From positions 1 through 62,550 of IMG/VR virus record IMGVR_UViG_3300049793_000080: a stretch of 62,550 nt of DNA. One strand, written 5' to 3'. This document shows positions 1 to 62,550 of this stretch, piece after piece. Within the stretch, counting starts at the first letter, position 1. The number at the start of each line of letters is the position of its first letter. Source of the DNA: a virus. The notes beneath the pieces were generated by a model, which had not been told where the DNA came from, made no database searches, and saw nothing but the letters and a program-made list of their open reading frames with translations. Both the position numbers and the translations under genes were made by a program.

Positions 1-127
1 CGTTGGTCACGTTCAGCGCGATGGCCGTCACGCCGTCCTGGTGCATCTGCTTGCGCTCGGCCTCCACGCGGTCGGATTCGTCCTTGGCGTCTTTCTTGCG
101 CTTGTCCTCGGCGTCGAGTTGCTCCTG
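1..127. repeat. Left copy of 127-bp terminal direct repeat
   Basis: These 127 bases are identical to the last 127 bases of the window (62424-62550). Both copies lie inside the same reading frame of one minus-strand gene, so joining them restores an intact gene. This is the signature of a circular contig whose ends overlap by one assembly k-mer. A true physical terminal repeat of 127 bp is possible but less likely. Confidence 0.95.
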
Positions 128-478
128 AAACGGCGTCTCGTGCGCCTTCGCTTCCTCGATGTACTGCTTGGCGCGGACGTTGAATTGCCGCTGCATGGTG
201 CCGAGCATCTTGCTGCCCGTATCCTGCAGCGCCTGCATCGGGTAGCGCACGGACTCGCGCAGCTCGGTGCGGATGGCGGCGATCTGGTCATAGCCCTTCG
301 TGGTGCGCACATCGGCCACCACGCCGGTGTACTTCTTCGCGAGCGCGTGGCCCAGCGCGGCCAGCTCGGTAATCTTGGTGTTGGTCTTGGTCACCTCCAC
401 CAGTGCGGTGGTCACCTCGTCGGCCGGCGGCGCGGTCAGGTCCGTCGCGGCGGATTCTTCGGCAAGTTCAATGGGCAT
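1..478 (-). CDS. DUF1351-like coiled-coil protein, N-terminal part (continues at 62550)
   Basis: This is the first part of a 495-residue protein interrupted by the window ends. It starts at the ATG at 478 ([14 protein letters not shown]), overlaps the acyl carrier protein stop by 11 bases, and continues in frame into 61414-62550 once the 127-bp repeat is merged. The N-terminal part (a TNTKITELA motif, then [20 protein letters not shown]) resembles DUF1351, a phage family usually found beside recombination genes. The rest is a long charged coiled coil. Its direct neighbour downstream is a RecE-like nuclease. A role in recombination or DNA metabolism is inferred from position only. Confidence 0.85.
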
Positions 479-722
479 GGCTGCGCGCCTCCACGTACTG
501 AATCCACTCGCTGATCGGCGCCGGGGCCAGCTTGCCCGCGTCGCTGTCCGGGATTTCGATGTTGAACTCGTCCTCGATGGACATGACGGCCTCCACGGCG
601 TCGAGCGAATCGCCGCCGTAGTCGGACAGGGCGCGCTCGTCCTTGATGGTGGACGCATCCACGCTCAGCGAGAGCGCCAACGTGCTGCGCACGCGCGCCG
701 CGATGGTAGTTGCTTCTGACAT
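468..722 (-). CDS. Acyl carrier protein
   Basis: The 84-residue product has the size, acidity and helical layout of an acyl carrier protein. The phosphopantetheine site is clear: [19 protein letters not shown] around residue 39, where the Ser of DSL would carry the 4'-phosphopantetheine arm. It is followed by the acidic helix and [11 protein letters not shown] as in bacterial AcpP. A host phosphopantetheinyl transferase would have to activate it. No ketosynthase, acyltransferase or other lipid enzyme is visible in the genome, so its partner is probably a host enzyme. It is the third gene of the leftward operon, and its stop overlaps the next start. Confidence 0.9.
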
Positions 723-743
723 GCAAGTTTCTCCAGTGGTGAA

Positions 744-920
744 TCAGTAGCGAACGCGCGGGCCCACCAGCTTGTTGCGCGCGATCACGTTCTTGTTGAT
801 GTAGGGGCTGGTGGGGCGCATGCCCCAGGCCGAGATGGCGATGCACACAGAGATGGCGCCGCGCAGGGGCTGGGCGATGCTCTCCCACGTCTCGGCGGCC
901 GCGCGCAGCAGGCGCCTCAC
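744..920 (-). CDS. Small conserved-looking protein, unknown function
   Basis: This 58-residue ORF starts at a GTG that overlaps the TGA of the preceding gene (GTGA), which suggests translational coupling. It is basic at the N terminus (MRRLLRAAAETWESIAQPLR), has a short hydrophobic middle (AISVCIAISAWG), and ends in SPYINKNVIARNKLVGPRVRY. The hydrophobic stretch is marginal as a membrane segment. It lies immediately before the acyl carrier protein and could be co-expressed with it. The function is not recognised. Confidence 0.65.
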   Translation of the reverse strand: MRRLLRAAAETWESIAQPLRGAISVCIAISAWGMRPTSPYINKNVIARNKLVGPRVRY

Positions 921-1099
921 GCGAATTCACCCATCATGCCGGCGCAGCCCATGCCGGCGGCGCGCACGGCAGACACATCGCTGTCATCGCCCTCGTCCTC
1001 GTACTGCGGGCCGATGCGCTCCAGGCCGCTGCGCACCTCGTCGTCGTGGTGCTCGCGGATAGCTTCCTGTTCTTCGGGTGTGCGTTCGGGGTCGAACAT
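917..1099 (-). CDS. First gene of the leftward operon, small acidic protein
   Basis: The 60-residue product starts with MFDPERTPEEQEAIREHHDD. It is strongly acidic in the middle (YEDEGDDSD) and ends in a Gly/Met/Cys-rich tail (GMGCAGMMGEF). A good Shine-Dalgarno AAGGAG sits 5 bases upstream of the ATG. It is the first gene downstream of the leftward promoter at 1127-1155. No known family is recognised. Confidence 0.7.
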   Translation of the reverse strand: MFDPERTPEEQEAIREHHDDEVRSGLERIGPQYEDEGDDSDVSAVRAAGMGCAGMMGEFA

Positions 1100-1126
1100 G
1101 CTCGCTCCTTGTGGAATTAGGCCGCC

Positions 1127-1155
1127 ATGATGAACCATGCCAATCCGCGCGTCAA
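1127..1155 (-). promoter_or_regulatory. Leftward sigma70-type promoter
   Basis: On the minus strand TTGACG (1155-1150) is separated by exactly 17 bases from CATCAT (1132-1127). The predicted start is about 20-25 bases upstream of the ribosome binding site of the 1099-917 gene. The -35 matches consensus at 5 of 6 bases and the -10 at 4 of 6. It lies back to back with the rightward promoter at 1183-1211. Confidence 0.65.
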
Positions 1156-1162
1156 CAACTTT

Positions 1163-1207
1163 TGGCACATTTCGGCACCGGCTTGTTTTTGTGCCAGCAG
1201 CGTGGCA
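1163..1207. promoter_or_regulatory. Operator-like repeats between divergent promoters
   Basis: The half-site TGGCACA at 1163-1169 is mirrored exactly by TGTGCCA at 1190-1196. A tighter palindrome TGCCA-N6-TGGCA at 1192-1207 overlaps the -10 of the rightward promoter. Another TGCCA lies at 1138-1142 inside the leftward promoter spacer. This layout fits binding sites for the small HTH protein encoded at 1220, which would then regulate itself and the leftward operon. The assignment is by position only. Confidence 0.45.
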
Positions 1208-1211
1208 GAAT
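1183..1211 (+). promoter_or_regulatory. Rightward promoter, possibly giving a leaderless mRNA
   Basis: TTGTTT (1183-1188), 17 bases, CAGAAT (1206-1211). The expected transcription start is at about 1218-1220, on or next to the ATG at 1220, and there is no Shine-Dalgarno in the intervening CGCCCCCC. The regulator gene would therefore be translated from a leaderless message, as in lambda cI from PRM. Confidence 0.5.
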
Positions 1212-1219
1212 CGCCCCCC

Positions 1220-1405
1220 ATGAACAAAACCCAAATCCGCGCCCACTTCAAGACGATCAACGTGTCGCGATTCGGGGAGCGTCACGGCATCCCGCTGCGA
1301 ACACTGTGGCGCGTCAAGAAGCGAGGCGAATCCGTAAGTTCGCGCACACTCGCGCGCGTCTCCAGAGCCATCGCGGCAGACGTGGCCGCCGGGATCGTGG
1401 AATGA
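1220..1405 (+). CDS. Small helix-turn-helix regulator (Cro/CI-like)
   Basis: The 61-residue product is basic and carries a plausible helix-turn-helix: VSRFGERHGIPLRTLWRVKK (residues 16-35) followed by a second amphipathic helix, RTLARVSRAIAAD. It lacks the oligomerisation or cleavage domain of large CI repressors, so it is more Cro-like. It is the first rightward gene, next to palindromic repeats, and probably binds them. I chose ATG 1220 because the upstream in-frame extension crosses the promoter and operators. Its stop overlaps the next start. No integrase is present, so a lysis-lysogeny role is not assured. Confidence 0.65.
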   Translation: MNKTQIRAHFKTINVSRFGERHGIPLRTLWRVKKRGESVSSRTLARVSRAIAADVAAGIVE

Positions 1406-1620
1406 GCGCCGAGCCCGATGAATTCTGGCCCGGCACCACGGTGAAAAAGTCACTCCATACCGGCTTCACGGTGGGCTTTGGCGACAAGCCGCACGGGTAT
1501 GTGCCGGGCTCCGCGTCGACGCAGGGCAAGGGCGCGATCCGGGGCACGGCGGGCCTGCGCCAGCACCGCGCCTTCGGCTCCATCAACGGCACGATCAATT
1601 TCAAGAAGACGCCAGCATGA
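1402..1620 (+). CDS. Small hypothetical protein
   Basis: A 72-residue basic protein (MSAEPDEFWPGTTVKKS...), Gly-rich in the second half, whose ATG overlaps the regulator stop (ATGA). The coupling suggests co-expression with the HTH protein. No family is recognised. Confidence 0.6.
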   Translation: MSAEPDEFWPGTTVKKSLHTGFTVGFGDKPHGYVPGSASTQGKGAIRGTAGLRQHRAFGSINGTINFKKTPA

Positions 1621-1672
1621 GCAAGCGGCGGAAGTAGACGCGCCCTGCACAACGAGGACTTGAGGAGTGACG

Positions 1673-1996
1673 ATGAGATACCCGCATTCAACGGCGTACA
1701 CGCTGGACGTGATCAAGAACGGCGCGAGCACATTCAGGCCGGAATTCCTGGGCTGGGTGGCGAATAACTGGGGCGTGTGGCTGCGCTTTTGGGAGGAGTC
1801 GCAGAAGGTTCGGGCGACCGGGCGCACGCATTACAGCGGCCGCACCATTGGCGAATACATCCGCCACCAGACAGCGCTCAGCGAGCCCACGGGCGACTAC
1901 AAGGTGAACGATCACGCATGGCCGGACTGCTGCCGCCTGTTCATGGCGCTGGACCACACGGCCGAAGGCTTCTTTGAACTTCGCGGGAGAACATGA
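1673..1996 (+). CDS. Hypothetical early protein
   Basis: A 107-residue protein preceded by GAGGAG 6 bases before the ATG. It is rich in Trp and aromatics (FLGWVANNWGVWLRFWEES), which suggests a compact globular fold. The C-terminal HAWPDCCRLFMALDHTAEGFFELRG could be a small domain. An in-frame GTG six bases earlier is a weaker start. The function is unknown, and it begins a run of short early genes. Confidence 0.65.
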   Translation: MRYPHSTAYTLDVIKNGASTFRPEFLGWVANNWGVWLRFWEESQKVRATGRTHYSGRTIGEYIRHQTALSEPTGDYKVNDHAWPDCCRLFMALDHTAEGFFELRGRT

Positions 1997-2362
1997 ATGG
2001 CAATGGCACCGAAAATTGAGCCTCGACACGTGGCGAAGATCAAGGAGTGGATCGCTAACCTGGGGCCGTCGACCACGGCGGCGCGATACGTCGATGCGCT
2101 GCCGAACACCTACGCGATGGAGCTGCTCGTCGCGTATCGCATGGGCAGCGAATCGGCCGGCTGGATCTTGTGCAGGTACGAGCGCGAGGAGCAAGAGCAG
2201 GCCGCGTTCAACGCGGTGGCCAATGCGGTGCCGCCCAGCCTGGAGCTTGAGGTGCTCGGCTGGCGTCCGGGCTCGCGCCTCGACTGGGTGTGCATCCCAT
2301 CCTTGCCGGCCTCCAACGACCCGCTGGGTCAGTACGGCTACATGGGAGCGAAGTGGAAATGA
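1997..2362 (+). CDS. Hypothetical early protein
   Basis: This 121-residue protein starts immediately after the preceding stop, with GGGAGA upstream of the ATG. It contains a predicted helical N-terminal half (HVAKIKEWIANLGPSTTAAR) and ends in SNDPLGQYGYMGAKWK. No recognised domain. Confidence 0.65.
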   Translation: MAMAPKIEPRHVAKIKEWIANLGPSTTAARYVDALPNTYAMELLVAYRMGSESAGWILCRYEREEQEQAAFNAVANAVPPSLELEVLGWRPGSRLDWVCIPSLPASNDPLGQYGYMGAKWK

Positions 2363-2535
2363 GCAACCACGACGAACACGCGCAGATGGTCACCGACTGC
2401 GAGAACCGCGAGAGCAAGCTGACCGAGTGGGAGGCCGGCTTCATCCAGAGCTGCCGCGAGCGCATCGACGCTGGCCGCGCGTTGAGCCCGCCGATGGAAG
2501 AAACCCTCAACACGATATGGGACCGGATCACATGA
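2359..2535 (+). CDS. Small hypothetical protein
   Basis: A 58-residue, acidic, largely helical protein (MSNHDEHAQMVTDCENRESK...) with an ATGA overlap to the previous gene and another ATGA overlap to the next. The function is unknown. Confidence 0.6.
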   Translation: MSNHDEHAQMVTDCENRESKLTEWEAGFIQSCRERIDAGRALSPPMEETLNTIWDRIT

Positions 2536-2807
2536 CGAAACTACGCTGCTGGCCGGGCGCGCTGGCCGTCATCCTGCGCGGCGAATTGAAGGGCAAGACC
2601 ATCGAGTGCGATGCAGTCAGCTACCGCCCTGACGGCCGCGCCCAGTGGTCCTACAAAGGCGACCGCCTCTATGCCTATGTGGACGGAAAACTATGGGAGT
2701 GCGGCGACATCGCTGACGACAACCTGCGGCCCATCACGCCGCCGCCCACCGACAAGGTTCACGAAGAACCCATCACTCAACTGACACCCGAGGACGCAAC
2801 GACATGA
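2532..2807 (+). CDS. Hypothetical protein with SH3-like beta composition
   Basis: A 91-residue protein. The first 60 residues alternate beta-strand-like segments (LAVILRGELKGKTIECDAV, AQWSYKGDRLYAYVDGK) and are followed by a Pro/Thr-rich tail. The beta pattern resembles small SH3-like barrels, but this is only an impression. It is coupled by ATGA overlaps on both sides. Confidence 0.6.
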   Translation: MTKLRCWPGALAVILRGELKGKTIECDAVSYRPDGRAQWSYKGDRLYAYVDGKLWECGDIADDNLRPITPPPTDKVHEEPITQLTPEDATT

Positions 2808-3223
2808 GCACCACGATGAACCGCGCCGAGAGGCGCAAGGCATCCAAGCACATCGCCCGCGAGAGCAAGAAATTCGATGACGAGTTCGTGGTGGTGCCGA
2901 TCAGCGACGCCATCGCCCCGCCGAACCAGATCCGCGCGCTGCGCAACCGCAAGTTTCTGGTGCAGGAGTTCATGCCGGCCCTGGGCACCGAGGACATGGT
3001 GCTGTGCCGCCTATCCGTCAACATCATCGCCCTGGACGGCGACCAGTGGGTGGACGGCATCGGCTGGGAGGAGCTGCAGCACATCAAAAGCGCGCTCGGC
3101 TACGCGGACATGGAGGCGGTGGAGATTTACCCGCGTGATCGTGATGTCGTGAATGTTGCGGCTATTCGACACATTTTCGTGCTGCGCGGCCTGCTGCCGT
3201 TCACGTGGCGCCGCGGGGTATGA
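2804..3223 (+). CDS. Hypothetical protein (DUF7694-like)
   Basis: A 139-residue protein with a basic N-terminal helix (MNRAERRKASKHIARE) and a mixed alpha/beta body. The segment RNRKFLVQEFMPALGTEDM and the following strands resemble a small phage family annotated DUF7694, though I am not certain. It ends the first early gene block; a 141-base leader separates it from the replication genes. Confidence 0.6.
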   Translation: MSTTMNRAERRKASKHIARESKKFDDEFVVVPISDAIAPPNQIRALRNRKFLVQEFMPALGTEDMVLCRLSVNIIALDGDQWVDGIGWEELQHIKSALGYADMEAVEIYPRDRDVVNVAAIRHIFVLRGLLPFTWRRGV

Positions 3224-3308
3224 ACCCCATTGCGTTGTTCATTGTGGCTCAGCCATAATGAAAGCTGGAACCCCGGCTAGTGGAGGCTTGATCACCTCTG
3301 CGAAAAGC

Positions 3309-3361
3309 GTACTCCCCGCCTGCCGGACGTTCTTTCCTTGGGAGTGCGCGGAGTGCCTTTT
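3309..3361 (+). promoter_or_regulatory. Leader with two competing hairpins before the replication gene
   Basis: GTACTCCC (3309-3316) can pair with GGGAGTGC (3340-3347) or, alternatively, its first seven bases with GGAGTGC at 3350-3356, which is directly followed by CTTTTTAT. The second pairing gives a terminator-like hairpin plus U-tract just before the ATG at 3365. The two pairings exclude each other. The rest of 3224-3308 holds no ORF with a credible start. Confidence 0.35.
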
Positions 3362-3364
3362 TAT

Positions 3365-4201
3365 ATGAAACGTCCAGCGTTCCAGTTCTACACCAAGGAC
3401 TGGCAGACGAATCCGAAGCTGCGTCGGTGTTCACCGGGAGCGCGTGGCGTGTGGATGGACGTCCTGTGCCTGCTGCATCAGTCCGAGGAATACGGCGTCC
3501 TGCGCTGGCCCCTGCGCGAACTGGCCAATGCCGCCGGCTCCTCGATGGCCCACATGCGCGAGCTGATCGACAAGCGCGTTCTCAAGGGAAGCGACGAGCA
3601 CTGCGACCCCTACATTTACACCCCGCGTCACGCCGGAAAGCTGGGCGATCCGGTGGTGCTGCTCGAGGCCACGGATGACCCGTGCTGGTACTGCAGCCGA
3701 TTCCTAAGGGACGAGTGGGTGCGCGGCAGACGCGGCGCAGCGACCCGTTTTGACGAGGAAAATCAGCCACCGACCCGTTCACCAACCGGTCGGGTGGGTG
3801 AACGGCAGGGTGACGGCCCTCCTAACTCCTATTTGCATACTGCTACCTCCGGTATTCCTCAGGGCCCTGCGGGCCCTTCGGAGCCGACGACAAAAAGACC
3901 AAGCCGGAAATGCCCAGAGAGCTTCGAGGTGACTGCTGCACTCGTGGAGTGGGCGAACACCACGGTGCCGAGCATCCCGCCTGACGGCCTGCGCCGGGAA
4001 ACCGACAAGTTCCGCGATCACACGTTCGCGCACAGCATCACCGACTGGCAGGGAGCATGGCGCAACTGGATGCGGCGCGCGGCCGATGGGCGGTCCTATG
4101 CCGGGCACGGAACGGTGAACCGGCAGGAGGCTCAAGAAACCCGAAACCGCGCGGTCGTGGAGGCCGCTTTACGCAAAGGAAATGCCCATGAAGCCGAATG
4201 A
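3365..4201 (+). CDS. Replication initiation protein, O-like
   Basis: The 278-residue protein begins MKRPAFQFYTKDWQTNPKLR. This is the signature of phage replication proteins of the DUF1376/lambda O type, in which an N-terminal winged helix (about residues 1-90: RGVWMDVLCLLHQSEEYGVL...RELIDKRVLKG) binds the origin. A low-complexity linker (about 125-180) leads to a C-terminal helical domain that would contact the helicase loader or helicase. No ribosome binding site is obvious at ATG 3365; in-frame GTG 3353 and TTG 3338 are alternatives. The next gene looks like its partner, and no phage polymerase is present, so replication uses the host replisome. Confidence 0.7.
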   Translation: MKRPAFQFYTKDWQTNPKLRRCSPGARGVWMDVLCLLHQSEEYGVLRWPLRELANAAGSSMAHMRELIDKRVLKGSDEHCDPYIYTPRHAGKLGDPVVLLEATDDPCWYCSRFLRDEWVRGRRGAATRFDEENQPPTRSPTGRVGERQGDGPPNSYLHTATSGIPQGPAGPSEPTTKRPSRKCPESFEVTAALVEWANTTVPSIPPDGLRRETDKFRDHTFAHSITDWQGAWRNWMRRAADGRSYAGHGTVNRQEAQETRNRAVVEAALRKGNAHEAE

Positions 4202-4835
4202 AAAGGCCGAGCTTTTTTCGCTGCTCGGCGACGTCCACGCCTACTACCGGCAGGACGTGAGCGAGTTCACGCTGGAATTGTGGTGGGGCGCGTGCAAGCG
4301 CTTCGACCTGGAGCAAGTGCGCGAGGCGCTGACCGCGCATGCCATGGACCCGGAGCGCGGCCAGTTCGCGCCCAAGGTGGCCGATGTGGTGCGCGTGCTG
4401 GCGGGCACCACCACTGACCGCGCCGCGCTGGCCTGGGGCAAGGCGATGGACGCTATGCGACAGGTGGGCGCCTACCGCGATGTGGTGTTCGATGACCCCG
4501 CCATCCATGCCGTGGTCGAGGACATGGGCGGCTGGCCGAAGCTGTGTCGCACGGAGCTGAAGGAGCTGGGCTTTCGCCAGCACGAGTTCTGCGAGGCGCA
4601 CCGCGCGTACACCGGGCGCGGCAAGTTCGCCTACCCGACGCAACTGCAGGGCGACCGCGACCCGGACCACGAGTACACGCGCCGCGGCCTGTCCGCGCCG
4701 GTGCCCGTGTTGGTTGGGAGCCCGGCCGTGTGCGCACAGGTTCAGGCCGGAGGCGCGGTGGGCGGCAAGACGGCCATCAGTTTCAACGTCGCGGCGCTGC
4801 TGCCCGCACAACTTCGCAATGGAGGTGGAGAGTGA
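4188..4835 (+). CDS. Replication-associated protein, possible helicase loader (DUF6475-like)
   Basis: The 215-residue product follows the O-like gene, overlapping its end. The N-terminal region (LFSLLGDVHAYYRQDVSEF... RFDLEQVREALTAHAMDPER... FAPKVADVVRVL) is a helical domain common in phage genes placed after replication initiators and resembles lambda P-type loaders. The C-terminal third is loosely conserved. I prefer ATG 4188, because AAGGA lies 7 bases upstream; ATG 4182 is too close to it. The loader function is inferred from position and overall pattern, not from a catalytic motif. Confidence 0.6.
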   Translation: MKPNEKAELFSLLGDVHAYYRQDVSEFTLELWWGACKRFDLEQVREALTAHAMDPERGQFAPKVADVVRVLAGTTTDRAALAWGKAMDAMRQVGAYRDVVFDDPAIHAVVEDMGGWPKLCRTELKELGFRQHEFCEAHRAYTGRGKFAYPTQLQGDRDPDHEYTRRGLSAPVPVLVGSPAVCAQVQAGGAVGGKTAISFNVAALLPAQLRNGGGE

Positions 4836-5323
4836 TCGAGGACAAGCTGACGCTTCAATGGCTCCTGGACCGCGCCGAGGACGATGGCGGCGGGTGCTTG
4901 GTGTGGACTGGCTCGGCCAACAACGGCAAGGAGCCGCGCACGATGCTGGCTGGCCAGCGCATTCTGGTGCGCAAGGAAATCTGGCTGCTGGCGCACGAGG
5001 GCTGCACGCCGCCCGCCGGCGCATTCTTCGGGGTGAACTGCCGGACACCCAAGTGCGTGCACCCGGACCATGTGGTGGCCAGGACGCGCCAGCAGGCGCT
5101 CAAGGGCTGTGCGCGCAACCCGGACGCGGCGCTGCGGGCCACGCTGACCATTCGCGCCAAGTCCAAGCTGCAGCAGGATCGCGTCGACATGATCCTTGCG
5201 GACGAGCGGCCCGCCACGCAGGTGGCGCCGGAGCACGGCATCAGCGCGGCGATGGTGAATTTCATCCGGGCTGGCAAGATGCGCCGCCCGATTGGTGGCC
5301 TGTTCTCCGGGTTGATGCGATGA
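4832..5323 (+). CDS. HNH endonuclease-like protein with C-terminal HTH
   Basis: The 163-residue protein starts at a GTG overlapping the previous TGA. Residues about 15-80 follow the HNH homing-type pattern: GGCLVWTGSANNGK, then RKEIWLLAHEG, then VNCRTPKCVHPDHV. The CVHPDHV segment supplies the Cys/His pair and resembles the NxxHLxxG end of HNH nucleases. Residues 120-155 (QDRVDMILADERPATQVAPE... SAAMVNFIRAGK) form a helix-turn-helix. The nuclease-plus-HTH layout is typical of mobile phage endonucleases, yet the gene sits in a coupled replication operon. Confidence 0.65.
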   Translation: MIEDKLTLQWLLDRAEDDGGGCLVWTGSANNGKEPRTMLAGQRILVRKEIWLLAHEGCTPPAGAFFGVNCRTPKCVHPDHVVARTRQQALKGCARNPDAALRATLTIRAKSKLQQDRVDMILADERPATQVAPEHGISAAMVNFIRAGKMRRPIGGLFSGLMR

Positions 5324-5667
5324 AAGTCACCATCCCCATGATGACGAAGGGCTCCAATGCCCGCGAGCATCACATGCAGCGCTCCAGGCGCGTGAAGGCC
5401 GAGCGCAGCAACGTGGCCTGGATGCTGAACACGTGCAAGCTGGGCGCGCCGCCATTTCCGTGCACCGTCACACTGACGCGCCTGGGCCCGAACACAAAGC
5501 CGCTGGACGAGGGCGACAACCTGCCGCAAGCGCTCAAGGGGGCGCGCGATGAGGTGGCGCATTGGCTGGGCGTGGACGATGGCTCCAAGCTGGTGGCGTG
5601 GAAGTACGCGCAGCGCCGCGAGAAATATTGGGCGGTGGAAATCGAGATTGAATGGAGCGCGCCATGA
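5320..5667 (+). CDS. RusA-like Holliday junction resolvase
   Basis: The 115-residue protein has the RusA pattern. The acidic cluster DEGDNLPQALKGARDEVAHWLG (about residues 64-85, D-x-x-D-N-x5-K-x3-D) is followed by a DDGS segment and a basic C-terminal strand, YAQRREKYWAVEIEIEW. In RusA, equivalent Asp residues bind the metal ions that cleave four-way junctions. The length matches the family (about 120). It is coupled to its neighbours by ATGA overlaps and would serve recombination-dependent replication or packaging together with the RecE-like system on the other strand. Confidence 0.75.
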   Translation: MKVTIPMMTKGSNAREHHMQRSRRVKAERSNVAWMLNTCKLGAPPFPCTVTLTRLGPNTKPLDEGDNLPQALKGARDEVAHWLGVDDGSKLVAWKYAQRREKYWAVEIEIEWSAP

Positions 5668-6110
5668 CGCAAGACGACGCCATTGTTTCCGGCGCCACCG
5701 CTGGCCTGCGCATGCTGGCAGACGGCACCATCCGGCTGAGCGTGGACTTCGAGCCGGGCGACGCGCAGGCCGCCATGCAACTGTTCGGCAAGATCGGCCA
5801 GCCGCTGGGCGTGGCCGCGCTCAAGGTGGGGCACGCGGCGGCAGGCGCGAAGAAGGACGACCCGCGCGGGCCGCTGTGCATGGAGGCGATCAGCCTGTGC
5901 GCCAACCAGAAGTTTCAGGAGTGGATAGCGCACGCCGCAGACGCCGGATTCAACTGGAAGCCGACCGCCGACGCCGCCAAAGGGTTCATTCTGAGCCGGT
6001 GCGGCGTCGAATCTCGCAAGGAGCTGGACGAGAGCCACATTGCGGCGAACCTGTTCCGCAACATCACGCGCGCGTTTCAAGAGTGGGTTCGCAACGTGGA
6101 CCGGGCATGA
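5664..6110 (+). CDS. Conserved-looking early protein, unknown function
   Basis: The 148-residue protein starts at the ATG overlapping the resolvase stop. The first half looks beta-rich (LRMLADGTIRLSVDFEPGDA followed by a helix AAMQLFGKIG). The C-terminal half is helical, with SLCANQKFQEWI and a GFILSRCGVESRKELD segment reminiscent of small DNA-binding or recombination accessory proteins of other phages. No domain name can be supported. Confidence 0.6.
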   Translation: MTQDDAIVSGATAGLRMLADGTIRLSVDFEPGDAQAAMQLFGKIGQPLGVAALKVGHAAAGAKKDDPRGPLCMEAISLCANQKFQEWIAHAADAGFNWKPTADAAKGFILSRCGVESRKELDESHIAANLFRNITRAFQEWVRNVDRA

Positions 6111-6586
6111 AAAATTCTGGCTTCAAGAAAGCGGTGTACGTGCCGCCCGCGCCGGCGCCGATCCGCCCGCTCGAGAGCCCGCCGAACTACGGCCGCAACA
6201 CCGCCATGGCCCCGGTGCCCAAACGCCCAGCGCTGCGCAATCAGTACCTGCGCGATCTGGCGCGAGGCGAGGAGTGCTCGGTGAAGATCGGCGGCGCCTG
6301 CGCGTGCCAACCCGAGACGGTGGTGTGGGCGCACACGAACACCTTGGCCGACCAGAAGGGCTTGGGCTACAAGGCGAGCGACGAACAGGGGTTCTTCGCA
6401 GGCCACGAGTGCCACACCGCAATCGACGCTCGGAAGCTGAGCCCCGAGGCGGTGGATCTGTTGGTAATCACGGCGCAACTGCGCACGCGCGAGCGCCTGC
6501 GCGAAATCGCGGACAGCTATTCGGCTCCGCAGTGGAAGCAGAAGGCGGCCATGTGGGCGCTGACCAACCTGGAGAGAAAGCCATGA
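6107..6586 (+). CDS. DUF1364 (YbcO-like) nuclease-type protein
   Basis: The 159-residue protein carries the DUF1364 signature at residues 42-105. It runs NQYLRDLARGEECSVKIGGAC, then ETVVWAHTN, then GLGYKASDEQGFFAGHECH and TAID. The Cys and His residues (C52, C58, C60, H70, H101, C102 and H103 approximately) fit a zinc-binding beta-beta-alpha-metal nuclease fold like lambdoid YbcO. It sits two genes after the RusA-like resolvase, mirroring the nin-type clusters of lambdoid phages. Confidence 0.75.
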   Translation: MKNSGFKKAVYVPPAPAPIRPLESPPNYGRNTAMAPVPKRPALRNQYLRDLARGEECSVKIGGACACQPETVVWAHTNTLADQKGLGYKASDEQGFFAGHECHTAIDARKLSPEAVDLLVITAQLRTRERLREIADSYSAPQWKQKAAMWALTNLERKP

Positions 6587-6903
6587 GCGCATTTCGCCCC
6601 GTCGAAGCCTACGCCACCAGCATGCTCGTGATGCTGGGATCGCGTCTGGAGGAGCACCAGGAGAAGTTCAGCGGCAAGAAGCCGCGCTGCTTTGTCCTGC
6701 ATCGCCCCAGCATTGACGCGCTGGACGCGGAGTGCATGGACCGCTTCGGGATTCTGGAGCGCGGAGAGTTTCCGACCGGGCCCTTCGGGACAGCGCGCAC
6801 GCACCGCGCCTTCATGGGGGTGCTCATCGGCCTATGCGCAGACACCTCACCCACCTGCGAAGACATGATGATCGACTGCAACAACGAGCCGCAGCCGCTT
6901 TGA
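6583..6903 (+). CDS. Hypothetical protein
   Basis: A 106-residue alpha/beta protein (MSAFRPVEAYATSMLVMLGS...) coupled by ATGA to the DUF1364 gene. It has a central PRCFVLHRPSIDALDAE segment and two Cys near the C terminus. No family is recognised. Confidence 0.6.
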   Translation: MSAFRPVEAYATSMLVMLGSRLEEHQEKFSGKKPRCFVLHRPSIDALDAECMDRFGILERGEFPTGPFGTARTHRAFMGVLIGLCADTSPTCEDMMIDCNNEPQPL

Positions 6904-6947
6904 AAAATCTGCCGGCGGATATTCACCGGCGCCACTGGAGAGAAGCT

Positions 6948-7253
6948 ATGTCGAAGATCCTGCCCACCGTGGGCCGAAACCTGTACTACCAGCCGGGCCC
7001 GGGGGAGATACTGGAAATCATCCAGCACCCGCCGAAGGACGACGAGGACAAATCGCAGCCGCTGCACGCGCACATCCTGTACGTGCACGACGAGCGCCAC
7101 GTCACGCTGGAGGTGGTCGACCACATCGGCAACCGTCACGCGCGCGGCGACGTGGTGCTGTGCCAGGACGGCGAGGTGCCCGACGAGGGCGGTGAATACT
7201 GCTACTGGATGCCGTATCAGACCTCGACAGCGAAAGAGGCCAAGCAATCATGA
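6948..7253 (+). CDS. Hypothetical protein, beta-rich
   Basis: A 101-residue protein with GGAGAG upstream of ATG 6948. The N terminus (GRNLYYQPGPGEI) and the strands HAHILYVHDERHVTLEVVD and MPYQTST are typical of small beta-barrel phage proteins seen next to Gp49-family genes. It is coupled by ATGA to the Gp49-RyR gene and may work with it. Confidence 0.6.
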   Translation: MSKILPTVGRNLYYQPGPGEILEIIQHPPKDDEDKSQPLHAHILYVHDERHVTLEVVDHIGNRHARGDVVLCQDGEVPDEGGEYCYWMPYQTSTAKEAKQS

Positions 7254-7942
7254 ACAACATCGAATCCCCCAACAACACCGACTCCAGCATCGAGCAGGAG
7301 ATTCAGGCCAAGGGCAAGACGGCGCCGCGCGTCACGCAGGCCGACTTCGACGCGAACATCATCAGCAGCGAAATCGTCAAGCATGTGTCGCCGTCAGGGC
7401 AGATCCTGCGTTGGGCCGTCATCACCACCGCCAGCGGCTTTGCCGTGACCGGCGACCCCTCGGCCGCAGTGTCGGCTGAGAACGACGACGCCAGCATCGG
7501 CGAACGCATCGCCATCGACAACGCGCGCAACAAGTTGTGGCCGATGATGGGCTACGAGCTCAAGCAGCGGCTGCACGAAGTCAGCAACGGCAATCTGGTG
7601 CGCCGCATCGCCCGCATGTGCCATGAAGTCAACAAGGCGTACTGCGAGGCGCTGGGCGACTTCAGCCAGCCGGCATGGGAAGACGCGCCGCAATGGCAGA
7701 AGGACAGCGCGATCACCGGCGTGTGCCTGCACATGATCAACCCGGACGCTGGCCCGCAGGCATCGCACGAGAGCTGGATGGCGCAGAAGGTGGACGACGG
7801 CTGGGTGTACGGTGCGGTGAAACGCCCGGAGGCCAAGGAGCACCCTTGCATCGTGCCGTTTGCCGATCTGCCGACCGCACAGCAGGCCAAGGACTTCATC
7901 TTCCGCGCCGTGGTGCACGCGGCTGTGGCTGACGCGCCATGA
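7250..7942 (+). CDS. Gp49-family protein fused to a RyR domain
   Basis: The 230-residue protein has two parts. Residues about 25-95 (VTQADFDANIISSEIV... LRWAVITTASGFAVTGD) match the phage Gp49-like family. Residues about 120-225 form a RyR domain: CHEVNKAYCEALGDFSQPAW, CLHMINPD, HESWMAQKVDDGWVYGAVK, HPCIVPFADLP and a final QAKDFIFRAVVH helix. In animals RyR domains occur in calcium channels. Prokaryotic and phage copies are proposed to bind nucleotide-derived ligands. The next gene is a Tad2 homologue, so the pair may deal with host nucleotide-signal immunity; that link is inference. Confidence 0.8.
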   Translation: MNNIESPNNTDSSIEQEIQAKGKTAPRVTQADFDANIISSEIVKHVSPSGQILRWAVITTASGFAVTGDPSAAVSAENDDASIGERIAIDNARNKLWPMMGYELKQRLHEVSNGNLVRRIARMCHEVNKAYCEALGDFSQPAWEDAPQWQKDSAITGVCLHMINPDAGPQASHESWMAQKVDDGWVYGAVKRPEAKEHPCIVPFADLPTAQQAKDFIFRAVVHAAVADAP

Positions 7943-8205
7943 GCTTCGCTGTTCTCACCTTCCCCGAGGCCATGACGCTGGCGCTTGCCACCGGCGCCAA
8001 GGTGGCCCGCCAGGGCTGGAACGGCAAGGGGCAGCACGTTCGCATGACGCAGGGCACCCAGCGCTTTCGATTTACGCTGGAGGACTTCGTGGAGTACGTG
8101 GACGCGGACCCGTTCATGGTGCTGTGCAACGCGCAGGGGCGCTACGTGCCGTGGGCGCCAAGCCAGGGGGATTTGGTGGCGGTCGATTGGATGGAACTGC
8201 CATGA
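7939..8205 (+). CDS. tad2: Tad2 family protein (DUF2829), putative anti-Thoeris
   Basis: The 88-residue protein matches the DUF2829/Tad2 pattern. It has FPEAMTLALATGAKVARQGW and NGKGQHVRM at the N terminus, a DADPFMVLCNAQGRYVPWAP segment, and the closing SQGDLVAVDWMEL. Tad2 proteins sequester the cyclic ADP-ribose-type signal made by Thoeris ThsB and so block that defence. The Trp-Asn-Gly-Lys-Gly motif and the C-terminal SQxDxxAxDW motif, both diagnostic, are intact. It is coupled to the RyR-domain gene by ATGA. The family match is confident; the exact ligand cannot be told from sequence. Confidence 0.8.
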   Translation: MSFAVLTFPEAMTLALATGAKVARQGWNGKGQHVRMTQGTQRFRFTLEDFVEYVDADPFMVLCNAQGRYVPWAPSQGDLVAVDWMELP

Positions 8206-8495
8206 GCGACGGCGCCTTCTATGCGATGGACCAACGACCGCGGTGGAGGCGCCTGCTTTCGCGTCTCTTCCCGCGCGATGCGTTCCAGGGGCTGGACGCG
8301 CCGACTCCCGGCATGTGCGTTGGCGAGATTTACACGCACGTCGAGGTGGATCTCGGTTGGCGTGATCTTCTGCGGCTGCTGGTGAGTGGGCGCGCGCACA
8401 TCGAGGTTCGCCTGGAGACGGACGCGCTGGTGAACAAGACGCGCAGCAGGGCGATGTTCACGGCGCTGCCGCCGAAGTGGCTGGAGCGGCAATGA
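8202..8495 (+). CDS. Hypothetical protein
   Basis: A 97-residue protein with a basic N-terminal third (RPRWRRLLSRLFPRD) and a beta-like second half (GEIYTHVEVDLGWRDLLRLL, AHIEVRLETDA). It is coupled on both sides, to the Tad2 gene and to the Tat-signal gene. The function is unknown. Confidence 0.55.
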   Translation: MSDGAFYAMDQRPRWRRLLSRLFPRDAFQGLDAPTPGMCVGEIYTHVEVDLGWRDLLRLLVSGRAHIEVRLETDALVNKTRSRAMFTALPPKWLERQ

Positions 8496-8845
8496 ACCGG
8501 CGCGGCTTTCTCGGCGGGCTCGCTGGATGCTTTGCAGCGGCGGCCGCGCCAGGCATCCTCGCGCAAGGCGTCATCATGCCGGTGCGCCGCATCGCGTTGC
8601 CCAGCGACACGATTGTGTTTCGGCGCTGGCTTCCTTACGGCAGCGAGGACCACTTTGTTGATGCGCTGCGGTACGGGCTCGGCGTGCGGGAGATGGAAGT
8701 CGGGAGGATAGATAATTTCCGGTTCATCGATGATCGCGAGGCGCCCAATGATCTGCGTAGCATCGAGTACATGAAGAATGCCATGTGGCGCAACATGATG
8801 GACAACATGACGATGGCCATCCCAGCGATTTGGCGCCCGCGATAG
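8492..8845 (+). CDS. Exported protein with twin-arginine-type signal
   Basis: The 117-residue protein begins MNRRGFLGGLAGCFAAAAAP followed by GILAQ. The consecutive arginines plus GFLGG match the Tat consensus (S/T-R-R-x-F-L-K). A hydrophobic stretch and an Ala-rich cleavage site follow, near residue 24-28. The mature part (IALPSDTIVFRRWLPYGSED... and a Met-rich MKNAMWRNMMDNMTMAIP) is not recognised. Export of a folded protein by Tat is unusual for a phage; Sec export is also possible. Confidence 0.6.
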   Translation: MNRRGFLGGLAGCFAAAAAPGILAQGVIMPVRRIALPSDTIVFRRWLPYGSEDHFVDALRYGLGVREMEVGRIDNFRFIDDREAPNDLRSIEYMKNAMWRNMMDNMTMAIPAIWRPR

Positions 8846-8853
8846 ACTGCAAC

Positions 8854-8979
8854 ATGGAAACCGGGCCGGGCCTGCGCATTAGCACCGTGGGCACGGAGCA
8901 TCCTCACTGGACTAAACCCTGCTTCATGGGGGCCGGCCCGGCGACCTATTGCGAATACTGGCGCAGTCTGTCACAATGA
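8854..8979 (+). CDS. Doubtful small ORF
   Basis: A 41-codon ORF (METGPGLRISTVGTEHPHW...) in the gap after the Tat-signal gene. It has no ribosome binding site, and it overlaps the promoter-like sequence at 8949-8977. It is listed because nothing else occupies the stretch. The longer form, from an upstream alternative start inside the previous gene, is no better. Confidence 0.2.
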   Translation: METGPGLRISTVGTEHPHWTKPCFMGAGPATYCEYWRSLSQ

Positions 8980-8981
8980 CA
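8949..8981 (+). promoter_or_regulatory. Promoter with palindromic operator
   Basis: TTGCGA (8949-8954), 17 bases, CACAAT (8972-8977), 37 bases upstream of the secreted-protein gene at 9014. The palindrome TGTCA-CAA-TGACA at 8969-8981 covers the -10 box, so a repressor bound there would block the promoter. This palindrome differs from the TGCCA/TGGCA sites at 1138-1207. Confidence 0.45.
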
Positions 8982-9013
8982 CCGCTTCGATTTTGAAGTG
9001 ACAGGAGAACCGA

Positions 9014-9376
9014 ATGAAGACCTCACGACTTTGGGCCTTTGCCGCCTTGTGCGCGCTGGCCATGGCTTCCACCATCGCAGTGGCCCAGCCCGAGCCCACC
9101 CCCGCGCACCAGCGAATGTCGATCACCGCACCTGCCAGCACCAGCCCCGCCGTTCTCTACGTCACCGACGCCACCCCCACCGGCCAGCTCGCCGCGTTCT
9201 ACCTGGGTGACCAGTCCTGCGATGCCAAGCCGGCGCCGATGGCCCCGGGCAAGGGGAAAGGCAAGGACGGCGGAAAAAAGAAGTGCATCACGGCCAACAC
9301 GCCACTGGATGACGGCTACATGCAGGCGAAGTTCAAGAAGGGCAGCAAGGGTGGGAAGAAGCCGCCCTCGACGTGA
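9014..9376 (+). CDS. Small Sec-exported protein with lysine/glycine tail
   Basis: The 120-residue protein has a textbook Sec signal peptide (MKTSRLWAFAALCALAMAST, cleavage likely after AVA at about residue 24). Its mature region holds a Thr/Pro-rich segment with two Cys (SCDAK, KKCIT), an internal run of Lys/Gly (GKGKGKDGGKKK) and a basic C terminus. It has its own promoter and terminator and so forms a separate transcription unit, like a moron gene. AGGAG precedes the ATG. The function is unknown; a periplasmic or surface role during infection is inferred. Confidence 0.7.
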   Translation: MKTSRLWAFAALCALAMASTIAVAQPEPTPAHQRMSITAPASTSPAVLYVTDATPTGQLAAFYLGDQSCDAKPAPMAPGKGKGKDGGKKKCITANTPLDDGYMQAKFKKGSKGGKKPPST

Positions 9377-9403
9377 GCGGGCGCTAACAACGCGATTCAG
9401 CAA

Positions 9404-9424
9404 AGGGGCCTGCGGGCCCTTTTT
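9404..9424 (+). terminator. Rho-independent terminator of the secreted-protein gene
   Basis: The stem GGGCC/GGCCC (9406-9410 with 9415-9419) has a four-base TGCG loop and is followed by TTTTT. It lies 28 bases after the stop at 9376. Confidence 0.8.
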
Positions 9425-9445
9425 CATTGGTGTGCCAAATTGTGC

Positions 9446-9472
9446 TTGCGCGCCCGAAAAGCCTTCTATAAG
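9446..9472 (+). promoter_or_regulatory. Promoter for the second early block
   Basis: A strong -10 box TATAAG (9467-9472) lies 36 bases before the ATG at 9508. The best -35, TTGCGC (9446-9451), is at a short 15-base spacing, so the -10 may work with an activator. Its place directly after a terminator supports a new transcription start here. Confidence 0.5.
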
Positions 9473-9507
9473 ATGCAGTCTCCTTTAACCACTTTTAGGA
9501 CTCTGAA

Positions 9508-9930
9508 ATGATGTTTGAACCCCGCACCGACCTTGTTGCTCCACCGGAGCTGACCGACGATGACCGCGCGTTCTTCGCGAAATCGCACTGCGCCGACAGC
9601 GTTCGTTTTCGCATCCTCACCGAGCGCGCCATCGCGCGCAAGACTGCCCAGGCGCTGATCGCCGCCGGGTTCTTTGTCCGCGTGCATGACGGCGAAGACT
9701 GGGCATGCGAGCGCACCACCAAGCTGCCCGTCATCATGGCCGCCATCATGGCGACGGACGAGGAAACGCTGCACGTGTACCGCGAGGACACTGGCGCCGC
9801 GCGCTACGGGTGGGTGCAGTTCGTGTACGGCAATGGCGGATGGGACGTCACGAGCGACCACACGACGAACCTGGAAGAAGTGCTGCAGCCCGTGAGCGAC
9901 TACGCCGAGCAACTGAGCGCGTGGTGCTGA
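9508..9930 (+). CDS. Hypothetical protein
   Basis: This 140-residue alpha/beta protein is the first gene after the terminator-promoter pair. The segment RKTAQALIAAGFFVRVHDGE (about residues 45-64), followed by a beta-rich half ending GWVQFVYGNGGWDVTSDHTT, suggests a single compact domain. Codon use is like its neighbours. The function is unknown. Confidence 0.65.
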   Translation: MMFEPRTDLVAPPELTDDDRAFFAKSHCADSVRFRILTERAIARKTAQALIAAGFFVRVHDGEDWACERTTKLPVIMAAIMATDEETLHVYREDTGAARYGWVQFVYGNGGWDVTSDHTTNLEEVLQPVSDYAEQLSAWC

Positions 9931-9932
9931 AC

Positions 9933-10841
9933 ATGATGGCCACATTCAATCCCAAAGCGCCGGAGGACGCCCAGCGTTTCTCCGGCGGCTTCGATGACAT
10001 GCAGGACGACGACCTGGGCGCAGCGGCCCCGGCCGCTGGCGCACCTGCAGCGCCGCGCAAGGTGTACGTCGAGCAGTGCGGCAAGTGCCACGGCACCGGC
10101 CGCTACCACGGGCCCAGCTCGCGCGGCAGCGATTGCTTCGAGTGCCACGGCCAGGGCAATCACACGTACACCACCAGCCCCGAGCAGCGCGCCGCAGCAC
10201 GCGAGCGCGCAGCCGCCAAGAAGCAGGCGCTGCTCGACGCGAAGTGGTTGAAGTGGGCCGCGCTCCACGAGAACGAGGCCGGCTGGATCTTGGCCAACAT
10301 GGAGAGCAACGACTTCGCGCGCGCCATGCGCATCGCCGCGGGCAAGTGGGGATCGTTGACCGATGGCCAGTTGCGCGGCGTGCATCGCTGGATGCTGACC
10401 GACGAGGACCGCGCCGCCGAGCGCATGCGCGCCGAGCTGACGGCCAAGCCGGTCAACACCGTCAACCTGGGCGCGGTGGAGACGGCGTTCAACCGCGCGA
10501 AGTCGCAGGGCATCAAGTGGCCCAAGCTGACGCTCGACGGCTTCACCATCAGCATGGCCGGCGCCGCGAGCAAGAACCCGGGCGCGATCTACGTGAAGCA
10601 GGGCGCGCGCGATGGCACCTACCTGGGCAAAGTGCTGAACGCCGGGTTTCAGCGCTCGCGTGACTGCGACGACGCCACCGAGGCGGCCGTGCTCGCTGCG
10701 ATGGCCGACCCGCTGGCCAGCGCCGTGGCCTACGGCAAGAAGTTCGGGCGGTGCGCCGTGTGCCACCGCGAGCTGAGCGACCCGGAAAGCATCGCTCGAG
10801 GCATCGGCCCCATTTGCCAAGACAGATTGTTCGGAGGCTGA
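9933..10841 (+). CDS. Zinc-finger protein (DnaJ-type finger plus DUF6011)
   Basis: The 302-residue protein has an N-terminal DnaJ-like finger (residues 46-76: CGKCHGTGRYHG then CFECHGQG). A helical middle follows (about 85-190), then a beta-rich domain (VNTVNLGAVETAFNRAKSQG...). It closes with a C-terminal treble-Cys module of the DUF6011 type, GRCAVCHRELSDPESIARGI and GPICQDRL. Zinc binding and nucleic-acid contact are likely. Two ATGs (9933, 9936) and two upstream GTGs are possible starts. No enzymatic motif is visible. Confidence 0.7.
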   Translation: MMATFNPKAPEDAQRFSGGFDDMQDDDLGAAAPAAGAPAAPRKVYVEQCGKCHGTGRYHGPSSRGSDCFECHGQGNHTYTTSPEQRAAARERAAAKKQALLDAKWLKWAALHENEAGWILANMESNDFARAMRIAAGKWGSLTDGQLRGVHRWMLTDEDRAAERMRAELTAKPVNTVNLGAVETAFNRAKSQGIKWPKLTLDGFTISMAGAASKNPGAIYVKQGARDGTYLGKVLNAGFQRSRDCDDATEAAVLAAMADPLASAVAYGKKFGRCAVCHRELSDPESIARGIGPICQDRLFGG

Positions 10842-10842
10842 C

Positions 10843-11091
10843 ATGGCAACACCGAACGAATATCTTGCAGCCCGCGAGGCCGCCCAGGACGACAGCCTGC
10901 CGTTGGCTGGCACGGTGCTGGTGCGCGAGGTGAGCCAGTACGGCGTGTGGGTGCTGCAGCCGGCCAACAAGCTGGCCCGCGCCGTCCTGACGCTGACCGG
11001 CAGGAAGACGATCACGGCGACGGACACGGGCGCGCTCAAGGCGATGGGCTTCACTGTGCAAACAACGGGCGAGAGCCCAAGGAGACTTTGA
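10843..11091 (+). CDS. Small hypothetical protein
   Basis: An 82-residue beta-rich protein (GTVLVREVSQYGVWVLQPAN, ARAVLTLTGRKTITATDTG), one base after the zinc-finger gene and overlapping the next start by one base. The function is unknown. Confidence 0.6.
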   Translation: MATPNEYLAAREAAQDDSLPLAGTVLVREVSQYGVWVLQPANKLARAVLTLTGRKTITATDTGALKAMGFTVQTTGESPRRL

Positions 11092-11441
11092 TGGCCAAGA
11101 AGATCGGAGAGTTTCAATCGACGCGCTGGTGCGTCGTGGACGTGGTTCAGTCGACGTATCTCTCGGCGGATGGGCCCACGGCCATCCTGCTGGAATCCGG
11201 CGAGCACGGGCCGCTGTGCAGGCTCAGCGTGAATATGTACCGCCCGGACTGCTCGCAGGACTCGCGCGAGCTGCCGCCCAACTGCTTCTACATGAAGGAC
11301 TGGGGCCAGGAGGATCTCGCGGCCGAGGCGCAGGCCAGCGGCTTGTTCAAGCTGCGCACGGACCTTGCGCCCGCCGAGAGCGGCCACGTCCAGGCGCAGG
11401 CGTGGGAAATCATTGCGACGAAGAAGGCGGGCTGGCCGTGA
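11091..11441 (+). CDS. Hypothetical protein
   Basis: A 116-residue alpha/beta protein starting at ATG 11091 with AAGGAG just upstream. It contains RWCVVDVVQSTYLSADGPTA and NCFYMKDWGQED. It is coupled to the next gene by GTGA. No family is recognised. Confidence 0.6.
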   Translation: MAKKIGEFQSTRWCVVDVVQSTYLSADGPTAILLESGEHGPLCRLSVNMYRPDCSQDSRELPPNCFYMKDWGQEDLAAEAQASGLFKLRTDLAPAESGHVQAQAWEIIATKKAGWP

Positions 11442-11686
11442 ACAAGCCCGATGACGGCTACGACTTCTACCGCGCTGTGGCTCGCTCCGGCCGGTGGCGT
11501 CTCACCCCGTACCGCCTCGGCCTGTACGTGGGCGCCGCTGGCGCGGATCTGCCTGGGCCCTACACGAACGCGGTGGTGGCAGCCACCTTTCGCGGCGGTG
11601 TGCAGGTGGGCCGTCGCAATCCAGGGGGCTTCGTGGATGACATCCTGTGGTACGAGCTGCGTTCCGGTGTATGGGAGACGAAATGA
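11438..11686 (+). CDS. Small hypothetical protein
   Basis: An 82-residue protein beginning at a GTG that overlaps the previous TGA. It has a basic, Gly-rich beta-like body (RLGLYVGAAGADLPGPYTNA, ATFRGGVQVGRRN). The function is unknown. Confidence 0.6.
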   Translation: MNKPDDGYDFYRAVARSGRWRLTPYRLGLYVGAAGADLPGPYTNAVVAATFRGGVQVGRRNPGGFVDDILWYELRSGVWETK

Positions 11687-12303
11687 CCGACCCGACCAAC
11701 GATGCCATCCAAAAGCTGGCGGCCGAACTGCCCGAGGGGTTCAATGTGGAGTTGAGCATCGAGCGCGGCTACGGTGGCGTGGAGTTGATCCTGCCGGGCG
11801 GGATGGCCGTGCCGGTGGAGAAGGACGGCGGCGGCATTGCCGGCCAACTGCTGGCCGCGCTGCGCATGGCGCGCGACGAGCACATCAAGACGAACATCAA
11901 GCACCAGGAGCCGTGCGAAGTGCTCGGCGTGCCGCCGGCCGTGGTGCTTGGCCCTGCACCTGTCTCGCTTCGACGGCAACCCAAGACGATCCCGCGTGAC
12001 ATAGACGCGAAGTGGGCCGAGCGCGAGGGCTACGTGCCCATGCCGCCCATCGTCATCAGGGTCCGGCCCGAGGCGCTGGCGCGCATCCAGTACGAGCGCA
12101 TGAGCACGAAGCAGTTGCGCATAGCGGTCAGCATGCTGGAGGAAGCCGGGCCCGAGTTCACCACATCCTTCATCGACGGCACAGGCGAGAAGCACAAGCT
12201 GCTCGGCACCACGGCCCACGCCATCGCCTTCGCGGTGCTGGCCGACCGTCTCAATCCCCCATTCCAACCACCGGCCAAGAAGGCCAGAAAGACGAAGCCA
12301 TGA
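11683..12303 (+). CDS. Hypothetical protein with basic tail
   Basis: A 206-residue protein starting at the ATG that overlaps the previous stop. The N-terminal region looks beta-rich (FNVELSIERGYGGVELILPG), the middle is helical (LLAALRMARDEHIK), and the C terminus is PPAKKARKTKP, which suggests nucleic acid contact. No known domain. Confidence 0.6.
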   Translation: MTDPTNDAIQKLAAELPEGFNVELSIERGYGGVELILPGGMAVPVEKDGGGIAGQLLAALRMARDEHIKTNIKHQEPCEVLGVPPAVVLGPAPVSLRRQPKTIPRDIDAKWAEREGYVPMPPIVIRVRPEALARIQYERMSTKQLRIAVSMLEEAGPEFTTSFIDGTGEKHKLLGTTAHAIAFAVLADRLNPPFQPPAKKARKTKP

Positions 12304-12437
12304 AACGCGCCATCATCACCGCCACTCTGCTCCTGTGCTCCCAGATCGCCCTCGCGACGACCGACTGGAAGTGCATGTCCGACTGCAGCCAGTCGGGCTA
12401 CCAGTACGGCTACTGCAAGAAGATTTGCACCTTTTAA
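12300..12437 (+). CDS. Small secreted cysteine-rich protein
   Basis: The 45-residue protein has a Sec signal peptide (MKRAIITATLLLCSQIALAT). The mature peptide is only about 25 residues, with four cysteines spaced C-x3-C-x9-C-x3-C (CMSDCSQSGYQYGYCKKIC). Small exported peptides with this Cys pattern and a GYxYGYC core are seen in many proteobacteria and prophages, with unknown role. Two disulfide bonds in the periplasm are expected. It is coupled by ATGA to the upstream gene. Confidence 0.7.
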   Translation: MKRAIITATLLLCSQIALATTDWKCMSDCSQSGYQYGYCKKICTF

Positions 12438-12471
12438 CCACCCACCGGCGCGAGCCAGAAAGACCCACCCC

Positions 12472-12888
12472 ATGAGCGAACAGATCCACAACGGCGACAC
12501 GCAGATCCAGCCCGGCGAGGCGAGCGCCATCCACGCCGTCGACGCCAGCACGACGCCGCCCGAGGGCATCCAGATGGTGGAGCAGCCCAACCCGAACGAG
12601 CCGCTCAAGGCCGTGACCGTGGACGAGGAGGCCGCCAACGCTGACGTGCTGATCGTCATCAAGGAGAACCAGGGCGGCCTGTCCTTCGGCGTGCGCATCG
12701 CCGCGCCCGTGGCCGACACGCTGAACAACCCCTGCCACTTCTTCGCGGAGTACCTGTCCAAGAACTTCGCATGGCTCATGGAGCAGGCGATGACCGAGTT
12801 CAACCTGCGCCAAGCGCTCGAGCAGGCCCAGTCGCGCCAGCGCCTGAAACTGGTGAGCGCGGACGGCAAGACGCCGCTGGGAGACTGA
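12472..12888 (+). CDS. Hypothetical protein
   Basis: A 138-residue protein with an acidic, low-complexity N-terminal third and a folded middle (ADVLIVIKENQGGLSFGVRI). A long C-terminal helix follows (FFAEYLSKNFAWLMEQAMTE...LEQAQSRQ). The function is unknown. Confidence 0.6.
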   Translation: MSEQIHNGDTQIQPGEASAIHAVDASTTPPEGIQMVEQPNPNEPLKAVTVDEEAANADVLIVIKENQGGLSFGVRIAAPVADTLNNPCHFFAEYLSKNFAWLMEQAMTEFNLRQALEQAQSRQRLKLVSADGKTPLGD

Positions 12889-12890
12889 GC

Positions 12891-13049
12891 ATGGTCACGC
12901 TGGCTGCAAATGATCCTATTAAGGTCGCGCTGATCGTCTTCTACCTATGCGTCGCTGGCACCTGCTTTGTCGTCGCCTGCCTCGTAGGGTACAAGGCGTT
13001 CATGGACTGGCGCGCGGCGCGGCTGATCAAAAAACACGGAGACTTGTGA
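12891..13049 (+). CDS. Small membrane protein
   Basis: A 52-residue protein with one clear transmembrane helix (VALIVFYLCVAGTCFVVACL, residues 12-31) and a basic C-terminal tail (DWRAARLIKKHG) that would lie in the cytoplasm. It starts two bases after the previous stop. Its last base overlaps the next ATG. The function is unknown. Confidence 0.6.
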   Translation: MVTLAANDPIKVALIVFYLCVAGTCFVVACLVGYKAFMDWRAARLIKKHGDL

Positions 13050-13288
13050 TGCCAGCATTTAGCGAAGAAGACCGCGCCGCCCAGGCGGCCAAGGCCCAGC
13101 GCGCCGCGGAAGGCACGTATCAGCGCGTGCTCGCCGCGGTGCGCGCGGCCGGCGGCGCGAGCATGAACCTGATGCGCCAGCAGGGATGCAGCCACAACGG
13201 TGCGATGGCGTTCATCGAGCGCATGCAGCAGGAGGGCGTCATCGGTGAGGCCGACGAGAGCGGGCAGCACCCGTTGATCGCGCCATGA
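13049..13288 (+). CDS. FtsK gamma-like winged-helix protein
   Basis: The 79-residue protein aligns by eye with the FtsK/SpoIIIE gamma domain. The pattern runs YQRVLAAVRAAGGASMNLMR, then QGCSHNGAMAFIERMQQEGV, then IGEADESG. In FtsK this winged helix reads polar KOPS sites on DNA and activates XerCD. The order V..V..G.AS...L.R...I.YN.A...IE.M...G..G is largely kept here, with Ser-His in place of Tyr. A free-standing copy in a phage suggests a small DNA-binding regulator. It is coupled to its neighbours. Confidence 0.55.
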   Translation: MPAFSEEDRAAQAAKAQRAAEGTYQRVLAAVRAAGGASMNLMRQQGCSHNGAMAFIERMQQEGVIGEADESGQHPLIAP

Positions 13289-13641
13289 TGCTGACCGACA
13301 TGGACCTGCAGGCGCCGCCGGGCTCGCGCTGGCGCGCCTATCGCATCGACCCCGCGACCGGGTACCCCGACATCGAGTGCTTCGCGCCGGACGAGCGCGA
13401 GGCGGTTTACATGTTCGGGATCTGCGAGTGGATGATGGACGCTGGGCCGGGCGACCGCGCGCCGCTCGATGCGCCCAAGCCGCGCTTGATTGCGTCGCAT
13501 GGCCATGTCGCTCGCCTGCCCGCTCCACCGTCTATCGACATCGAGATTCTGCCGCTCGCCGACTTGATGCCGCCACCCGCACCAACACCACCACCGAAAG
13601 TATCGACATGGCAGAAGCTGCTCAACCTGCTCGGACGCTGA
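13285..13641 (+). CDS. Hypothetical protein with proline-rich tail
   Basis: A 118-residue protein. The first 60 residues appear folded (SRWRAYRIDPATGYPDIECF... AVYMFGICEWMMDAG) and the rest is Pro-rich (LMPPPAPTPPPKVS) before a short amphipathic end (WQKLLNLLG). The next gene overlaps it by 34 bases. The function is unknown. Confidence 0.55.
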   Translation: MMLTDMDLQAPPGSRWRAYRIDPATGYPDIECFAPDEREAVYMFGICEWMMDAGPGDRAPLDAPKPRLIASHGHVARLPAPPSIDIEILPLADLMPPPAPTPPPKVSTWQKLLNLLGR

Positions 13642-13820
13642 CCGAGGAAGACTACTTCCGCATGGCGCGCGCGCCGATCCGCTCGCGGCAGGTGGGGATG
13701 ACGGCGGGCTTTCGGCTCCTGTTCAACGCCGGCCGCGCCTTCCAGCGCCAACAGGACGCCGCGATCTGCGACCGCCTCGGCGCGGACGAGGCCGCCCAGG
13801 CGATCAGGGGCGAGACGTGA
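13608..13820 (+). CDS. Small hypothetical protein
   Basis: A 70-residue helical, basic protein (EEDYFRMARAPIRSRQVGMT...) that begins inside the previous gene in another frame. Its TGA is shared with the GTG of the next gene. The function is unknown. Confidence 0.55.
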   Translation: MAEAAQPARTLTEEDYFRMARAPIRSRQVGMTAGFRLLFNAGRAFQRQQDAAICDRLGADEAAQAIRGET

Positions 13821-13942
13821 ACGCCGGAGCCCTTGTGTTTGTGTGGATCGCCGCCGGGCTGCTGGGGTACGGCAATTACCCGGCCGCCCAAGCCGCCGCG
13901 CTCATCGCCGTTGCGTTCGGCTGCTCGGACAAGCGGGGGTAA
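13817..13942 (+). CDS. Small hydrophobic protein, last early gene
   Basis: A 41-residue protein from a GTG coupled to the previous TGA. Most of its length is hydrophobic (ALVFVWIAAGLLGYG and AAQAAALIAVAFG), which gives one or two short membrane segments. It ends the early/middle block, just ahead of the late promoter. Confidence 0.5.
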   Translation: MNAGALVFVWIAAGLLGYGNYPAAQAAALIAVAFGCSDKRG

Positions 13943-13950
13943 ACCCGTGG

Positions 13951-13975
13951 CCGTAGGACAACGACCGTAGGAATC
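13951..13975 (+). promoter_or_regulatory. GTAGGA / GACCGTAGGAATC direct motif ahead of the late promoter
   Basis: CCGTAGGA (13951-13958) is followed by GACCGTAGGAATC (13963-13975), directly upstream of the -35 box at 13978. A closely similar pair lies at 49515-49548 before the lysis genes. I see no other copy near a gene start. It could bind a late activator or antiterminator. Confidence 0.4.
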
Positions 13976-13977
13976 TC

Positions 13978-14007
13978 TTGATCAGTATGTAAGCACTAAC
14001 CTACAAT
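13978..14007 (+). promoter_or_regulatory. Late promoter
   Basis: TTGATC (13978-13983), 18 bases, TACAAT (14002-14007), predicting a start near 14014. It is the best sigma70-type promoter on the plus strand and lies at the head of the long structural operon. The terminator at 14045-14066 follows within about 50 bases. Confidence 0.65.
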
Positions 14008-14044
14008 CCCGGCGCGGGCTACCTCAGCAGCTCCCGCCCCAAAG

Positions 14045-14066
14045 GCCCGCTTCATGCGGGCTTTTT
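14045..14066 (+). terminator. Strong terminator in the late leader
   Basis: A perfect stem GCCCGC/GCGGGC (14045-14050 with 14056-14061) with a TTCAT loop and TTTTT. It stands between the late promoter and the first late gene, so late transcription must read through it. A first hairpin (GCGGG with CCCGC, about 14014-14040) precedes it. A short RNA of about 53 nt would be released when it terminates. Confidence 0.8.
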
Positions 14067-14082
14067 GCTTTGGAGGCAGTGC

Positions 14083-14451
14083 ATGGCAGTCGCAGCAACC
14101 CCGGTCAAGGACGAGAACGAGCCGGAAACCATCGTCTGGAAGTGGGTCTTCGGCACTACCGCCACCGACACCGGCGCGGCCATCAAGCTGCCCCAGCATG
14201 CGGACGTCACGTGGCAGGTGGAGGGCACCCCAGGCGGCGCTACCGTCTCCATCGACGGCTCCAACGAGGGCACCACCTTCTCACCCCTCAACCACGCCGC
14301 CGGCGGCACCGCCTGCACTTTCGCCGCGGCCGGCATCAAGACCACGCTGGAAAACCCGGTCTACAAGCGCCCCAGCATCAGCGGCGCCACCGGCACCACC
14401 GCGCTGACGGTGACCGGCCACTTCCGCAAGGGTTACAGGAGCTTTCGATGA
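14083..14451 (+). CDS. Putative virion protein, first late gene
   Basis: A 122-residue Thr/Ala/Gly-rich beta protein (ADVTWQVEGTPGGATVSIDG, SNEGTTFSPLNHAAGG) with an Ig-like or head-decoration look. GGAGG precedes the ATG by 8 bases. Its place at the start of the structural operon supports a virion role. No family can be named. Confidence 0.6.
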   Translation: MAVAATPVKDENEPETIVWKWVFGTTATDTGAAIKLPQHADVTWQVEGTPGGATVSIDGSNEGTTFSPLNHAAGGTACTFAAAGIKTTLENPVYKRPSISGATGTTALTVTGHFRKGYRSFR

Positions 14452-14990
14452 GCATTGACGCCAAGATCGCGCAGCAGGGCGCGGACACCATCCTGCGCCT
14501 GGGCGTCATGCTCCAGGGCATCCCCGAGCTGGCCGGCATGCTGCAGCGGCTCGGCTCGCTGGAGGATGCGGCCGCCACCATGGAGCAGCGCCTGGAGCGC
14601 GTCACGGCGCTGGCCGATGCCGCTGACGGTCGGCTGGCGGTGGCCAATGACGGCGTGACCAGCGCCAAGGAGCAGGCCGCGCAGATCCTGGAGGACGCGC
14701 GCGCCAGCGCCGAGCGCACCACCGGCGAGGCCATCGCCAAGGCCAGCGCCATCACCGCCGAGGCCGAGGCCGCTGCCAGCAACGCGCGCATCCGGGCCGC
14801 CAACGACGCGGCCGACGCGCTCGCCAAGGCCACGCAGGCCAGGAAGACCGTGCTGGACGAGCGCGACGTCGCCCGCCTCGAGGCCATCACCGCGCAGGAT
14901 CAGGCCAAGGCCGCCCGCGACGATCTGGCCGACATCAACGCCAGGATCGCAGAGGCGCGTTCGGCGGCCAAGAACATCCTGGGCGGGTAA
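14448..14990 (+). CDS. Long coiled-coil protein
   Basis: The 180-residue protein is almost entirely alpha-helical and Ala-rich, with heptad-like repeats (EQAAQILEDARASAERTTGE, AITAEAEAAASNARIRAAND). It is coupled to the previous gene by ATGA. Position and shape suggest a virion rod, scaffold or fibre-chaperone role. The function is not determined. Confidence 0.6.
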   Translation: MSIDAKIAQQGADTILRLGVMLQGIPELAGMLQRLGSLEDAAATMEQRLERVTALADAADGRLAVANDGVTSAKEQAAQILEDARASAERTTGEAIAKASAITAEAEAAASNARIRAANDAADALAKATQARKTVLDERDVARLEAITAQDQAKAARDDLADINARIAEARSAAKNILGG

Positions 14991-14996
14991 GCGCGC

Positions 14997-16184
14997 ATGG
15001 CCCTGCAGCGCGCGGACTCGATTGGTGACTCCTGTACCACTGTCGGCACGGGAGCCCTCACCCTTCTTGGCGTTGCGCCGCAGGGGCACCTGCCCATCGT
15101 CGGCAACATCACGGACGGTGCGACCATCCGTGTGCGGATCTTCAACTACGACGCCAGCAACCCGAGCCTGACGAACACGGATTGGGAGGTGGTGGAGGGC
15201 GTCTACACCGCCGCAGGGCAGACCCTGACCCGAGTAACGGTCTACGAATCCTCGACAGGCGGGGCTCCGATCAACTTCGCGGCCGGGACGAAGGCTGTTG
15301 TTGTCGTTCTGACGGCGCAGGACTTGGCCGACAAGCAGGATGCGGGCTCCTATGCCACGCTGGGTGCAAACGCCTTCACGGCAACGCAGACGGTGCAAAA
15401 AGCCGTTGCCGCCACATCGACAGATGGCGCGGCGCTTGAGACGACGGCTGCGGCCACTGTTGGCGCGCAGAAGTGGTCCCCTCGCTTTCGCTGGACTGGC
15501 TCGGGATGGAAGACTGATGCAGTAGCGGCTGCGCAGGCGGTCGATTTCATCGCCGAGGTTCAGCCGGTCCAGGGCTCGGCGAATCCCTCGGGGAAATGGG
15601 TCATCTCCAGTCGGGTAAACGGGGGGGCATACACAGAACGCATGAGGGTCGAATCGGGCGGCGCGTTGGTGCTTGCCAACGGCCTGTTTTTCTCCCCGAT
15701 TTCTGCGTCGCGGCTTGGGATCGGGACCACGTCCGGGGCCGTTGACGGCTTTATTGAGGCGGCTCGATTTCGCGACGACACCAACAACGTCGCGGTCGGT
15801 GGGGTCAACTCTGTCACAGGGCACTTTTGTGGCACCAACGCAGGCATGTGGTGGGGCTCAACGAACTGGTACGACACCCCGAATCTCGGGTTGGTCAAGA
15901 ACGCCAGTGGGGTTGCCGCACTGGTTAAGAGCACGTCCACCAGCGACTTCGGCGACATCAAGCTGCGCAACGTCTTGGCTGCAGGCGGCAACGGCTCCTA
16001 CGTCCAGACCCCGAGCATGACGGTAGCGAACCTCGCTGTCGCCTCGACGGCCGGTGCGGGCGCGAGGGCATTCGTCACGGACGCATCAACCACCGTCATT
16101 CTCGGACTCGGGCTCGCCGTCACTGGTGGCGGCGCAAACAAGGTGCCCGTTTACAGCGATGGCACGAACTGGCTGATTGGATAA
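14997..16184 (+). CDS. Tail fibre or spike-like virion protein
   Basis: The 395-residue protein is Gly/Thr/Ala/Ser-rich, as in phage fibres. The N-terminal 100 residues (ITDGATIRVRIFNYDASNPS, TDWEVVEGVYTAAGQTLTRV) resemble a phage tail-fibre N-terminal module. A stalk-like segment follows, with DLADKQDAGSYATLGANAFT. The C-terminal half has WSPRFRWTGSGWKTDAVA and a final SDGTNWLIG strand, common at fibre ends. It lies far from the other fibre gene (28809), and the two share only general composition. Confidence 0.65.
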   Translation: MALQRADSIGDSCTTVGTGALTLLGVAPQGHLPIVGNITDGATIRVRIFNYDASNPSLTNTDWEVVEGVYTAAGQTLTRVTVYESSTGGAPINFAAGTKAVVVVLTAQDLADKQDAGSYATLGANAFTATQTVQKAVAATSTDGAALETTAAATVGAQKWSPRFRWTGSGWKTDAVAAAQAVDFIAEVQPVQGSANPSGKWVISSRVNGGAYTERMRVESGGALVLANGLFFSPISASRLGIGTTSGAVDGFIEAARFRDDTNNVAVGGVNSVTGHFCGTNAGMWWGSTNWYDTPNLGLVKNASGVAALVKSTSTSDFGDIKLRNVLAAGGNGSYVQTPSMTVANLAVASTAGAGARAFVTDASTTVILGLGLAVTGGGANKVPVYSDGTNWLIG

Positions 16185-16187
16185 ACC

Positions 16188-16409
16188 ATGGCAACCTTCA
16201 ACTTGACGATCACTTACCCCGACGCCCAGCAGACTCGCATCCTGGCGGCGATGAAGGCGACGTATGCCAGCAACGGCACGCCGAACCCGACGAACGCGCA
16301 GGCCATCGAGGCATTGCGCCTTGAAGTCGCCCAGCGCGTCAAGAACATCGTTCAAGGCTATGAGCAGCAACAGGCTGCTGCCGCAGTCGTTCCGGTGGAC
16401 GCCGTATGA
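16188..16409 (+). CDS. Small helical protein
   Basis: A 73-residue protein with TYPDAQQTRILAAMKATY and a C-terminal helix IEALRLEVAQRVKNIVQGYE. Proteins of this type are often encoded beside fibre genes. Its TGA overlaps the next ATG. The function is unknown. Confidence 0.6.
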   Translation: MATFNLTITYPDAQQTRILAAMKATYASNGTPNPTNAQAIEALRLEVAQRVKNIVQGYEQQQAAAAVVPVDAV

Positions 16410-16552
16410 ACGTCGGAATGATCGGCTACGGCTCTGTTGCCTACGGCATGGCGGGCTTCGGCGCTGTCGTGCTCGGCTCTGAGCCCCAGCCGGCATCCGG
16501 CGGCGGCCTGAGTTTCTGGCTGACCATCGCCCGTCGCCGCGGCCGCTGCTGA
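16406..16552 (+). CDS. Tiny glycine-rich protein
   Basis: A 48-residue ORF (MNVGMIGYGSVAYGMAGFGA...) with a weakly hydrophobic N-terminal half and a basic end (ARRRGRC). The ATGA overlap with the upstream gene supports expression. The function is unknown. Confidence 0.45.
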   Translation: MNVGMIGYGSVAYGMAGFGAVVLGSEPQPASGGGLSFWLTIARRRGRC

Positions 16553-16580
16553 ACCCCAAACACCCACGAAAGCCAACCCC

Positions 16581-16898
16581 ATGCCCGCCATCATCATCAG
16601 CACCAACGAGGACGGCAGCGTCACGCTCGCGCCCATTGACGCCACCCCGGAGATGCTCCAGGCCGGCGAGCAGTTCGCCTCTATGGACGAAGCCATGCAG
16701 GCGGTGGGCGAAGTGATGGGCGAAGCCCCAGGCGGTGATCAAGCAGGCGCTGGCGGCCAGGGCGGCGACGGCAACCTCGCGCCCAACCCGGACGAAGGAG
16801 CCGAACCGGCGGGGCTCCCCCCGGACGACTCCGAAGCCCCGACCGAGGACGACGAGCAGATGGGCGCAGGCTACAAGCGCGCTCGCCGCGGCCAGTAA
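16581..16898 (+). CDS. Acidic protein ahead of terminase
   Basis: A 105-residue acidic protein: a short folded-looking start (IIISTNEDGSVTLAPIDATP) and then a disordered Gly/Asp/Pro-rich tail (DQAGAGGQGGDGNLAPNPDE). It sits 15 bases before the terminase small subunit gene. The function is unknown. Confidence 0.55.
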   Translation: MPAIIISTNEDGSVTLAPIDATPEMLQAGEQFASMDEAMQAVGEVMGEAPGGDQAGAGGQGGDGNLAPNPDEGAEPAGLPPDDSEAPTEDDEQMGAGYKRARRGQ

Positions 16899-16913
16899 GC
16901 CGAGCACCAGACG

Positions 16914-17672
16914 ATGACCGAGCGCAAGAAGCCCATCCCGAAGCCCGAACCCGGCGCGAAGCGCCCGCGGGCCAAGGTGAAGCCTGCGCCGAAGAAGAAG
17001 GCCAAAGGCACGAAAAAGCAGGCTTTGCCGTGCGATACCGCCAAGTTCCCGCTTGCCGTCATCCCCGAGCCGCCACCTCCCCCGCCCTTTGTTCCGCCCA
17101 CCCCGAACGAGTTGTTCCGGGCGTGGCGCGACCAGGACGAGGCTGGAAACATCGCCATGGCTGATCTGGCCGATTACATCGTCTCGGAAGGACACCTGCC
17201 AGGGTTCTGCCGTGAACGCGGCTTTCCGTACAGCACTGTCCGGTCCTGGATTGAAGCGTCCGAGGCCCGAGTCGCCTTGTACGCGCGCGCACGCGAGGAC
17301 CGCGCGGACGTTTTCGCAGACAACACCCAGTCCATTGCCGACGAGGAATGCAGCGCGCCGGTGATCGTGCAGGGCGTGCTGGTGGGCTATGCGGTGGACT
17401 CTGCTGCGGTGCAGCGCAACAAGCTGCGCGTGGAAACCCGCAAGTGGCTGGCCGCGAAGATGAAGCCCCGGGTTTACTCCGACAAGCTGGACGTCACGGC
17501 CAACGTGACCCACGACATTCGCACGGTGTCGGACGAGGATCTGGTGCGCACGCTCAACGCGATGGGCGTCGCGGTGCCGGCACTGGGATCCAAGCCCGGG
17601 CAGGACGCGGCCAACGACCAGAAGGTGGGCATGCCTTCGATGCACACCAGCGTTCCGGTGAGGGCGGCATGA
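16914..17672 (+). CDS. terS: Terminase small subunit
   Basis: The 252-residue protein has a Lys/Pro-rich disordered N terminus (about 1-60). A helix-turn-helix region at 66-120 follows (LADYIVSEGHLPGFCRERGF then PYSTVRSWIEASEARVALYA) and a C-terminal RNKLRVETRKWLAAKMKPRV-YSDK block. Both are typical of the small terminase family that recognises phage DNA. The following gene, coupled by ATGA, is the large subunit. It would select the packaging site for headful packaging. Confidence 0.85.
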   Translation: MTERKKPIPKPEPGAKRPRAKVKPAPKKKAKGTKKQALPCDTAKFPLAVIPEPPPPPPFVPPTPNELFRAWRDQDEAGNIAMADLADYIVSEGHLPGFCRERGFPYSTVRSWIEASEARVALYARAREDRADVFADNTQSIADEECSAPVIVQGVLVGYAVDSAAVQRNKLRVETRKWLAAKMKPRVYSDKLDVTANVTHDIRTVSDEDLVRTLNAMGVAVPALGSKPGQDAANDQKVGMPSMHTSVPVRAA

Positions 17673-19168
17673 GCGGCTTTAACCCCCTGGAGCTCAACGC
17701 GGTGCAGCGCGCCGAACTGATGTCCGCGCTGGCCGAGTACAAGCGCCGCCGCGGCATGCGCCTGATCGACCAGTTGTTCCCCGACGAAGGCCCGTACCGT
17801 CGCGAGCTGTATCCGAAGCACCTCGAATTCTTCGCCGCCGGCAAGAAGTACAAGCACCGCGTGTTCATCGCCGGCAACCGCGTGGGCAAGACCGTGGCGG
17901 CTGGCACCGAGTGGAGCTACCACCTCACGGGCCTGTACCCGGCATGGTGGGATGGCTACCGCTTCGACCGGCCCATCACGCTGCTGATCGCCGGCGACAC
18001 GCACGAGACGACGCGCGACATTTTGCAGGTCAAGATGGTGGGCGGCACGCGCGACCAGCCCGAAAAGCTGGGGACCGGCCTCATCCCCGGGCGCTGCATC
18101 AAGGGCTACGTGCCACGCATCCACGTGCCGGGCGCCATCGAGAAGGTGTACGTGCGCCACTACAACGCACATGGCGAGGAAGACGGCGAGAGCGTCATGT
18201 GGCTGCGCTCCTACGTCCAAGGCCGGGAAATCTTCCAGGGCTTCGAGCTCGATGGCTTCTGGCCCGACGAGGAGTGCCCGCCCGAGGTGTACCAGGAGGG
18301 GCAGGTGCGCCTCATGACCACGCGCGGCCTGTCCACCTTGTCGTTCACGCCGCTCGAGGGGCTGACTGAGCTCGTCTCCGGCTTCATGGGCCCGCCCGAG
18401 GACAACGAGAACGCCAGCCGGTTCGTCGTGTCGTGCGGCTGGGACGATGTTCCCCACCTGGACGAAGTCGCCAAGCGCGAGCTGCTGGCCAACCTGCCGC
18501 CGCATCAGAAGGACGCTCGCTCCAAGGGCATCCCGCAACTGGGCGCCGGCGCGATCTACCCGGTGCTGCCCGAGGACATCGAGGTGGACGACTTCGAGCT
18601 GCCCACGCACTGGCACCGCGGCTACGGCATGGACGTGGGCTGGAACCGCACCGCATGCCTGTGGGGTGCGTGGGACCGCACGGCAGACGTGATCTACGTC
18701 TACTCCGAGCACTATCGTGGGCAGGCCGAGCCGATCCTGCACGCTGCTGCCGTCAAGGCGCGTGGGCAGAGCATGCAAGGTGCCATCGACCCGGCATCGA
18801 AGGGCCGCCAGCAGGCTGACGGCAAGCAGTTGCTCAAGATGTACCGCGACCTGGGCTTGAACCTGCACGAAGCGAACAACGGTGTCGAGGCCGGCATCTA
18901 TGACGTGTGGCAGCGCCTGTCCACCGGCCGCCTCAAGTTCTTCAAGTCGTGCCGCAACACGATGGCCGAGTTCAAGATTTACCGCCGCGACCTCAACGGC
19001 AAGATCGTCAAGGCCAACGACCACGCGATGGACGCGCTGCGCTACCTGATCGCCACCCCGCGCGTGTTCGCGCCCGTGGTCAGCGAATACGAGCGCCAGC
19101 AGATCCTCGAACAAGAAACCGCCGACCAGGGTGTATTCATCCCGTTCGATCCGGGCATGAACATGTAA
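17669..19168 (+). CDS. terL: Terminase large subunit
   Basis: The 499-residue packaging motor carries an ATPase with Walker A GNRVGKT (residues 69-75) and Walker B FELDGFWPDEE (about 190). Its RNase H-like nuclease domain has acidic residues at GMDVGW, in DPASKG and in NDHAMDALRYLI near the C terminus. Length and motif order match the family. It is coupled to terS by ATGA; the portal gene follows after 8 bases. Confidence 0.95.
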   Translation: MSGFNPLELNAVQRAELMSALAEYKRRRGMRLIDQLFPDEGPYRRELYPKHLEFFAAGKKYKHRVFIAGNRVGKTVAAGTEWSYHLTGLYPAWWDGYRFDRPITLLIAGDTHETTRDILQVKMVGGTRDQPEKLGTGLIPGRCIKGYVPRIHVPGAIEKVYVRHYNAHGEEDGESVMWLRSYVQGREIFQGFELDGFWPDEECPPEVYQEGQVRLMTTRGLSTLSFTPLEGLTELVSGFMGPPEDNENASRFVVSCGWDDVPHLDEVAKRELLANLPPHQKDARSKGIPQLGAGAIYPVLPEDIEVDDFELPTHWHRGYGMDVGWNRTACLWGAWDRTADVIYVYSEHYRGQAEPILHAAAVKARGQSMQGAIDPASKGRQQADGKQLLKMYRDLGLNLHEANNGVEAGIYDVWQRLSTGRLKFFKSCRNTMAEFKIYRRDLNGKIVKANDHAMDALRYLIATPRVFAPVVSEYERQQILEQETADQGVFIPFDPGMNM

Positions 19169-19176
19169 GGACCACG

Positions 19177-21666
19177 ATGGCCAAAGAATCATTCGCAAGC
19201 ACCGTGGCCGACTCATTCAACGACGAGGCGCCCGAGGACTCGGTGCATGCACAGCGCATCGCCGCCGCCCAGGCGCTGGGTGACGAGCTGCTGCCCAAGC
19301 GCAAGGAGGCCATCGACGGCAAGAAGGCGACTAACATCGAGCAGGACTGGCAGGAGGACGAGGAGTTCTACCAGTCCATCGATGCGGCCAACCCCGAGGG
19401 TGAGACGAACGTGGGCAAGCCGGTCAGCACCGAGGGCGGCCCCATCGGCGTGCAGAAGACTGCGCCGCGCCGCTCCAGCGTGTTCCTGCCGCTGACGCGC
19501 CCCTACGTCGACGCCGCGGCCGCACGCATCGCGGACATGCTGCTGCCCAACGACGACATGCCGTGGAGCCTGAAGCCCACGCCGATCCCGGAGACAGGCT
19601 CATCGCCGGACATGCAGCCTCCAGGCAAGCCCACCGCCGTAGCTGCAGCTGCGACTGGTGGCGACCCGGCCGCATCGATGATGGGCACGCCCCCGCTGGC
19701 GGCTGACATGATGAATGCGGGCCCGGCTGCACCCTCCACTCCGGCCATGGGCAGCACCACGGGCATGGCCGGGCCACTGTCCATGGGCGCGCCAACCGCG
19801 ATGGCGCAGCCGCCCATGAACCCGGCGCAGGCCATCATGGCGCAGCCGGCCGCCGTGGCCACCGCCGCGCCCGACGAGGACGGCGTGGAGAAGACGCCCG
19901 AGGACAAGGCCGCCGACGCTGCGACGAAACAGATCACCGACTGGCTGATCGAGTGCCAGTACCACGCCGAATTCCGCAAGATGCTGGAGAACGCGGCGAA
20001 GCTGGGCACCGGCATCCTCAAGGGCCCGATCCCCTTCAAGCGCGTCAGCCAGAAGATGGTGCGCAACAAGGACGGCACGCAAACGCTCACGCGCGTGGAG
20101 ATGACCGTTCCCATCTCGGTCAGCATCGACCCGCGCAACTTCTTCCCCGACCCGGCATGCGGCGAGGACGTGCAGCGTGGCGGCTACACCTGGGAGTACG
20201 ACACTCTCTCGGCGCGCGTCGTGCAGGAGCTGCTCAAAGACGACAGCTACATCCACGAGCAACTCAAGAAGGTGCTGCGCGAGGGCCCGGCAAAGCAAGG
20301 CGAGGCACCGCGTAGCCCCCAGGCAGATGGTGCCCAGCGCTCCCTCATCGGCTCGTCCTTCGGCGTCTGGTACTTCCACGGCATGGTGGAGCGCGAGGTG
20401 CTGATCGCCGCGGGCATTGAGCCGGACGAGTTCAGCCCCGAGATGGCCGAGATGATGAGCGTGCCGGCCATCATCACCATGATCAACGACACGGTGGTGA
20501 AGGCGGCGCTCACGCCGATGGACATGGGCGGCTTCCCGTATGACGTCATGCCGTGGCAGCGCCGCGCTGGCATGCTGTGGGGCATGGGCGTCGCGCGCCA
20601 GATGCGCACGCCGCAGCGCATCGCCAACGCCGCCATGCGTGCGCTCATGGACAACGCCGGGTTCACCTCCGGGCCGCTGTGGGCCGTGCGCAAGGGCTGG
20701 GTCAAGCCCATCGACGGCTCGTGGGAGCTCACGCCGCGCAAGGGTTTCGAGATGACCGACAAGGCCCCGGACACGGCCAAGATCGGCGACGCCATCACCT
20801 TCACTAACGTCCAGGCGGCGCAGGCCGAGCTCGAGCGCATCGTGCAGTTGGCCATGAAGCAGGCCGAGGATGCCACCGGACTGCCGATGCTGATGCAGGG
20901 CCAGCAGGGCGCCGCGCCGGACACGGTAGGCGGCATGACGATCCTGAACAACAACGGCTCCACCGTGCTGCGCCGCATCGCGCGGCAGGCCGACGACTGC
21001 GTGACCGAGCGCCACATCCGGCGGTACTACTACTGGCTGCTGGAGAACAGCAACAACGAGGCGGCCAAGGGCGACTTTCAGATCGACGCGCGCGGCAGCA
21101 CGGCGCTGGTGGACCGCGAGCTGGCCAATCAGGCGCTGGTGCAGCTCGCGCCCATCCTGGAAGCGGACCCGGACATCCACAAGGAGCGCTTCCACACCGA
21201 ACTGCTCAAGGCGCACCGCATCGACCCGAAGAACCTGTTCATGACCGCTGCCGAGAAGAAGGCGCGCGACGCCAAGGGCGCTCCGGTCGACCCGCGCGTG
21301 CAGGTGGCGCAGATCAACGACGCCGGCGAGACGACGCGCCACGAGAAGGAGTTGATCGCCAAGCACGTCGACGCGACCGAGGACCGCAAGGTGGACCTCA
21401 AGAAGATCGAGGCCGAGTACGAGGCCTTCCTCGGCAAACTGGCGCTCGACCAGGGAGTGAGCAAGGACAAGATCAAAGAGTCCCTGTTCAAGACCACTTC
21501 GACGCTGAACACGCAGGTGGCCCTGGCCAACGCCGCGCGCGAGCACCAGTCGAACGAATCGGGCGCCGACCGCGCGCAGGGCGACGCGCACAAGGCCATC
21601 GACGTGGCCACCGCCGCAGCCGAGCCCCCCGACAAGGCCAAGGCAGGACACGCCTTCGAGCAATGA
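19177..21666 (+). CDS. Portal protein
   Basis: The 829-residue protein fits a podovirus-type portal by position and motifs. It has RRSSVFLPLTRPYVDAAAAR near the N terminus, a WLIECQYHAEFRKMLENAAK segment, and IDPRNFFPDP. TPQRIANAAMRALMDNAGFT and TVGGMTILNNNGS, which are typical of large portals, come later. An insertion at about residues 139-234 is low-complexity and rich in Met, Pro and Ala (MMGTPPLAADMMNAGP...). The C-terminal 100 residues are helical and charged. The portal forms the DNA entry ring at the capsid vertex. Confidence 0.85.
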   Translation: MAKESFASTVADSFNDEAPEDSVHAQRIAAAQALGDELLPKRKEAIDGKKATNIEQDWQEDEEFYQSIDAANPEGETNVGKPVSTEGGPIGVQKTAPRRSSVFLPLTRPYVDAAAARIADMLLPNDDMPWSLKPTPIPETGSSPDMQPPGKPTAVAAAATGGDPAASMMGTPPLAADMMNAGPAAPSTPAMGSTTGMAGPLSMGAPTAMAQPPMNPAQAIMAQPAAVATAAPDEDGVEKTPEDKAADAATKQITDWLIECQYHAEFRKMLENAAKLGTGILKGPIPFKRVSQKMVRNKDGTQTLTRVEMTVPISVSIDPRNFFPDPACGEDVQRGGYTWEYDTLSARVVQELLKDDSYIHEQLKKVLREGPAKQGEAPRSPQADGAQRSLIGSSFGVWYFHGMVEREVLIAAGIEPDEFSPEMAEMMSVPAIITMINDTVVKAALTPMDMGGFPYDVMPWQRRAGMLWGMGVARQMRTPQRIANAAMRALMDNAGFTSGPLWAVRKGWVKPIDGSWELTPRKGFEMTDKAPDTAKIGDAITFTNVQAAQAELERIVQLAMKQAEDATGLPMLMQGQQGAAPDTVGGMTILNNNGSTVLRRIARQADDCVTERHIRRYYYWLLENSNNEAAKGDFQIDARGSTALVDRELANQALVQLAPILEADPDIHKERFHTELLKAHRIDPKNLFMTAAEKKARDAKGAPVDPRVQVAQINDAGETTRHEKELIAKHVDATEDRKVDLKKIEAEYEAFLGKLALDQGVSKDKIKESLFKTTSTLNTQVALANAAREHQSNESGADRAQGDAHKAIDVATAAAEPPDKAKAGHAFEQ

Positions 21667-21731
21667 ATCCAGTGAGAGCCCTTTGACATTCCAAAACGTC
21701 ACCTGATTAACAGACAAAGGAAACCAGCACC

Positions 21732-22307
21732 ATGAATCTCTTCAAATCCGCCGACAAGCTCAGGATCACCGAGCGCCTGTCGTTCTCCTTCAACGCGATG
21801 GTCCGCGCCTACAAGCAGGGCGGCTCCTACGACGAGTGCAACGCCATGGAGGTGGTGCGCGCCTGCGATGCGTCGAGCCGCATCGTGAGCGCGACGGCCG
21901 CCACATTGGTAGTCACCGAAGCACTGCACAACGATCGCATCATCTTGCTGGATCGCGCCGCCGGGATCGCTGCGACGTTGCCAGCGGCTGCCATTGGCCT
22001 GCGCTTTCGCTTCATCGTGAAGACCACCTTCACCGGCGCTGCCAGCATCAAGAGCGTCGTGGGCAGCGACATCATGATCGGCCACGCGATCATGGGTAAT
22101 GACTCGGACAACACGGTGGTTGATTGGCAGTCCATCGCGGCGACGACCAACGACACCATCGATCTGTTCGGCGCGGCCAACTCCACCGGCGGCATGGCGG
22201 GCCAAGAAATCGAAATCATCGGCTTGGCCGCGGGCTTGTGGTTCGTGTCGATTCGCGGTGACGCGGCTGGCACGGAGGCCACGCCGTTCGCCAACACGGT
22301 GGCGTAA
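21732..22307 (+). CDS. Putative head decoration or minor virion protein
   Basis: A 191-residue beta-rich protein (IVSATAATLVVTEALHNDRI, RFRFIVKTTFTGAASIKSVV, LWFVSIRGDAAGTEATPF). The repeated short strands and lack of charge clusters fit a capsid-binding or spike protein. It lies between portal and scaffold and is followed by a hairpin at 22325-22345, as highly expressed genes often are. The family is not recognised. Confidence 0.55.
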   Translation: MNLFKSADKLRITERLSFSFNAMVRAYKQGGSYDECNAMEVVRACDASSRIVSATAATLVVTEALHNDRIILLDRAAGIAATLPAAAIGLRFRFIVKTTFTGAASIKSVVGSDIMIGHAIMGNDSDNTVVDWQSIAATTNDTIDLFGAANSTGGMAGQEIEIIGLAAGLWFVSIRGDAAGTEATPFANTVA

Positions 22308-22324
22308 CCCGGGTCAGCTTGCGC

Positions 22325-22345
22325 AAGGGGCGTGACAGGCCCCTT
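22325..22345 (+). terminator. Hairpin, possible partial terminator
   Basis: AAGGGGC (22325-22331) pairs with GCCCCTT (22339-22345) around a seven-base loop. There is no U-tract, so it is more likely an RNA-stabilising or partially terminating hairpin between virion genes. Confidence 0.45.
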
Positions 22346-22367
22346 CCCCAATGCACCAGGACACGAC

Positions 22368-22655
22368 ATGGAAATGACGCAACCCATCGAGGCAGAACGC
22401 GAATTCGCGCTGACCCGCGCCGAGGTGATCAGCCCGTTGTGGCAGCGCCTAAGCGCGTACCTGACCGATGAACTGCAGTCGCTGCGCGAGCGCAATGACA
22501 ACGTGCAGGACATCCGAGACACGACCCTGCTGCGCGGTGAACTGCGCGCGGTCAAAAGAATTCTTGCCCTGGCCGACGAGGCGGGACAGGAATCGCGGCA
22601 GGCCGATGAAGAGAGCTTCACCGAGCTTGCAATTCCCCGCCTCAATGGCGGATAG
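22368..22655 (+). CDS. Small helical protein before scaffold
   Basis: A 95-residue acidic helical protein: FALTRAEVISPLWQRLSAYL, DELQSLRERNDNVQDIRDTT, and LRAVKRILALADEAGQES. The start ATG 22368 follows AGGACA. It lies directly upstream of the scaffold gene, and a role in head assembly is inferred from place alone. Confidence 0.6.
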   Translation: MEMTQPIEAEREFALTRAEVISPLWQRLSAYLTDELQSLRERNDNVQDIRDTTLLRGELRAVKRILALADEAGQESRQADEESFTELAIPRLNGG

Positions 22656-22674
22656 GCCAACTGGAGAGACTTAG

Positions 22675-23610
22675 ATGGGCGAAGAAGTTATCGATGATCT
22701 GCAACCACTGACAGGAACGGCGCTCGACAGCCTGGGTGATGGAGGCGTTGACGACGACTCCGACATGATGGCTGGCTACGAGGGTGCTGGTGGCGGCGAA
22801 GGCGTGGACACCGTGGCGCGCGAACCCATGAAGGACGCAAACAGCGTTCCCGAAGGCGACGACGACATCCCGGGCGTACCTACTGCAGCCAAGCCCAAGC
22901 CCACCGCAGCACCGACGGCGGCCGCAGCCCCCGAGAAAATTGGGGACTGGACAGTGGCCGAGGTGCGCGAGCGATTCGCAGCGATGGACGCAGTGGTGAA
23001 GGGCCACGCCACCGTCGCTGGAACCGTGGGCAACCTCAAGCAGCGCCTCGACGGCGAAGCGCGCCAACTCACCGCCGCCGATTTCCCCGGCGTGGTGGAG
23101 GAGTTTGGCGAGCAGTACGCCACCGCCCTGGCCAACGACTTCAACAAGGTCCGCGGCCTGGGCGTAGCAACTCAAGGTCCATCGAAAGACGAACTCGAAG
23201 CGCTGATCAGCACCCGAGCTTCCGAACAGGCGACCCTCCTCGAGCAAAAGCTGGAGAAGAAGGCCGTCCTGCGCGCGCACAAGGATGCAGACGATCACTT
23301 CACCACGTATGCGCCCGATGGGAGCGTGAAAGCTGGAGCGAAAGCCGAAGCCTTCCACGCCTGGGTGGGTGCGCTCCCGCAGGACCGGCAATCGCTCATC
23401 GCGAACAGCTGGGACTCGGACGTGATGATTCAGGCGCTCGCCGACTTCAAGACTCACGAGAAGGCTCAATCCGCTCCCGCCGGAGGTGCAGCGGCATCCC
23501 GACAAAAACGACTGGAGCGCGCCGCCACCCCGCAAGGAAGTGGAGCAGGCGCCCCGGTCGCTGAAGACGATCTGGCCGCCGGCTACGACTCTGCCAAGGG
23601 ACGTCGCTGA
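22675..23610 (+). CDS. Putative scaffolding protein
   Basis: A 311-residue acidic protein, upstream of the major capsid gene as expected for a scaffold. The N-terminal 80 residues are disordered and acidic. A helical middle (WTVAEVRERFAAMDAVVKGH... VGNLKQRLDGEARQLTAADF) and a charged coil (ISTRASEQATLLEQKLEKKA) follow. The C-terminal third ends in a basic stretch (SRQKRLERAATP) that could bind coat protein. Overall composition matches N4-type scaffolds, but there is no diagnostic motif. Confidence 0.65.
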   Translation: MGEEVIDDLQPLTGTALDSLGDGGVDDDSDMMAGYEGAGGGEGVDTVAREPMKDANSVPEGDDDIPGVPTAAKPKPTAAPTAAAAPEKIGDWTVAEVRERFAAMDAVVKGHATVAGTVGNLKQRLDGEARQLTAADFPGVVEEFGEQYATALANDFNKVRGLGVATQGPSKDELEALISTRASEQATLLEQKLEKKAVLRAHKDADDHFTTYAPDGSVKAGAKAEAFHAWVGALPQDRQSLIANSWDSDVMIQALADFKTHEKAQSAPAGGAAASRQKRLERAATPQGSGAGAPVAEDDLAAGYDSAKGRR

Positions 23611-23654
23611 ACGGCTCACACCCTCAATCGGAAATCAATTAAGGAGCTGCCACC

Positions 23655-24698
23655 ATGGCAATTCAACTCACTACCACCCAGACCGCGCGGGTAAACAAGC
23701 TCAAGGGCGAAATCATCGCCCACGCGGAGCCCAAGGAAGTCCTGGGCATCACCGGCGACCAGAAGGACATGGCGAAGAACGTGGGCAACACCTACATCTT
23801 CCGACGCTGGTTGCCATACGGCGGCGTCGACAACAAGTGGGTCACCGGCGCCAACGTTGCCGCGTTCGCGACCAACCACCTGGGCGTCGAAGGTCAGACC
23901 CCGGCGGCCGACACGCTCACGGCAGTGGACATCACCGTGGTGCTGAACCAGTACATGTGCCTGTACGCGGTGACCGACCAGACCGTCGACCTGTACGAGG
24001 ACAACATCCCCACGGAGATGAAAGTCCAGACCGGCCAGCGCATCGGGCTCGTGCGCGAGATGGTTCGCTACGGCGTGCTCAAGGGCATGACCAATGCCTT
24101 CTTCGCCGGCGGCACCACGCGCGGCACCGTGGCGGCATCGTTGACGCTCAACATGGTGCGCAAGGTCACGAAGTCGCTCCAGGCCAGCCACGCCGAGATG
24201 ATCGGCAAGGTCATCGCCGCGGGTCCGCACTTCAACACCAGCCCGGTGGAGGAGACGTATCTGGTGTTCTGCCACACCGACATGGCACCGGCCATCCGTG
24301 ACCTGCCGGGCTTCACCAAGGTGGTGGAGTACGCCGGCATGAAGCGCATTCACCCGCTGGAAATCGGCGCGTGCGAGTCGTTCCGCTTCATCCTGTCGCC
24401 GGAATTGGCCCCGTACATCAACGCCGGCGCCGCAGTGGGCACGCTGGGCCTGTACTCCACGGGCGGCACGCTGATCGACGTCTACCCGGTGATCGTGGCG
24501 GCCGAGAACGCATGGGGCCAGATCGCGCTCAAGGGCAAGAAGTCGCTGGACGTGACCTGGATTCCCCCGGGCACGAAGGACACCAACGACCCGCTGGGCC
24601 AGCGCGGCTACATCGGCGCCAAGACGTACTTCAACTGCACGATGCTCAACCAAGGTTGGGCAGCGGTGGTTGAGTGCGGCACGCCGGATCTGGCGTAA
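23655..24698 (+). CDS. Major capsid protein (N4-gp56 family)
   Basis: The 347-residue protein shows the N4-gp56 family pattern. It has FRRWLPYGGVDNKWVTG near residue 50, NQYMCLYAVTDQTVDLYEDN, and QRIGLVREMVRYGVLKGMTN. The C-terminal domain has GFTKVVEYAG and IHPLEIGACESFRFILSP. It folds as an HK97-type coat protein and builds the icosahedral shell. A strong AAGGAG ribosome binding site and the flanking hairpin at 24706 fit high expression. The neighbours are scaffold upstream and a decoration-type gene downstream. Confidence 0.9.
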   Translation: MAIQLTTTQTARVNKLKGEIIAHAEPKEVLGITGDQKDMAKNVGNTYIFRRWLPYGGVDNKWVTGANVAAFATNHLGVEGQTPAADTLTAVDITVVLNQYMCLYAVTDQTVDLYEDNIPTEMKVQTGQRIGLVREMVRYGVLKGMTNAFFAGGTTRGTVAASLTLNMVRKVTKSLQASHAEMIGKVIAAGPHFNTSPVEETYLVFCHTDMAPAIRDLPGFTKVVEYAGMKRIHPLEIGACESFRFILSPELAPYINAGAAVGTLGLYSTGGTLIDVYPVIVAAENAWGQIALKGKKSLDVTWIPPGTKDTNDPLGQRGYIGAKTYFNCTMLNQGWAAVVECGTPDLA

Positions 24699-24705
24699 GC
24701 GTCAT

Positions 24706-24727
24706 GGGCCCGGGGTGACCTGGGCCC
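24706..24727 (+). terminator. Hairpin after the capsid gene
   Basis: GGGCCC (24706-24711) pairs with GGGCCC (24722-24727), extended by internal GG/CC pairs around a GTGA loop. It is followed by GCTTCAA, with no true U-tract. It lies 8 bases after the major capsid stop and probably stabilises or attenuates that message. Confidence 0.5.
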
Positions 24728-24766
24728 GCTTCAACAACCTCACGAAACTCTCAAGGAGCCACGAAC

Positions 24767-25132
24767 ATGGCAACCAATATCGTTTACACCGCCACTGGCG
24801 GCGCCGGCGACGGCACCAAGCACCACGCGCTCGGCAAAGTGGTCTTCGACGCGACGGCCATCGTCGCCGCCGACTCGGTGATCATCCTGTGCGGCTTCAA
24901 GCCGCGCCGGGTACGCTGGGTCAACATCACCGACCGCGTGGAGGGTGAGTGGTTTGAAGGCATGGCCGACGACTCGTGCCTGAAAACGGTCGCGGCCGGC
25001 ACGCGCACCCTGGAAGTGACCGGCGGCAACGGCGGCATCACCGTGGGCGAGCGCGGGTTCAGCGTCCTGCAAAACGCCACGCTGGCGCTGATCCTGGCCA
25101 GCAAGACCATCCAGTACGAGGCCTGGGCCTAA
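24767..25132 (+). CDS. Head decoration-type protein
   Basis: A 121-residue beta-rich protein (IVYTATGGAGDGTKHHALGK, DSVIILCGFKPRRVRWVNIT, ASKTIQYEAWA). It comes directly after the capsid gene with AAGGAG before its ATG and has its own hairpin downstream. Size and composition fit a capsid surface or cement protein. The call is from context. Confidence 0.6.
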   Translation: MATNIVYTATGGAGDGTKHHALGKVVFDATAIVAADSVIILCGFKPRRVRWVNITDRVEGEWFEGMADDSCLKTVAAGTRTLEVTGGNGGITVGERGFSVLQNATLALILASKTIQYEAWA

Positions 25133-25141
25133 GCGGCATCC

Positions 25142-25168
25142 GGGGCTCGCTTCGGCGGGCCCCTTCTT
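25142..25168 (+). terminator. Terminator-like hairpin after the decoration gene
   Basis: GGGGC (25142-25146) pairs with GCCCC (25159-25163), with an inner CGC-TTCG-GCG stem giving a very stable tetraloop, then CTTCTT. The short, interrupted U-tract suggests partial termination. Confidence 0.6.
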
Positions 25169-25189
25169 CATTCACTTCAAGGAATCGAC

Positions 25190-26008
25190 ATGGCAGCTCC
25201 CAAAGACGACAAGGCAACGGGTCAAACGAACGCCCCGCGCCAGATCGCAGGATCGCAACCGCCCGCCCCGCCCGCAGCCGCTGGCGACGCACTGAACATC
25301 CCGACGCTGGGCGCGAAGACCGCCGATCCCAGCGCCAAGAACACCGACCCCGGCTACGACGCCACGACCGAGAACAGCGCGCTCGCGCAAGCCCGGCCCG
25401 GCAATGCTCCCGACGCGGCGCCGACCATCGCACAGATGCAGCAGCTGATCGAGAGCAGCCAGCTGTCCACGCTCAACGCGGTGGACCGCATGTTGCGCGC
25501 CGCCGAAGAACGTTGGGCCCGCGACCGCCCCGCGATGATCACGCACCAGCAGGACGCGATTTCCACCACGCCGGACAAGATCCTGGACATGTCGGTGGAC
25601 TCCTCGCTCGACTCGATGATGCGCAGCGACCTGGAGATGGCGCAGGCCGACCCGGTGACGTTCGCCGACCACGCGGCCATGCTCACGTTCCTGAACGAGC
25701 CGATCATCATCAACGTGGCCGAATCGACCGACCCGAACGACCAGATGGTGTTCCGCCTGTCCGTCAACGGCCGCGAGGTGTGGATCAAGCGCGGCGAGAA
25801 CACCAAGCTGCCGCGCTACTACGTCGAGCAGCTGTTCCGCGCCAAGCCGCAAAAGGTGCAGATCACCGTGGGCCGCGACGCCAACGACAACGTGGTCAAC
25901 CGCGCGCGCAAGACCTCGGCGCTGGCCTTCCCGTTCCAGATCCTGCACCACGGCCAGCAGCGCGAGAAAAGCGTGCAGTGGGCCAACAAGCTGATGCGCG
26001 AAGGCTAA
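25190..26008 (+). CDS. Hypothetical virion protein
   Basis: A 272-residue protein with a disordered Pro/Ala-rich N terminus (1-80) and a helical central part (QQLIESSQLSTLNAVDRMLR). The beta-rich C-terminal domain has NEPIIINVAESTDPNDQMVF, FRLSVNGREVWIKRGENTKL and YVEQLFRAKPQKVQITVG. A similar protein lies between coat and connector genes in related podophages. A head-completion role is inferred. Confidence 0.55.
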   Translation: MAAPKDDKATGQTNAPRQIAGSQPPAPPAAAGDALNIPTLGAKTADPSAKNTDPGYDATTENSALAQARPGNAPDAAPTIAQMQQLIESSQLSTLNAVDRMLRAAEERWARDRPAMITHQQDAISTTPDKILDMSVDSSLDSMMRSDLEMAQADPVTFADHAAMLTFLNEPIIINVAESTDPNDQMVFRLSVNGREVWIKRGENTKLPRYYVEQLFRAKPQKVQITVGRDANDNVVNRARKTSALAFPFQILHHGQQREKSVQWANKLMREG

Positions 26009-26012
26009 GCCG

Positions 26013-26714
26013 ATGACCGCGCCCGCCGCCCCTTCCACCTTCCTCGAGCTGGTCAAGCGCACCTACCGGGAGTGCAACTTGGTCAACTCGCCGCCGAGCA
26101 CCTGCCAAAGCCAAGTCAATCTGGCCGGCAGCGTGGTGAACTGGGTTCTCGCGGCCGCGGCCGAAATCGAGGACGACCGCGATTGGAGGTTCAAGTGGGC
26201 GACGGTCAGCAAGGTGCTGCAGGCCGGCGTGGACACCTATGACCCGGTGGCCGACTGGGCGATCCAGGTCAAGGAGTGGGTGACGCGCCCGCTGGCCTCG
26301 TACATGTACCTCACGAGCGTGGGCGTCAGTTCGCGCCAGTGGCTCACCTTCATGCACTGGGAAATCTTCCGTGGCCTGAACGTGCCAACCATCAGCAGCG
26401 CGGTCACCACGCCGATCTACTGGACCATCAACCCGCTGGGCCGGGTGGTGTACTTCCCCACGCCCGGTACCGCGCTGTGGACCGTGGTGCACGAGTACGG
26501 CACCGACTCCACGCCGATGGCCGCCGACGACGACACGCCCGCGGTGCCGGCCAAGTACCGCATGGCCATCGTGTGGCGCGCGGTGATGTTCTACGCCGGC
26601 GGCAAGACGCACGGCCCGCTGTACCAGCACGCGCAAAACGAGCTGAGCAAGATCATGAACCGCATGGAGTTTCAGGAACTGCCCAAGATGCTCAGCCCCG
26701 GGAGCCTTGCATGA
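26013..26714 (+). CDS. Head-tail adaptor (P22 gp4-like)
   Basis: The 233-residue protein has the adaptor-type opening (FLELVKRTYRECNLVNSPPS... AGSVVNWVLAAAAEIEDDRD) and the closing PAKYRMAIVWRAVMFYAGGK plus a final helix. In podophages of this type such a ring binds under the portal and links it to the nozzle. The following gene, overlapped by ATGA, is nozzle-like. The beta-rich middle with Trp-rich segments is typical. Confidence 0.65.
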   Translation: MTAPAAPSTFLELVKRTYRECNLVNSPPSTCQSQVNLAGSVVNWVLAAAAEIEDDRDWRFKWATVSKVLQAGVDTYDPVADWAIQVKEWVTRPLASYMYLTSVGVSSRQWLTFMHWEIFRGLNVPTISSAVTTPIYWTINPLGRVVYFPTPGTALWTVVHEYGTDSTPMAADDDTPAVPAKYRMAIVWRAVMFYAGGKTHGPLYQHAQNELSKIMNRMEFQELPKMLSPGSLA

Positions 26715-28804
26715 AGCTGGACACCCGCAGCTGGCCGGAGCCGCACGACAAGTACGTGCCCTACGGCGGCGGCGTCGACCTCGCGAGCAGCCCGCGCGCC
26801 ATCAAGCCGGGCCGCCTCACGCAATGCCTGAACTTCGAGGAGGCGTTCGGCTTCCAGGGCTACCGCTCCATCTACGGCTACGAGCGCAAGGACGGCCGCA
26901 CCTCGCCGAGCAGCCAGACTTACTACACCCAGCCGTTCGACGCGGGCAGCATCGCCATCGTGGCGGGCGAAACCGTCACCAACGCGACCACGGCGACCGG
27001 CGAGGTGGTATCCGTCACGCTCACGTCCGGATCTTGGGCCGGCGGCGACGCGGCGGGCTACCTGATCCTCACGTTGGTGGACGACACCTGGACCGACAAC
27101 GACCCGATCCGCGTGGGCGGCATCCAGCGCGCTCTGGCCAGCGACGACAGCGCGCCCGGCACGCAGACGGACGACGACTACGAGACGAACCTTGCCGCGG
27201 CCTACAACGCAGTGCGCGCTCACATCACCAAAGTGCCGGGCGATGGATCGGTACTGGGCGTGGCCGTGTACCGCGCCACGGTGTACGCCGTGCGCAACAT
27301 CGTGGGTAGCCTGAGTGCAACCCTGTGGAAGACTTCGGCGGCCGGCTGGGTCAGCGTGAAGACCGGGCTCATCCCCTCCGGCGCGTGGGAGTTCGTCGTG
27401 GCCAATTTCAGCGGCGCGTCGACCACGCTGGCCCTGTTCGGCGTGGACGGCAAGAACCGCCTGCTGAAATACGATGGAACGACTGTCACCCAGGCCGCGC
27501 CCATCTACGGCAGCGAGGCCACCAGCACGAGCAACATCACCATCGGCACCGGCGCCAAGGTGTTCACCGTGGAGGCCGCGCGCAGCTGGGTTGCCGGGGA
27601 TGCGCTCGTGATCTGGAGCCAAGTCGACGCAGCCAACAGCATGATCGGCACCGTCACGTCGCTCGTGGGCACCACGCTGACCGTGAACGTCACGGCCGTG
27701 ACCGGCGCGGGCACCCTGGCATCGTGGCAAATCGGGCGCGCGGACTTTCAGGACAAGCCCTACCTGCTGACCGAGCACAAGGACCATATGTTCCTGGGCT
27801 ATCCGCTGGGCCAGCTGCAGACGTCCAACCTGGGCGATCCGATGGTCTACACCACCACGGCCGCCCTGTTCGGCCTGGGCGCTGACATTACGGGCCTGAC
27901 CTCCATGAAGGGCACCCTGCTGGGCGTGTTCTGCCGCGAGAAGATCAGCCTGCTGTCGGGCTCCAGCTCGCTGGACTGGGTGATGAACCCGCACAGCAAG
28001 GGCGCGGGCGCGATCCTGGGCACCGTCGTGGACAACGTGGGCAACGCACTGTTCCTGGACGACAAGGGCGTGCTCAGCCTGCAGGCGACGCAGGCGTATG
28101 GCGGATTTGAGCCGGGCATTCTGTCGCGCGACGTGAAGCCATTCCTGGACGCGCGCATCGGCACCGTGATCGGAGCGCGCATGGTCAAGGGCACCAACCA
28201 GTACCGCCTGTACTTCGCGGACGGCACCCTGCTGCGCTTCACCATCATGTCGGGCAATCCGGTGCTGCAACCGCGCGACGTCAGCGCGACGCGCCAAGAG
28301 TACCCGCACATCCCCACCTGCTTTGCCACCGGCATCATGGAGGACGACGCAGAGGCGATGTTCTTCGGCACCACGGACGGCTACGTGATGCAGGAGGACA
28401 AGGGACCATCGTTTGACGGCGAGGCCATCGAATTCGTGATGCGCACGGCGTTCGGCCACTACGACACGCCCAGCAAGGACAAGCAGTTCGGCAAGCTGGA
28501 CTTCGAGCTCGACTCGCCCGACGCGATCACCGTGAGTTTCCGCATGCTGTTCGACTACGACGATGGCGTGCGCGGCGCGAGCGAATCGCAGGACGCCGAA
28601 GTGATCGGCAAGGGCGGCGCCTTCGACGTCTCGATGTTCGACACCTTCCGCTATGACCTGCCGGTGTACTCGCGCGCCGAGGTGAACGTGGAGGGGACCG
28701 GCCAGAACATGGCGCTCCTGATCTACATCACCACCGCCACCGCACGCCAGTTCACCTTCCAGGGGTTGACGGCGCAGTTCTTCATTCTCGGAACGCAAAG
28801 GTAA
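26711..28804 (+). CDS. Tail nozzle / stabilisation protein (P22 gp10-like)
   Basis: The 697-residue protein is beta-rich and of beta-propeller type. It opens with KYVPYGGGVDLASSPRAIKP and GRLTQCLNFEEAFGFQGY, and contains repeated strands with LLKYDGTTVTQAAPIYG and YLLTEHKDHMFLGYPLGQ. A DVSATRQEYPHIPTC segment and a C-terminal QFTFQGLTAQFFILGTQR strand follow. These are common to phage stabilisation/nozzle proteins that plug the portal channel. It follows the adaptor with an ATGA overlap and precedes the glycine-rich fibre. Confidence 0.75.
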   Translation: MKLDTRSWPEPHDKYVPYGGGVDLASSPRAIKPGRLTQCLNFEEAFGFQGYRSIYGYERKDGRTSPSSQTYYTQPFDAGSIAIVAGETVTNATTATGEVVSVTLTSGSWAGGDAAGYLILTLVDDTWTDNDPIRVGGIQRALASDDSAPGTQTDDDYETNLAAAYNAVRAHITKVPGDGSVLGVAVYRATVYAVRNIVGSLSATLWKTSAAGWVSVKTGLIPSGAWEFVVANFSGASTTLALFGVDGKNRLLKYDGTTVTQAAPIYGSEATSTSNITIGTGAKVFTVEAARSWVAGDALVIWSQVDAANSMIGTVTSLVGTTLTVNVTAVTGAGTLASWQIGRADFQDKPYLLTEHKDHMFLGYPLGQLQTSNLGDPMVYTTTAALFGLGADITGLTSMKGTLLGVFCREKISLLSGSSSLDWVMNPHSKGAGAILGTVVDNVGNALFLDDKGVLSLQATQAYGGFEPGILSRDVKPFLDARIGTVIGARMVKGTNQYRLYFADGTLLRFTIMSGNPVLQPRDVSATRQEYPHIPTCFATGIMEDDAEAMFFGTTDGYVMQEDKGPSFDGEAIEFVMRTAFGHYDTPSKDKQFGKLDFELDSPDAITVSFRMLFDYDDGVRGASESQDAEVIGKGGAFDVSMFDTFRYDLPVYSRAEVNVEGTGQNMALLIYITTATARQFTFQGLTAQFFILGTQR

Positions 28805-28808
28805 CTCG

Positions 28809-30617
28809 ATGGCTACCAATTCCTTTTTCGACTGGAGCGCCGCAACGCGCTTTGTCCGCTTCGACACCGTGCGCTCGTCCGATGCGAATGCGGCGCTGGA
28901 TCTGGTGACGGTCGGCTTCAACAAGCTGCCCACGCCCTACGAGCTGCACGGCGGCACGGCCAACTATGCGGCGGCCAGCGGCGCGGTAAACGCCTTCGCG
29001 GTGACGCTCGACGCCAACGTGACCTCGCTGGTGGACGGCCTGGAGGTGCGCTTCAAGGCGAACCTCGCCAACACCGGAGTAGCCACACTCACCGTGACCG
29101 GCTCCGGCGCGTTCGCGGCCAAGACCATCGTGCGGCCGACCGGCAACGCGCTCGAGGCGGGCGATATTGCGCTCGGAATGCTGGTCACCTGCGTCTACGA
29201 CGCGACCAACGACCGATTCCAGCTCGCCACGCTGTCCAGCGGCGGCGCCGCGCCCACCACAGTGTTCTCCGGCACGGCTGGCGGCACCATCGACCTCCTC
29301 TCGGGCGTTCCTATTGCCAGCGCGGCGACGATCAACCTGAACACGGCCACCGGCAACCGCGTGCACGTCACCGGCACAACGCCGATCACGGCCGTGACGC
29401 TCGCGCGCGGGCCGCGCGAAGTGATCTTCGACGGCATCCTGACGCTGACGCACCACGCCACGAACAACAACCTGCCGGGCGCGGCCAACATCACCACCGC
29501 AGCGGGCGACCGCGCTATCTATAGCAGCGACGGCACCACGGTGTATTGCATGGCATACACACGGGCGAGCGGCTTGTCTGTCGTCGCGCCACCGACACCA
29601 TTCACCTATGACGCGCACACTGCCAACGTGCAATTGACGGCGGCCAACTTCGCATCGAGCACGCGCATCTTTCGCGACATCACGGCCAATTCGTTCACGC
29701 AGACTCTCGTGGCCGCTGCCACTATCGGCGTGGGCTGGATGCGAATTCGCAACAGCGGGGTTGGCGACATCACCATCGACCCGAACGGCGCGGAGCTGTG
29801 GGATGGCCTGAGCAGTTTCATCATGTACCCGGGCGAGTGCCGCGATGTGTACTGCGACGGCGCGGCTTTCCGATCTGTCGTCGTTTCGCCCTTCGCCAAA
29901 ACGTTCACCGCGAATGGGACCTACACCAATCCGCCAGGGTACAACTACTACGGCGGCTTGCTATGGGCTGGTGGCGGCTCTGGATCGCGGACAAGCGGGT
30001 CTGCTACTGGCGGCGGCGGTGGAGCCTGTGTGCCATTTTCCCTGCCCGCTGGCAACTTCGGGACGACTGAGGTTGTGACGATCGGGGCCTTGGCTGCTGG
30101 GCCAACTACGAACGTCGCTGGAACGAATGGCAACAACAGTACGCTCGGAGCGCTGGTGACGGCTTATGGAGGAGCTGGAGGCCTCTTGGGCAATAGTGGT
30201 GGCGGCGGCGGCGGCCCGCTGTCAGCTGGTTCTACATCAGCAGGAGGCAGTCCTGCAGGCGGGGCTGTTGGTGCCACCAGTCCTGGCGGTGATTCCAGCT
30301 TTGGCGGTGGTGGTGGCGGCAATGGTAACGGTGGCGCAGGCGGCAAGTCATTCTACGGCGGCGGTGGCGGCGGAAGCAGCGGCGGCGGCGGCTCCACAAA
30401 CGGCGGTCAATCTGCCTATGGTGGCGGTGGCGGCGGGGGAGGTGGACAGACGACTACTGGCGGCCAGTCACTGTGGGGCGGTGCTGGCGGTGGCGGCAGC
30501 GCTGCATCGAGCGGCACAGACGGTACGGCGCCTGGAGGCGGCGGCGGCGGCACAGGAACAGGCATCAAGGCTGGTGATGGCGCGCGTGGAGAACTTCGCA
30601 TCTGGGGCATCGTTTAA
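28809..30617 (+). CDS. Tail fibre with glycine-rich (polyglycine II-like) tip
   Basis: The 602-residue protein has an N-terminal fibre-attachment region (about 1-150: GGTANYAAASGAVNAFAVTL, ADGLEVRFKANLANTGVATL-type segments). A middle of beta repeats follows (about 150-380). From about residue 385 to 595 it is extremely Gly-rich: clusters of five to nine glycines (GGGGGG) alternate with short loops. Such packing occurs in polyglycine II adhesin tips (e.g. S16 gp38), where the loops bind the host receptor. The protein ends GARGELRIWGIV, a strand seen in other fibres. Receptor binding is inferred. Confidence 0.8.
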   Translation: MATNSFFDWSAATRFVRFDTVRSSDANAALDLVTVGFNKLPTPYELHGGTANYAAASGAVNAFAVTLDANVTSLVDGLEVRFKANLANTGVATLTVTGSGAFAAKTIVRPTGNALEAGDIALGMLVTCVYDATNDRFQLATLSSGGAAPTTVFSGTAGGTIDLLSGVPIASAATINLNTATGNRVHVTGTTPITAVTLARGPREVIFDGILTLTHHATNNNLPGAANITTAAGDRAIYSSDGTTVYCMAYTRASGLSVVAPPTPFTYDAHTANVQLTAANFASSTRIFRDITANSFTQTLVAAATIGVGWMRIRNSGVGDITIDPNGAELWDGLSSFIMYPGECRDVYCDGAAFRSVVVSPFAKTFTANGTYTNPPGYNYYGGLLWAGGGSGSRTSGSATGGGGGACVPFSLPAGNFGTTEVVTIGALAAGPTTNVAGTNGNNSTLGALVTAYGGAGGLLGNSGGGGGGPLSAGSTSAGGSPAGGAVGATSPGGDSSFGGGGGGNGNGGAGGKSFYGGGGGGSSGGGGSTNGGQSAYGGGGGGGGGQTTTGGQSLWGGAGGGGSAASSGTDGTAPGGGGGGTGTGIKAGDGARGELRIWGIV

Positions 30618-30634
30618 TCATAAGGAAACAGAAC

Positions 30635-32632
30635 ATGGCAACCACCCTTCCACCCCCGATCCAGACCACCGGCACCGGCCTGCCGCCGCCCGTTGTTCCA
30701 ACGCCCACACCCTCCCCGAGCCCGACGCCCGCGCCGGGCGGGATGATGGGCCCGGCCGTCACGCCTGCACCATCGCCAACGGGGTTCGTCCCAGGCTCCA
30801 CAGGCCTGACGCCCGCGCAAGTCTCGCAATACAACGCGATGAACGCGGCCAGCCCGTATGCGCAGAACCCTGACTGGATGGCCTTGTCCGATGAGGAGCG
30901 CGCGGGCCGCATGTCGGGTGCTATCGCGGGCCCGGGTCCAGGCGGCAACGTGCTGCAGACCTACGGCAACCCGGACAACAACCACCCCAATGGCGTGTAC
31001 GAGGGCCCGTATGACCCGAACTTCGGGACGCCCAGCGCACGCGCCCCGATGACGGCGCAGCAGTCTGCCGATCACTACCAAAGCATCGCGACCAGTGCAG
31101 GCATGCAGCCGCGCGGCGCGCCGGCCCCAGCGCCCACCGGCATGGCGGGCATCCCACCGGCACCCTCGCCGCTGGCCAACGCACCGGCGAACCCGCAGCG
31201 CACCGCGGAGATCCAGGGATGGCTCACCGCACACCCTGGCGCCACGGACGCGGACATGCGCGCGGCGATGGTGCAGTTCGGCGTCACGCCGCAGGAGATG
31301 GCCGATGCCACCGGCGTGCCCCTGGCCGCCGTGCAGCAGCGCTTCAACGCGGCGGGCGGCACCACCCCCGGCGCGACGCCAGCGCCCGCAGCGGCCCCCG
31401 TGCAGGCCGCGCCAACGCCCGGCAACGTGACCGACGATCAGGTGCGCGCGTGGTTCACCGAGCACCCGAACGCGACCGACCAGCAGATTGCCGCGGCGAT
31501 GAACCAGTGGCAAGTCGGCGCCGGGCAGCTGTCGCGCGTCACCGGCGTGACCACCAGCGAAGTGCAGCGCCGCTACCAGCTCGCCACCAACCCGATACTG
31601 CCGGCAGGCACGCCCGCCACGCCCGCCGGCGCTACGAGCGGGTTCATTCCGAACCTGATTCAGCAGCTGCCGGTCGACGCGACCATCCAGGGCCGCCTCA
31701 CCGAGCTGCTGGCGCGCGACGCGAACGGCACCTACACCAGCGACGTGGTGCGCCAAGCCGTGGACCGCGCGATGCAGACCTTCGCCACGCGCGGCCTGCT
31801 GAACACCTCCATGGCGGTGCAGGCCGGGCAGGAGGCGGCGATCAGCAAGGCCATCGAGATTGCCGGGCCGGATGCCCAGCGCGCCTTCGAGCAGTACCGC
31901 GCGAACCAAGACGCCAACAACGTGTTCGCGCGCGATGAAATCAACCAGAGTTACACCGAGCGCAACAACGCGCAGCAGTGGGCGCACCAGGACGCCACGC
32001 AGGCGAACGACCAAGCGTTTCGCGAGCGGATCTTGACCCAGGAACAGTCCCTGACGCTGCGCCAGAACTACGTGGAGGCACAGGACCACGCGAATGCCCG
32101 CTACAGCGCCCAGGTAAACCAGATCAATGCCTCGGACATGACGCCGCAGGACAAGAGCGTCGCGATCCAGCAGGCCAGCGCGGTGCGCGATGGCGACTTG
32201 GCCTACAACAACAACCTGTTCGCCTCGCAGCCCGGCTTTGCGCGCGAGTGGCTCGCCATGGCCGTGCCCACGGCCGGCGTGGACGTCGCCCATGTGAACA
32301 ACCTGGACACGCTATCGAACATTGCCAACGACCCGGCGCAGAGCGCTGAGGTGCGCGCCGCGGCGACGGCCCGCCTGCAGGAAGTGCGCGCCGCCGGCCC
32401 GAGCACGCAGGCGGTGACGACGCAGGCGCAGGCCAGCACTTACGACGCCTATCAGGCCGCTGGCGGCACCATGACGCAGGTGCAGTGGAACGCCGCGCGC
32501 AGCGTGGGTATCGTCGCGGTCGGGAACGCTGGAGGCGACGCCAACGGCAGCACGTCGGGCGGCGCGCCCGGCGACAGTGCGGGCAACAACGCCAACGGCG
32601 ACGCGGCCGGGGTTGGTGCCGGGCCGATGTAG
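30635..32632 (+). CDS. Putative ejection (internal virion) protein
   Basis: The 665-residue protein has a Pro/Thr-rich start (PPVVPTPTPSPSPTPAPGG) followed by MMGPAVTP. Two repeats occur at about residues 191-239 and 267-315. The first has GWLTAHPGATDADMRAAMVQ then PLAAVQQRFNAA. The second has AWFTEHPNATDQQIAAAMNQ then TTSEVQRRYQLA. Each looks like a small HTH-like module. The remaining 350 residues are helical and Gln/Ala-rich, as in virion-internal proteins ejected with DNA. It shares the GGMMG motif with downstream genes. No enzyme motif is seen. Confidence 0.6.
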   Translation: MATTLPPPIQTTGTGLPPPVVPTPTPSPSPTPAPGGMMGPAVTPAPSPTGFVPGSTGLTPAQVSQYNAMNAASPYAQNPDWMALSDEERAGRMSGAIAGPGPGGNVLQTYGNPDNNHPNGVYEGPYDPNFGTPSARAPMTAQQSADHYQSIATSAGMQPRGAPAPAPTGMAGIPPAPSPLANAPANPQRTAEIQGWLTAHPGATDADMRAAMVQFGVTPQEMADATGVPLAAVQQRFNAAGGTTPGATPAPAAAPVQAAPTPGNVTDDQVRAWFTEHPNATDQQIAAAMNQWQVGAGQLSRVTGVTTSEVQRRYQLATNPILPAGTPATPAGATSGFIPNLIQQLPVDATIQGRLTELLARDANGTYTSDVVRQAVDRAMQTFATRGLLNTSMAVQAGQEAAISKAIEIAGPDAQRAFEQYRANQDANNVFARDEINQSYTERNNAQQWAHQDATQANDQAFRERILTQEQSLTLRQNYVEAQDHANARYSAQVNQINASDMTPQDKSVAIQQASAVRDGDLAYNNNLFASQPGFAREWLAMAVPTAGVDVAHVNNLDTLSNIANDPAQSAEVRAAATARLQEVRAAGPSTQAVTTQAQASTYDAYQAAGGTMTQVQWNAARSVGIVAVGNAGGDANGSTSGGAPGDSAGNNANGDAAGVGAGPM

Positions 32633-32640
32633 GACGCCAC

Positions 32641-33027
32641 ATGGTCTACATGCCCGACTTCTATCAGGTGCTGGTGCGCTGCGGCATGAAGCCGCCGCCC
32701 TATGAGCAGTGGCGCGCGCACTACTCCCACAACAGCGACCTGTGGCCGATCACCGACCGCGACACGCAGCGCCTGATCGGCGGCCTGCTGTTCAAGGGCC
32801 ATCTGGTGCACATCGCCATCGAGCCCGAGTGGCAGGGCCGTTGGATCAGCAAGACACTGCTGCGCGCCGAGCGCGAGTGGACCCCGCAGGCCGACGTCAT
32901 CGCCGCCATCCCGCCCGACAATGCGAAGGCCATCGAGTTGGTGAGGCGCCTGGGGTGGAAGCACCGTGGCCAAGAAGAAGGTTTTGAAATCTACGCGAAG
33001 GAGAAGGCACCATGCCCGCAGCCCTGA
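32641..33027 (+). CDS. GNAT-like (acyltransferase fold) virion-region protein
   Basis: The 128-residue protein shows the GNAT layout. It has strands around RLIGGLLFKGHLVHIAIEPE, then WQGRWISKTLLRAEREW in the place of the acetyl-CoA loop (usually Q/RxxGxG/A; here QGRWIS, so the P-loop is imperfect). It closes with DVIAAIPPDNAKAIELVRRL-GWK, as in acetyltransferases. T7 gp13, an internal virion protein, has a related fold, so it may be structural rather than catalytic. It overlaps the next gene by 16 bases. Confidence 0.65.
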   Translation: MVYMPDFYQVLVRCGMKPPPYEQWRAHYSHNSDLWPITDRDTQRLIGGLLFKGHLVHIAIEPEWQGRWISKTLLRAEREWTPQADVIAAIPPDNAKAIELVRRLGWKHRGQEEGFEIYAKEKAPCPQP

Positions 33028-33818
33028 TCACCCCCGTGCTTATCGGCGCCGCAGTCGGCGCTGTAACAGCGGCCGTCACTGGCGGCAGTATCTTGAAGGG
33101 CGCGCTGCTCGGCGCGGTGGGCGGTGCCATTTCCGGCGCGTTCACCGCCATGGCCGGCGCGGGCAGCAGTGCGGCCGGAGGTGTGGCCGAAGCGGGCGCC
33201 AGCGCCGCCGCCTCCACCGTGCCGGAGGCGGCGGCTGGCGCGGTGACCGAAGCCCTGCCCACGGCCGCATCGAGCGCCACCGATGCGTTCAGCGCCAGCA
33301 CCATGGGCGATCCGGCCGCCTTCACCGCCAGCACGCCGGGCACCGGCATGGCGGGGTTGAACAACCCGTCGGCCTACTCGGCGGGCGGCGCAGACACCGG
33401 CTTGTCTCCAAGCGTCGCGACCACCGGGCTCTCCGGCCCCGGCGCGGGCTCCACCAGCATCGGCGCCACGCCTGCAACTACCGGGCTGGGCCCGAACGTG
33501 GGCAACACCGGCATCGGCGGCACGCCCAATGCCATGGACGTGCGCCTGGGCGCGGGCGCAGGTGCCGCGCCGGGCGCCGCGCCGCAGTCGTTCCTGGACA
33601 AGCTCCTGAGTGCCGGCTCCGGGATGATGAACAACCGATTCGCGGTCGACTCGCTGGGCCGCGTGATCAGCGGCTACGCGCAGGGCAACCAGCAGCAGGC
33701 GATGCTGGACTGGAAGCAAAAGCAGATCGTGGATGCCCGCAATAACGCGCGCTTTGGCGCCACCGGCTCGCGCTACAACACGGGCGGCATGATGGGCCCG
33801 ACCACCTACCCCACCTGA
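33012..33818 (+). CDS. Putative ejection protein with glycine-zipper segment
   Basis: The 268-residue protein starts inside the GNAT-like gene. Residues 1-60 are hydrophobic and Gly/Ala-rich (IGAAVGAVTAAVTGGSILKG, ALLGAVGGAISGAFTAMAGA) in a glycine-zipper pattern that could insert into a membrane. The middle is low-complexity Ala/Ser/Thr/Gly. The C-terminal 70 residues are helical (FLDKLLSAGSGMMNNRFAVD... QQQAMLDWKQKQIVDARNNA) and end NTGGMMGPTTYPT. It is likely ejected to help form a DNA channel; this is inferred from composition and neighbours. Confidence 0.6.
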   Translation: MPAALITPVLIGAAVGAVTAAVTGGSILKGALLGAVGGAISGAFTAMAGAGSSAAGGVAEAGASAAASTVPEAAAGAVTEALPTAASSATDAFSASTMGDPAAFTASTPGTGMAGLNNPSAYSAGGADTGLSPSVATTGLSGPGAGSTSIGATPATTGLGPNVGNTGIGGTPNAMDVRLGAGAGAAPGAAPQSFLDKLLSAGSGMMNNRFAVDSLGRVISGYAQGNQQQAMLDWKQKQIVDARNNARFGATGSRYNTGGMMGPTTYPT

Positions 33819-33828
33819 AAGACACCAC

Positions 33829-34296
33829 ATGGCCACCACTCCCGCGCAGGCCCAGGGCCTGGACCCGACGCAGCAAAAGGCGATGCAGATCATGGTCAAG
33901 CAGGCCATGAGCCTGCTGCTCAAAGACGAGACGGCGAAGCACATCGTCGCCAAGGCGCAATCGGCCGACCCGAAGCACACCGTGCTGGAGGCCGTGGTGC
34001 CGCTGCTCACGCAGATCTACCAGATGGCGCAGGTCGCCGGCGCCAAGGTGGAGATGGTCACGCTGCTGGCCGCTGGCATCCAGGTGATTGCCGTCATGGC
34101 CAAGATGCTCGAGGCCGCTGGCGTGATCACCGAGCAGGAGGTGCCAGCGTTCTGCGCGGACGTCGCGAAAATGGCCGTCGACCAGCACAACCTGGGCGTG
34201 TCGAAGCAAGCACCCACTGCGCCGCAAGGCCAGCAGCCACAACAATCACCGGGCGGCGGCATGATGGGCGCCGCGCCTCAACTCCAAGGAGCCTGA
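33829..34296 (+). CDS. Helical virion-region protein with GGGMMG tail
   Basis: A 155-residue all-helical protein ([60 protein letters not shown]). It has a Gln-rich linker and a [16 protein letters not shown] end. Hydrophobic helices suggest membrane or protein-protein contact. It sits among the ejection-protein genes and shares the GGMMG motif. Confidence 0.6.
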
Positions 34297-34297
34297 C

Positions 34298-35920
34298 ATG
34301 GCAAGCATGGGCATGATGGGCGCGCTCGGCGGCCTGGGCAGCGGTCTGGTGAACGAGGCCGGCGTGATGCTCAAGGACGAGGAGCGCGCGAAGGAAGACG
34401 CTTCCAAGAAGTCGTTCCAGCAGTGGCTGATGGCCGCGCAGCAGGAGTACAAGGTGGGCGACGAGACGCGGGCCGAAGCGCGCGACGTGCGCAAGGAAGG
34501 CCGCGCCACCGATGCCGACATCGCCAAGGACCAGCGCACCTTCGACAACAAGGTGAAGCGCGCGCCGACCGAGCGCGCCATGAAGGTGGACGACGAGACG
34601 GCAAGCGCCGAGGGCAAGCTGGGTTTCGAGTCGAAGAACCTGCGCACGCTGGCCGAGAACAAGGGCGCGATGACCGAGGCAGGCGTGACCGACAGCCAGA
34701 AGCGCGAGCAGTCGGCGCGCGCGGATCTGTACGAGGCCAGCGCAGCGGACGTGAAGGCCAACGGCAAGCGCGGCGGCAAGCTCGACCCGCTGATGAAAGA
34801 GCAGATCGACGCCCTGGACACGGAAATCAAGGCGAAGGCCGACAAAATCGACGCGGCGCGCGCAAACGGCAACTGGGTGACCGGCAAGGACAAGGACGGC
34901 AAGGAAATCTCCGGCTCGCCCGAGCAGCGCGCCATGCAGTCCGAGTTGGTGGCCATGCGCCTGCAACGCTCCGCGCTGTACGCGCGCGGCACCCGTGGCG
35001 GCGGCGATGCCCTGCCGGACCCGCAGGGCCTGCGCAGCAAGGGCAAGCAGCCGGACCCGCTCGGCCTGGACCCGAGCAAGCCGGCCAGCGCCACGCCGCG
35101 CGGCCAGTTCGCCTCGACGGACGACGAAAAGGACATGGACCTGACCTACAACGACGCCTACAAGCAGCAGGTGGGGTTCAGGGACGCGGCCAAGACGCCA
35201 GTGGAGCGCCAGCGCGCGGAAACCGACATTGCGGCCATCCGCAACGAGGCCAAGCGCGCTGGCGTGACGCTGCGCGAGGACGGCGCGGCGCCGGCGGCCC
35301 CAGTCGTGGCCGGCGGCGGCATGATGGGCCCGCCGCGCCCGCCAAGCAACATCAAGACTGCTCCGGCCGGCTCGGTGGCGCTGAAAGGTACCGACTTTGT
35401 GGCCGCCACCAGTGCGACGCCGAGCGTGCCTGCCGGGCAGACCGAAGCGGGCAACATCAACCTGAACGACCGCCCGCGCGTGAAGAACAAGGACGGCTCC
35501 ATCAGCACGGTGCGCAGCATTTCCATTGGCACCGACAAGGGCGAAGTGCTGATCCCCACGGTGAGCGATGACGGCCGCGTGATGACCGACGATGAAGCCA
35601 CGGCGCAGTACCGCAAGACCGGGCGACACCTGGGCATTTTCAAGACGCCGGAGCAGGCCACGGCTTACGCGAAGTCGCTGCATGACGATCAGGCGAAGTT
35701 GATCGACACGCCTCTCTCCGATGGAACGGACCCGGCGATGGAGGCGCGCAAGAACAACGAGTCGCGCGAAATCGTGGACATGAAGCGCGCCGATTTCAGC
35801 CCCGAGGTGAAGGCGTACAAGGACAAGGTGAAGTCGCTGAAACAGAAGCTCGAGGAGCGTCGGCGCGGCGAGTATTCGCAGCGCGAGTTCCGGCGCTCGC
35901 AGGCCAGCATCGGCTTGTAA
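34298..35920 (+). CDS. Putative ejection protein with conserved C-terminal domain
   Basis: The 540-residue protein begins [17 protein letters not shown] long charged helical region (about 25-220) follows, then a [11 protein letters not shown] linker (about 339-350). A conserved module at about 384-470 has [40 protein letters not shown] and [20 protein letters not shown]. That module recurs in virion proteins of many phages, with unknown role. The C terminus is basic and coiled. It directly precedes the giant gene and is probably ejected with it. Confidence 0.65.
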
Positions 35921-35975
35921 CTCTGCATTTCCGAGGCGACAATCCCCACGGGCACAGAGGCCCAAAAGGAACGAC

Positions 35976-38900
35976 ATGGACATCACCGCGGCACGCAGCT
36001 TGCCCGAACTCGCCGGCCTGGACGACGATCAGATCGTTGACGCACTCCATCAGGCCTATTACCCCGACCTCCCCCGAGATGAAGTAGCCAAGTCGCTTGG
36101 CATCAAGCCCACGGCCGCGCCGCGCCCGGAGACGACCTGGGGCGACCGTGCGAAGGACACCGGCATCAGCTTGCTGCAAGGCGCCGTGGCGGTGCCCCAG
36201 GCGGCGGTGGGCGTTGCGGATCTGGTGACCGGCGGCGCGGCGGGCAAGCTGGCCGAGGATGTCGGGTTCCGACCGAAAGAGGCGACCGACTTCCTGGGCG
36301 AGCGCTTGAGCGACGCGCAGAAGGGCGCGAACAAGGAAGTGCAGGACGCCGAGGGCTTTTGGGGCACCTTCAAGGCCGCCGTCTCCAATCCTTCGGTGGT
36401 GTTCCAGTCGGTGGTGCAGTCGCTGCCTTCCATGGGCGCGGGCGGCGTGGTGGCGCGCGGCGTGCTGGGCGCGAGCATGACGCCGCGCCTGCTGGCCAAG
36501 CTGTCGGCCATGGCCCCCGAGGCGCGCGAAGCCGCCATCCTGGGCATGCAGACCACCGCCGGCGCCGTGGGCGAGGGCGCCGTGCAGGCCGGCAGCGCCG
36601 CCGAACAGGCGCGCACCGACAACCCGCTGGGCACGCTGGACGGCAAGGGCGCGCTGTCGGCCGTGGCCAGCGGTGTGGGCGACACCATCATCGCCCGGTT
36701 CAGCGGGCGCCTCGCCAACAAGCTGGGCATCGCGGACGCGGACACCATGCTCGCTGGCGCCGCGGTGAACCCGCGCGCGGCCAAGAGCGTGGTGAAGGCC
36801 GCGCTCGGCGGCATGGTGACCGAGGGCTTGCTCGAGGAACTGCCGCAGTCGGTGCAGGAGCAGGTGTGGCAGAACCACGCAGCCGGCCGCCCGCTCGATG
36901 AGGGCGTGAATCAAGCCGCCGTGCTGGGCATGCTGTCCGGCGCGGCGATGGGCGGCGGTGCCAACCTTCTGAACGCGGCTCGAAAGCCGAAGCCCGACGA
37001 CATCCTGAACGCGCCGGACGTCGACGCCGCGCTGCAGACCGCGCAGGACGCGCTCCTGTTGCCCCCGCCGACGATCAGCGTCACGCTGGGCGGTACCGCC
37101 GTCACGCCGGAGCAGCGCGCGGATCTGGTGCAGCAGGAAATCACGCGCCGCGCCGCCGGCATGATGGGCGGCGAGGACGTCACCGATGTGCAGGCCAAGG
37201 GCACGCCGCCGGTGGAAGTGCCTCCGACGACGCCACCCTCGACCCCCCCAGCCTTCCCGGACCCGTTCAGCGCCGCCAAGCCGGTGGACCTGGACGCGAA
37301 CGAAGCGCGCATGCACCGCGACGCCGACCGCGACGCCCAGGCGCTCAAGGAGCACGACCCGCTGACCCTGCCGCGCAAGGGTCTGCCGGAGCTGGACGCC
37401 GAGTACGGCAAGGGCGAGGGCGACACGATCCAGAAGAACGGCGCGCCGTGGCCCAGCGAAGCGGCGGCGATGCTGTCGCTCAAGATGGCCAAGAAGAAGG
37501 GCCGCGCCGTGCCGGTGGCCGGCGGCTTCATCGCGCGACCGAACAAGGAGACACCCAATGCAGCGCCCACCCCTGAAAACAAGCCTGACGGCGCTCGCGG
37601 CGCACAGCCTGCTGCAGCAGCACCGGCCACCGACGCCGCCACTGCCCAGCGACCCGACGATCAGCATGGAGGACTTCCTGCGCCCGACACGGGAATTGCA
37701 GGCGGCAGTGCGGCGGCTGTCGCGACCCAGCCCGCGCCCGGCGGGCAAGTCGTGGGCGCAGGCGACGCTGCGCGCACACCTGGAGACGGTGTACTACGGC
37801 CAGTCAATGACGCGGCTGTGGATGGAAGAGATGAACGGCCAGCCGATGGCCGAGCGAGTGGACCCGTATCCGCACCCGTGGCAGCGGGAGCAAATGACGC
37901 GGGAACAACTACTGGCGCTGCAAAAACCGGAAGTGAGCAATCACTAACCGAAGCTGGCGCGCAATGGACCCGCATGACGGAAATCGAGCGCCGCGCCGTT
38001 GCGGGCCGCACGGCAGGTAAGGCGAAGGCGCTAGATCGCATCGTCTCGCAGAAGTGGGAAGACCTACATTCCGGCTGGCAGAAATCCCTCGCGCGGGTGA
38101 TGAACACGCCCGGCGCGCCGATTGCTCCACGTGAAACGTCAGCGCCCACTTCGCACCCAACCGCCAGCGCAGGTCCGCGCGTCATCATCAATCGGCTCGG
38201 CCCTGATGGTCTAACCGACGCCGAGCGCGCGGCTGGCAAGCCGTCCTATGCCGACAAGCCCGCCGAGGTGACGAGCGAGACGGCGCGACGCGGCGATTTC
38301 AACGTCAAGAACCACCTGGGCAAGATGGAGCGCGCGACCGTGACCGAGGGCGGCACACGCGGCCGGTTCGCCGTCAAGATCGGCGGCGAGTCCATGGGCC
38401 AGTTCCAGATGGACGACCAGGGCGCGGTGAGCCGCATCGAGGCGCGCGCCAACTGGGCCGAGGATTCCGTGCGTGACGCGGCGATGCAGTTCGTCGCGCA
38501 GGAGCGCGCCAAGACGGCACCGGCCGCCGCCGAGCAGCCGCGCGACCAGGACACCGGGCAGTTCGCGGAAGCCCCGGCCGACACGCTCCCCGCTGGCGTG
38601 CGTCGCCGCGAGAAGGGTGTGGCAAACACCAAGGCGCGCATCGCAGCCGAGGCGGCCCGCGCGGCGTACTTCACGCCCGGCAACGTGGTGCGCGGCTATG
38701 GCGGCTTCGATGAGGTGCTTGCGTACAACCCGCCCACCGAGCCCGGAGGCGCATGGAGCGTGCGCGTGCACGAAGTCAAGGAAGCCACGCCCAACAACTG
38801 GGTGCGCGTGGGCCGCCCCCAGGACGCGCGACAGCACAGCACCGAGCCGGAGGAGCGCGAGCTGCGCAACGGGCCGCGCGCCCAGTTGTCGGCCCTGCCC

Positions 38901-41900
38901 GCCAGCGAAGTGCCGTACACCGTGCCGCGTGCCGATGGCAAGGTGCACCCGGATGCCGAGCCGCGCAGCAACCCGCGCGCCGCAGCCGAGCCCGCCAAGA
39001 TCGTGACCGACAAGGCCGAGATTCGCCCATACCGCCGCTCGGACGGCAGCGTGGGCTACGAGGCCGTGCCGATCCAGCCGCCGGCCGCGCCGAATGACGA
39101 ATTGATCGTTCAATCCATTCGACCCGGCTCCAAGCCGCACGTTGTCAAGGTGGAGCCTGCGCCCGCCGCTAGCACAAACAAGGTGTTCACCGACGAGATG
39201 GCCGCCGCAGCGCGCGCCCGCCTCAAGGCCAAGCTGGGCCGGCTGAATTCGCTGCTGGACCCGCAGGACATGCTCGACGGCATCACGCTGGCCGGCTACC
39301 ACGTCGAGAAGGGCGCGCGCAGCTTCGCCGCCTTCGCGCAGGCCATGCTCGCGGATCTTGGCGAGGGTGTGCGCGCCCACCTCAAGAGTTTTTACATGGG
39401 CGTGAAGTATTCGCCCGCCGCGGCCGAGTTCTCCAAGGACATGAGCAGCGCCGCGTTCGTGGAGGAGTTCGACCTGTCGCATATCGCGGCGCCGTCCGAC
39501 ACGGACACCCTTGAAACTCAGCCGCCCGCGGCAGATACTGGAGCCAATGATGGAAGCAGCAGCCCAACACTCGACGTGGATCGCGCAGGCCCGGGGCCAC
39601 TGGAAGGAGCACCTTCCGGGGATGTACGCGCGCCTGCAGGAGAGCGGAAAACTGGAGACGGCACTGGCCGAAGCAGCGACGGCGACCAGCGAGGGGATGC
39701 ACGCCCTGATGCAGCAGGGGGCAACGTGGCAGGAGGCGTGGGAGCAGGTGCGGGAACAGTACCTGTTTCCACCGGAGGAGCCGAGCAAGGAAAAGGCCCC
39801 GCCAAGCCAAGGGTACCGCGTACACCGCGAGCTGATGGCGGGCCTGGGCTCTTTGACGATGCCGGGGGAACGGGAGGAGTAAACCCGGCCCCGAACGCCG
39901 CGCCCACGCCGGCGCCGCAGTTCAAGCCGTCCGAGGACTTCACCATCGAGGATGACCTCGCGCTGGGTGACGGCGGCGAGAAAACCAAGTTCAAAAACAA
40001 CGTGGCGGCGATTCGCCTGTTGCGCGAGCTCGAAGCGGCCGACCGCATGGCGACACCCGACGAGCAGCGCACGCTCGCCCAATACGTGGGCTGGGGCGCC
40101 TTGTCCAAGGCATTCGACGCTGACCGCGCGGAATGGGCCAAGGAGCACGCCGAGCTCAAGGATCTGCTGTCGCCCGAGGAGTTCGCCGCAGCGCGGCAAT
40201 CCACCCGCTACGCGCACTACACCAGCCGCCAGATCATCCAGGACGGCGTTTATGCCGCGCTGCATCACTTCGGCTTCACCGGCGGGCGCGTGCTCGAGCC
40301 GGGCGCCGGCGTGGGCAACTTCATCGGCATGATGCCCGCCGACATGCGCAGCGCGGGCCGCATCACGGCCATCGAGCGCGAGCCCATCGCCGCCGGCATC
40401 GCCAAGAACCTGTACCCGCTGCAAAACGTGCAGCAGGCCGACTTCACCGCGTTCAAGGGCACCGATGGCTATTTCGACGCGGTGGTGGGCAACCCGCCGT
40501 TCGCCTCCGACCCGCAGACCGACACCAGCGGGCGCAAGCACCTGGGCGGCCTGACCCTGCACAACTACTTCTTCGCCAAGAGCGTGGACCTGATGCGCGA
40601 GGGCGGGATCTTGGCGCAGGTGGTGACCAACTCGTTCATGGACGCGGCCGGCGACCGGGCCCGCAAGTACATCAGCGACCGCACCAAGCTGATGGGAGCC
40701 ATCCGCCTGCCGAACAACGCATTCAGCAAGAACGCGGGCACCGAGGTGACGACCGACATCATCTTTCTGCAAAAGCGCCCGGAGGCCGAGTGGGGCAACA
40801 AGGCGACGCGCCAGGAAGCCAAGGCGTGGCTGGACGTGGTGAAGCAGACCGACCGGCGCAACGGCGGGCAGTACAACCTCAACCAGTATTTCATCGACCA
40901 CCCGGAGATGATGCTCGGCGACTTCGGCGCGCACGGCACGATGTACGGGCCCAACCAGCCGGCGCTCATCGCCCGGCCGGGGCAGGACACGCTCGCACTG
41001 CTCCGCGAGGCGGTGCAGCGCCTGCCGGGCAATGTGTTCGTGGACCGTGCGGTGCTCGGCACCGACGCGGCCATCGAGAACGCCACCAAGGCCCTGACGA
41101 ACCCGCCGGTGCAAGAGGGCGGCTTCTATGTCGAGGGCGACAAGCTGATCCAGCGCGTACCCGACATTGCCGGCGAGCCGCGCGGCCGGGAAATCAACGC
41201 CGCAACGCAGTGGACTGCCAAGACGCCGCTGGGGGAGGCGGGCTACCAGAAGATCCGCGCGCTCACGCAGATGCGCACCACGCTGCGCGGACTGCTGGCG
41301 GCCGAATTGTCCGGCGACAAGGACATGGACGCCCTGCGCACGACGCTGGGCAAGCAGTACGACGACTACACCAAGGCGCACGGCCTGCTGGGCGACCCGG
41401 GCACCGCGCGCGTCTTCGATGACGACCCGGATTTCCCGCTGCTGCTGTCCCTGGAGCACGAGTACCGGCCCGGCATCGGCATGGCCGCGGCCAAGCGCCA
41501 GGGCATCAAGCCGACCAAGAGCGCGGCGAAAAAGGCGCCGATCTTCATGCGCCGCGTGGTCGACGCGCGCAAGCCGGTGCAGAAGGTGGAGACGCCCGCC
41601 GACGCGCTGGCCGTCTCGATGGCCGAGCGCGGCAAGCTCGATACCGTCTACATCGGCCAACTGCTCGGCAAAGACCCGCAGGAGGTGTTGAAGGAGCTGA
41701 GCACCGGCGACAAGCCGCAGCTGTTCCTGGACCCGGCGACCGACGAATACGCGCTGCGCGACGCCTACCTGTCGGGCAACGTGCGCGCGAAGCTGGAGCA
41801 GGCCAAGCAGTCCGGGCTGAGCATGAACGTGCGCGAGCTGGAGAAGGTGCAGCCCGAGGACGTGGGCGCGCATGAAATCTCGGCGCGCATCGGCTCGCCG

Positions 41901-44900
41901 TGGGTGCCCACCAGCGTCTACGAGGACTTCGCCAAGGAATTGTTCGGCGAAGGCTCGACGGCCCGCGTGCACTACATGGCGCTCAATAGCTCGTACACGA
42001 TCAGCACGTCCGGCACCAACGAGGTGAACACCACCAACAAGTGGGGCACGCCGCAGTACTCCGGCCCGGAGCTGATGTCCGCGCTGCTGAACAACCGCAC
42101 CATCCGCGTGATGCACCCGAAGGTGGGCGACACGCCGGCGTCGCTGAACGTGGAGGCCACCGATATGGCCAACACGAAGGCGCAGGAAATCCGCGACCGC
42201 TTCCAGGATTGGCTCTTTGCCGAGCCGGAGCGTTCCGAGCTGCTCGTGCGCACGTACAACGACACGAACAACAACTACGTGACGCGCAACTATGACGGCT
42301 CGTGGATGACGTTTCCGGGCAAGGTGCCCAATTCCGTGTTGCCGGGCGACGGCGGCATTTCGTTTCGCCGCCACCAGCGCAACGCCATCGCGCGTATCGT
42401 GCAGGACCGCACCGCGCTGCTCGACCACGTAGTCGGCGCTGGCAAAACCTTCACCATCGTCGCCGCGGCAATGGAGCTGCGCCGCACCGGGCTGGCCAAG
42501 AAGCCGCTCGTGGCCGTGCCGAACCACCTTGTGAAGCAGTGGGCCGCCGACTTCTACCGGCTGTACCCGGGCGCCAACATCCTCACGGCCACGAAGAAGG
42601 ACTTCGAGAAGGTCAACCGCCGCCGCTTCCTTGCCAAGATCGCAACGGGCGACTGGGACGCCGTGGTGATCGCGCACAGCTCCTTCGGCTTCATCAAGCC
42701 GGGCGCGGAATTCGAGGCCGAGTTCAACGAGCGGCAGGTGAAGATGATCATGGACACCATCGCCGCGGTGCAGGACGGCGATGGTGAGAAGGCGCAAAAG
42801 AAACGCACCGTCAAGCAACTCGAGGGCATGAAGGAGCGGCTGCAAAACCGCATCAAGAGCCTGCGCGACAAGGCGATGGACGACCTGCTGGACTTCGAGC
42901 AGCTCGGCGTCGATCAACTGTTCGTTGACGAAGCCCACATGTTCAAGAACCTGATGTTCACCACGAAGATGCAGGGCGTCTCAGGGCTGGGCGATGGGTC
43001 GGGCTCGCAGCGCGCCTACGACATGTACGTGAAAAGCCAGGAGGTGCTGGAGAAGAACGGGCGCGGCCAGGGGCTGGTGTTCGCGACCGGCACGCCAGTG
43101 TCCAACTCGCTGGGCGAGAAGTACCACATGATGCGGTACCTCATGCCCCGGCAGATGGAAGAACTGGGCTTCCAGTCGTTCGACGCCTGGGCCAACACCT
43201 TCGCCGCCGTGCAGCAGGTGTGGATGCAGAAATTCAGCGGCGACGGCTACAAGCCGCAAAACCGCATGAGCGATTTCGTGAACGTGCACGAGCTGCTGAA
43301 AATGTTCGATCAGGTGGCCGACACGGTGACGCTGGACGACATCAAGAAGGCGTACAAGGAGGAGAACAACGGCGAGGAGTTCCCGATCCCGCGCGTGAAG
43401 ACCGGGCGGCGCCAGCCGGTCAGCCTGGAGAAGTCGGCCGCGCAGATCGCCTACATGGAGCACATTGCCGCGCGCGCCAAGATCCTCGAAGCGCGCAGGG
43501 GCCCGCCGCGCAAGGGTGATGACAACGCGCTGGTGATCATGGGCGACGCACGCAAGGCGGCGATGGACATTCGCCTGATCAGCCCGGCCAAGCTGCGCAA
43601 GGCCATCGGCTATGACGTGGACGGCCGCGACCCGGGCGGGCGCATCGACCGCAGCGCGCAGGAAATCCACCAGCGCTATCAGCAGTGGAACCACGTGAAG
43701 GGCACGCAGCTGGTGTTCGCGGACCTGGGCACGCCCGTCGAGCACGCGGCCACCGAGTTGAAGGAGTACGAGGCGCTGATGGAGCGCATCAACGCCGCGA
43801 CCGATGATGTTCGCCTGCGGGCCGAGCTTGGGGCGGAAGACGCACTGGTGATCGTGAATGATGCCGAGGACGCGCAAGCCGACATCGACGTGAAGGGCCA
43901 GGACTGGCTCGACGGCATCGAGGCGGCGCAACGCGGGTTCAGCATCTACGACGACTTGAAGGCGGCGCTGATCGAGCGCGGCATGCCCGAGGACCACATC
44001 GCGTTCATCCACGACTACGGCAACGATGAACGCAAGGCGACGCTGTTTCGCAAGGTGAACGCGGGCGACATCCGCGTGCTGATCGGCTCCACCGCGAAGA
44101 TGGGCGCTGGCACCAACGTGCAGGAGCGCATCGTGGCCGAGCACCACCTGGACGTGCCGTGGCGCCCGAGCGACGTGGAGCAGCGCGAGGGCCGCATCGA
44201 GCGCCAGGGCAATAGCCTGCTGTGGACGCCGCAGAACCCGAACGGCATCAAGGACTTCGAGGTGGAAATCTTGGCCTACGTGACCAAGGACACCCTGGAC
44301 ATGCGCATGTGGCAGATCCAGGAGGTGAAGCTCAAGATGATTCACCAGCTGCGCACGCGGCAGATTTCGCGCGACATCGACAACGCTTTCGAGGACATGG
44401 AAATGTCGGCCGGCGAGATGCAGGCCGCGGCGACCGGCAACATGGACCTGTTGCGCGAGATTCAGGCGCGCAGCGATATCAAGAAGCTGGAGCAGAAAAA
44501 GCGCAGCTTCGACGCCCAGCGCTCGGACCTCATCAACCGCAAGAAGCGCGCCGCCGAAAAGCTCGCGCAGCTGCCCGCGCAAATCAAGGGAGCCGAGGTG
44601 TTGGCCGAGGGCTCGCGGGAGTACCGCAAGGCACTGGAGGACAACGCCGAGAGCTTCAAGGTCACCATCGACGGCAAGGACTTCACCGACCGCCATCTGG
44701 CCAGCGCCTACCTGCTGGACAAGATCGACGGCAAGATTTACGTGCGCACGGTGGAAAAGGACGGCAAGAAGCTGCGCGAGGAAATCAGCGCCGAGCAGTG
44801 GGCCGCGCTGCCCACCGGCGACGAGCGTGCGTTCTATGACCCGAAGGCCGCGCCGCTGGACCTGACCATGAACGGCGATCTGTTCACCGCCCGCGCAAAG

Positions 44901-47900
44901 CTGCAGGAGGCGTGGAGCAACGTCGCGGGCGACCGCGAGCCCATCGTGTGGGAGTACCAGGGCAAGACATTCAACCGGCGCACCGCGCTGGCCGTGGCGC
45001 AGCGCCAAGCCGTGGCCGACGCCGTGGCAGACGAGAAGGAAGTGGACCTGGGAAAAGTCGGCCCGTTCGCGGTGACGGCCGAAGGGCAGACCGGCAAGTG
45101 GGGCAAGTTCCTGGACGTGGTGATGACGTACAAGGGCCGCAAGATCGAGGGCGACATCGGCGTGCCCGAGGGCGACGTCTCCACGCAACTGGCCGAGCGG
45201 ATGGCGTCTTGGGCCAGCCGCAAAGCCGAGCACGCGGCCGATGACCTGCAATACCTGAAAGGCGACCTCGAGCGCGCGCAAAAGCAGAAGGCCGAGCTCG
45301 ACGCGGCCGACGATGTGGGCGACGTGTGGCCCGAGCAGAGCAAGCTGGAGGAAGCGCGAAACCGCCACAAGGCCATCCTCGCGCGTCTGGGCGGCCAGAA
45401 GGACGCGCCGCCAGCCACCGGCGACGAGCCGGCGTTCGGGCAGGGCGCAGCCACCGGCGGCATGAGCCCCGCGCTCGCGCAGCACGCGGCCGACACGGTG
45501 GCATCCGTGTGGGACAACGCGCCGCAGATCGTGGCGCTGCCCTCCATCGCGCGCGCACCGCAGAAGGTGCAGGACGACGCACGCCGGCGCATGGAGCGCG
45601 GCGGCGGCAAGCCCAAGGCCGTCTTCTATGACGGCACGGTGTACCTGTTCGCTGACGCGCTGGCCAGCCCGGCCGAGGCGGTGGAGTACACCTATCACGA
45701 AGTCCTGGGTCACTTCGGCATGCACGGGCACCTTGGCCCCGAGTTGGACAAGGAATTGAAGGCCGTCGCCACGCTGCGCAAGGAAGACATCAGCGCGATG
45801 TACGAGCGCACCGGCAAGGAGCGCAGCGCCGCGATGGATCTGCGCATGGCCGAGGAGGTGGTGGCCTACATGGCGCAGACCAAGCCCGAGCTGTCGCTGG
45901 TGCGCCGCGTCATCGCTGCCATCAAGAACTTCCTGCGCGACCACGTGCCGGGCTTCGGCTCGCTGAACATGAGCGACGCGGACATCATCCAGAAATTCGT
46001 ATTACCTGCTCGCCAGTTCGTGGAGGGCGCCCCAACGGACCCGAATGGCGGCGGCGAGTTCGATCCTGCGTTCGGTCAAGCGCGAGGCTTGAATTCACGA
46101 GAAATCCAGGTCAATGGAAAGTGGAGGCCCATCGAGACGGCCGGCGGCGAACTGATCGCGCCCACGTTCCATGGGCAAAGCGAATTTTGGAAAAAGCACG
46201 CCGACGCCTTCGCGCTGGATGACAAGGGCCGGCCGAAAGCAACGCCGGCAGAAATCAAGGCGCTGATGGGCGACAACCCTGACGATGCGATGTTCGCCCA
46301 GGGTGCGCCGCTGAACGATCCGCGCGCCTTGTGGGGACGCGCCAAGCAAAGCCTTGCGGACATGAGCAGCGCGCCGGGCACGATGCACTGGTGGAATAAA
46401 AGCATTGGCACGGAATATCACCTTGCGCAGAAGTACCCGGCGTTCAAGGCCGTGTTCGACCGCGTGCAGGACTTCATCAACGACTCCAGCCTGTACGCCA
46501 ACGAGGCGGCCGATCTAGCCCGCACCATCCTGCCGAAACTAGAGGGCTGGCGCGATGTGGTCCCGAAGCTGCTGGGCGGGAGCGGCAAGTCGCCTATTTC
46601 TGCCGCGTTCAATCGGCAGATCCAGGCGCCCATCAACGAGGGGACGCTGATCTGGACGCGCGGGGAGGACGGCAAGCCCGTGCGAGTAGATGAGTTGGAG
46701 AAGGCTGCCGACAAGATGAGCGCCGACCAGAAGGCGCAGGCCATGTTGCGCGCGGGCAAGCTGCCTGAGAGCGTGTTGAAAATGTGGCGCGGCCTTCCGC
46801 TGGATCAGTACCAGCAGGCCGTCTCCACTGCCTACAAGAACCGGATGTTGACCCCGGGCATCGTGTGGACGGACGCGGAGTTGCGCGAGAAATTCGGACT
46901 CGGCGCCGCACAGATCGCCCTGTACCGCGAGTTCCGCGCCGCGGTGGACCGCAGCATCACGCAGCTCGCCGTGAGCGACTTGGTGCGCTTTGTCGGGCAG
47001 GATGGCGACTTCATCCGCGATCAGGTGCTGGCTGCGCCGGATGTGATGACGGCCGCCAAGATGCTCGTGCAGCAGATCGACCAGCTTATCGTGGACAACC
47101 CCGAGCGGCAGGACGTTCTCAACGACACGGCCGCCAAGGTCAAGTTGAAGGCCGACAAGGCGCATGAACTGATCCAGCGCGGGTATGCCCCGCTGTCTCG
47201 CTTCGGGCACTACACGATCACCGTTCGGGCAAAGAGCGATGACGGCGAGCCCGGCGAGGTGCTGTACTTTGGCATGTACGAGAGCCGCCCGGAAGCCGCG
47301 AAGGCTGCGCGGCAGCTCGCCGCGGAAGAAGACTTCCAAGGCGCAACGCTGGTGCGCGGCACGATCAGCCACGAGCAATACAAACTGTTCGCCGGCGTGA
47401 ACCCCGACACCATTGAGCTGTTCGGAGAAATGCTCGGCCTGGAGGGCGCGGGCAATGCAGCATCCGATCAGGCGTTCCAGCAGTTCTTGAAGTCGGCGCG
47501 CAGCAACCGCAGCACGATGAAGCGGATGATTCATCGCAAGGGCACGGCGGGATTCTCCGAGGACGTTCCGCGCGTGCTGGCGTCCTTCCTTTACAGCAAC
47601 GCACGCCAAGCCAGCCGGAACCTGCACTCTCTGGAAATCGACCGCATGGGCAACGAGATTGCGCAGGCAGAGGGCGAGTTGAAGGATCATGCCGTCAAGC
47701 TGATCGACTACGTGAAGAACCCCGTGCAGGAGGCGCATCAGTTGCGTGGACTGCTATTCGCGCAGTTTCTTGGCGGGAGCATCGCATCCGCCATGGTCAA
47801 CATGAGCCAGCCCTTCATGATGACGCTGCCCTACCTGTCGCAGTTCGGTGCACGCGAGGCCGTCTCGAATTTCAAGTGGGCGTTGCTTCACGGATGGAAG

Positions 47901-49232
47901 GACACCACTGGCGACCCGACCTTGGACGCGGCGATCAAGCGGCGCGTGGAGGACGGCACCATCGCGCCCCATGAAGTTCATCAACTCCTTGCGCAATCGC
48001 TGGGCAAGGCCGAACTGAAATCAGGCGACGGCACGCTCACCGGCGATGCGGCGGCACAGGCGAATAACGCGCTCGCGCGGCTGCAGCTCGGATGGGGAAA
48101 GTTCTTCTCGACCGCCGAGCTTTTCAATCGGCGCGTCACCTACGTGGCCGCCTACCGCCTCGCCAAAGAAAAGAAGATGGCCGACCCGGACGCCTTTGCC
48201 AAGAAGGCGGTGGACGAGAGCCAGGGCGTTTACAACAAGGGCAACAAGCCTGTATGGGCCCGCGGCGCGGTGGGCAGTGTCGCGATGACGTTCAAGCAGT
48301 ACAGCATCGCGTACTTGGAGTTCGTCGCGCGCATGTGGACCGCAGGAGAGCCGGGAAGCCCGGAGCGAGCGGCCGGTCAGCGCGCGGTGTACTTCGCTGC
48401 CGCCATGCTGCTGATGATGGGCGGCGCCGGCGGCCTGCCGTTTGAAGACGATGTGGCCGATGTGGTGGACGGCATCATGCAACGCCTGGGCTACAACTGG
48501 AACACGAAGCAAAAGCGCCAGGAGATGCTGGAGAAGGCATTCGGTCGCGGCTTCGGGCACGTGCTGGAGAAGGGTGTTTCTGGTCTGCCGGGCGTGCCGA
48601 TTGATGTCGCCGGCCGCTTCGGTATGGGCAACCTCATCCCCGCCACCGGGCTGCTGCAAAAGAAGGCCGATCACACCAGCGACGTTCTGGAAATCGGAGG
48701 CCCGGCCGCGAGCCTCGCCAAGCGATTCTTCCAGGCCAGCAACCTCGCGGCGGAAGGCCGAATCGTGGACGCCGGCTTGCTGGCCTCGCCGGTCGCCGCG
48801 TCCAACATCGCCAAGGCCATCGACATGGCATCGAGCGGTATCTACAAGGACAGTGCGGGCAAGAAGGTGATGGACGTCGACGGCTGGGATGCCATGTCGA
48901 AACTGATCGGGTTCCAGCCTTCTGCCGTGGCGCGCGTCCAAGATGCCGACCGATCCGCGCAGGTGATGGTGGAGCAGGTGAAGATGCGCGAACGGGAAAT
49001 CTCGCAGCAGTGGGCGCAGGCGCTTGCTGACGGGGATCGGGATGGTGCGACCAAGGCGCGCGAAGCCATCGCGGCGTGGAATGCCAAGAACGAGGACACC
49101 CCCATAAAAATCAAACTTGGAGATGTGCTGCGCCGCGCGAAAAACATGCGAATGGATCGCGCGACGCGCATCGAGAAAAGTGCGCCAAGCGAAGTTCGCG
49201 GAACCGTTCGGGAAATGCTGCGCGAACCGTAG
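35976..49232 (+). CDS. Giant polyvalent virion protein (DarB-like methylase/helicase, zincin, PLxRFG)
   Basis: The single 4,418-residue ORF makes up over a fifth of the genome. Visible modules in order are as follows. The N terminus resembles structural ejection proteins, with GMMGG at about 395. Low-complexity linkers lie at about 520-660 and 1190-1305. An N6-adenine methylase is marked by VLEPGAGVGNF (about 1437) and NPPF (about 1506). A SNF2/superfamily 2 helicase has Walker A GAGKT (about 2153), DEAH in VDEAHMFKN (about 2315) and QREGRIERQG (about 2733). A zincin-like HEVLGH lies at about 3240 and the PLSRFG signature at about 3738; a helical C-terminal region follows. Phage P1 DarB, with methylase and helicase domains, protects incoming DNA from type I restriction, and Bcep22-type phages carry a virion-borne counterpart of about 4,600 residues. 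Ejection with DNA, entry and restriction protection are the likely roles. Two ORFs are nested in its +1 frame. Confidence 0.9.
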   Translation: MDITAARSLPELAGLDDDQIVDALHQAYYPDLPRDEVAKSLGIKPTAAPRPETTWGDRAKDTGISLLQGAVAVPQAAVGVADLVTGGAAGKLAEDVGFRPKEATDFLGERLSDAQKGANKEVQDAEGFWGTFKAAVSNPSVVFQSVVQSLPSMGAGGVVARGVLGASMTPRLLAKLSAMAPEAREAAILGMQTTAGAVGEGAVQAGSAAEQARTDNPLGTLDGKGALSAVASGVGDTIIARFSGRLANKLGIADADTMLAGAAVNPRAAKSVVKAALGGMVTEGLLEELPQSVQEQVWQNHAAGRPLDEGVNQAAVLGMLSGAAMGGGANLLNAARKPKPDDILNAPDVDAALQTAQDALLLPPPTISVTLGGTAVTPEQRADLVQQEITRRAAGMMGGEDVTDVQAKGTPPVEVPPTTPPSTPPAFPDPFSAAKPVDLDANEARMHRDADRDAQALKEHDPLTLPRKGLPELDAEYGKGEGDTIQKNGAPWPSEAAAMLSLKMAKKKGRAVPVAGGFIARPNKETPNAAPTPENKPDGARGAQPAAAAPATDAATAQRPDDQHGGLPAPDTGIAGGSAAAVATQPAPGGQVVGAGDAARTPGDGVLRPVNDAAVDGRDERPADGRASGPVSAPVAAGANDAGTTTGAAKTGSEQSLTEAGAQWTRMTEIERRAVAGRTAGKAKALDRIVSQKWEDLHSGWQKSLARVMNTPGAPIAPRETSAPTSHPTASAGPRVIINRLGPDGLTDAERAAGKPSYADKPAEVTSETARRGDFNVKNHLGKMERATVTEGGTRGRFAVKIGGESMGQFQMDDQGAVSRIEARANWAEDSVRDAAMQFVAQERAKTAPAAAEQPRDQDTGQFAEAPADTLPAGVRRREKGVANTKARIAAEAARAAYFTPGNVVRGYGGFDEVLAYNPPTEPGGAWSVRVHEVKEATPNNWVRVGRPQDARQHSTEPEERELRNGPRAQLSALPASEVPYTVPRADGKVHPDAEPRSNPRAAAEPAKIVTDKAEIRPYRRSDGSVGYEAVPIQPPAAPNDELIVQSIRPGSKPHVVKVEPAPAASTNKVFTDEMAAAARARLKAKLGRLNSLLDPQDMLDGITLAGYHVEKGARSFAAFAQAMLADLGEGVRAHLKSFYMGVKYSPAAAEFSKDMSSAAFVEEFDLSHIAAPSDTDTLETQPPAADTGANDGSSSPTLDVDRAGPGPLEGAPSGDVRAPAGERKTGDGTGRSSDGDQRGDARPDAAGGNVAGGVGAGAGTVPVSTGGAEQGKGPAKPRVPRTPRADGGPGLFDDAGGTGGVNPAPNAAPTPAPQFKPSEDFTIEDDLALGDGGEKTKFKNNVAAIRLLRELEAADRMATPDEQRTLAQYVGWGALSKAFDADRAEWAKEHAELKDLLSPEEFAAARQSTRYAHYTSRQIIQDGVYAALHHFGFTGGRVLEPGAGVGNFIGMMPADMRSAGRITAIEREPIAAGIAKNLYPLQNVQQADFTAFKGTDGYFDAVVGNPPFASDPQTDTSGRKHLGGLTLHNYFFAKSVDLMREGGILAQVVTNSFMDAAGDRARKYISDRTKLMGAIRLPNNAFSKNAGTEVTTDIIFLQKRPEAEWGNKATRQEAKAWLDVVKQTDRRNGGQYNLNQYFIDHPEMMLGDFGAHGTMYGPNQPALIARPGQDTLALLREAVQRLPGNVFVDRAVLGTDAAIENATKALTNPPVQEGGFYVEGDKLIQRVPDIAGEPRGREINAATQWTAKTPLGEAGYQKIRALTQMRTTLRGLLAAELSGDKDMDALRTTLGKQYDDYTKAHGLLGDPGTARVFDDDPDFPLLLSLEHEYRPGIGMAAAKRQGIKPTKSAAKKAPIFMRRVVDARKPVQKVETPADALAVSMAERGKLDTVYIGQLLGKDPQEVLKELSTGDKPQLFLDPATDEYALRDAYLSGNVRAKLEQAKQSGLSMNVRELEKVQPEDVGAHEISARIGSPWVPTSVYEDFAKELFGEGSTARVHYMALNSSYTISTSGTNEVNTTNKWGTPQYSGPELMSALLNNRTIRVMHPKVGDTPASLNVEATDMANTKAQEIRDRFQDWLFAEPERSELLVRTYNDTNNNYVTRNYDGSWMTFPGKVPNSVLPGDGGISFRRHQRNAIARIVQDRTALLDHVVGAGKTFTIVAAAMELRRTGLAKKPLVAVPNHLVKQWAADFYRLYPGANILTATKKDFEKVNRRRFLAKIATGDWDAVVIAHSSFGFIKPGAEFEAEFNERQVKMIMDTIAAVQDGDGEKAQKKRTVKQLEGMKERLQNRIKSLRDKAMDDLLDFEQLGVDQLFVDEAHMFKNLMFTTKMQGVSGLGDGSGSQRAYDMYVKSQEVLEKNGRGQGLVFATGTPVSNSLGEKYHMMRYLMPRQMEELGFQSFDAWANTFAAVQQVWMQKFSGDGYKPQNRMSDFVNVHELLKMFDQVADTVTLDDIKKAYKEENNGEEFPIPRVKTGRRQPVSLEKSAAQIAYMEHIAARAKILEARRGPPRKGDDNALVIMGDARKAAMDIRLISPAKLRKAIGYDVDGRDPGGRIDRSAQEIHQRYQQWNHVKGTQLVFADLGTPVEHAATELKEYEALMERINAATDDVRLRAELGAEDALVIVNDAEDAQADIDVKGQDWLDGIEAAQRGFSIYDDLKAALIERGMPEDHIAFIHDYGNDERKATLFRKVNAGDIRVLIGSTAKMGAGTNVQERIVAEHHLDVPWRPSDVEQREGRIERQGNSLLWTPQNPNGIKDFEVEILAYVTKDTLDMRMWQIQEVKLKMIHQLRTRQISRDIDNAFEDMEMSAGEMQAAATGNMDLLREIQARSDIKKLEQKKRSFDAQRSDLINRKKRAAEKLAQLPAQIKGAEVLAEGSREYRKALEDNAESFKVTIDGKDFTDRHLASAYLLDKIDGKIYVRTVEKDGKKLREEISAEQWAALPTGDERAFYDPKAAPLDLTMNGDLFTARAKLQEAWSNVAGDREPIVWEYQGKTFNRRTALAVAQRQAVADAVADEKEVDLGKVGPFAVTAEGQTGKWGKFLDVVMTYKGRKIEGDIGVPEGDVSTQLAERMASWASRKAEHAADDLQYLKGDLERAQKQKAELDAADDVGDVWPEQSKLEEARNRHKAILARLGGQKDAPPATGDEPAFGQGAATGGMSPALAQHAADTVASVWDNAPQIVALPSIARAPQKVQDDARRRMERGGGKPKAVFYDGTVYLFADALASPAEAVEYTYHEVLGHFGMHGHLGPELDKELKAVATLRKEDISAMYERTGKERSAAMDLRMAEEVVAYMAQTKPELSLVRRVIAAIKNFLRDHVPGFGSLNMSDADIIQKFVLPARQFVEGAPTDPNGGGEFDPAFGQARGLNSREIQVNGKWRPIETAGGELIAPTFHGQSEFWKKHADAFALDDKGRPKATPAEIKALMGDNPDDAMFAQGAPLNDPRALWGRAKQSLADMSSAPGTMHWWNKSIGTEYHLAQKYPAFKAVFDRVQDFINDSSLYANEAADLARTILPKLEGWRDVVPKLLGGSGKSPISAAFNRQIQAPINEGTLIWTRGEDGKPVRVDELEKAADKMSADQKAQAMLRAGKLPESVLKMWRGLPLDQYQQAVSTAYKNRMLTPGIVWTDAELREKFGLGAAQIALYREFRAAVDRSITQLAVSDLVRFVGQDGDFIRDQVLAAPDVMTAAKMLVQQIDQLIVDNPERQDVLNDTAAKVKLKADKAHELIQRGYAPLSRFGHYTITVRAKSDDGEPGEVLYFGMYESRPEAAKAARQLAAEEDFQGATLVRGTISHEQYKLFAGVNPDTIELFGEMLGLEGAGNAASDQAFQQFLKSARSNRSTMKRMIHRKGTAGFSEDVPRVLASFLYSNARQASRNLHSLEIDRMGNEIAQAEGELKDHAVKLIDYVKNPVQEAHQLRGLLFAQFLGGSIASAMVNMSQPFMMTLPYLSQFGAREAVSNFKWALLHGWKDTTGDPTLDAAIKRRVEDGTIAPHEVHQLLAQSLGKAELKSGDGTLTGDAAAQANNALARLQLGWGKFFSTAELFNRRVTYVAAYRLAKEKKMADPDAFAKKAVDESQGVYNKGNKPVWARGAVGSVAMTFKQYSIAYLEFVARMWTAGEPGSPERAAGQRAVYFAAAMLLMMGGAGGLPFEDDVADVVDGIMQRLGYNWNTKQKRQEMLEKAFGRGFGHVLEKGVSGLPGVPIDVAGRFGMGNLIPATGLLQKKADHTSDVLEIGGPAASLAKRFFQASNLAAEGRIVDAGLLASPVAASNIAKAIDMASSGIYKDSAGKKVMDVDGWDAMSKLIGFQPSAVARVQDADRSAQVMVEQVKMREREISQQWAQALADGDRDGATKAREAIAAWNAKNEDTPIKIKLGDVLRRAKNMRMDRATRIEKSAPSEVRGTVREMLREP
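37558..37947 (+). CDS. Nested ORF A in the +1 frame of the giant gene
   Basis: This 129-codon ORF lies entirely within the giant gene, whose own frame here encodes a disordered Ala/Gly/Asp/Pro linker. An ideal Shine-Dalgarno AAGGAG (37545-37550) lies 7 bases before ATG 37558. From Met 37 onward the product looks like a real protein (MEDFLRPTRELQAAVRRLSR, TLRAHLETVYYGQSMTRLWM, then PYPHPWQREQMTREQLLALQ), with aromatic residues and mostly G/C third bases in this frame. The protein is not recognised. Independent expression is likely but unproven. Confidence 0.6.
   Translation: MQRPPLKTSLTALAAHSLLQQHRPPTPPLPSDPTISMEDFLRPTRELQAAVRRLSRPSPRPAGKSWAQATLRAHLETVYYGQSMTRLWMEEMNGQPMAERVDPYPHPWQREQMTREQLLALQKPEVSNH
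39547..39882 (+). CDS. Nested ORF B in the +1 frame of the giant gene
   Basis: This 111-codon ORF is in the same +1 frame as ORF A and again lies over a disordered linker of the giant protein. CTGGAG (39538-39543) is 6 bases before the second ATG (39550). The product looks well ordered (HSTWIAQARGHWKEHLPGMY, ARLQESGKLETALAEAATAT, GATWQEAWEQVREQYLFPPE) and is helical, with many Trp and charged residues. That is unlike a random shadow frame, which in this genome gives Arg/Pro/Ala runs. I recall similar small phage/bacterial hypothetical proteins ending in REQYLxPPE, but no function. Confidence 0.65.
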   Translation: MMEAAAQHSTWIAQARGHWKEHLPGMYARLQESGKLETALAEAATATSEGMHALMQQGATWQEAWEQVREQYLFPPEEPSKEKAPPSQGYRVHRELMAGLGSLTMPGEREE

Positions 49233-49242
49233 AATGGACGAA

Positions 49243-49271
49243 GCCCCGGCGCACTGACATGCGGGCGGGGC
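49243..49271 (+). terminator. Hairpin after the giant gene
   Basis: GCCCCG (49243-49248) pairs with CGGGGC (49266-49271); an inner CGCA/TGCG stem closes a CTGACA loop. CTCTTACC follows. It begins 11 bases after the giant gene stop and may attenuate or process the message ahead of the small ORF at 49303. Confidence 0.5.
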
Positions 49272-49302
49272 CTCTTACCACCAACCTTAGAAGGGAAGGC
49301 CG

Positions 49303-49380
49303 ATGGCTGACGCAATTCTACGCGCGCCGCTCACCTATGTGGCCGCCAAGCGCCTGCTGCACGCGGGCAATACGCTGTAG
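49303..49380 (+). CDS. Very small ORF between giant gene and terminator
   Basis: A 25-codon ORF (MADAILRAPLTYVAAKRLLH...) with a strong AAGGGAAGG ribosome binding site. It ends 10 bases before a perfect terminator. It would encode a short amphipathic basic helix. Size alone makes it uncertain; the ribosome binding site argues for expression. Confidence 0.4.
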   Translation: MADAILRAPLTYVAAKRLLHAGNTL

Positions 49381-49390
49381 CCCGAAAAGA

Positions 49391-49420
49391 AAGCCGCCCG
49401 GTTACAACGCCGGGCGGCTT
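49391..49420 (+). terminator. Strong terminator of the structural operon
   Basis: An 11-bp perfect stem AAGCCGCCCGG/CCGGGCGGCTT (49391-49401 with 49410-49420) with an eight-base loop. It ends the late structural operon. The strand run is fully symmetrical, so it could also stop leftward transcription. Nothing else of note fills 49421-49510. Confidence 0.8.
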
Positions 49421-49514
49421 CAAAGGGGAGGGAGGATGTTGAAGGAGGCTGAGAGCGCCCATCCTACCGCTTGCGTCGCCCGAGCACAACGAGTAAACCC
49501 GGGATGAAACATTC

Positions 49515-49548
49515 TGTAGGAATTGACCGACTGCGACCGTAGAATCCC
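49515..49548 (+). promoter_or_regulatory. Late-type promoter or activator site before lysis genes
   Basis: TGTAGGAATT (49515-49524) and GCGACCGTAGAATCCC (49533-49548) repeat the motif pair found before the late promoter at 13951-13975. TAGAAT (49540-49545) could be a -10 box, but no consensus -35 exists at 16-18 bases, so activation by a phage factor would be needed. It lies 51 bases before ATG 49599. Confidence 0.4.
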
Positions 49549-49598
49549 GCCTACACCTGCTCAGCTTGACAGTGGGTGCCCACCAACAAAAAGGAACA

Positions 49599-49679
49599 AT
49601 GGGCATGTCGGCGGCCAGCATTTCTATCGCATCAGGGCTGTTTTTCGTCCTGCTCAGCGCCTTGCGGGGCTGCTCGTGA
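49599..49679 (+). CDS. 26-residue hydrophobic peptide at the head of the lysis genes
   Basis: MGMSAASISIASGLFFVLLS plus ALRGCS: a single hydrophobic segment. AAAAAGGAAC lies just upstream of the ATG. Its TGA overlaps the GTG start of the holin-like gene (GTGA), so it may exist to set translation of that gene or act as a lysis regulator. An in-frame second ATG (49605) is available, as in dual-start holins. Confidence 0.45.
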   Translation: MGMSAASISIASGLFFVLLSALRGCS

Positions 49680-50080
49680 AAGAGCCGGAGGCCACCGTCA
49701 CATTCACTGCCGTGGGCGGTGCTGCTGCCATCCTTGGGCCCGTTATCGGGCCCTTTGCGTTGGTGCTGTTCGCCGCTGTGATGGGGGGCATGCTGGCCAT
49801 GTCCAAGGAGCGCGGCAAGGACGATCTGCCAATGACGCGCCTGGAGGGCGTGCAGTTCGTTGCCGTGAGCGCCGGCGTGGCGATTGTGCTGAGCGGGTTT
49901 TGCGTGTGGCTGGTGGAGCGCTACACCGACATCCCCGGAAACATCGCGCTGATGCCGGTGGCCTTCTTTCTCTCGCTGGGCCGCGGCTTCATGCTCGGAT
50001 TGGTCGAGCGCATCGTGGGCGTCATCGGTGACGTGTTCGCGGCCTATGCCCAGCGCCGCACGGGGGGTGACGGCAAATGA
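49676..50080 (+). CDS. Holin-like membrane protein 1
   Basis: The 134-residue protein starts at a GTG coupled to the tiny peptide stop. Three hydrophobic regions are visible: AAILGPVIGPFALVLFAAVM (about 17-36), VQFVAVSAGVAIVLSGFCVW (about 59-78) and LMPVAFFLSLGRGFMLGLVE (about 91-110). Charged loops and a C-terminal YAQRRTGGDGK lie in the cytoplasm. Its position first in the lysis cassette, before a soluble endolysin, indicates a holin or antiholin. No named family can be assigned with certainty. Confidence 0.65.
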   Translation: MKEPEATVTFTAVGGAAAILGPVIGPFALVLFAAVMGGMLAMSKERGKDDLPMTRLEGVQFVAVSAGVAIVLSGFCVWLVERYTDIPGNIALMPVAFFLSLGRGFMLGLVERIVGVIGDVFAAYAQRRTGGDGK

Positions 50081-50412
50081 ACCTCTTGGTCCTGCAATTC
50101 GCCTTGGGCTGCGCGCTGTTCTATTCGTGCTTTTGCCGCCTGACCAAGACCAACGCGGACACCGTTCGCGAGATTCGCTGGGCCATTTTGCTGGAGGCGG
50201 TGGCCGCCGGACTGGTGGCTGGCGCGCCGCTGCTGCCGCTGATGGTGCCGCAGCTTCACGGCACATCGCCGCTGCAGTGGATGCCGTGGACCACGCCCTG
50301 GTGGATCTGGCTGGTGCTGCTGCTGGCCGCCACGCTGGTGCAGCTGGCCACCGCGCGCTACTGGCGCTTCAACGTGCCCGAGGACTTCCAGACAAGGGGA
50401 TTCCTGCCATGA
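50077..50412 (+). CDS. Holin-like membrane protein 2
   Basis: The 111-residue protein has three membrane segments: LLVLQFALGCALFYSCF (3-19), AILLEAVAAGLVAGAPLLPL (about 36-55) and WWIWLVLLLAATLVQLATA (about 75-93). It overlaps its neighbours by ATGA on both sides. With protein 1 it may form a holin-antiholin pair; which is which cannot be told from sequence. Confidence 0.65.
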   Translation: MNLLVLQFALGCALFYSCFCRLTKTNADTVREIRWAILLEAVAAGLVAGAPLLPLMVPQLHGTSPLQWMPWTTPWWIWLVLLLAATLVQLATARYWRFNVPEDFQTRGFLP

Positions 50413-51038
50413 GCCTGATCGAACGCGCAAGCGAAGACTGGGACCGGATCTTGACGTTGTGCGGCTGTCAGCCGCGCGAGGCTATCTCATGGTCGGGCGT
50501 CTTCGCTGAATACCTCGCCGGCGACGCGCTCAACATGGGTGAGGAGGAGCTGGACGACTTCCTGGGGCAAGTGCTGCACGAAAGCGGCATGCTGCGCGCG
50601 ACGGTCGAGAACCTGAACTATTCGGCCGAAGGGCTGATGCGCACGTGGCCCTCGCGCTTTCCCGATCTGGCCACGGCCAACCAGTACGCGCGCCACCCGG
50701 TGGAAATCGCCAATAAGGTGTACGGCGGCCGGCTGGGCAACTGCAAGCCGGGTGACGGATGGAAGTACCGCGGGCGCGGCCTGATCATGGTGACGGGGCT
50801 GGATGGCTACACGCACCTGGGCGCGCTCATGGGGCTGGATCTGGTGGACGAGCCGGAACTGCTCGAGCAGCCCGAACATGCGCTGCGCGCGGCCATCCTG
50901 TGGTGGGAGGGACGTGTTCCTGACGCCTTCATCAACGATCTGGTGAAGGTCACCCGGCGCGTCAACGGCGGCGACATCGGCATCAAGCACCGGGCCCAGG
51001 TGACGGCGGCGGCGGCCGGAGCATTGGCGGTCGCATGA
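50409..51038 (+). CDS. Endolysin, GH19 (chitinase-like) family
   Basis: The 209-residue protein follows the glycoside hydrolase 19 endolysin pattern: FLGQVLHESGMLRATVENLN (catalytic Glu58 in HESG), YSAEGLMRTWPSRFPD, IANKVYGGRLGN, and DGWKYRGRGLIMVTGLDGY. These enzymes cleave the glycan strands of peptidoglycan. There is no signal peptide or membrane anchor, so holin-made holes are needed for release. It is coupled to the holin-like gene and to Rz. Confidence 0.9.
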   Translation: MSLIERASEDWDRILTLCGCQPREAISWSGVFAEYLAGDALNMGEEELDDFLGQVLHESGMLRATVENLNYSAEGLMRTWPSRFPDLATANQYARHPVEIANKVYGGRLGNCKPGDGWKYRGRGLIMVTGLDGYTHLGALMGLDLVDEPELLEQPEHALRAAILWWEGRVPDAFINDLVKVTRRVNGGDIGIKHRAQVTAAAAGALAVA

Positions 51039-51610
51039 ACGCCGTCCTCGACTGGTTCAGCCCCACGCGCATCATCATCGTGCTGGGGCTCGCGCTGGCC
51101 CTGCTGGCGTCCGTGCTGGGGTACGGCGAGGTGCGCTACAGCGCCGGCGAGAAGGCGGCCGAGCAGGTAGCCGAAGCCGCCATCCTGAAACTCAAGACGC
51201 AGGCCGCCATGGATCTGGCCACCGAAACGCGCAAGGTGCTGGCGCTCGAGCGGGCGCTGGCCAACGTCACGGCAAAACTGGAGGCCGACTATGAAAAACG
51301 CAGGATGGACAGCCGCGCGGCTGAAACGGCTCTGGCCGCTGATGCTGCTCGCAATGGCGGGCGGCTGCGCGACCCGAACGCCGGACGTGGGATCTGTGGT
51401 GGTGGCGCCCCAGGTGCAGCTGCCGCCGGTGCCGCAAGCAGTGCTGCGCCTGGAGCCGAAGCCCCCGGGCTTTTATCCGAACCTCTTACGCGACTACTTC
51501 AACGAGTCGCCAGCGAAGCCCAAGGATGGAATGACGCCTTCGCCCTCTGCAGGGCCCACGCCATCGAGGTGAACGGGATGATGAATTCGCCGTTGTCTCC
51601 CCACCCCTGA
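51035..51610 (+). CDS. Rz: Inner-membrane spanin subunit (Rz)
   Basis: The 191-residue protein has an N-terminal membrane anchor (IIIVLGLALALLASVLGYG, residues 13-31). A long periplasmic coiled coil follows (AAEQVAEAAILKLKTQAAMD... LERALANVTAKLEADYEKRR). It is longer than usual because its frame runs on past the nested Rz1 gene, giving a Gly/Ala-rich tail. It acts with Rz1 to fuse inner and outer membranes at the end of lysis. Confidence 0.85.
   Translation: MNAVLDWFSPTRIIIVLGLALALLASVLGYGEVRYSAGEKAAEQVAEAAILKLKTQAAMDLATETRKVLALERALANVTAKLEADYEKRRMDSRAAETALAADAARNGGRLRDPNAGRGICGGGAPGAAAAGAASSAAPGAEAPGLLSEPLTRLLQRVASEAQGWNDAFALCRAHAIEVNGMMNSPLSPHP
51291..51572 (+). CDS. Rz1: Outer-membrane spanin lipoprotein (Rz1), nested in Rz
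   Basis: The 93-residue lipoprotein is fully inside the Rz gene in the +1 frame. Its signal peptide ends in the lipobox LAMAGGC, with lipidated Cys at about residue 26. A Pro-rich mature region follows (VQLPPVPQAVLRLEPKPPGF) as is usual for o-spanins. AAACG-type bases lie ahead of ATG 51291; no strong ribosome binding site is visible. Complete nesting is the classical lambda-like layout. Confidence 0.85.
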   Translation: MKNAGWTAARLKRLWPLMLLAMAGGCATRTPDVGSVVVAPQVQLPPVPQAVLRLEPKPPGFYPNLLRDYFNESPAKPKDGMTPSPSAGPTPSR

Positions 51611-51710
51611 GCCGGAGGCCGCAAACCGTCCGGCGGGCCCTTATTGGATTGGGGGCCTTCTCCAGCAGGGGTTTCATAGGGCCGCTCGGAGGCAACCGGG
51701 CGGCCCTTTT
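51611..51710 (+). terminator. Terminator region after lysis genes, between convergent operons
   Basis: Two hairpins lie here. GCCGGA/TCCGGC (51611-51616 with 51629-51634) is followed by GGGCCCTTATT. GGGCCGC/GCGGCCC (51679-51685 with 51700-51706) is followed by TTTT. The second is a good rho-independent terminator for the rightward lysis operon. The leftward operon ends at 51715 on the other side. Confidence 0.75.
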
Positions 51711-51714
51711 CTCG

Positions 51715-51906
51715 TCAGCGGGCGGTGATGTGGATGCCGCGCTCGGCCAGCAGCTTGGCGCGGCCTTCGGGGCTGGCGATGCGATACAGCCAGTCCTGGC
51801 CCAACTCCTCGATGGCATCGATCACCCGCAGGTATTCGGCGGCGGTGACGTCTTGGTGCGCGCGTGCGGGTGGCTGCGCGGTGCGGGTGACTTCGAGAGT
51901 AAGCAT
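51715..51906 (-). CDS. Small hypothetical protein, last gene of the leftward operon
   Basis: A 63-residue protein (MLTLEVTRTAQPPARAHQDV...) with AAAGGA ahead of ATG 51906. Its second half is helical (AAEYLRVIDAIEELGQDWLY) and ends RAKLLAERGIHITAR. A longer version from 51954 lacks a ribosome binding site. The gap 51907-51999 upstream has a small hairpin but no clear promoter. Confidence 0.6.
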   Translation of the reverse strand: MLTLEVTRTAQPPARAHQDVTAAEYLRVIDAIEELGQDWLYRIASPEGRAKLLAERGIHITAR

Positions 51907-51999
51907 GTTCGCGTCCTTTCCATGGTGCGGCCAACCTTGTAAGTGGCCGCTCACTTGCGGTGACGCGGAATGTAATATGGGAACTTTCAGCCGTCAAGC

Positions 52000-52500
52000 T
52001 CAGGTATTGCCGCCGGATCGATCCCCCGGGGGTGCGGATGCAGATGGAGCGGCGCCGTCGATGAGGCTGGTGAACTTGGCCCACGTCAGGCACCAAGCGC
52101 ACGGCTTGCCCGCCTTCGCGCCGTTGTCCGAGTCCCAAATGCCGGGAACCTCGTGTCCGTGGCCGGGAGCGTTTCCCCCATCGTCCTCATCCATCTCGCG
52201 AAACACAGCCTCAAGAATCGCGCGATCCTCGGCCGAAAGCGAAATGGCCCGCGCATCGGGTGCTGCTGGTGCAGGCGTGGCGAGTGCGACGACTGCATTT
52301 AAGTCGGCAAGGCCCACGCGATCCAGCGCCAGCTTCGCGCGCCCGTCGATTTCGTTGTCCGGGTAGGCTCCCATGCGCAGCTCGTGGAGGAACGTCGCCA
52401 GAATCGCCAGCTTGTGCGAATCCTGCCGCGCCTCTGGTAGCGCTCCTACCTGACCAACTTTCAGCGTTGCATCTTCGGATTGGAGAGGTTGATAAGTCAT
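52000..52500 (-). CDS. Hypothetical modular protein
   Basis: A 166-residue protein: a helical N-terminal part (HKLAILATFLHELRMGAYPD... GRAKLALDRVGLADLNAVVA) and an Ala/Pro linker (TPAPAAPDARAIS). A C-terminal part follows with a CAWC pair (KAGKPCAWCLTWAKFTSLID) that may bind zinc. The linker style matches the modular neighbours. The function is unknown. Confidence 0.55.
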   Translation of the reverse strand: MTYQPLQSEDATLKVGQVGALPEARQDSHKLAILATFLHELRMGAYPDNEIDGRAKLALDRVGLADLNAVVALATPAPAAPDARAISLSAEDRAILEAVFREMDEDDGGNAPGHGHEVPGIWDSDNGAKAGKPCAWCLTWAKFTSLIDGAAPSASAPPGDRSGGNT

Positions 52501-52506
52501 GTCGGC

Positions 52507-52713
52507 TTACTCCTGTGGCTGTATGGTGGGCTGGGTAGATGCAAGGGCGGCGTGCCTCTGCACACACTTGGCGTCCTTGACGCGGATCCGAGCTGCGGTA
52601 AAGGACTTCATCGATTCGCATTCAGCGAGAGAAGCAATGCCCGGGATCGATCGCATTTCGCTCTGTCCAGATAGCAGCGATACCACCACGTAAAAAAGGG
52701 TGTATGAGGTCAC
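52507..52713 (-). CDS. Small protein with N-terminal membrane or signal segment
   Basis: A 68-residue product from a GTG with AAGGAG 9 bases upstream. The first 16 residues (MTSYTLFYVVVSLLSG) are hydrophobic and may be a signal anchor. The rest is Ser/Ala-rich with two Cys. The upstream in-frame extension lacks a ribosome binding site. The function is unknown. Confidence 0.5.
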   Translation of the reverse strand: MTSYTLFYVVVSLLSGQSEMRSIPGIASLAECESMKSFTAARIRVKDAKCVQRHAALASTQPTIQPQE

Positions 52714-52751
52714 GGTGTCGGCTCCTTCGGGGTCTGTAGGGAAATGGATTT

Positions 52752-53069
52752 CTAAGGAGCCGTTGGGTCCATGGTGACGAAGGTCATTTCCCACCATGGA
52801 CCAGTTAGCAGTTTGTTCTCGTTCACCGGATACACAAGTTTGAGAGCGGCCACTGGCAAGCCCCGCTCACACGCAACACCGAACGCCTTGAACCCCGCGG
52901 CCACGGGCCCGAAGAAGCGCACGGTAGGCTCCGCAAACGGGTGCCCCTCTCCGCCCTGACAGGATTCAAAGGTTTCTACGCCGCCTTCCTGCAAGGCAAG
53001 TACATAGGACCGTATGCCGGAGTCCAACGCCATATCCAGCCCAGCTTCAAATGATTCACGAGCTGTCAT
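52752..53069 (-). CDS. Conserved-looking small phage protein
   Basis: A 105-residue protein. Its middle, SYVLALQEGGVETFESCQGG followed by EGHPFAEPTVRFFG, is typical of a phage family often encoded in accessory regions. A CQGGEGH motif could bind metal. It has an ATGA overlap with the large gene upstream. The role is unknown. Confidence 0.65.
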   Translation of the reverse strand: MTARESFEAGLDMALDSGIRSYVLALQEGGVETFESCQGGEGHPFAEPTVRFFGPVAAGFKAFGVACERGLPVAALKLVYPVNENKLLTGPWWEMTFVTMDPTAP

Positions 53070-54565
53070 TCCGCCCCCTCAGAGGTAGCTGCAACACCGC
53101 TTGCGCTATCCCGGGCGATGATGGCGCGGGCGCTGGATTTTGCTTGCCTTACGCGCTCGGCGGCTCGGACGATGCGAATATCGGACGCCGCTGCGGACGA
53201 CCGAAGGCTGAAATGCTCGTCCTCTGCCGCCACCAGCTCCCGCAGCACTTCCATGGGCTCGCTCACTGCCACTGGTTGAGATGCGCGAGCTGCGTAGAAG
53301 TCTGCGATTTCATCGGCCAGCAATTCGATCTGCGCCTTGCCGGGGCCAATGTCGCCGCCCGATGTGATGCGATCCACCAGGAGCGAGCCGTCGCCCATAT
53401 CGTCTACCCAGTTCGACAAGCGGAAGCCTGCGATCAACTCGGCCAACTTCGTGCGCTCGTCTGCATCTATAGGCTGCGCGACTGGGGAGGCTGCAACGAT
53501 AGGCTCCCCATTGAGGTCTAGAGCCGTCCGATTTCCCCAATCGGGATCGGCTGGGGATGCCAGCTCGGCTCGGATGATGGGGAGGGCAGCACGGCTCGCC
53601 TCTTTTGCGCGAGCGGCGATCCTGATGAAGTTCCATGCTTGCCGCGCGTGGAAGCGGTCTGCGGCGGCGTCGTCGTTCATCGCTTCCATCGGCAGGCCCA
53701 TCCCGGCAAGCGCGATTTCGTCCAGCGCATCGAGCGCGATGTCGAGGCGTTGCGCCAGCACTTCCATGGGCTCGCTCCCTGCTACTGGTTGAGCAGCGCG
53801 AGCGCGATAGCCGATCCATGCAAAACAAATCGAGGCATCCGCGTATTCCTCCGGGTCGGAAGCGTCGCGGATGAAGTTGGCACCAGGATGCCGAGCGGAC
53901 CAGAATTTCTCGAACTTCGCCCGCTCGTCTTCTTGCCCCACTGGCCCCACTGGCTGCGAGGCGACGGTCAGATAGCCCGGTTTGGTTTTGTGCCAAGCAG
54001 CGCGAAAGGCTTCGCGGGCGGTCGCTGGAGCGCCGTTGAGATTCCGCAGATACTGCCGGTACTGAGCATCGCACTCGTCGGAATCAAGGCCCAGCATGAC
54101 GCGCTCCTGCATTGCGGCTTTCGGGCTGCAGTCCGGGCATGGCTCGCCACCTTCGCCCGGCTCGTAAAAGCTCGGGCCGCCAAGCCATCCTGACCCGCCG
54201 CACGACAGGCAGCGCATCGCTGTATCAATCGCATGGTCGGCGGTTTCCTCGGTGAGGTAGTAGCCGCTGTTCATTCCGTTGGGCATGGCGATGCACGGCT
54301 GGCCCGCAATCCCGGTGCGCTCTATAGCCAAGTTGCGCAGGTGGCGGTAACGCGCCGCATCTGTCAGATCGCTCGCCTGCGGCCCCACTGGCTGCGAGGA
54401 TTCAAGAACTGCGCGCTCAATGGCTCGGGCAAAGTCGTGGGTGAATGGGCGCGGCTCTGTGATGTCGTATGGGCCAACTTCCCGAGTCAACACGGCTCTA
54501 ACCTTATCGTCTTCGTTGCGCAGGAAATCAAGAATCACGGCGTCGATCTTTTCAGCGGTGAGCAT
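53066..54565 (-). CDS. Modular accessory protein with repeated QPV linkers
   Basis: The 499-residue protein is a string of short modules joined by similar linkers. These are SSQPVGPQ (about 58), VASQPVGPV (about 202), RAAQPVAGSEPMEVL (about 257), VAQPIDADE (about 362) and RASQPVAVSEPMEVL (about 433). One module has four Cys (CLSCGGSGWLG, CPDC) like a DnaJ-type zinc finger. Such mosaic linker proteins resemble the Ea22/Ead-like accessory genes of other phages. Two linkers share a direct DNA repeat (about 43 bp), which suggests growth by module exchange. The function is unknown. Confidence 0.65.
   Translation of the reverse strand: MLTAEKIDAVILDFLRNEDDKVRAVLTREVGPYDITEPRPFTHDFARAIERAVLESSQPVGPQASDLTDAARYRHLRNLAIERTGIAGQPCIAMPNGMNSGYYLTEETADHAIDTAMRCLSCGGSGWLGGPSFYEPGEGGEPCPDCSPKAAMQERVMLGLDSDECDAQYRQYLRNLNGAPATAREAFRAAWHKTKPGYLTVASQPVGPVGQEDERAKFEKFWSARHPGANFIRDASDPEEYADASICFAWIGYRARAAQPVAGSEPMEVLAQRLDIALDALDEIALAGMGLPMEAMNDDAAADRFHARQAWNFIRIAARAKEASRAALPIIRAELASPADPDWGNRTALDLNGEPIVAASPVAQPIDADERTKLAELIAGFRLSNWVDDMGDGSLLVDRITSGGDIGPGKAQIELLADEIADFYAARASQPVAVSEPMEVLRELVAAEDEHFSLRSSAAASDIRIVRAAERVRQAKSSARAIIARDSASGVAATSEGAE
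53247..53289. repeat. Direct repeat, copy 1 (linker of modular gene)
   Basis: About 43 bases (ACTTCCATGGGCTCGCTCAC...) recur at 53760-53802 with only a few mismatches, inside the 53066-54565 gene. They encode the QPV-SEPMEVL linker on the minus strand. Recombination between the copies would delete the roughly 0.5-kb module between them in frame. Confidence 0.6.
53760..53802. repeat. Direct repeat, copy 2 (linker of modular gene)
   Basis: This is the partner of 53247-53289: ACTTCCATGGGCTCGCTCCC and following bases, differing at a handful of positions. The spacing of 513 bases is a multiple of three, so exchange between the copies keeps the reading frame. Confidence 0.6.
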
Positions 54566-54851
54566 GGTTGTCTCCCTTCATGGTTACGTCGATAGCGAAC
54601 ACGCGCACAGGCTTATCGCCAAAGTGGGGATGGGTGATCGTCTCGATGCCGTAGCCGTTCCACACGCGATGTAGGCGGCGCTCGTGGTCATCGCGGGCTG
54701 GGTAGCCCTTGGTCAGAACGATTTCGCTGTAGCTGCGGCCGATGAGGCGCTTGCTCCAGTAGTCGTTGACCAGCCGATATTCCTTCGGCTTCGACCCATC
54801 GCGGATCGCGTCGAAGTATTCGGCTTTGAGTGACAGGACAAGTGCGGTCAC
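54552..54851 (-). CDS. ASCH domain protein
   Basis: The 99-residue protein starts at a GTG overlapping the previous TGA. It shows ASCH features. TALVLSLKAEYFDAIRDGSK opens it, KPKEYRLVNDYWSKRLIG gives the Lys/Arg-rich binding loop, and GYPARDDHERRLHRVWNGYG and a final strand follow. ASCH folds are related to PUA and bind RNA or modified nucleotides; some hydrolyse acetylated nucleosides. The role in the phage is unknown. It is embedded in a tightly coupled accessory cluster. Confidence 0.75.
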   Translation of the reverse strand: MTALVLSLKAEYFDAIRDGSKPKEYRLVNDYWSKRLIGRSYSEIVLTKGYPARDDHERRLHRVWNGYGIETITHPHFGDKPVRVFAIDVTMKGDNHAHR

Positions 54852-55252
54852 TTCGCACCCCCAGCCATGGCAGAACGGATGGCGGCGCGAACAGTGGGAC
54901 CGTGTCCGAGTGCACGCCCCCATGCGGGGCACCTAATGATGTAGTGCGTCTTGCCTTCGCGAAGGAAGTAGTCGATGTGAAAATCCTCGCGAGACTCCAG
55001 CCAATCCAGCAGCATTTCCGCATCCCCTGTAGACGGTGCTGCGCCTGATTGATCGGCAGGGGTGGCGCGACGGCTACGGTCGTAGTTCGCGCCAAGGTGG
55101 AAGCCTCGCTTGAAGAGGCTGTATTCCGTGCCGTGCCCTTCATCGACAACTGCTTTCCAGTCGGCGTCGAGTTGCCGTTCCAGAGCTTTGCGCTCGGCGT
55201 CGTCCTTGCGGAATTTCGCCTCCATCGGGTGAATGTCGTAGCGGCCGCTCAT
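54848..55252 (-). CDS. Hypothetical modular protein
   Basis: A 134-residue protein: a charged helical N-terminal half (EAKFRKDDAERKALERQLDA), an ATPADQSGAAPSTG linker, and a C-terminal beta module (FHIDYFLREGKTHYIIRCPA). It has ATGA overlap upstream and GTGA downstream. The linker resembles those in neighbouring modular genes. The function is unknown. Confidence 0.6.
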   Translation of the reverse strand: MSGRYDIHPMEAKFRKDDAERKALERQLDADWKAVVDEGHGTEYSLFKRGFHLGANYDRSRRATPADQSGAAPSTGDAEMLLDWLESREDFHIDYFLREGKTHYIIRCPAWGRALGHGPTVRAAIRSAMAGGAK

Positions 55253-55977
55253 GACAGGCTCCTCTTGAAATTCTCAGCCCGCGCAATCATTCCTTGCAGG
55301 CGGTTGCGCGGCTCAAGTTCGTTATCGAGGCCGTGCGAGATCGCGTCATCAATGAACGCGAGAACGGCATCCTGCGGCACCAAGGCGGGCACCCCAGGTG
55401 AAGCAACACCCACCTGTTCCGGCTGGGCAGTTGTCAAGAAATCCTTGACAGGTGGGGCGGGGAGATGAGGTGCGTAGAGGGGGAGCCAGCCTGCGTTTTC
55501 CTCGGGCGGCTCCTTGTCCCAATAGAACTCCGGCTCGTCCATGCCGATGGGCCTGCCGGTGCCGTCCTCGTAGATGAAGTCGCGCTTCATCCACGCCACT
55601 GGCAGCACTTCATCTCCTGCGGCCCCCGAAGGGCGAGCGGCTTCCTGCGGCGATGGCGCAGCACGGCCAACCTGCAAGGCGTCGGACATGCCAGCGGTGT
55701 AGCCCGCATCAAAGCTGCCGTACTCGTAGCAGGAGCCGTCCGCGATGCTCTGGCTGAAGGCTGCGACCATCTTGTGATACCAGAACTTCACGTCCCGGCC
55801 CCACTGATCGAATGAGGTAGTCGGCTCATCTGGCGCAGCAGGGAGAGCGAGGGCTTCTACTTCGTCGGCCCAGCCGTTCATGCGAACGGACAGCTCGTGC
55901 TCCGCGACGAATTGCGCGCGGGATCGCAGATAGTCAGCCAGTCCTTGCAGCGGTGTCGGTACGGGGGACTCAGACAT
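55249..55977 (-). CDS. Hypothetical modular protein with DUF551-like segment
   Basis: The 242-residue protein starts at ATG 55977, overlapping the previous gene by 8 bases. The C-terminal half has VLPVAWMKRDFIYEDGTGRP and WLPLYAPHLPAPPV. Such PVAW...PLY modules are common in phage accessory proteins of the Ea22/DUF551 kind. The N-terminal half is helical (LADYLRSRAQFVAEHELSVR). An Ala/Pro linker (SPQEAARPSGAAG) joins them. The function is unknown. Confidence 0.6.
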   Translation of the reverse strand: MSESPVPTPLQGLADYLRSRAQFVAEHELSVRMNGWADEVEALALPAAPDEPTTSFDQWGRDVKFWYHKMVAAFSQSIADGSCYEYGSFDAGYTAGMSDALQVGRAAPSPQEAARPSGAAGDEVLPVAWMKRDFIYEDGTGRPIGMDEPEFYWDKEPPEENAGWLPLYAPHLPAPPVKDFLTTAQPEQVGVASPGVPALVPQDAVLAFIDDAISHGLDNELEPRNRLQGMIARAENFKRSLS

Positions 55978-56305
55978 TGCTTGCTCCTTCGGATACGACG
56001 AGCTTCGCGCGTGCAAGGCGCTTTGCGGCGAACTCGGTCAGTGGTTCGATGAATCGGCGGCGGATTTCATCGCTGAAACACTCGGGGTCCGTCTTCACGA
56101 TGGCCGCGCCGATCTGTCGCAGTTCCTCGGCGCGCAGATCGTTGCCATGACACTGGAAGTCCATGCTGTCGGCCTGATCCTGCTGCATGTCGTGGTAGTC
56201 CATCAGGATCAGCAGCGCATCGGGATTGCCCAGCAGGTACTTCTGTTCGGCGGGCGTCAGGGTCGGTACGGGGGCGGTGGGGGTGGGGGAGACGGGGGAG
56301 TTCAA
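55970..56305 (-). CDS. Hypothetical protein from a TTG start
   Basis: The 111-residue protein probably begins at TTG 56305, which overlaps the previous TGA and has CTGGAG 8 bases upstream. The first 20 residues are Pro/Thr-rich. The rest is helical (EQKYLLGNPDALLILMDYHD, LRAEELRQIGAAIVKTD, FAAKRLARAKLVVSE). No ATG lies near the coupling site, so the rare start is favoured. The function is unknown. Confidence 0.6.
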   Translation of the reverse strand: MNSPVSPTPTAPVPTLTPAEQKYLLGNPDALLILMDYHDMQQDQADSMDFQCHGNDLRAEELRQIGAAIVKTDPECFSDEIRRRFIEPLTEFAAKRLARAKLVVSEGASNV

Positions 56306-56748
56306 AGCGGTAGCTCCAGGTTGTTGCGCTTGGCCACGCGCGTTGCGTAGGCCGTCTCGATGTGGTGCTGCTGGTCGTAGGCGAGGTGATGGCGCTGGCA
56401 CGCGACAAAGAGGTTATCCGGCGCGCAGTTGGTCGGGTCGTGATCCAGGTGTGCCACGGTGAGCACAATGACGATGATGTCCGGCTCGCCCTTCGGCGCT
56501 GGCCCATCGCCGTAAGCCCTGAAATGGAGTTCGGCGGCAAGTTGCCGCGCGTAGGCGTACTCGTGCACGCGCTCGGCCTTGGCCATCCAAAATGGGCCGG
56601 ACCTAGACCGCATCCACATGCCTACATCGTATTGCTGCGCGGTGCAGCCCTCGTGCTGGCATCGCCATGCCGCCCGCTCGCGCGCCTGCAGGCTGATCGT
56701 TGGCCAGTCCTTGGGATATTTGCCCTTGTTTTCCTTTTTTATGGGCAT
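56302..56748 (-). CDS. HNH-like nuclease protein 2
   Basis: The 148-residue protein starts MPIKKENKGKYPKDW, sharing its first seven residues with the preceding HNH gene. A treble-clef opening WRCQHEGC (about 32-39) and the late VAHLDHDPTNCAPDNLFVAC plus QRHHLAYD block give the HNH beta-beta-alpha-metal pattern (His-Asp-His, then Asn, then His-His). The middle insertion (VHEYAYARQLAAELHFRAYG) is unusual. It is probably a nuclease in DNA processing or mobility. Confidence 0.75.
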   Translation of the reverse strand: MPIKKENKGKYPKDWPTISLQARERAAWRCQHEGCTAQQYDVGMWMRSRSGPFWMAKAERVHEYAYARQLAAELHFRAYGDGPAPKGEPDIIVIVLTVAHLDHDPTNCAPDNLFVACQRHHLAYDQQHHIETAYATRVAKRNNLELPL

Positions 56749-57389
56749 TGCAGTCTCCCGCTCCAATCGCGGTCTCGCTTCGCTGAGTTGCATGACTTGC
56801 AAGCCGGAGCGACATTTCGCGCGGTGTGCCGGCCACCTTTAGATAGTGGGGTAATGTGGTCAACCGTGAGTTTTTTTGGTTCCCCGCAATACGCGCACCT
56901 ATTTTTGTACCGCTGGCAAACGTCTAGCCATTCTGAATGCGTCAGATCACCATCATGTTCAGCAGCACGGCGGCGCGCCTTGAAGTTGGCCTGTGCGAAT
57001 CTATACTTCTCCCCTTTCGCGTGCCGCCGCGCCACCGCCCTCCGCAATTCCATTTGCGACGGGCTGCTCTTTACGCGGGCAGCCCTGCTCGCGTTTTTGC
57101 AAACGCCTGAACAATACGCGGCCTTTGCAGACTTCTCGGGTTTAAAAGAATTGCCACAGTGCACACATGGCTTGCTTGGCTTGATGAGCGCCCTACGGGC
57201 AGCGCAATAGCTTGCCCTCGCGCAGGCGGGCGTACAAAACTTCGCGCCCGCAATTAGGTGCGGGCGGAATGGTATTTTGCAGTGCGCGCACGGGATGGGA
57301 ACCCCGCGCTCCTGCCGCGCCGCACGCGCTGCGGCATTGAGTGTTCTGTTTTGGCCCGGCAGCGCTCGGTTCTCTTTTTTGATCGGCAT
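56739..57389 (-). CDS. HNH endonuclease with zinc fingers
   Basis: The 216-residue protein begins MPIKKENRALPGQNR. Two Cys-rich fingers follow at about 34-60 and 74-98 (CAHCKIPFRPHLIAGAKFC, CVHCGNSFKPEKSAKAAYC). The C-terminal HNH domain at about 165-210 reads CAYCGEPKKLTVDHITPLSK, GGRHTARNVAPACKSCNSAK. All HNH catalytic positions (DH, N, CxxCN) are present. It may be a free-standing homing endonuclease. It overlaps the next gene by 10 bases. Confidence 0.85.
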   Translation of the reverse strand: MPIKKENRALPGQNRTLNAAARAARQERGVPIPCAHCKIPFRPHLIAGAKFCTPACARASYCAARRALIKPSKPCVHCGNSFKPEKSAKAAYCSGVCKNASRAARVKSSPSQMELRRAVARRHAKGEKYRFAQANFKARRRAAEHDGDLTHSEWLDVCQRYKNRCAYCGEPKKLTVDHITPLSKGGRHTARNVAPACKSCNSAKRDRDWSGRLQCP

Positions 57390-57445
57390 GGTGGGTTGAA
57401 TTTGTTGCCGCAGAATCCGCTGCGGCGCCGGAGCACGCCGAAGTG

Positions 57446-57685
57446 TTACGCAGTTTCCTGCGCGAAGATCACACCATCCGTCGTGGGCTGGGCACCGCCG
57501 ACTTCGACGTAAGGCACGCTGGTCCTGGCTTCAAAGGAGCCGTTGTGGAAGCGGCGCATATCCACCTGCGTGTCGCTGCTCACGCCCGTGATGAAGGCGA
57601 ATTCGACGTTGATGTAGGTAGGCACTCCCAGCTTGGTTTCGCACTTGATCGACTGGACAGTTTGTGAGATGAAGGGTGCTGTCAT
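57446..57685 (-). CDS. Small beta-rich hypothetical protein
   Basis: A 79-residue protein (MTAPFISQTVQSIKCETKLG, VPTYINVEFAFITGVSSDTQ, SVPYVEVGGAQPTTDGVIFA) with no charged clusters, probably a small beta sandwich. A repeated hairpin element lies upstream (57715-57735). The 106 bases between this gene and the DUF2303 gene hold that element and another hairpin. The function is unknown. Confidence 0.6.
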   Translation of the reverse strand: MTAPFISQTVQSIKCETKLGVPTYINVEFAFITGVSSDTQVDMRRFHNGSFEARTSVPYVEVGGAQPTTDGVIFAQETA

Positions 57686-57714
57686 TTGAAGTTTCCTATT
57701 TGATTTCAGTTGGT

Positions 57715-57735
57715 GCCAGTGGCCGACTGGCGGCG
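57715..57735 (-). repeat. Repeated palindromic leader element, copy 1
   Basis: GCCAGTGGCCGACTGGCGGCG, a hairpin-forming GCCAGT/ACTGGC palindrome about 30 bases upstream of the 57685 start. The same element with one base less lies at 59170-59189 upstream of another gene. Equal placement suggests an RNA-level signal. Confidence 0.5.
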
Positions 57736-57756
57736 GTTTTTCTGAATCTCAGTGTG

Positions 57757-57780
57757 GAGCCGGCGCGTTGGCACCGGCTC
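57757..57780 (-). terminator. Hairpin after the DUF2303 gene
   Basis: GAGCCGG (57757-57763) pairs with CCGGCTC (57774-57780), just past the end of the gene at 57792 in the direction of transcription. There is no U-tract, so it is a weak or factor-dependent stop, or an RNA processing or stability element. Confidence 0.4.
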
Positions 57781-57791
57781 GGGGCTGGGCT

Positions 57792-58703
57792 TTAGGTCGC
57801 GAACATCGGCACGCTGGTGCCGTCTTCAATTTCCGCACGCACCGCCTCGAAGGCGTGCTCCAGGCTCTTGTGCGGGCGCACCAGCTCGTACCACAGCATC
57901 AGGCCGCCAGCCGACACGCGGTAGCGCAGGTTCGCCGCGATGACGTAGGGCGCGCCGCCCCTGAACACCGGGATGGTCACCTCGAATTGCGACGGCAGGG
58001 CCAGCGATCCGGCCGGGGTCTGCTGCTCGGTGTTCTCGGCGTAGGCGAACTGCACATCGCCGTTCTCCAGGCGCCGGGCGCTGGCGAACTTCACATCCTT
58101 CTTCGCCTCGAAGGAGCGCACCGCGGCCAGCATCGCGCCGCTGGCCGGCAGCGTGATGTCCAGCAGGTTGTCCTCGATGAACTGGATGAAGTCGGCGTGC
58201 TTCATGCCGCGCTTGGCGTCGACGCTTGCCGCGTGCTGGCTGTTGCCGTGCCAGCGCATCCATTCCTCGGACAGCGGGCAGTCGTAGGTGGCGGTGAAGT
58301 CGCCCCAGCCCGGCGCACCATCGGCGCCGCTGCTGCTCGAGCCATCTGCGACGGGCGGCGCGGGCTGCACGTTCGCCGCGTGCCCGTTGAAGATCGCTTT
58401 GAAGTCCGTGCTGAATTCCTTCGCGTAGATCACCGTCTCCGGCGTCTTGTTGCGGTTCACCCAGTCGATGAACGACGCGGCCGTGGTCAGTGTGACATTG
58501 CCCTTCTTGCGGTTCGGAGCGAGCTGGAACTTTTCCAGGTCGACGTTCACCTGCTCGAGCCGCGAGCCGGCGGGCACGACGATGCCCATGAGCTTGACGG
58601 AGCCCTGCTCGCCCAGGGTGTGCGGGGTGCCCAGCGCTTGGCCGGCGTTGATGGCCGACTGGATGTTATCGACGGCAACGGTGGGGGTTGTGGTTGGAGT
58701 CAT
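57792..58703 (-). CDS. DUF2303 family protein (YfdQ-like)
   Basis: The 303-residue protein matches the DUF2303/YfdQ pattern. It has KLMGIVVPAGSRLEQVNVDL, LTTAASFIDWVNRNKTPETV, FKAIFNGHAA, and WGDFTATYDCPLSEEWMRWH. HADFIQFIEDNLLDITLPAS and FEVTIPVFRGGAPYVIAANL complete it. YfdQ-like genes occur in many phages beside recombination functions; the biochemical role is not known. ATG 58703 is chosen because the longer ORF has a shadow-like Arg-rich start. Confidence 0.85.
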   Translation of the reverse strand: MTPTTTPTVAVDNIQSAINAGQALGTPHTLGEQGSVKLMGIVVPAGSRLEQVNVDLEKFQLAPNRKKGNVTLTTAASFIDWVNRNKTPETVIYAKEFSTDFKAIFNGHAANVQPAPPVADGSSSSGADGAPGWGDFTATYDCPLSEEWMRWHGNSQHAASVDAKRGMKHADFIQFIEDNLLDITLPASGAMLAAVRSFEAKKDVKFASARRLENGDVQFAYAENTEQQTPAGSLALPSQFEVTIPVFRGGAPYVIAANLRYRVSAGGLMLWYELVRPHKSLEHAFEAVRAEIEDGTSVPMFAT

Positions 58704-58732
58704 GTTTTCTTTCGGAGTTGCGGGAGGGTGGA

Positions 58733-59143
58733 TCAGGCGACGCGCACGCCGGCCTGCTGCTGCGGTTCTTCCATGCGCACGCCTTCGCCGCGCGGCTTGT
58801 CGACCACGCGCAGGCCGTCGATTTCCATCTGGCGCGGGTCGCGGTTCGTCAGGTTGCCGTCCGGGCCCACCCACATGATGGCGGGCTCCACGTCCTTGGC
58901 CGGCAGCTTGTTCTTCACGTCGATGGTGACGTCATAGCGCCCGGCGCCCATCTTGCCCACCGGCTTGATCTTCATGGTGACGATCACCTCGGTGGCCTTG
59001 CCGCTGCGTTCGGAGGCGTCCAGGGCCTCCTTGAGCTTGTGGGTCGCCTCCTCGGCGGTGTAGCCGAAGTGGTGATCCTGCAGCGTCTGCGCGAACGTCT
59101 TAGGCCCTCGCGTCGGGGGCTTTTCTTCTGTCGCTTCGTTCAT
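58733..59143 (-). CDS. Hypothetical protein in the recombination cluster
   Basis: A 136-residue protein: a helical part (TFAQTLQDHHFGYTAEEATH, KLKEALDASERSG) followed by beta segments (ATEVIVTMKIKPVGKMGAGR, YDVTIDVKNKLPAK) and an acidic end. Proteins of this type are encoded next to DUF2303 genes in other phages. Its leader carries copy 2 of the repeated hairpin. The function is unknown. Confidence 0.6.
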   Translation of the reverse strand: MNEATEEKPPTRGPKTFAQTLQDHHFGYTAEEATHKLKEALDASERSGKATEVIVTMKIKPVGKMGAGRYDVTIDVKNKLPAKDVEPAIMWVGPDGNLTNRDPRQMEIDGLRVVDKPRGEGVRMEEPQQQAGVRVA

Positions 59144-59169
59144 TGAGCTTCCTCGTTGTGGTTGGAATT

Positions 59170-59189
59170 GCCAGTGGCGACTGGCGGCG
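59170..59189 (-). repeat. Repeated palindromic leader element, copy 2
   Basis: GCCAGTGGCGACTGGCGGCG, identical to copy 1 (57715-57735) except for one missing C. It sits in the leader about 27 bases before ATG 59143, and directly after the stop at 59190 of the preceding gene. Confidence 0.5.
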
Positions 59190-59498
59190 TTAAAACTTCG
59201 GCAGATTGGGCGCGGGCACGACGCGCGGCGCCGGGCGCAGCATTGGGTCTTGCATGAACCGCTCCTCCACATCTTGGCAGTGGACGGCGAGATTCCACGC
59301 CAGCGCGGTGTGGAGGTCTTCGCCCGACAAGCCTTGCGCCTCGGCCCAGCAATAGACGTTGCGCAGGATCGGGCTCGACATGGCGAGGTTGGCATAGTGG
59401 CCGCCGTCCAGCAGCGGCCGCCCGGTACGTGCCGAGCGCATCAATTCCTGCCGCATCTCGCGCGGATCGGTCAGGGCCAGGGCTTCGGAGCGGTTCAT
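59190..59498 (-). CDS. Hypothetical helical protein
   Basis: A 102-residue protein starting at the ATG that overlaps the previous TGA. It is helical (PREMRQELMRSARTGRPLLD, GEDLHTALAWNLAVHCQDVE) with a Pro-rich end (LRPAPRVVPAPNLPKF). It is part of the recombination cluster. The function is unknown. Confidence 0.6.
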   Translation of the reverse strand: MNRSEALALTDPREMRQELMRSARTGRPLLDGGHYANLAMSSPILRNVYCWAEAQGLSGEDLHTALAWNLAVHCQDVEERFMQDPMLRPAPRVVPAPNLPKF

Positions 59499-60577
59499 GG
59501 GTTGAACTTCTTCAAGCACTCGTCGTAGTGCTCGCCCAAGTTCATGCGCACGGCATCGTCCGGGTAGGCGGCGGCCGTGATCCAGCCAGCCAGGACGTCG
59601 AGCGTGTCCTTGTTCTTGGCCTTCTTCATTTTTTCGATCAGCGCCTCGGGTGTCGGCGGCTTGGGCGCACCGGCGTCGGCCACGGGTGACCCCGCGAGGT
59701 CGGTGGTCGGGCCCGGCGCGGGCGTCGGCGCCGGCGTGGCCGCGGGCGTGCCGCGCTTCTCCAGATCCGCGAGCGAGGTAGCCTCTCCCGCCTTTGGCGC
59801 GGGCGGCGGCATATCGAACCACTCGGCGGGCGTGCTCATGTCGTCTCGCAGGCTCACGTAGATGCGCTTCAACTGCACCATCTGCGCTGGCGTGATGGCA
59901 TCGAGCCGGCGCTGGATGCGAGTCTCGATGTGCTCCTTGGTCACGCCCCAGCGGTCGAACGTCTCGAGTAGCTTCTTCTGCGCCTCGGGCGATACATCGG
60001 CATGGGTGTTGAGCGTGGTGCCGGCCTGCTTCATGGCCATCTCGATCACGTCGCCCGGGATGTTGGCCAGGATGCACTGGCGCAGGCGGCGCTGTGCCTG
60101 ATTGGCGCACAACTCGTAAATGTCGCGCTCGTCCTTGAGCTTGTAGCCGCCGCCCTTGGTGTCGCGCCAGTGCGGGACCATGAACTGCAGCGCCTTGCGG
60201 TTGGTCGATTGCAGGTCGATGCAATACGCCTGCACCACGCTGTACGGGATGCCCTTGGCGTCGATGCCCCGATCCACCTCTTTCCAGCCGGTATCCAGGT
60301 TGCCCCACTCCTGCGCGATGGCCTCGGCCGCGCGAATGCTCGGCCCGGTGATGTCGGTGCCGCCGCGGGAGAACTGGTACTGGCTGACTTCGGCCAGCGT
60401 CGGGCGGGCGAATGCGTTCAGGATGCGGTCCATGCACTCGGCCTGCACGCGCGGGAACTTCTTCGCCATCATGACCATAGCGAATACTTCGGTTTCCTCG
60501 CGCTTTTCCATTGCCTGCACGGCCCCGGTGGGACGCGCAGCCACGGCGAACATGTTGGTGATTTTGTCGTCTTCCAT
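59495..60577 (-). CDS. Recombination-associated protein, candidate annealing partner
   Basis: The 360-residue protein begins MEDDKITNMFAVAARPTGAV, then EETEVFAMVMMAKKFPR, and continues with FARPTLAEVSQYQFSRGGTD and SIRAAEAIAQEWGNLDTGWK. LCANQAQRRLRQCILANIPG comes later. The C-terminal 110 residues are Ala/Pro-rich and probably flexible. It is directly downstream of a RecE-like nuclease, the place where a RecT/Red-beta single-strand annealing protein normally lies. It does not resemble RecT by eye. The annealing role is therefore inferred from position. Confidence 0.6.
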   Translation of the reverse strand: MEDDKITNMFAVAARPTGAVQAMEKREETEVFAMVMMAKKFPRVQAECMDRILNAFARPTLAEVSQYQFSRGGTDITGPSIRAAEAIAQEWGNLDTGWKEVDRGIDAKGIPYSVVQAYCIDLQSTNRKALQFMVPHWRDTKGGGYKLKDERDIYELCANQAQRRLRQCILANIPGDVIEMAMKQAGTTLNTHADVSPEAQKKLLETFDRWGVTKEHIETRIQRRLDAITPAQMVQLKRIYVSLRDDMSTPAEWFDMPPPAPKAGEATSLADLEKRGTPAATPAPTPAPGPTTDLAGSPVADAGAPKPPTPEALIEKMKKAKNKDTLDVLAGWITAAAYPDDAVRMNLGEHYDECLKKFNP

Positions 60578-60583
60578 TGCAAG

Positions 60584-61417
60584 TTACTCCAGGTGATAAG
60601 GGGGAACGACGATGGTTTTCAGGTCATCGCCGTGGCCGGGCCACACGTTGGTGGTGCGGCATTCGTGGTAGGTGTCCAGCGCGCGCCGCACCTTGCGCTG
60701 TGCCGATGCGCGCGCCTCGGGCGCAAGTTCCATCTGCGCCGTGACGTGCGGGTACTCGGCCTCGATCACAATGAAGATGAAGCCGAGCACCTCCATGCCG
60801 CTGGCGCGCGCGTACACGTCGCTGTAGAGCACGTCCTGGATGTCATAGCCCATGGAAACCACCTGCACGCGGCCGAAGTCTTCCTCGTCGCAGCTCTTGT
60901 AGGTCTTCACGTCCGCCAGGATCACCTGCTTGTCGTTGACCGGGTACACGTGGTCCGGGCGCACCTTGATCTTCACGCCGGTGGTCGGGTCGATGGCGCA
61001 TGCGGTCACCTGCCCGAAGCCCTTGGAGAACAGCCGGGCAATGTCGGGCACGCGCATGGCGCCGGCGCGGGCGGCCTTCGCGCGCTTGAGCGCATCGGCA
61101 TCGACGGCCTGGGCGCCAGCCGCGACGCACTCTTTCTTGAACGCCTTCCATTCGTTGGTGTTCTTGTTGACGTCCGGCCCGACGAGATAGCGCGTGTTGA
61201 GCGCGGCCGGCTCGGTCATCGCGCAGTCCACCATGTTGCCGAACAGGCGCGCGGCCGATTCGGTGTCGGACTCCGGCGGGCAGGCCGGGTCCAGGTACTG
61301 CCCGTAGTAGTAGGCTGGCGAGCGCAGCATGGCCATGAGCCCGCTGCGCCCAACCGCTGACCGATCTGCGTGGTACTCGTCGTTGCTGATGTTGAAGTGA
61401 ATGCCGGGTTCCATCAT
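60584..61417 (-). CDS. RecE-like PD-(D/E)XK exonuclease (DUF3799)
   Basis: The 277-residue protein resembles the C-terminal nuclease domain of RecE. It has GIHFNISNDEYHADRSAVGR, then GRSGLMAMLRSPAYYYGQY, and AARLFGNMVDCAMTEPAALN. The catalytic core is KIKVRPDHVYPVNDKQVILA, then DVKTYKS (the D...DVKT motif) and YDIQDVLYSDVYA. It would resect double-strand ends for annealing-based recombination. ATG 61417 overlaps the previous stop, with AAGGAG 4 bases upstream; the adjacent ATG at 61414 is an alternative. Confidence 0.85.
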   Translation of the reverse strand: MMEPGIHFNISNDEYHADRSAVGRSGLMAMLRSPAYYYGQYLDPACPPESDTESAARLFGNMVDCAMTEPAALNTRYLVGPDVNKNTNEWKAFKKECVAAGAQAVDADALKRAKAARAGAMRVPDIARLFSKGFGQVTACAIDPTTGVKIKVRPDHVYPVNDKQVILADVKTYKSCDEEDFGRVQVVSMGYDIQDVLYSDVYARASGMEVLGFIFIVIEAEYPHVTAQMELAPEARASAQRKVRRALDTYHECRTTNVWPGHGDDLKTIVVPPYHLE

Positions 61418-62550
61418 GCGTCTCCTTCGATTTCGTTGATCAATGTCTCCACCTCGCCGGCCAGCTCATTGCCGTCCTCGGCCAGTGCCGCGCACGCGCG
61501 CACGAGCATGTCGAACATGCGCGGCGCGGCGGCCTGCATGCGCACCAGCTGCTGCGTCTCGGCCTGCTTGCGCTCCGTCTCGATGCGCCGGGCTTCGGCT
61601 TCCTCGGCCTCGCGCTGCTCGCGGGCGACGGCTTCGCGCTGGGCGGCGCCAACAGCATCCAGCACGGCGAGGTGCAGCGCCAGGGCTTCCTGCAGCCGGT
61701 CGCCGTAATACTCCTCGGTCAGCGGTTCATCGTTCAGCGCCTCGATGCGGTCAACAAAGAATTGCGCGCTGGCATCCGGCTCCCAGTTGCCATAGGCCGC
61801 GAGGTTGTTCAGGTTCACCTGGATCTGCGCGGCGACAGCTTGCTTGCGCTCCTCGGCTTCGCGGGCCACGGCCGCATCGAACACCGCGCGCAGCCGCTCG
61901 AGGGCTCCGGCCCTGGCGGCTTCGGCCTCGGCCACCCTGTCGTCGTACTGGCCGTGGTAGAGCAACGTATCTTGCAGCGTGCGAAGATATATCTCGATGT
62001 CCGCCGATGCTGCCATGTAGCTGAAAGCCGCGCCGTAGTTGGCCAGCGCGTCGATGCGCGCCTGCACCGCCTCCTTGCGCTCTTGAATCGCGCGCTCCTG
62101 CTGCTCGCGCTGCGCGTTCAGCGCTAGCTGCTGCAGCGCCATCTCGTTGCGCTGGCGCTGCAACTCGGCGGCCTGTTCGCCCAGCAGCTTCTGCTGGGCG
62201 GCCTGCTGCTCGCGAAACTGCGCTTGCCGCGTGCGCTCCTGCTCCAGCTCCATGCGTTCAGCCGCATCTATCCGTTCGGCCACCAGCATGCCATTGAGCT
62301 GGCGCAGCGCTTCGTCCTTGGCCTGCTGCGCCTGCCCTTGGTACTCCTCCCACTGTTCGTCAATGGCGATGGCTTCCACCGCCGCGATGCGGCCTTCCAG
62401 CCCGGCCACGTCCAGCCCCATGGCGTTGGTCACGTTCAGCGCGATGGCCGTCACGCCGTCCTGGTGCATCTGCTTGCGCTCGGCCTCCACGCGGTCGGAT
62501 TCGTCCTTGGCGTCTTTCTTGCGCTTGTCCTCGGCGTCGAGTTGCTCCTG
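61414..62550 (-). CDS. DUF1351-like coiled-coil protein, main part (N terminus at 478-1)
   Basis: This is the remainder of the 495-residue protein that starts at 478. The in-frame GTG near 62490 is not the true start, because the frame stays open to the window end and across the join. The part here is a long coiled coil (QQAKDEALRQLNGMLVAERI, QKLLGEQAAELQRQRNEMAL) with two repeated segments having LNNLAAYG/LANYGAAF. It ends before an acidic helix (LAGEVETLINEIEGDA). It is coupled to the RecE-like gene. The function is unknown, possibly linked to recombination. Confidence 0.85.
   Translation of the reverse strand, partial: QEQLDAEDKRKKDAKDESDRVEAERKQMHQDGVTAIALNVTNAMGLDVAGLEGRIAAVEAIAIDEQWEEYQGQAQQAKDEALRQLNGMLVAERIDAAERMELEQERTRQAQFREQQAAQQKLLGEQAAELQRQRNEMALQQLALNAQREQQERAIQERKEAVQARIDALANYGAAFSYMAASADIEIYLRTLQDTLLYHGQYDDRVAEAEAARAGALERLRAVFDAAVAREAEERKQAVAAQIQVNLNNLAAYGNWEPDASAQFFVDRIEALNDEPLTEEYYGDRLQEALALHLAVLDAVGAAQREAVAREQREAEEAEARRIETERKQAETQQLVRMQAAAPRMFDMLVRACAALAEDGNELAGEVETLINEIEGDA
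62424..62550. repeat. Right copy of 127-bp terminal direct repeat
   Basis: Exact match to bases 1-127, beginning CGTTGGTCAC. Removing one copy gives a circle of about 62,423 bp and restores a continuous minus-strand gene of 496 codons including stop. Confidence 0.95.

Follow-up and report, generated by a model that had tools for sequence, protein, structure and literature searches.

The window analysed here is a viral contig of 62,550 nucleotides (62.5 kb), and its largest gene, an open reading frame on the plus strand at 35976-49232 that takes up about one fifth of the genome, encodes a giant protein of 4418 aa. Judging from the open reading frame itself and from its relatives, which carry the annotation 'DarB-like antirestriction', the product is a DarB-like polyvalent protein; a transglycosylase is present in the corresponding N-terminal part of relatives, and the DNA of the giant gene has no near-identical match among phages. 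Two conserved parts of the giant protein frame the site of interest. The first is a segment designated U (plus strand, 39183-39503), recognised by tblastn across loci in the frame shared with module D, and the second is the start of module D itself, the conserved methylase-helicase part (plus strand, 39921-41420). Module D is homologous to annotated DarB-like genes in 89 phage records, including darB of P1 and P7, and it is by this homology that the host gene belongs with the DarB-type polyvalent proteins and their LPD36-methylase-SNF2 dyad, which was set out together with its injection by Iyer et al. 2017 (PMC5512222).

Between U and D lies a small gene, B (plus strand, 39550-39882), which is contained wholly within the giant open reading frame in the +1 frame relative to it. 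B is preceded by a Shine-Dalgarno (SD)-like GGAG at 39540-39543, 6 nt 5' of the ATG, has a possible alternative start at a second in-frame ATG (39547), encodes a TnpV-like helical protein of 110 aa and ends with a TAA at 39880-39882. Read in the giant frame, the same stretch (plus strand, 39550-39879) is a stop-free, G/A/D/P/S-rich sequence, and B lies over the low-complexity linker found between residues ~1176 and ~1315 of the giant protein. An earlier note on this DNA had described both the ribosome-binding motif with its start and the coincidence with a linker, and on these points the description is confirmed.

Across relatives the B product is helical and about 100-110 aa long, with H17, W18, P23, L35 and A63 among its invariant residues, and its AlphaFold2 model has five helices with a mean pLDDT of 80.5. 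Among solved structures there is no significant fold match (Foldseek against the PDB, best E=0.75), the matches to B by sequence in the PDB being designed helical repeats, and the single significant viral match in Foldseek is Q8W6J4, which we take to be a protein of phage PBC5. PADLOC matched B to none of its defence families.

Homologues and their nesting

A tblastn search with B returned 19 phage records, in each of which the match lies under a giant gene, and in all eight fetched giant genes that are annotated and intact it is +1 to the giant coding sequence. Scans of IMG/VR and GTDB, with E-values relative to the candidate sets, contributed 73 and 23 further loci. Of 107 loci, a set that includes the window itself and in which several members are duplicate records or close relatives, 98 have B nested in the +1 frame of a long host reading frame. 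Outside this pattern fall PBC5 (two records), a phage copy that has degenerated (L029) and bacterial-contig copies that have no intact giant gene (L085, L088, L090, L091, L106 and L107). Klebsiella phages LASTA and SopranoGao and Erwinia phage PEp14 are among the laboratory phages that have B in nested form. Nearly all B loci keep a start codon preceded at SD distance by a motif resembling GGAG, GAGG or AGGA, the stop is conserved as well, and in the phage records examined B is without annotation. A protein search for free-standing relatives, proposed in the earlier note, finds them in bacterial contigs and transposon-type elements. Plasmids gave no match to B, and among 398 genomes of one bacterial phylum it occurs in the centre genome only and is thus rare in that phylum.

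Sinorhizobium phage PBC5 is of particular interest in relation to programmed frameshifting, according to which the upstream half of the giant protein would have B as its C-terminal tail. In this phage (L006:7600-8900) the giant gene is broken in two, U and B sharing a frame that differs from the frame of D, and gp22 is annotated as ending in B; phrog_938 likewise has B near its C-terminus. Against such a reading, an in-frame stop stands just 5' of the B ATG in several of the fetched phage giant genes, and 1-6 codons before the B start in many relatives, the start and its SD-like motif are conserved, and free-standing copies open with a start codon of their own. Frameshifting is ruled out for most relatives by the stops and is scarcely probable overall; PBC5 is an odd record, and its frame split is consistent with an indel or with a mistake in an old entry.

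Two other records depart from the common pattern in ways of their own. In Pseudomonas phage Itty13 (L004:2978-15314) the giant gene is unannotated and three large coding sequences are annotated on the opposite strand. In Pseudidiomarina sediminum (L106:5477-6265) the B domain is fused to a hydrophobic C-terminal part, and the fusion gene adjoins AAA and methyltransferase-HNH genes reminiscent of restriction systems.

Selection on the two frames

The high GC content and codon bias of the giant gene could by themselves leave +1 frames open, in which case B would be no gene. When synonymous codons were shuffled in the window alone with the giant peptide held fixed, the B frame stayed open in 58% of trials, so that an open +1 frame in this one sequence is unremarkable and its significance comes from comparison only. 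Numerous other out-of-frame open reading frames are present in the window, and one of them, ORF A (taken as window 37558-37947, in the same +1 frame as B), had been regarded as a second, independent nested gene. That view was not upheld: ORF A matches nothing in Pfam, PHROG or NCBIfam, neither phages nor the fetched loci contain a homologue of it, and it is probably a chance open frame. Since ORF A lacks homologues, linkers in general are not gene hosts. The broader proposal that linkers persist in order to host hidden genes therefore holds for the B site, where the giant frame is unconstrained yet free of stops, and not beyond it; on the sequences compared, only the linker site just before the methylase-helicase module appears to host a gene.

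For the comparison, loci were paired by the identity of the giant protein downstream, their overlaps were aligned at the DNA level, and scores were taken from 37 disjoint pairs. Over the overlap the nested frame has an amino-acid identity of 0.69, as against 0.56 in both the giant frame and the third frame (nested vs giant, p=1.5e-11; giant vs third, p=0.92), from which it follows that amino-acid constraint proper to the giant frame is not detectable over B. The most variable codon position within the overlap is position 3 of the nested frame, and downstream it is position 3 of the giant frame, as in any gene. Openness is another matter. Shuffling the synonymous codons of B predicts 279 giant-frame stops over B in 77 loci and none is seen, although these loci had been kept as nested, which makes giant-frame openness part of their selection; loci recruited by module D only show the same pattern. 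At the B wobble position a T before codons starting with AA, AG or GA occurs in 0 of 2436 cases, vs 7.4% before other codons.

B thus combines a start of its own with a ribosome-binding-site-like motif, purifying selection specific to the nested frame, and a host frame that is kept open, the features by which nested overlapping genes are recognised. Both frames are, as far as comparison of sequences can tell, real, with B conserved in sequence and the giant frame conserved in openness only.

The site before module D in other loci

An independent view of the site comes from 80 loci recruited with module D only, in a manner blind to B. At 58 of the 80 the stretch 5' of D contains a match to B or TnpV (E<1e-3), always in the +1 frame, and 78 of the 80 have an SD-started +1 open reading frame of at least 65 aa ending at the site, as compared with a null of 6.3% of windows elsewhere in the same genes. 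The same search in the +2 frame succeeds at 3 of the 80 loci, and contig L238 has no SD-started +1 open reading frame at the site. Such +1 frames occur also in contigs of 36-48% GC, a range in which a long chance open frame is unlikely. Together with the frame-specific conservation, the kept start and SD motif and the free-standing homologues, these results refute the reading of B as a chance open frame, which is now hardly credible. They bear out the suggestion that B is a genuine hidden gene; homologues outside giant-gene overlaps and frame-specific conservation among relatives, whose joint absence the earlier note would have held against it, were both looked for and found. We put the probability that B is a real, conserved gene nested in a DarB-like giant at roughly 0.93, a figure that applies to its existence and not to its function.

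The D-recruited loci that lack a match to B mostly have a second small family, A6, at the same place. Its members share the motif MQxLYxPxxYPPExRxxL...EIANRWMLGWPKRVKxLI and are nested +1 before D (L203:4028-4348, L207:4142-4423, L217:4208-4483 and L116:5699-5971). A6 has no PHROG match, and homology with B is not established with confidence (hhalign, probability 15%). Lessievirus phages have at this site an unannotated +1 open reading frame of 107 aa with a strong SD (L120:5573-5896, BcepIL02), which is kept in BcepMigl, CSP3, DC1 and JC1 and is 76-100% conserved over 74 residues. In elements from the gut, true TnpV genes are nested +1 in long host open reading frames at 13 loci, mostly with D within reach, and over these genes 88 host-frame stops are expected and none is seen. 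Examples in D-bearing giants, with an SD of the GAAAGGAG type, include L118:3770-4177, L129:4995-5345, L131:5822-6160 and L137:5001-5351, among others. The remaining TnpV genes that were fetched are free-standing, with the single exception of L130, where no D is nearby. The nesting of true TnpV in the D-bearing giants of gut elements points to two classes of TnpV gene, one nested and the other free. The arrangement recurs in nearly all of the related giant anti-restriction genes that were examined, those of proteobacterial phages as well as those of gut elements.

The proximity of the nested gene to D admits a further explanation, namely that translation of B is a device in which termination couples to an internal start and yields a shorter, D-only protein. 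In most phages the end of B lies within ~80 nt of D, which speaks for such coupling. A giant-frame ATG with an SD near the B stop, however, is found at 0 of 78 loci vs 17% of control windows (the scarcity of ATG inside the overlap being at least partly a passive effect of B codons), and the amino-acid conservation of B would be left unexplained. A coupling device of this kind is very unlikely.

TnpV likeness, function and origin

TnpV (Pfam PF14198), a small transposon-encoded protein, is similar to B in length and shares with it the core Y..L...G.L...L. PF14198 is matched at E<0.1 by 49 of 70 B proteins, with a best E of 1e-8, and the B region of a Fibrobacter locus (L103) scores 38.8 bits, above the curated 27-bit cut-off. 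The window protein scores 19.1-19.4 bits, below this cut-off, and is for that reason not filed as TnpV, and the profile-profile link between B and TnpV is weak (probability 34%, E 4e-4). The B family is best described from these matches as TnpV-like, most members resembling PF14198 weakly and some well. A difference from the TnpV of the literature is that the latter is encoded by free-standing genes in transposons, whereas B in the window is nested in a giant gene.

Ribosomes initiating at the SD of B on the giant mRNA would produce B in cis, beside the nascent D module, and B may work with D as a small helical partner (a chaperone, an inhibitor or a packaging factor) by which the methylase-helicase is kept under control until ejection. 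This is the favoured reading of its function, put forward tentatively as a possibility. A competing explanation, a rival only to this functional part, accepts that B is real and nested and holds that it is independent of D, being a transposon-type factor or an anti-defence protein placed by history. A part of TnpV in excision is no more than postulated in the literature, from its homology with lambda Xis (PMC3158075), and free TnpV genes exist without D. On the other side, nested copies go together with D in phages and gut elements alike, unlike mobile cargo, and independence from D seems slightly less probable than a role with it. DarB of P1 is without B, which indicates that B is not required for every D and that D is able to work alone.

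The arrangement of the frames offers an account of the linker. In the +1 configuration each B codon begins at the second base of a giant codon, and the composition of B makes T rare there. Because T is seldom found at that base, the giant frame over B is rich in Gly, Ala, Arg, Glu, Asp, Pro and Ser and poor in hydrophobic residues (0.11 vs 0.29 in D), and its stops can be avoided through the choice of the B wobble base. The low-complexity linker may therefore be an out-of-frame shadow of B, as opposed to B having been overprinted on an old domain. Some D genes that have no long upstream part start shortly 5' of B and read across it (L103, L167 and L193), which suggests that the giant may derive from extension or fusion over an older small gene. 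In one plausible history a methylase-helicase gene had an old small gene immediately 5' of it, and the giant arose when an in-frame extension or a fusion bridged that small gene. This direction of events, while unproven, seems likelier than the insertion of small genes into the giant open reading frame that had been proposed earlier.

It is a real possibility, if short of being likely, that the arrangement is general: polyvalent methylase-helicase genes would almost universally hide a +1 gene directly before the methylase module, its product would be an obligatory small partner controlling the injected anti-restriction enzyme, and the linker would be solely the out-of-frame read-through of that gene. 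If this is true, few nested genes known from prokaryotic mobile elements would be as widely conserved. B itself adds an unannotated protein to many phage genomes and mobile elements, within a giant gene linked to the protection of injected DNA. The overlap also offers a clean example from nature of sequence conservation in one frame and openness only in the other, as expected if a growing giant swallowed an old small gene, and the reason for a disordered linker before the methylase module in these giants becomes testable. Annotation rules against overlapping genes are seen here to conceal conserved genes.

The main text of Iyer et al. 2017 (PMC5512222) mentions no TnpV, overlap or alternative-frame gene, and an earlier mention elsewhere is possible. 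A parallel is provided by the Rz/Rz1 spanins of phages. Rz1 is a lipoprotein that works with Rz in lysis. Embedded spanins, reported for Bcep22-like phages, resemble B in that a larger phage gene fully contains a small gene in a different frame, although the proteins are unrelated. In streptococcal integrative and conjugative elements, snf2 genes are sites at which mobilisable elements with tnpV insert (PMC9815147), an observation that may be linked to the nesting of TnpV in SNF2-type giants.
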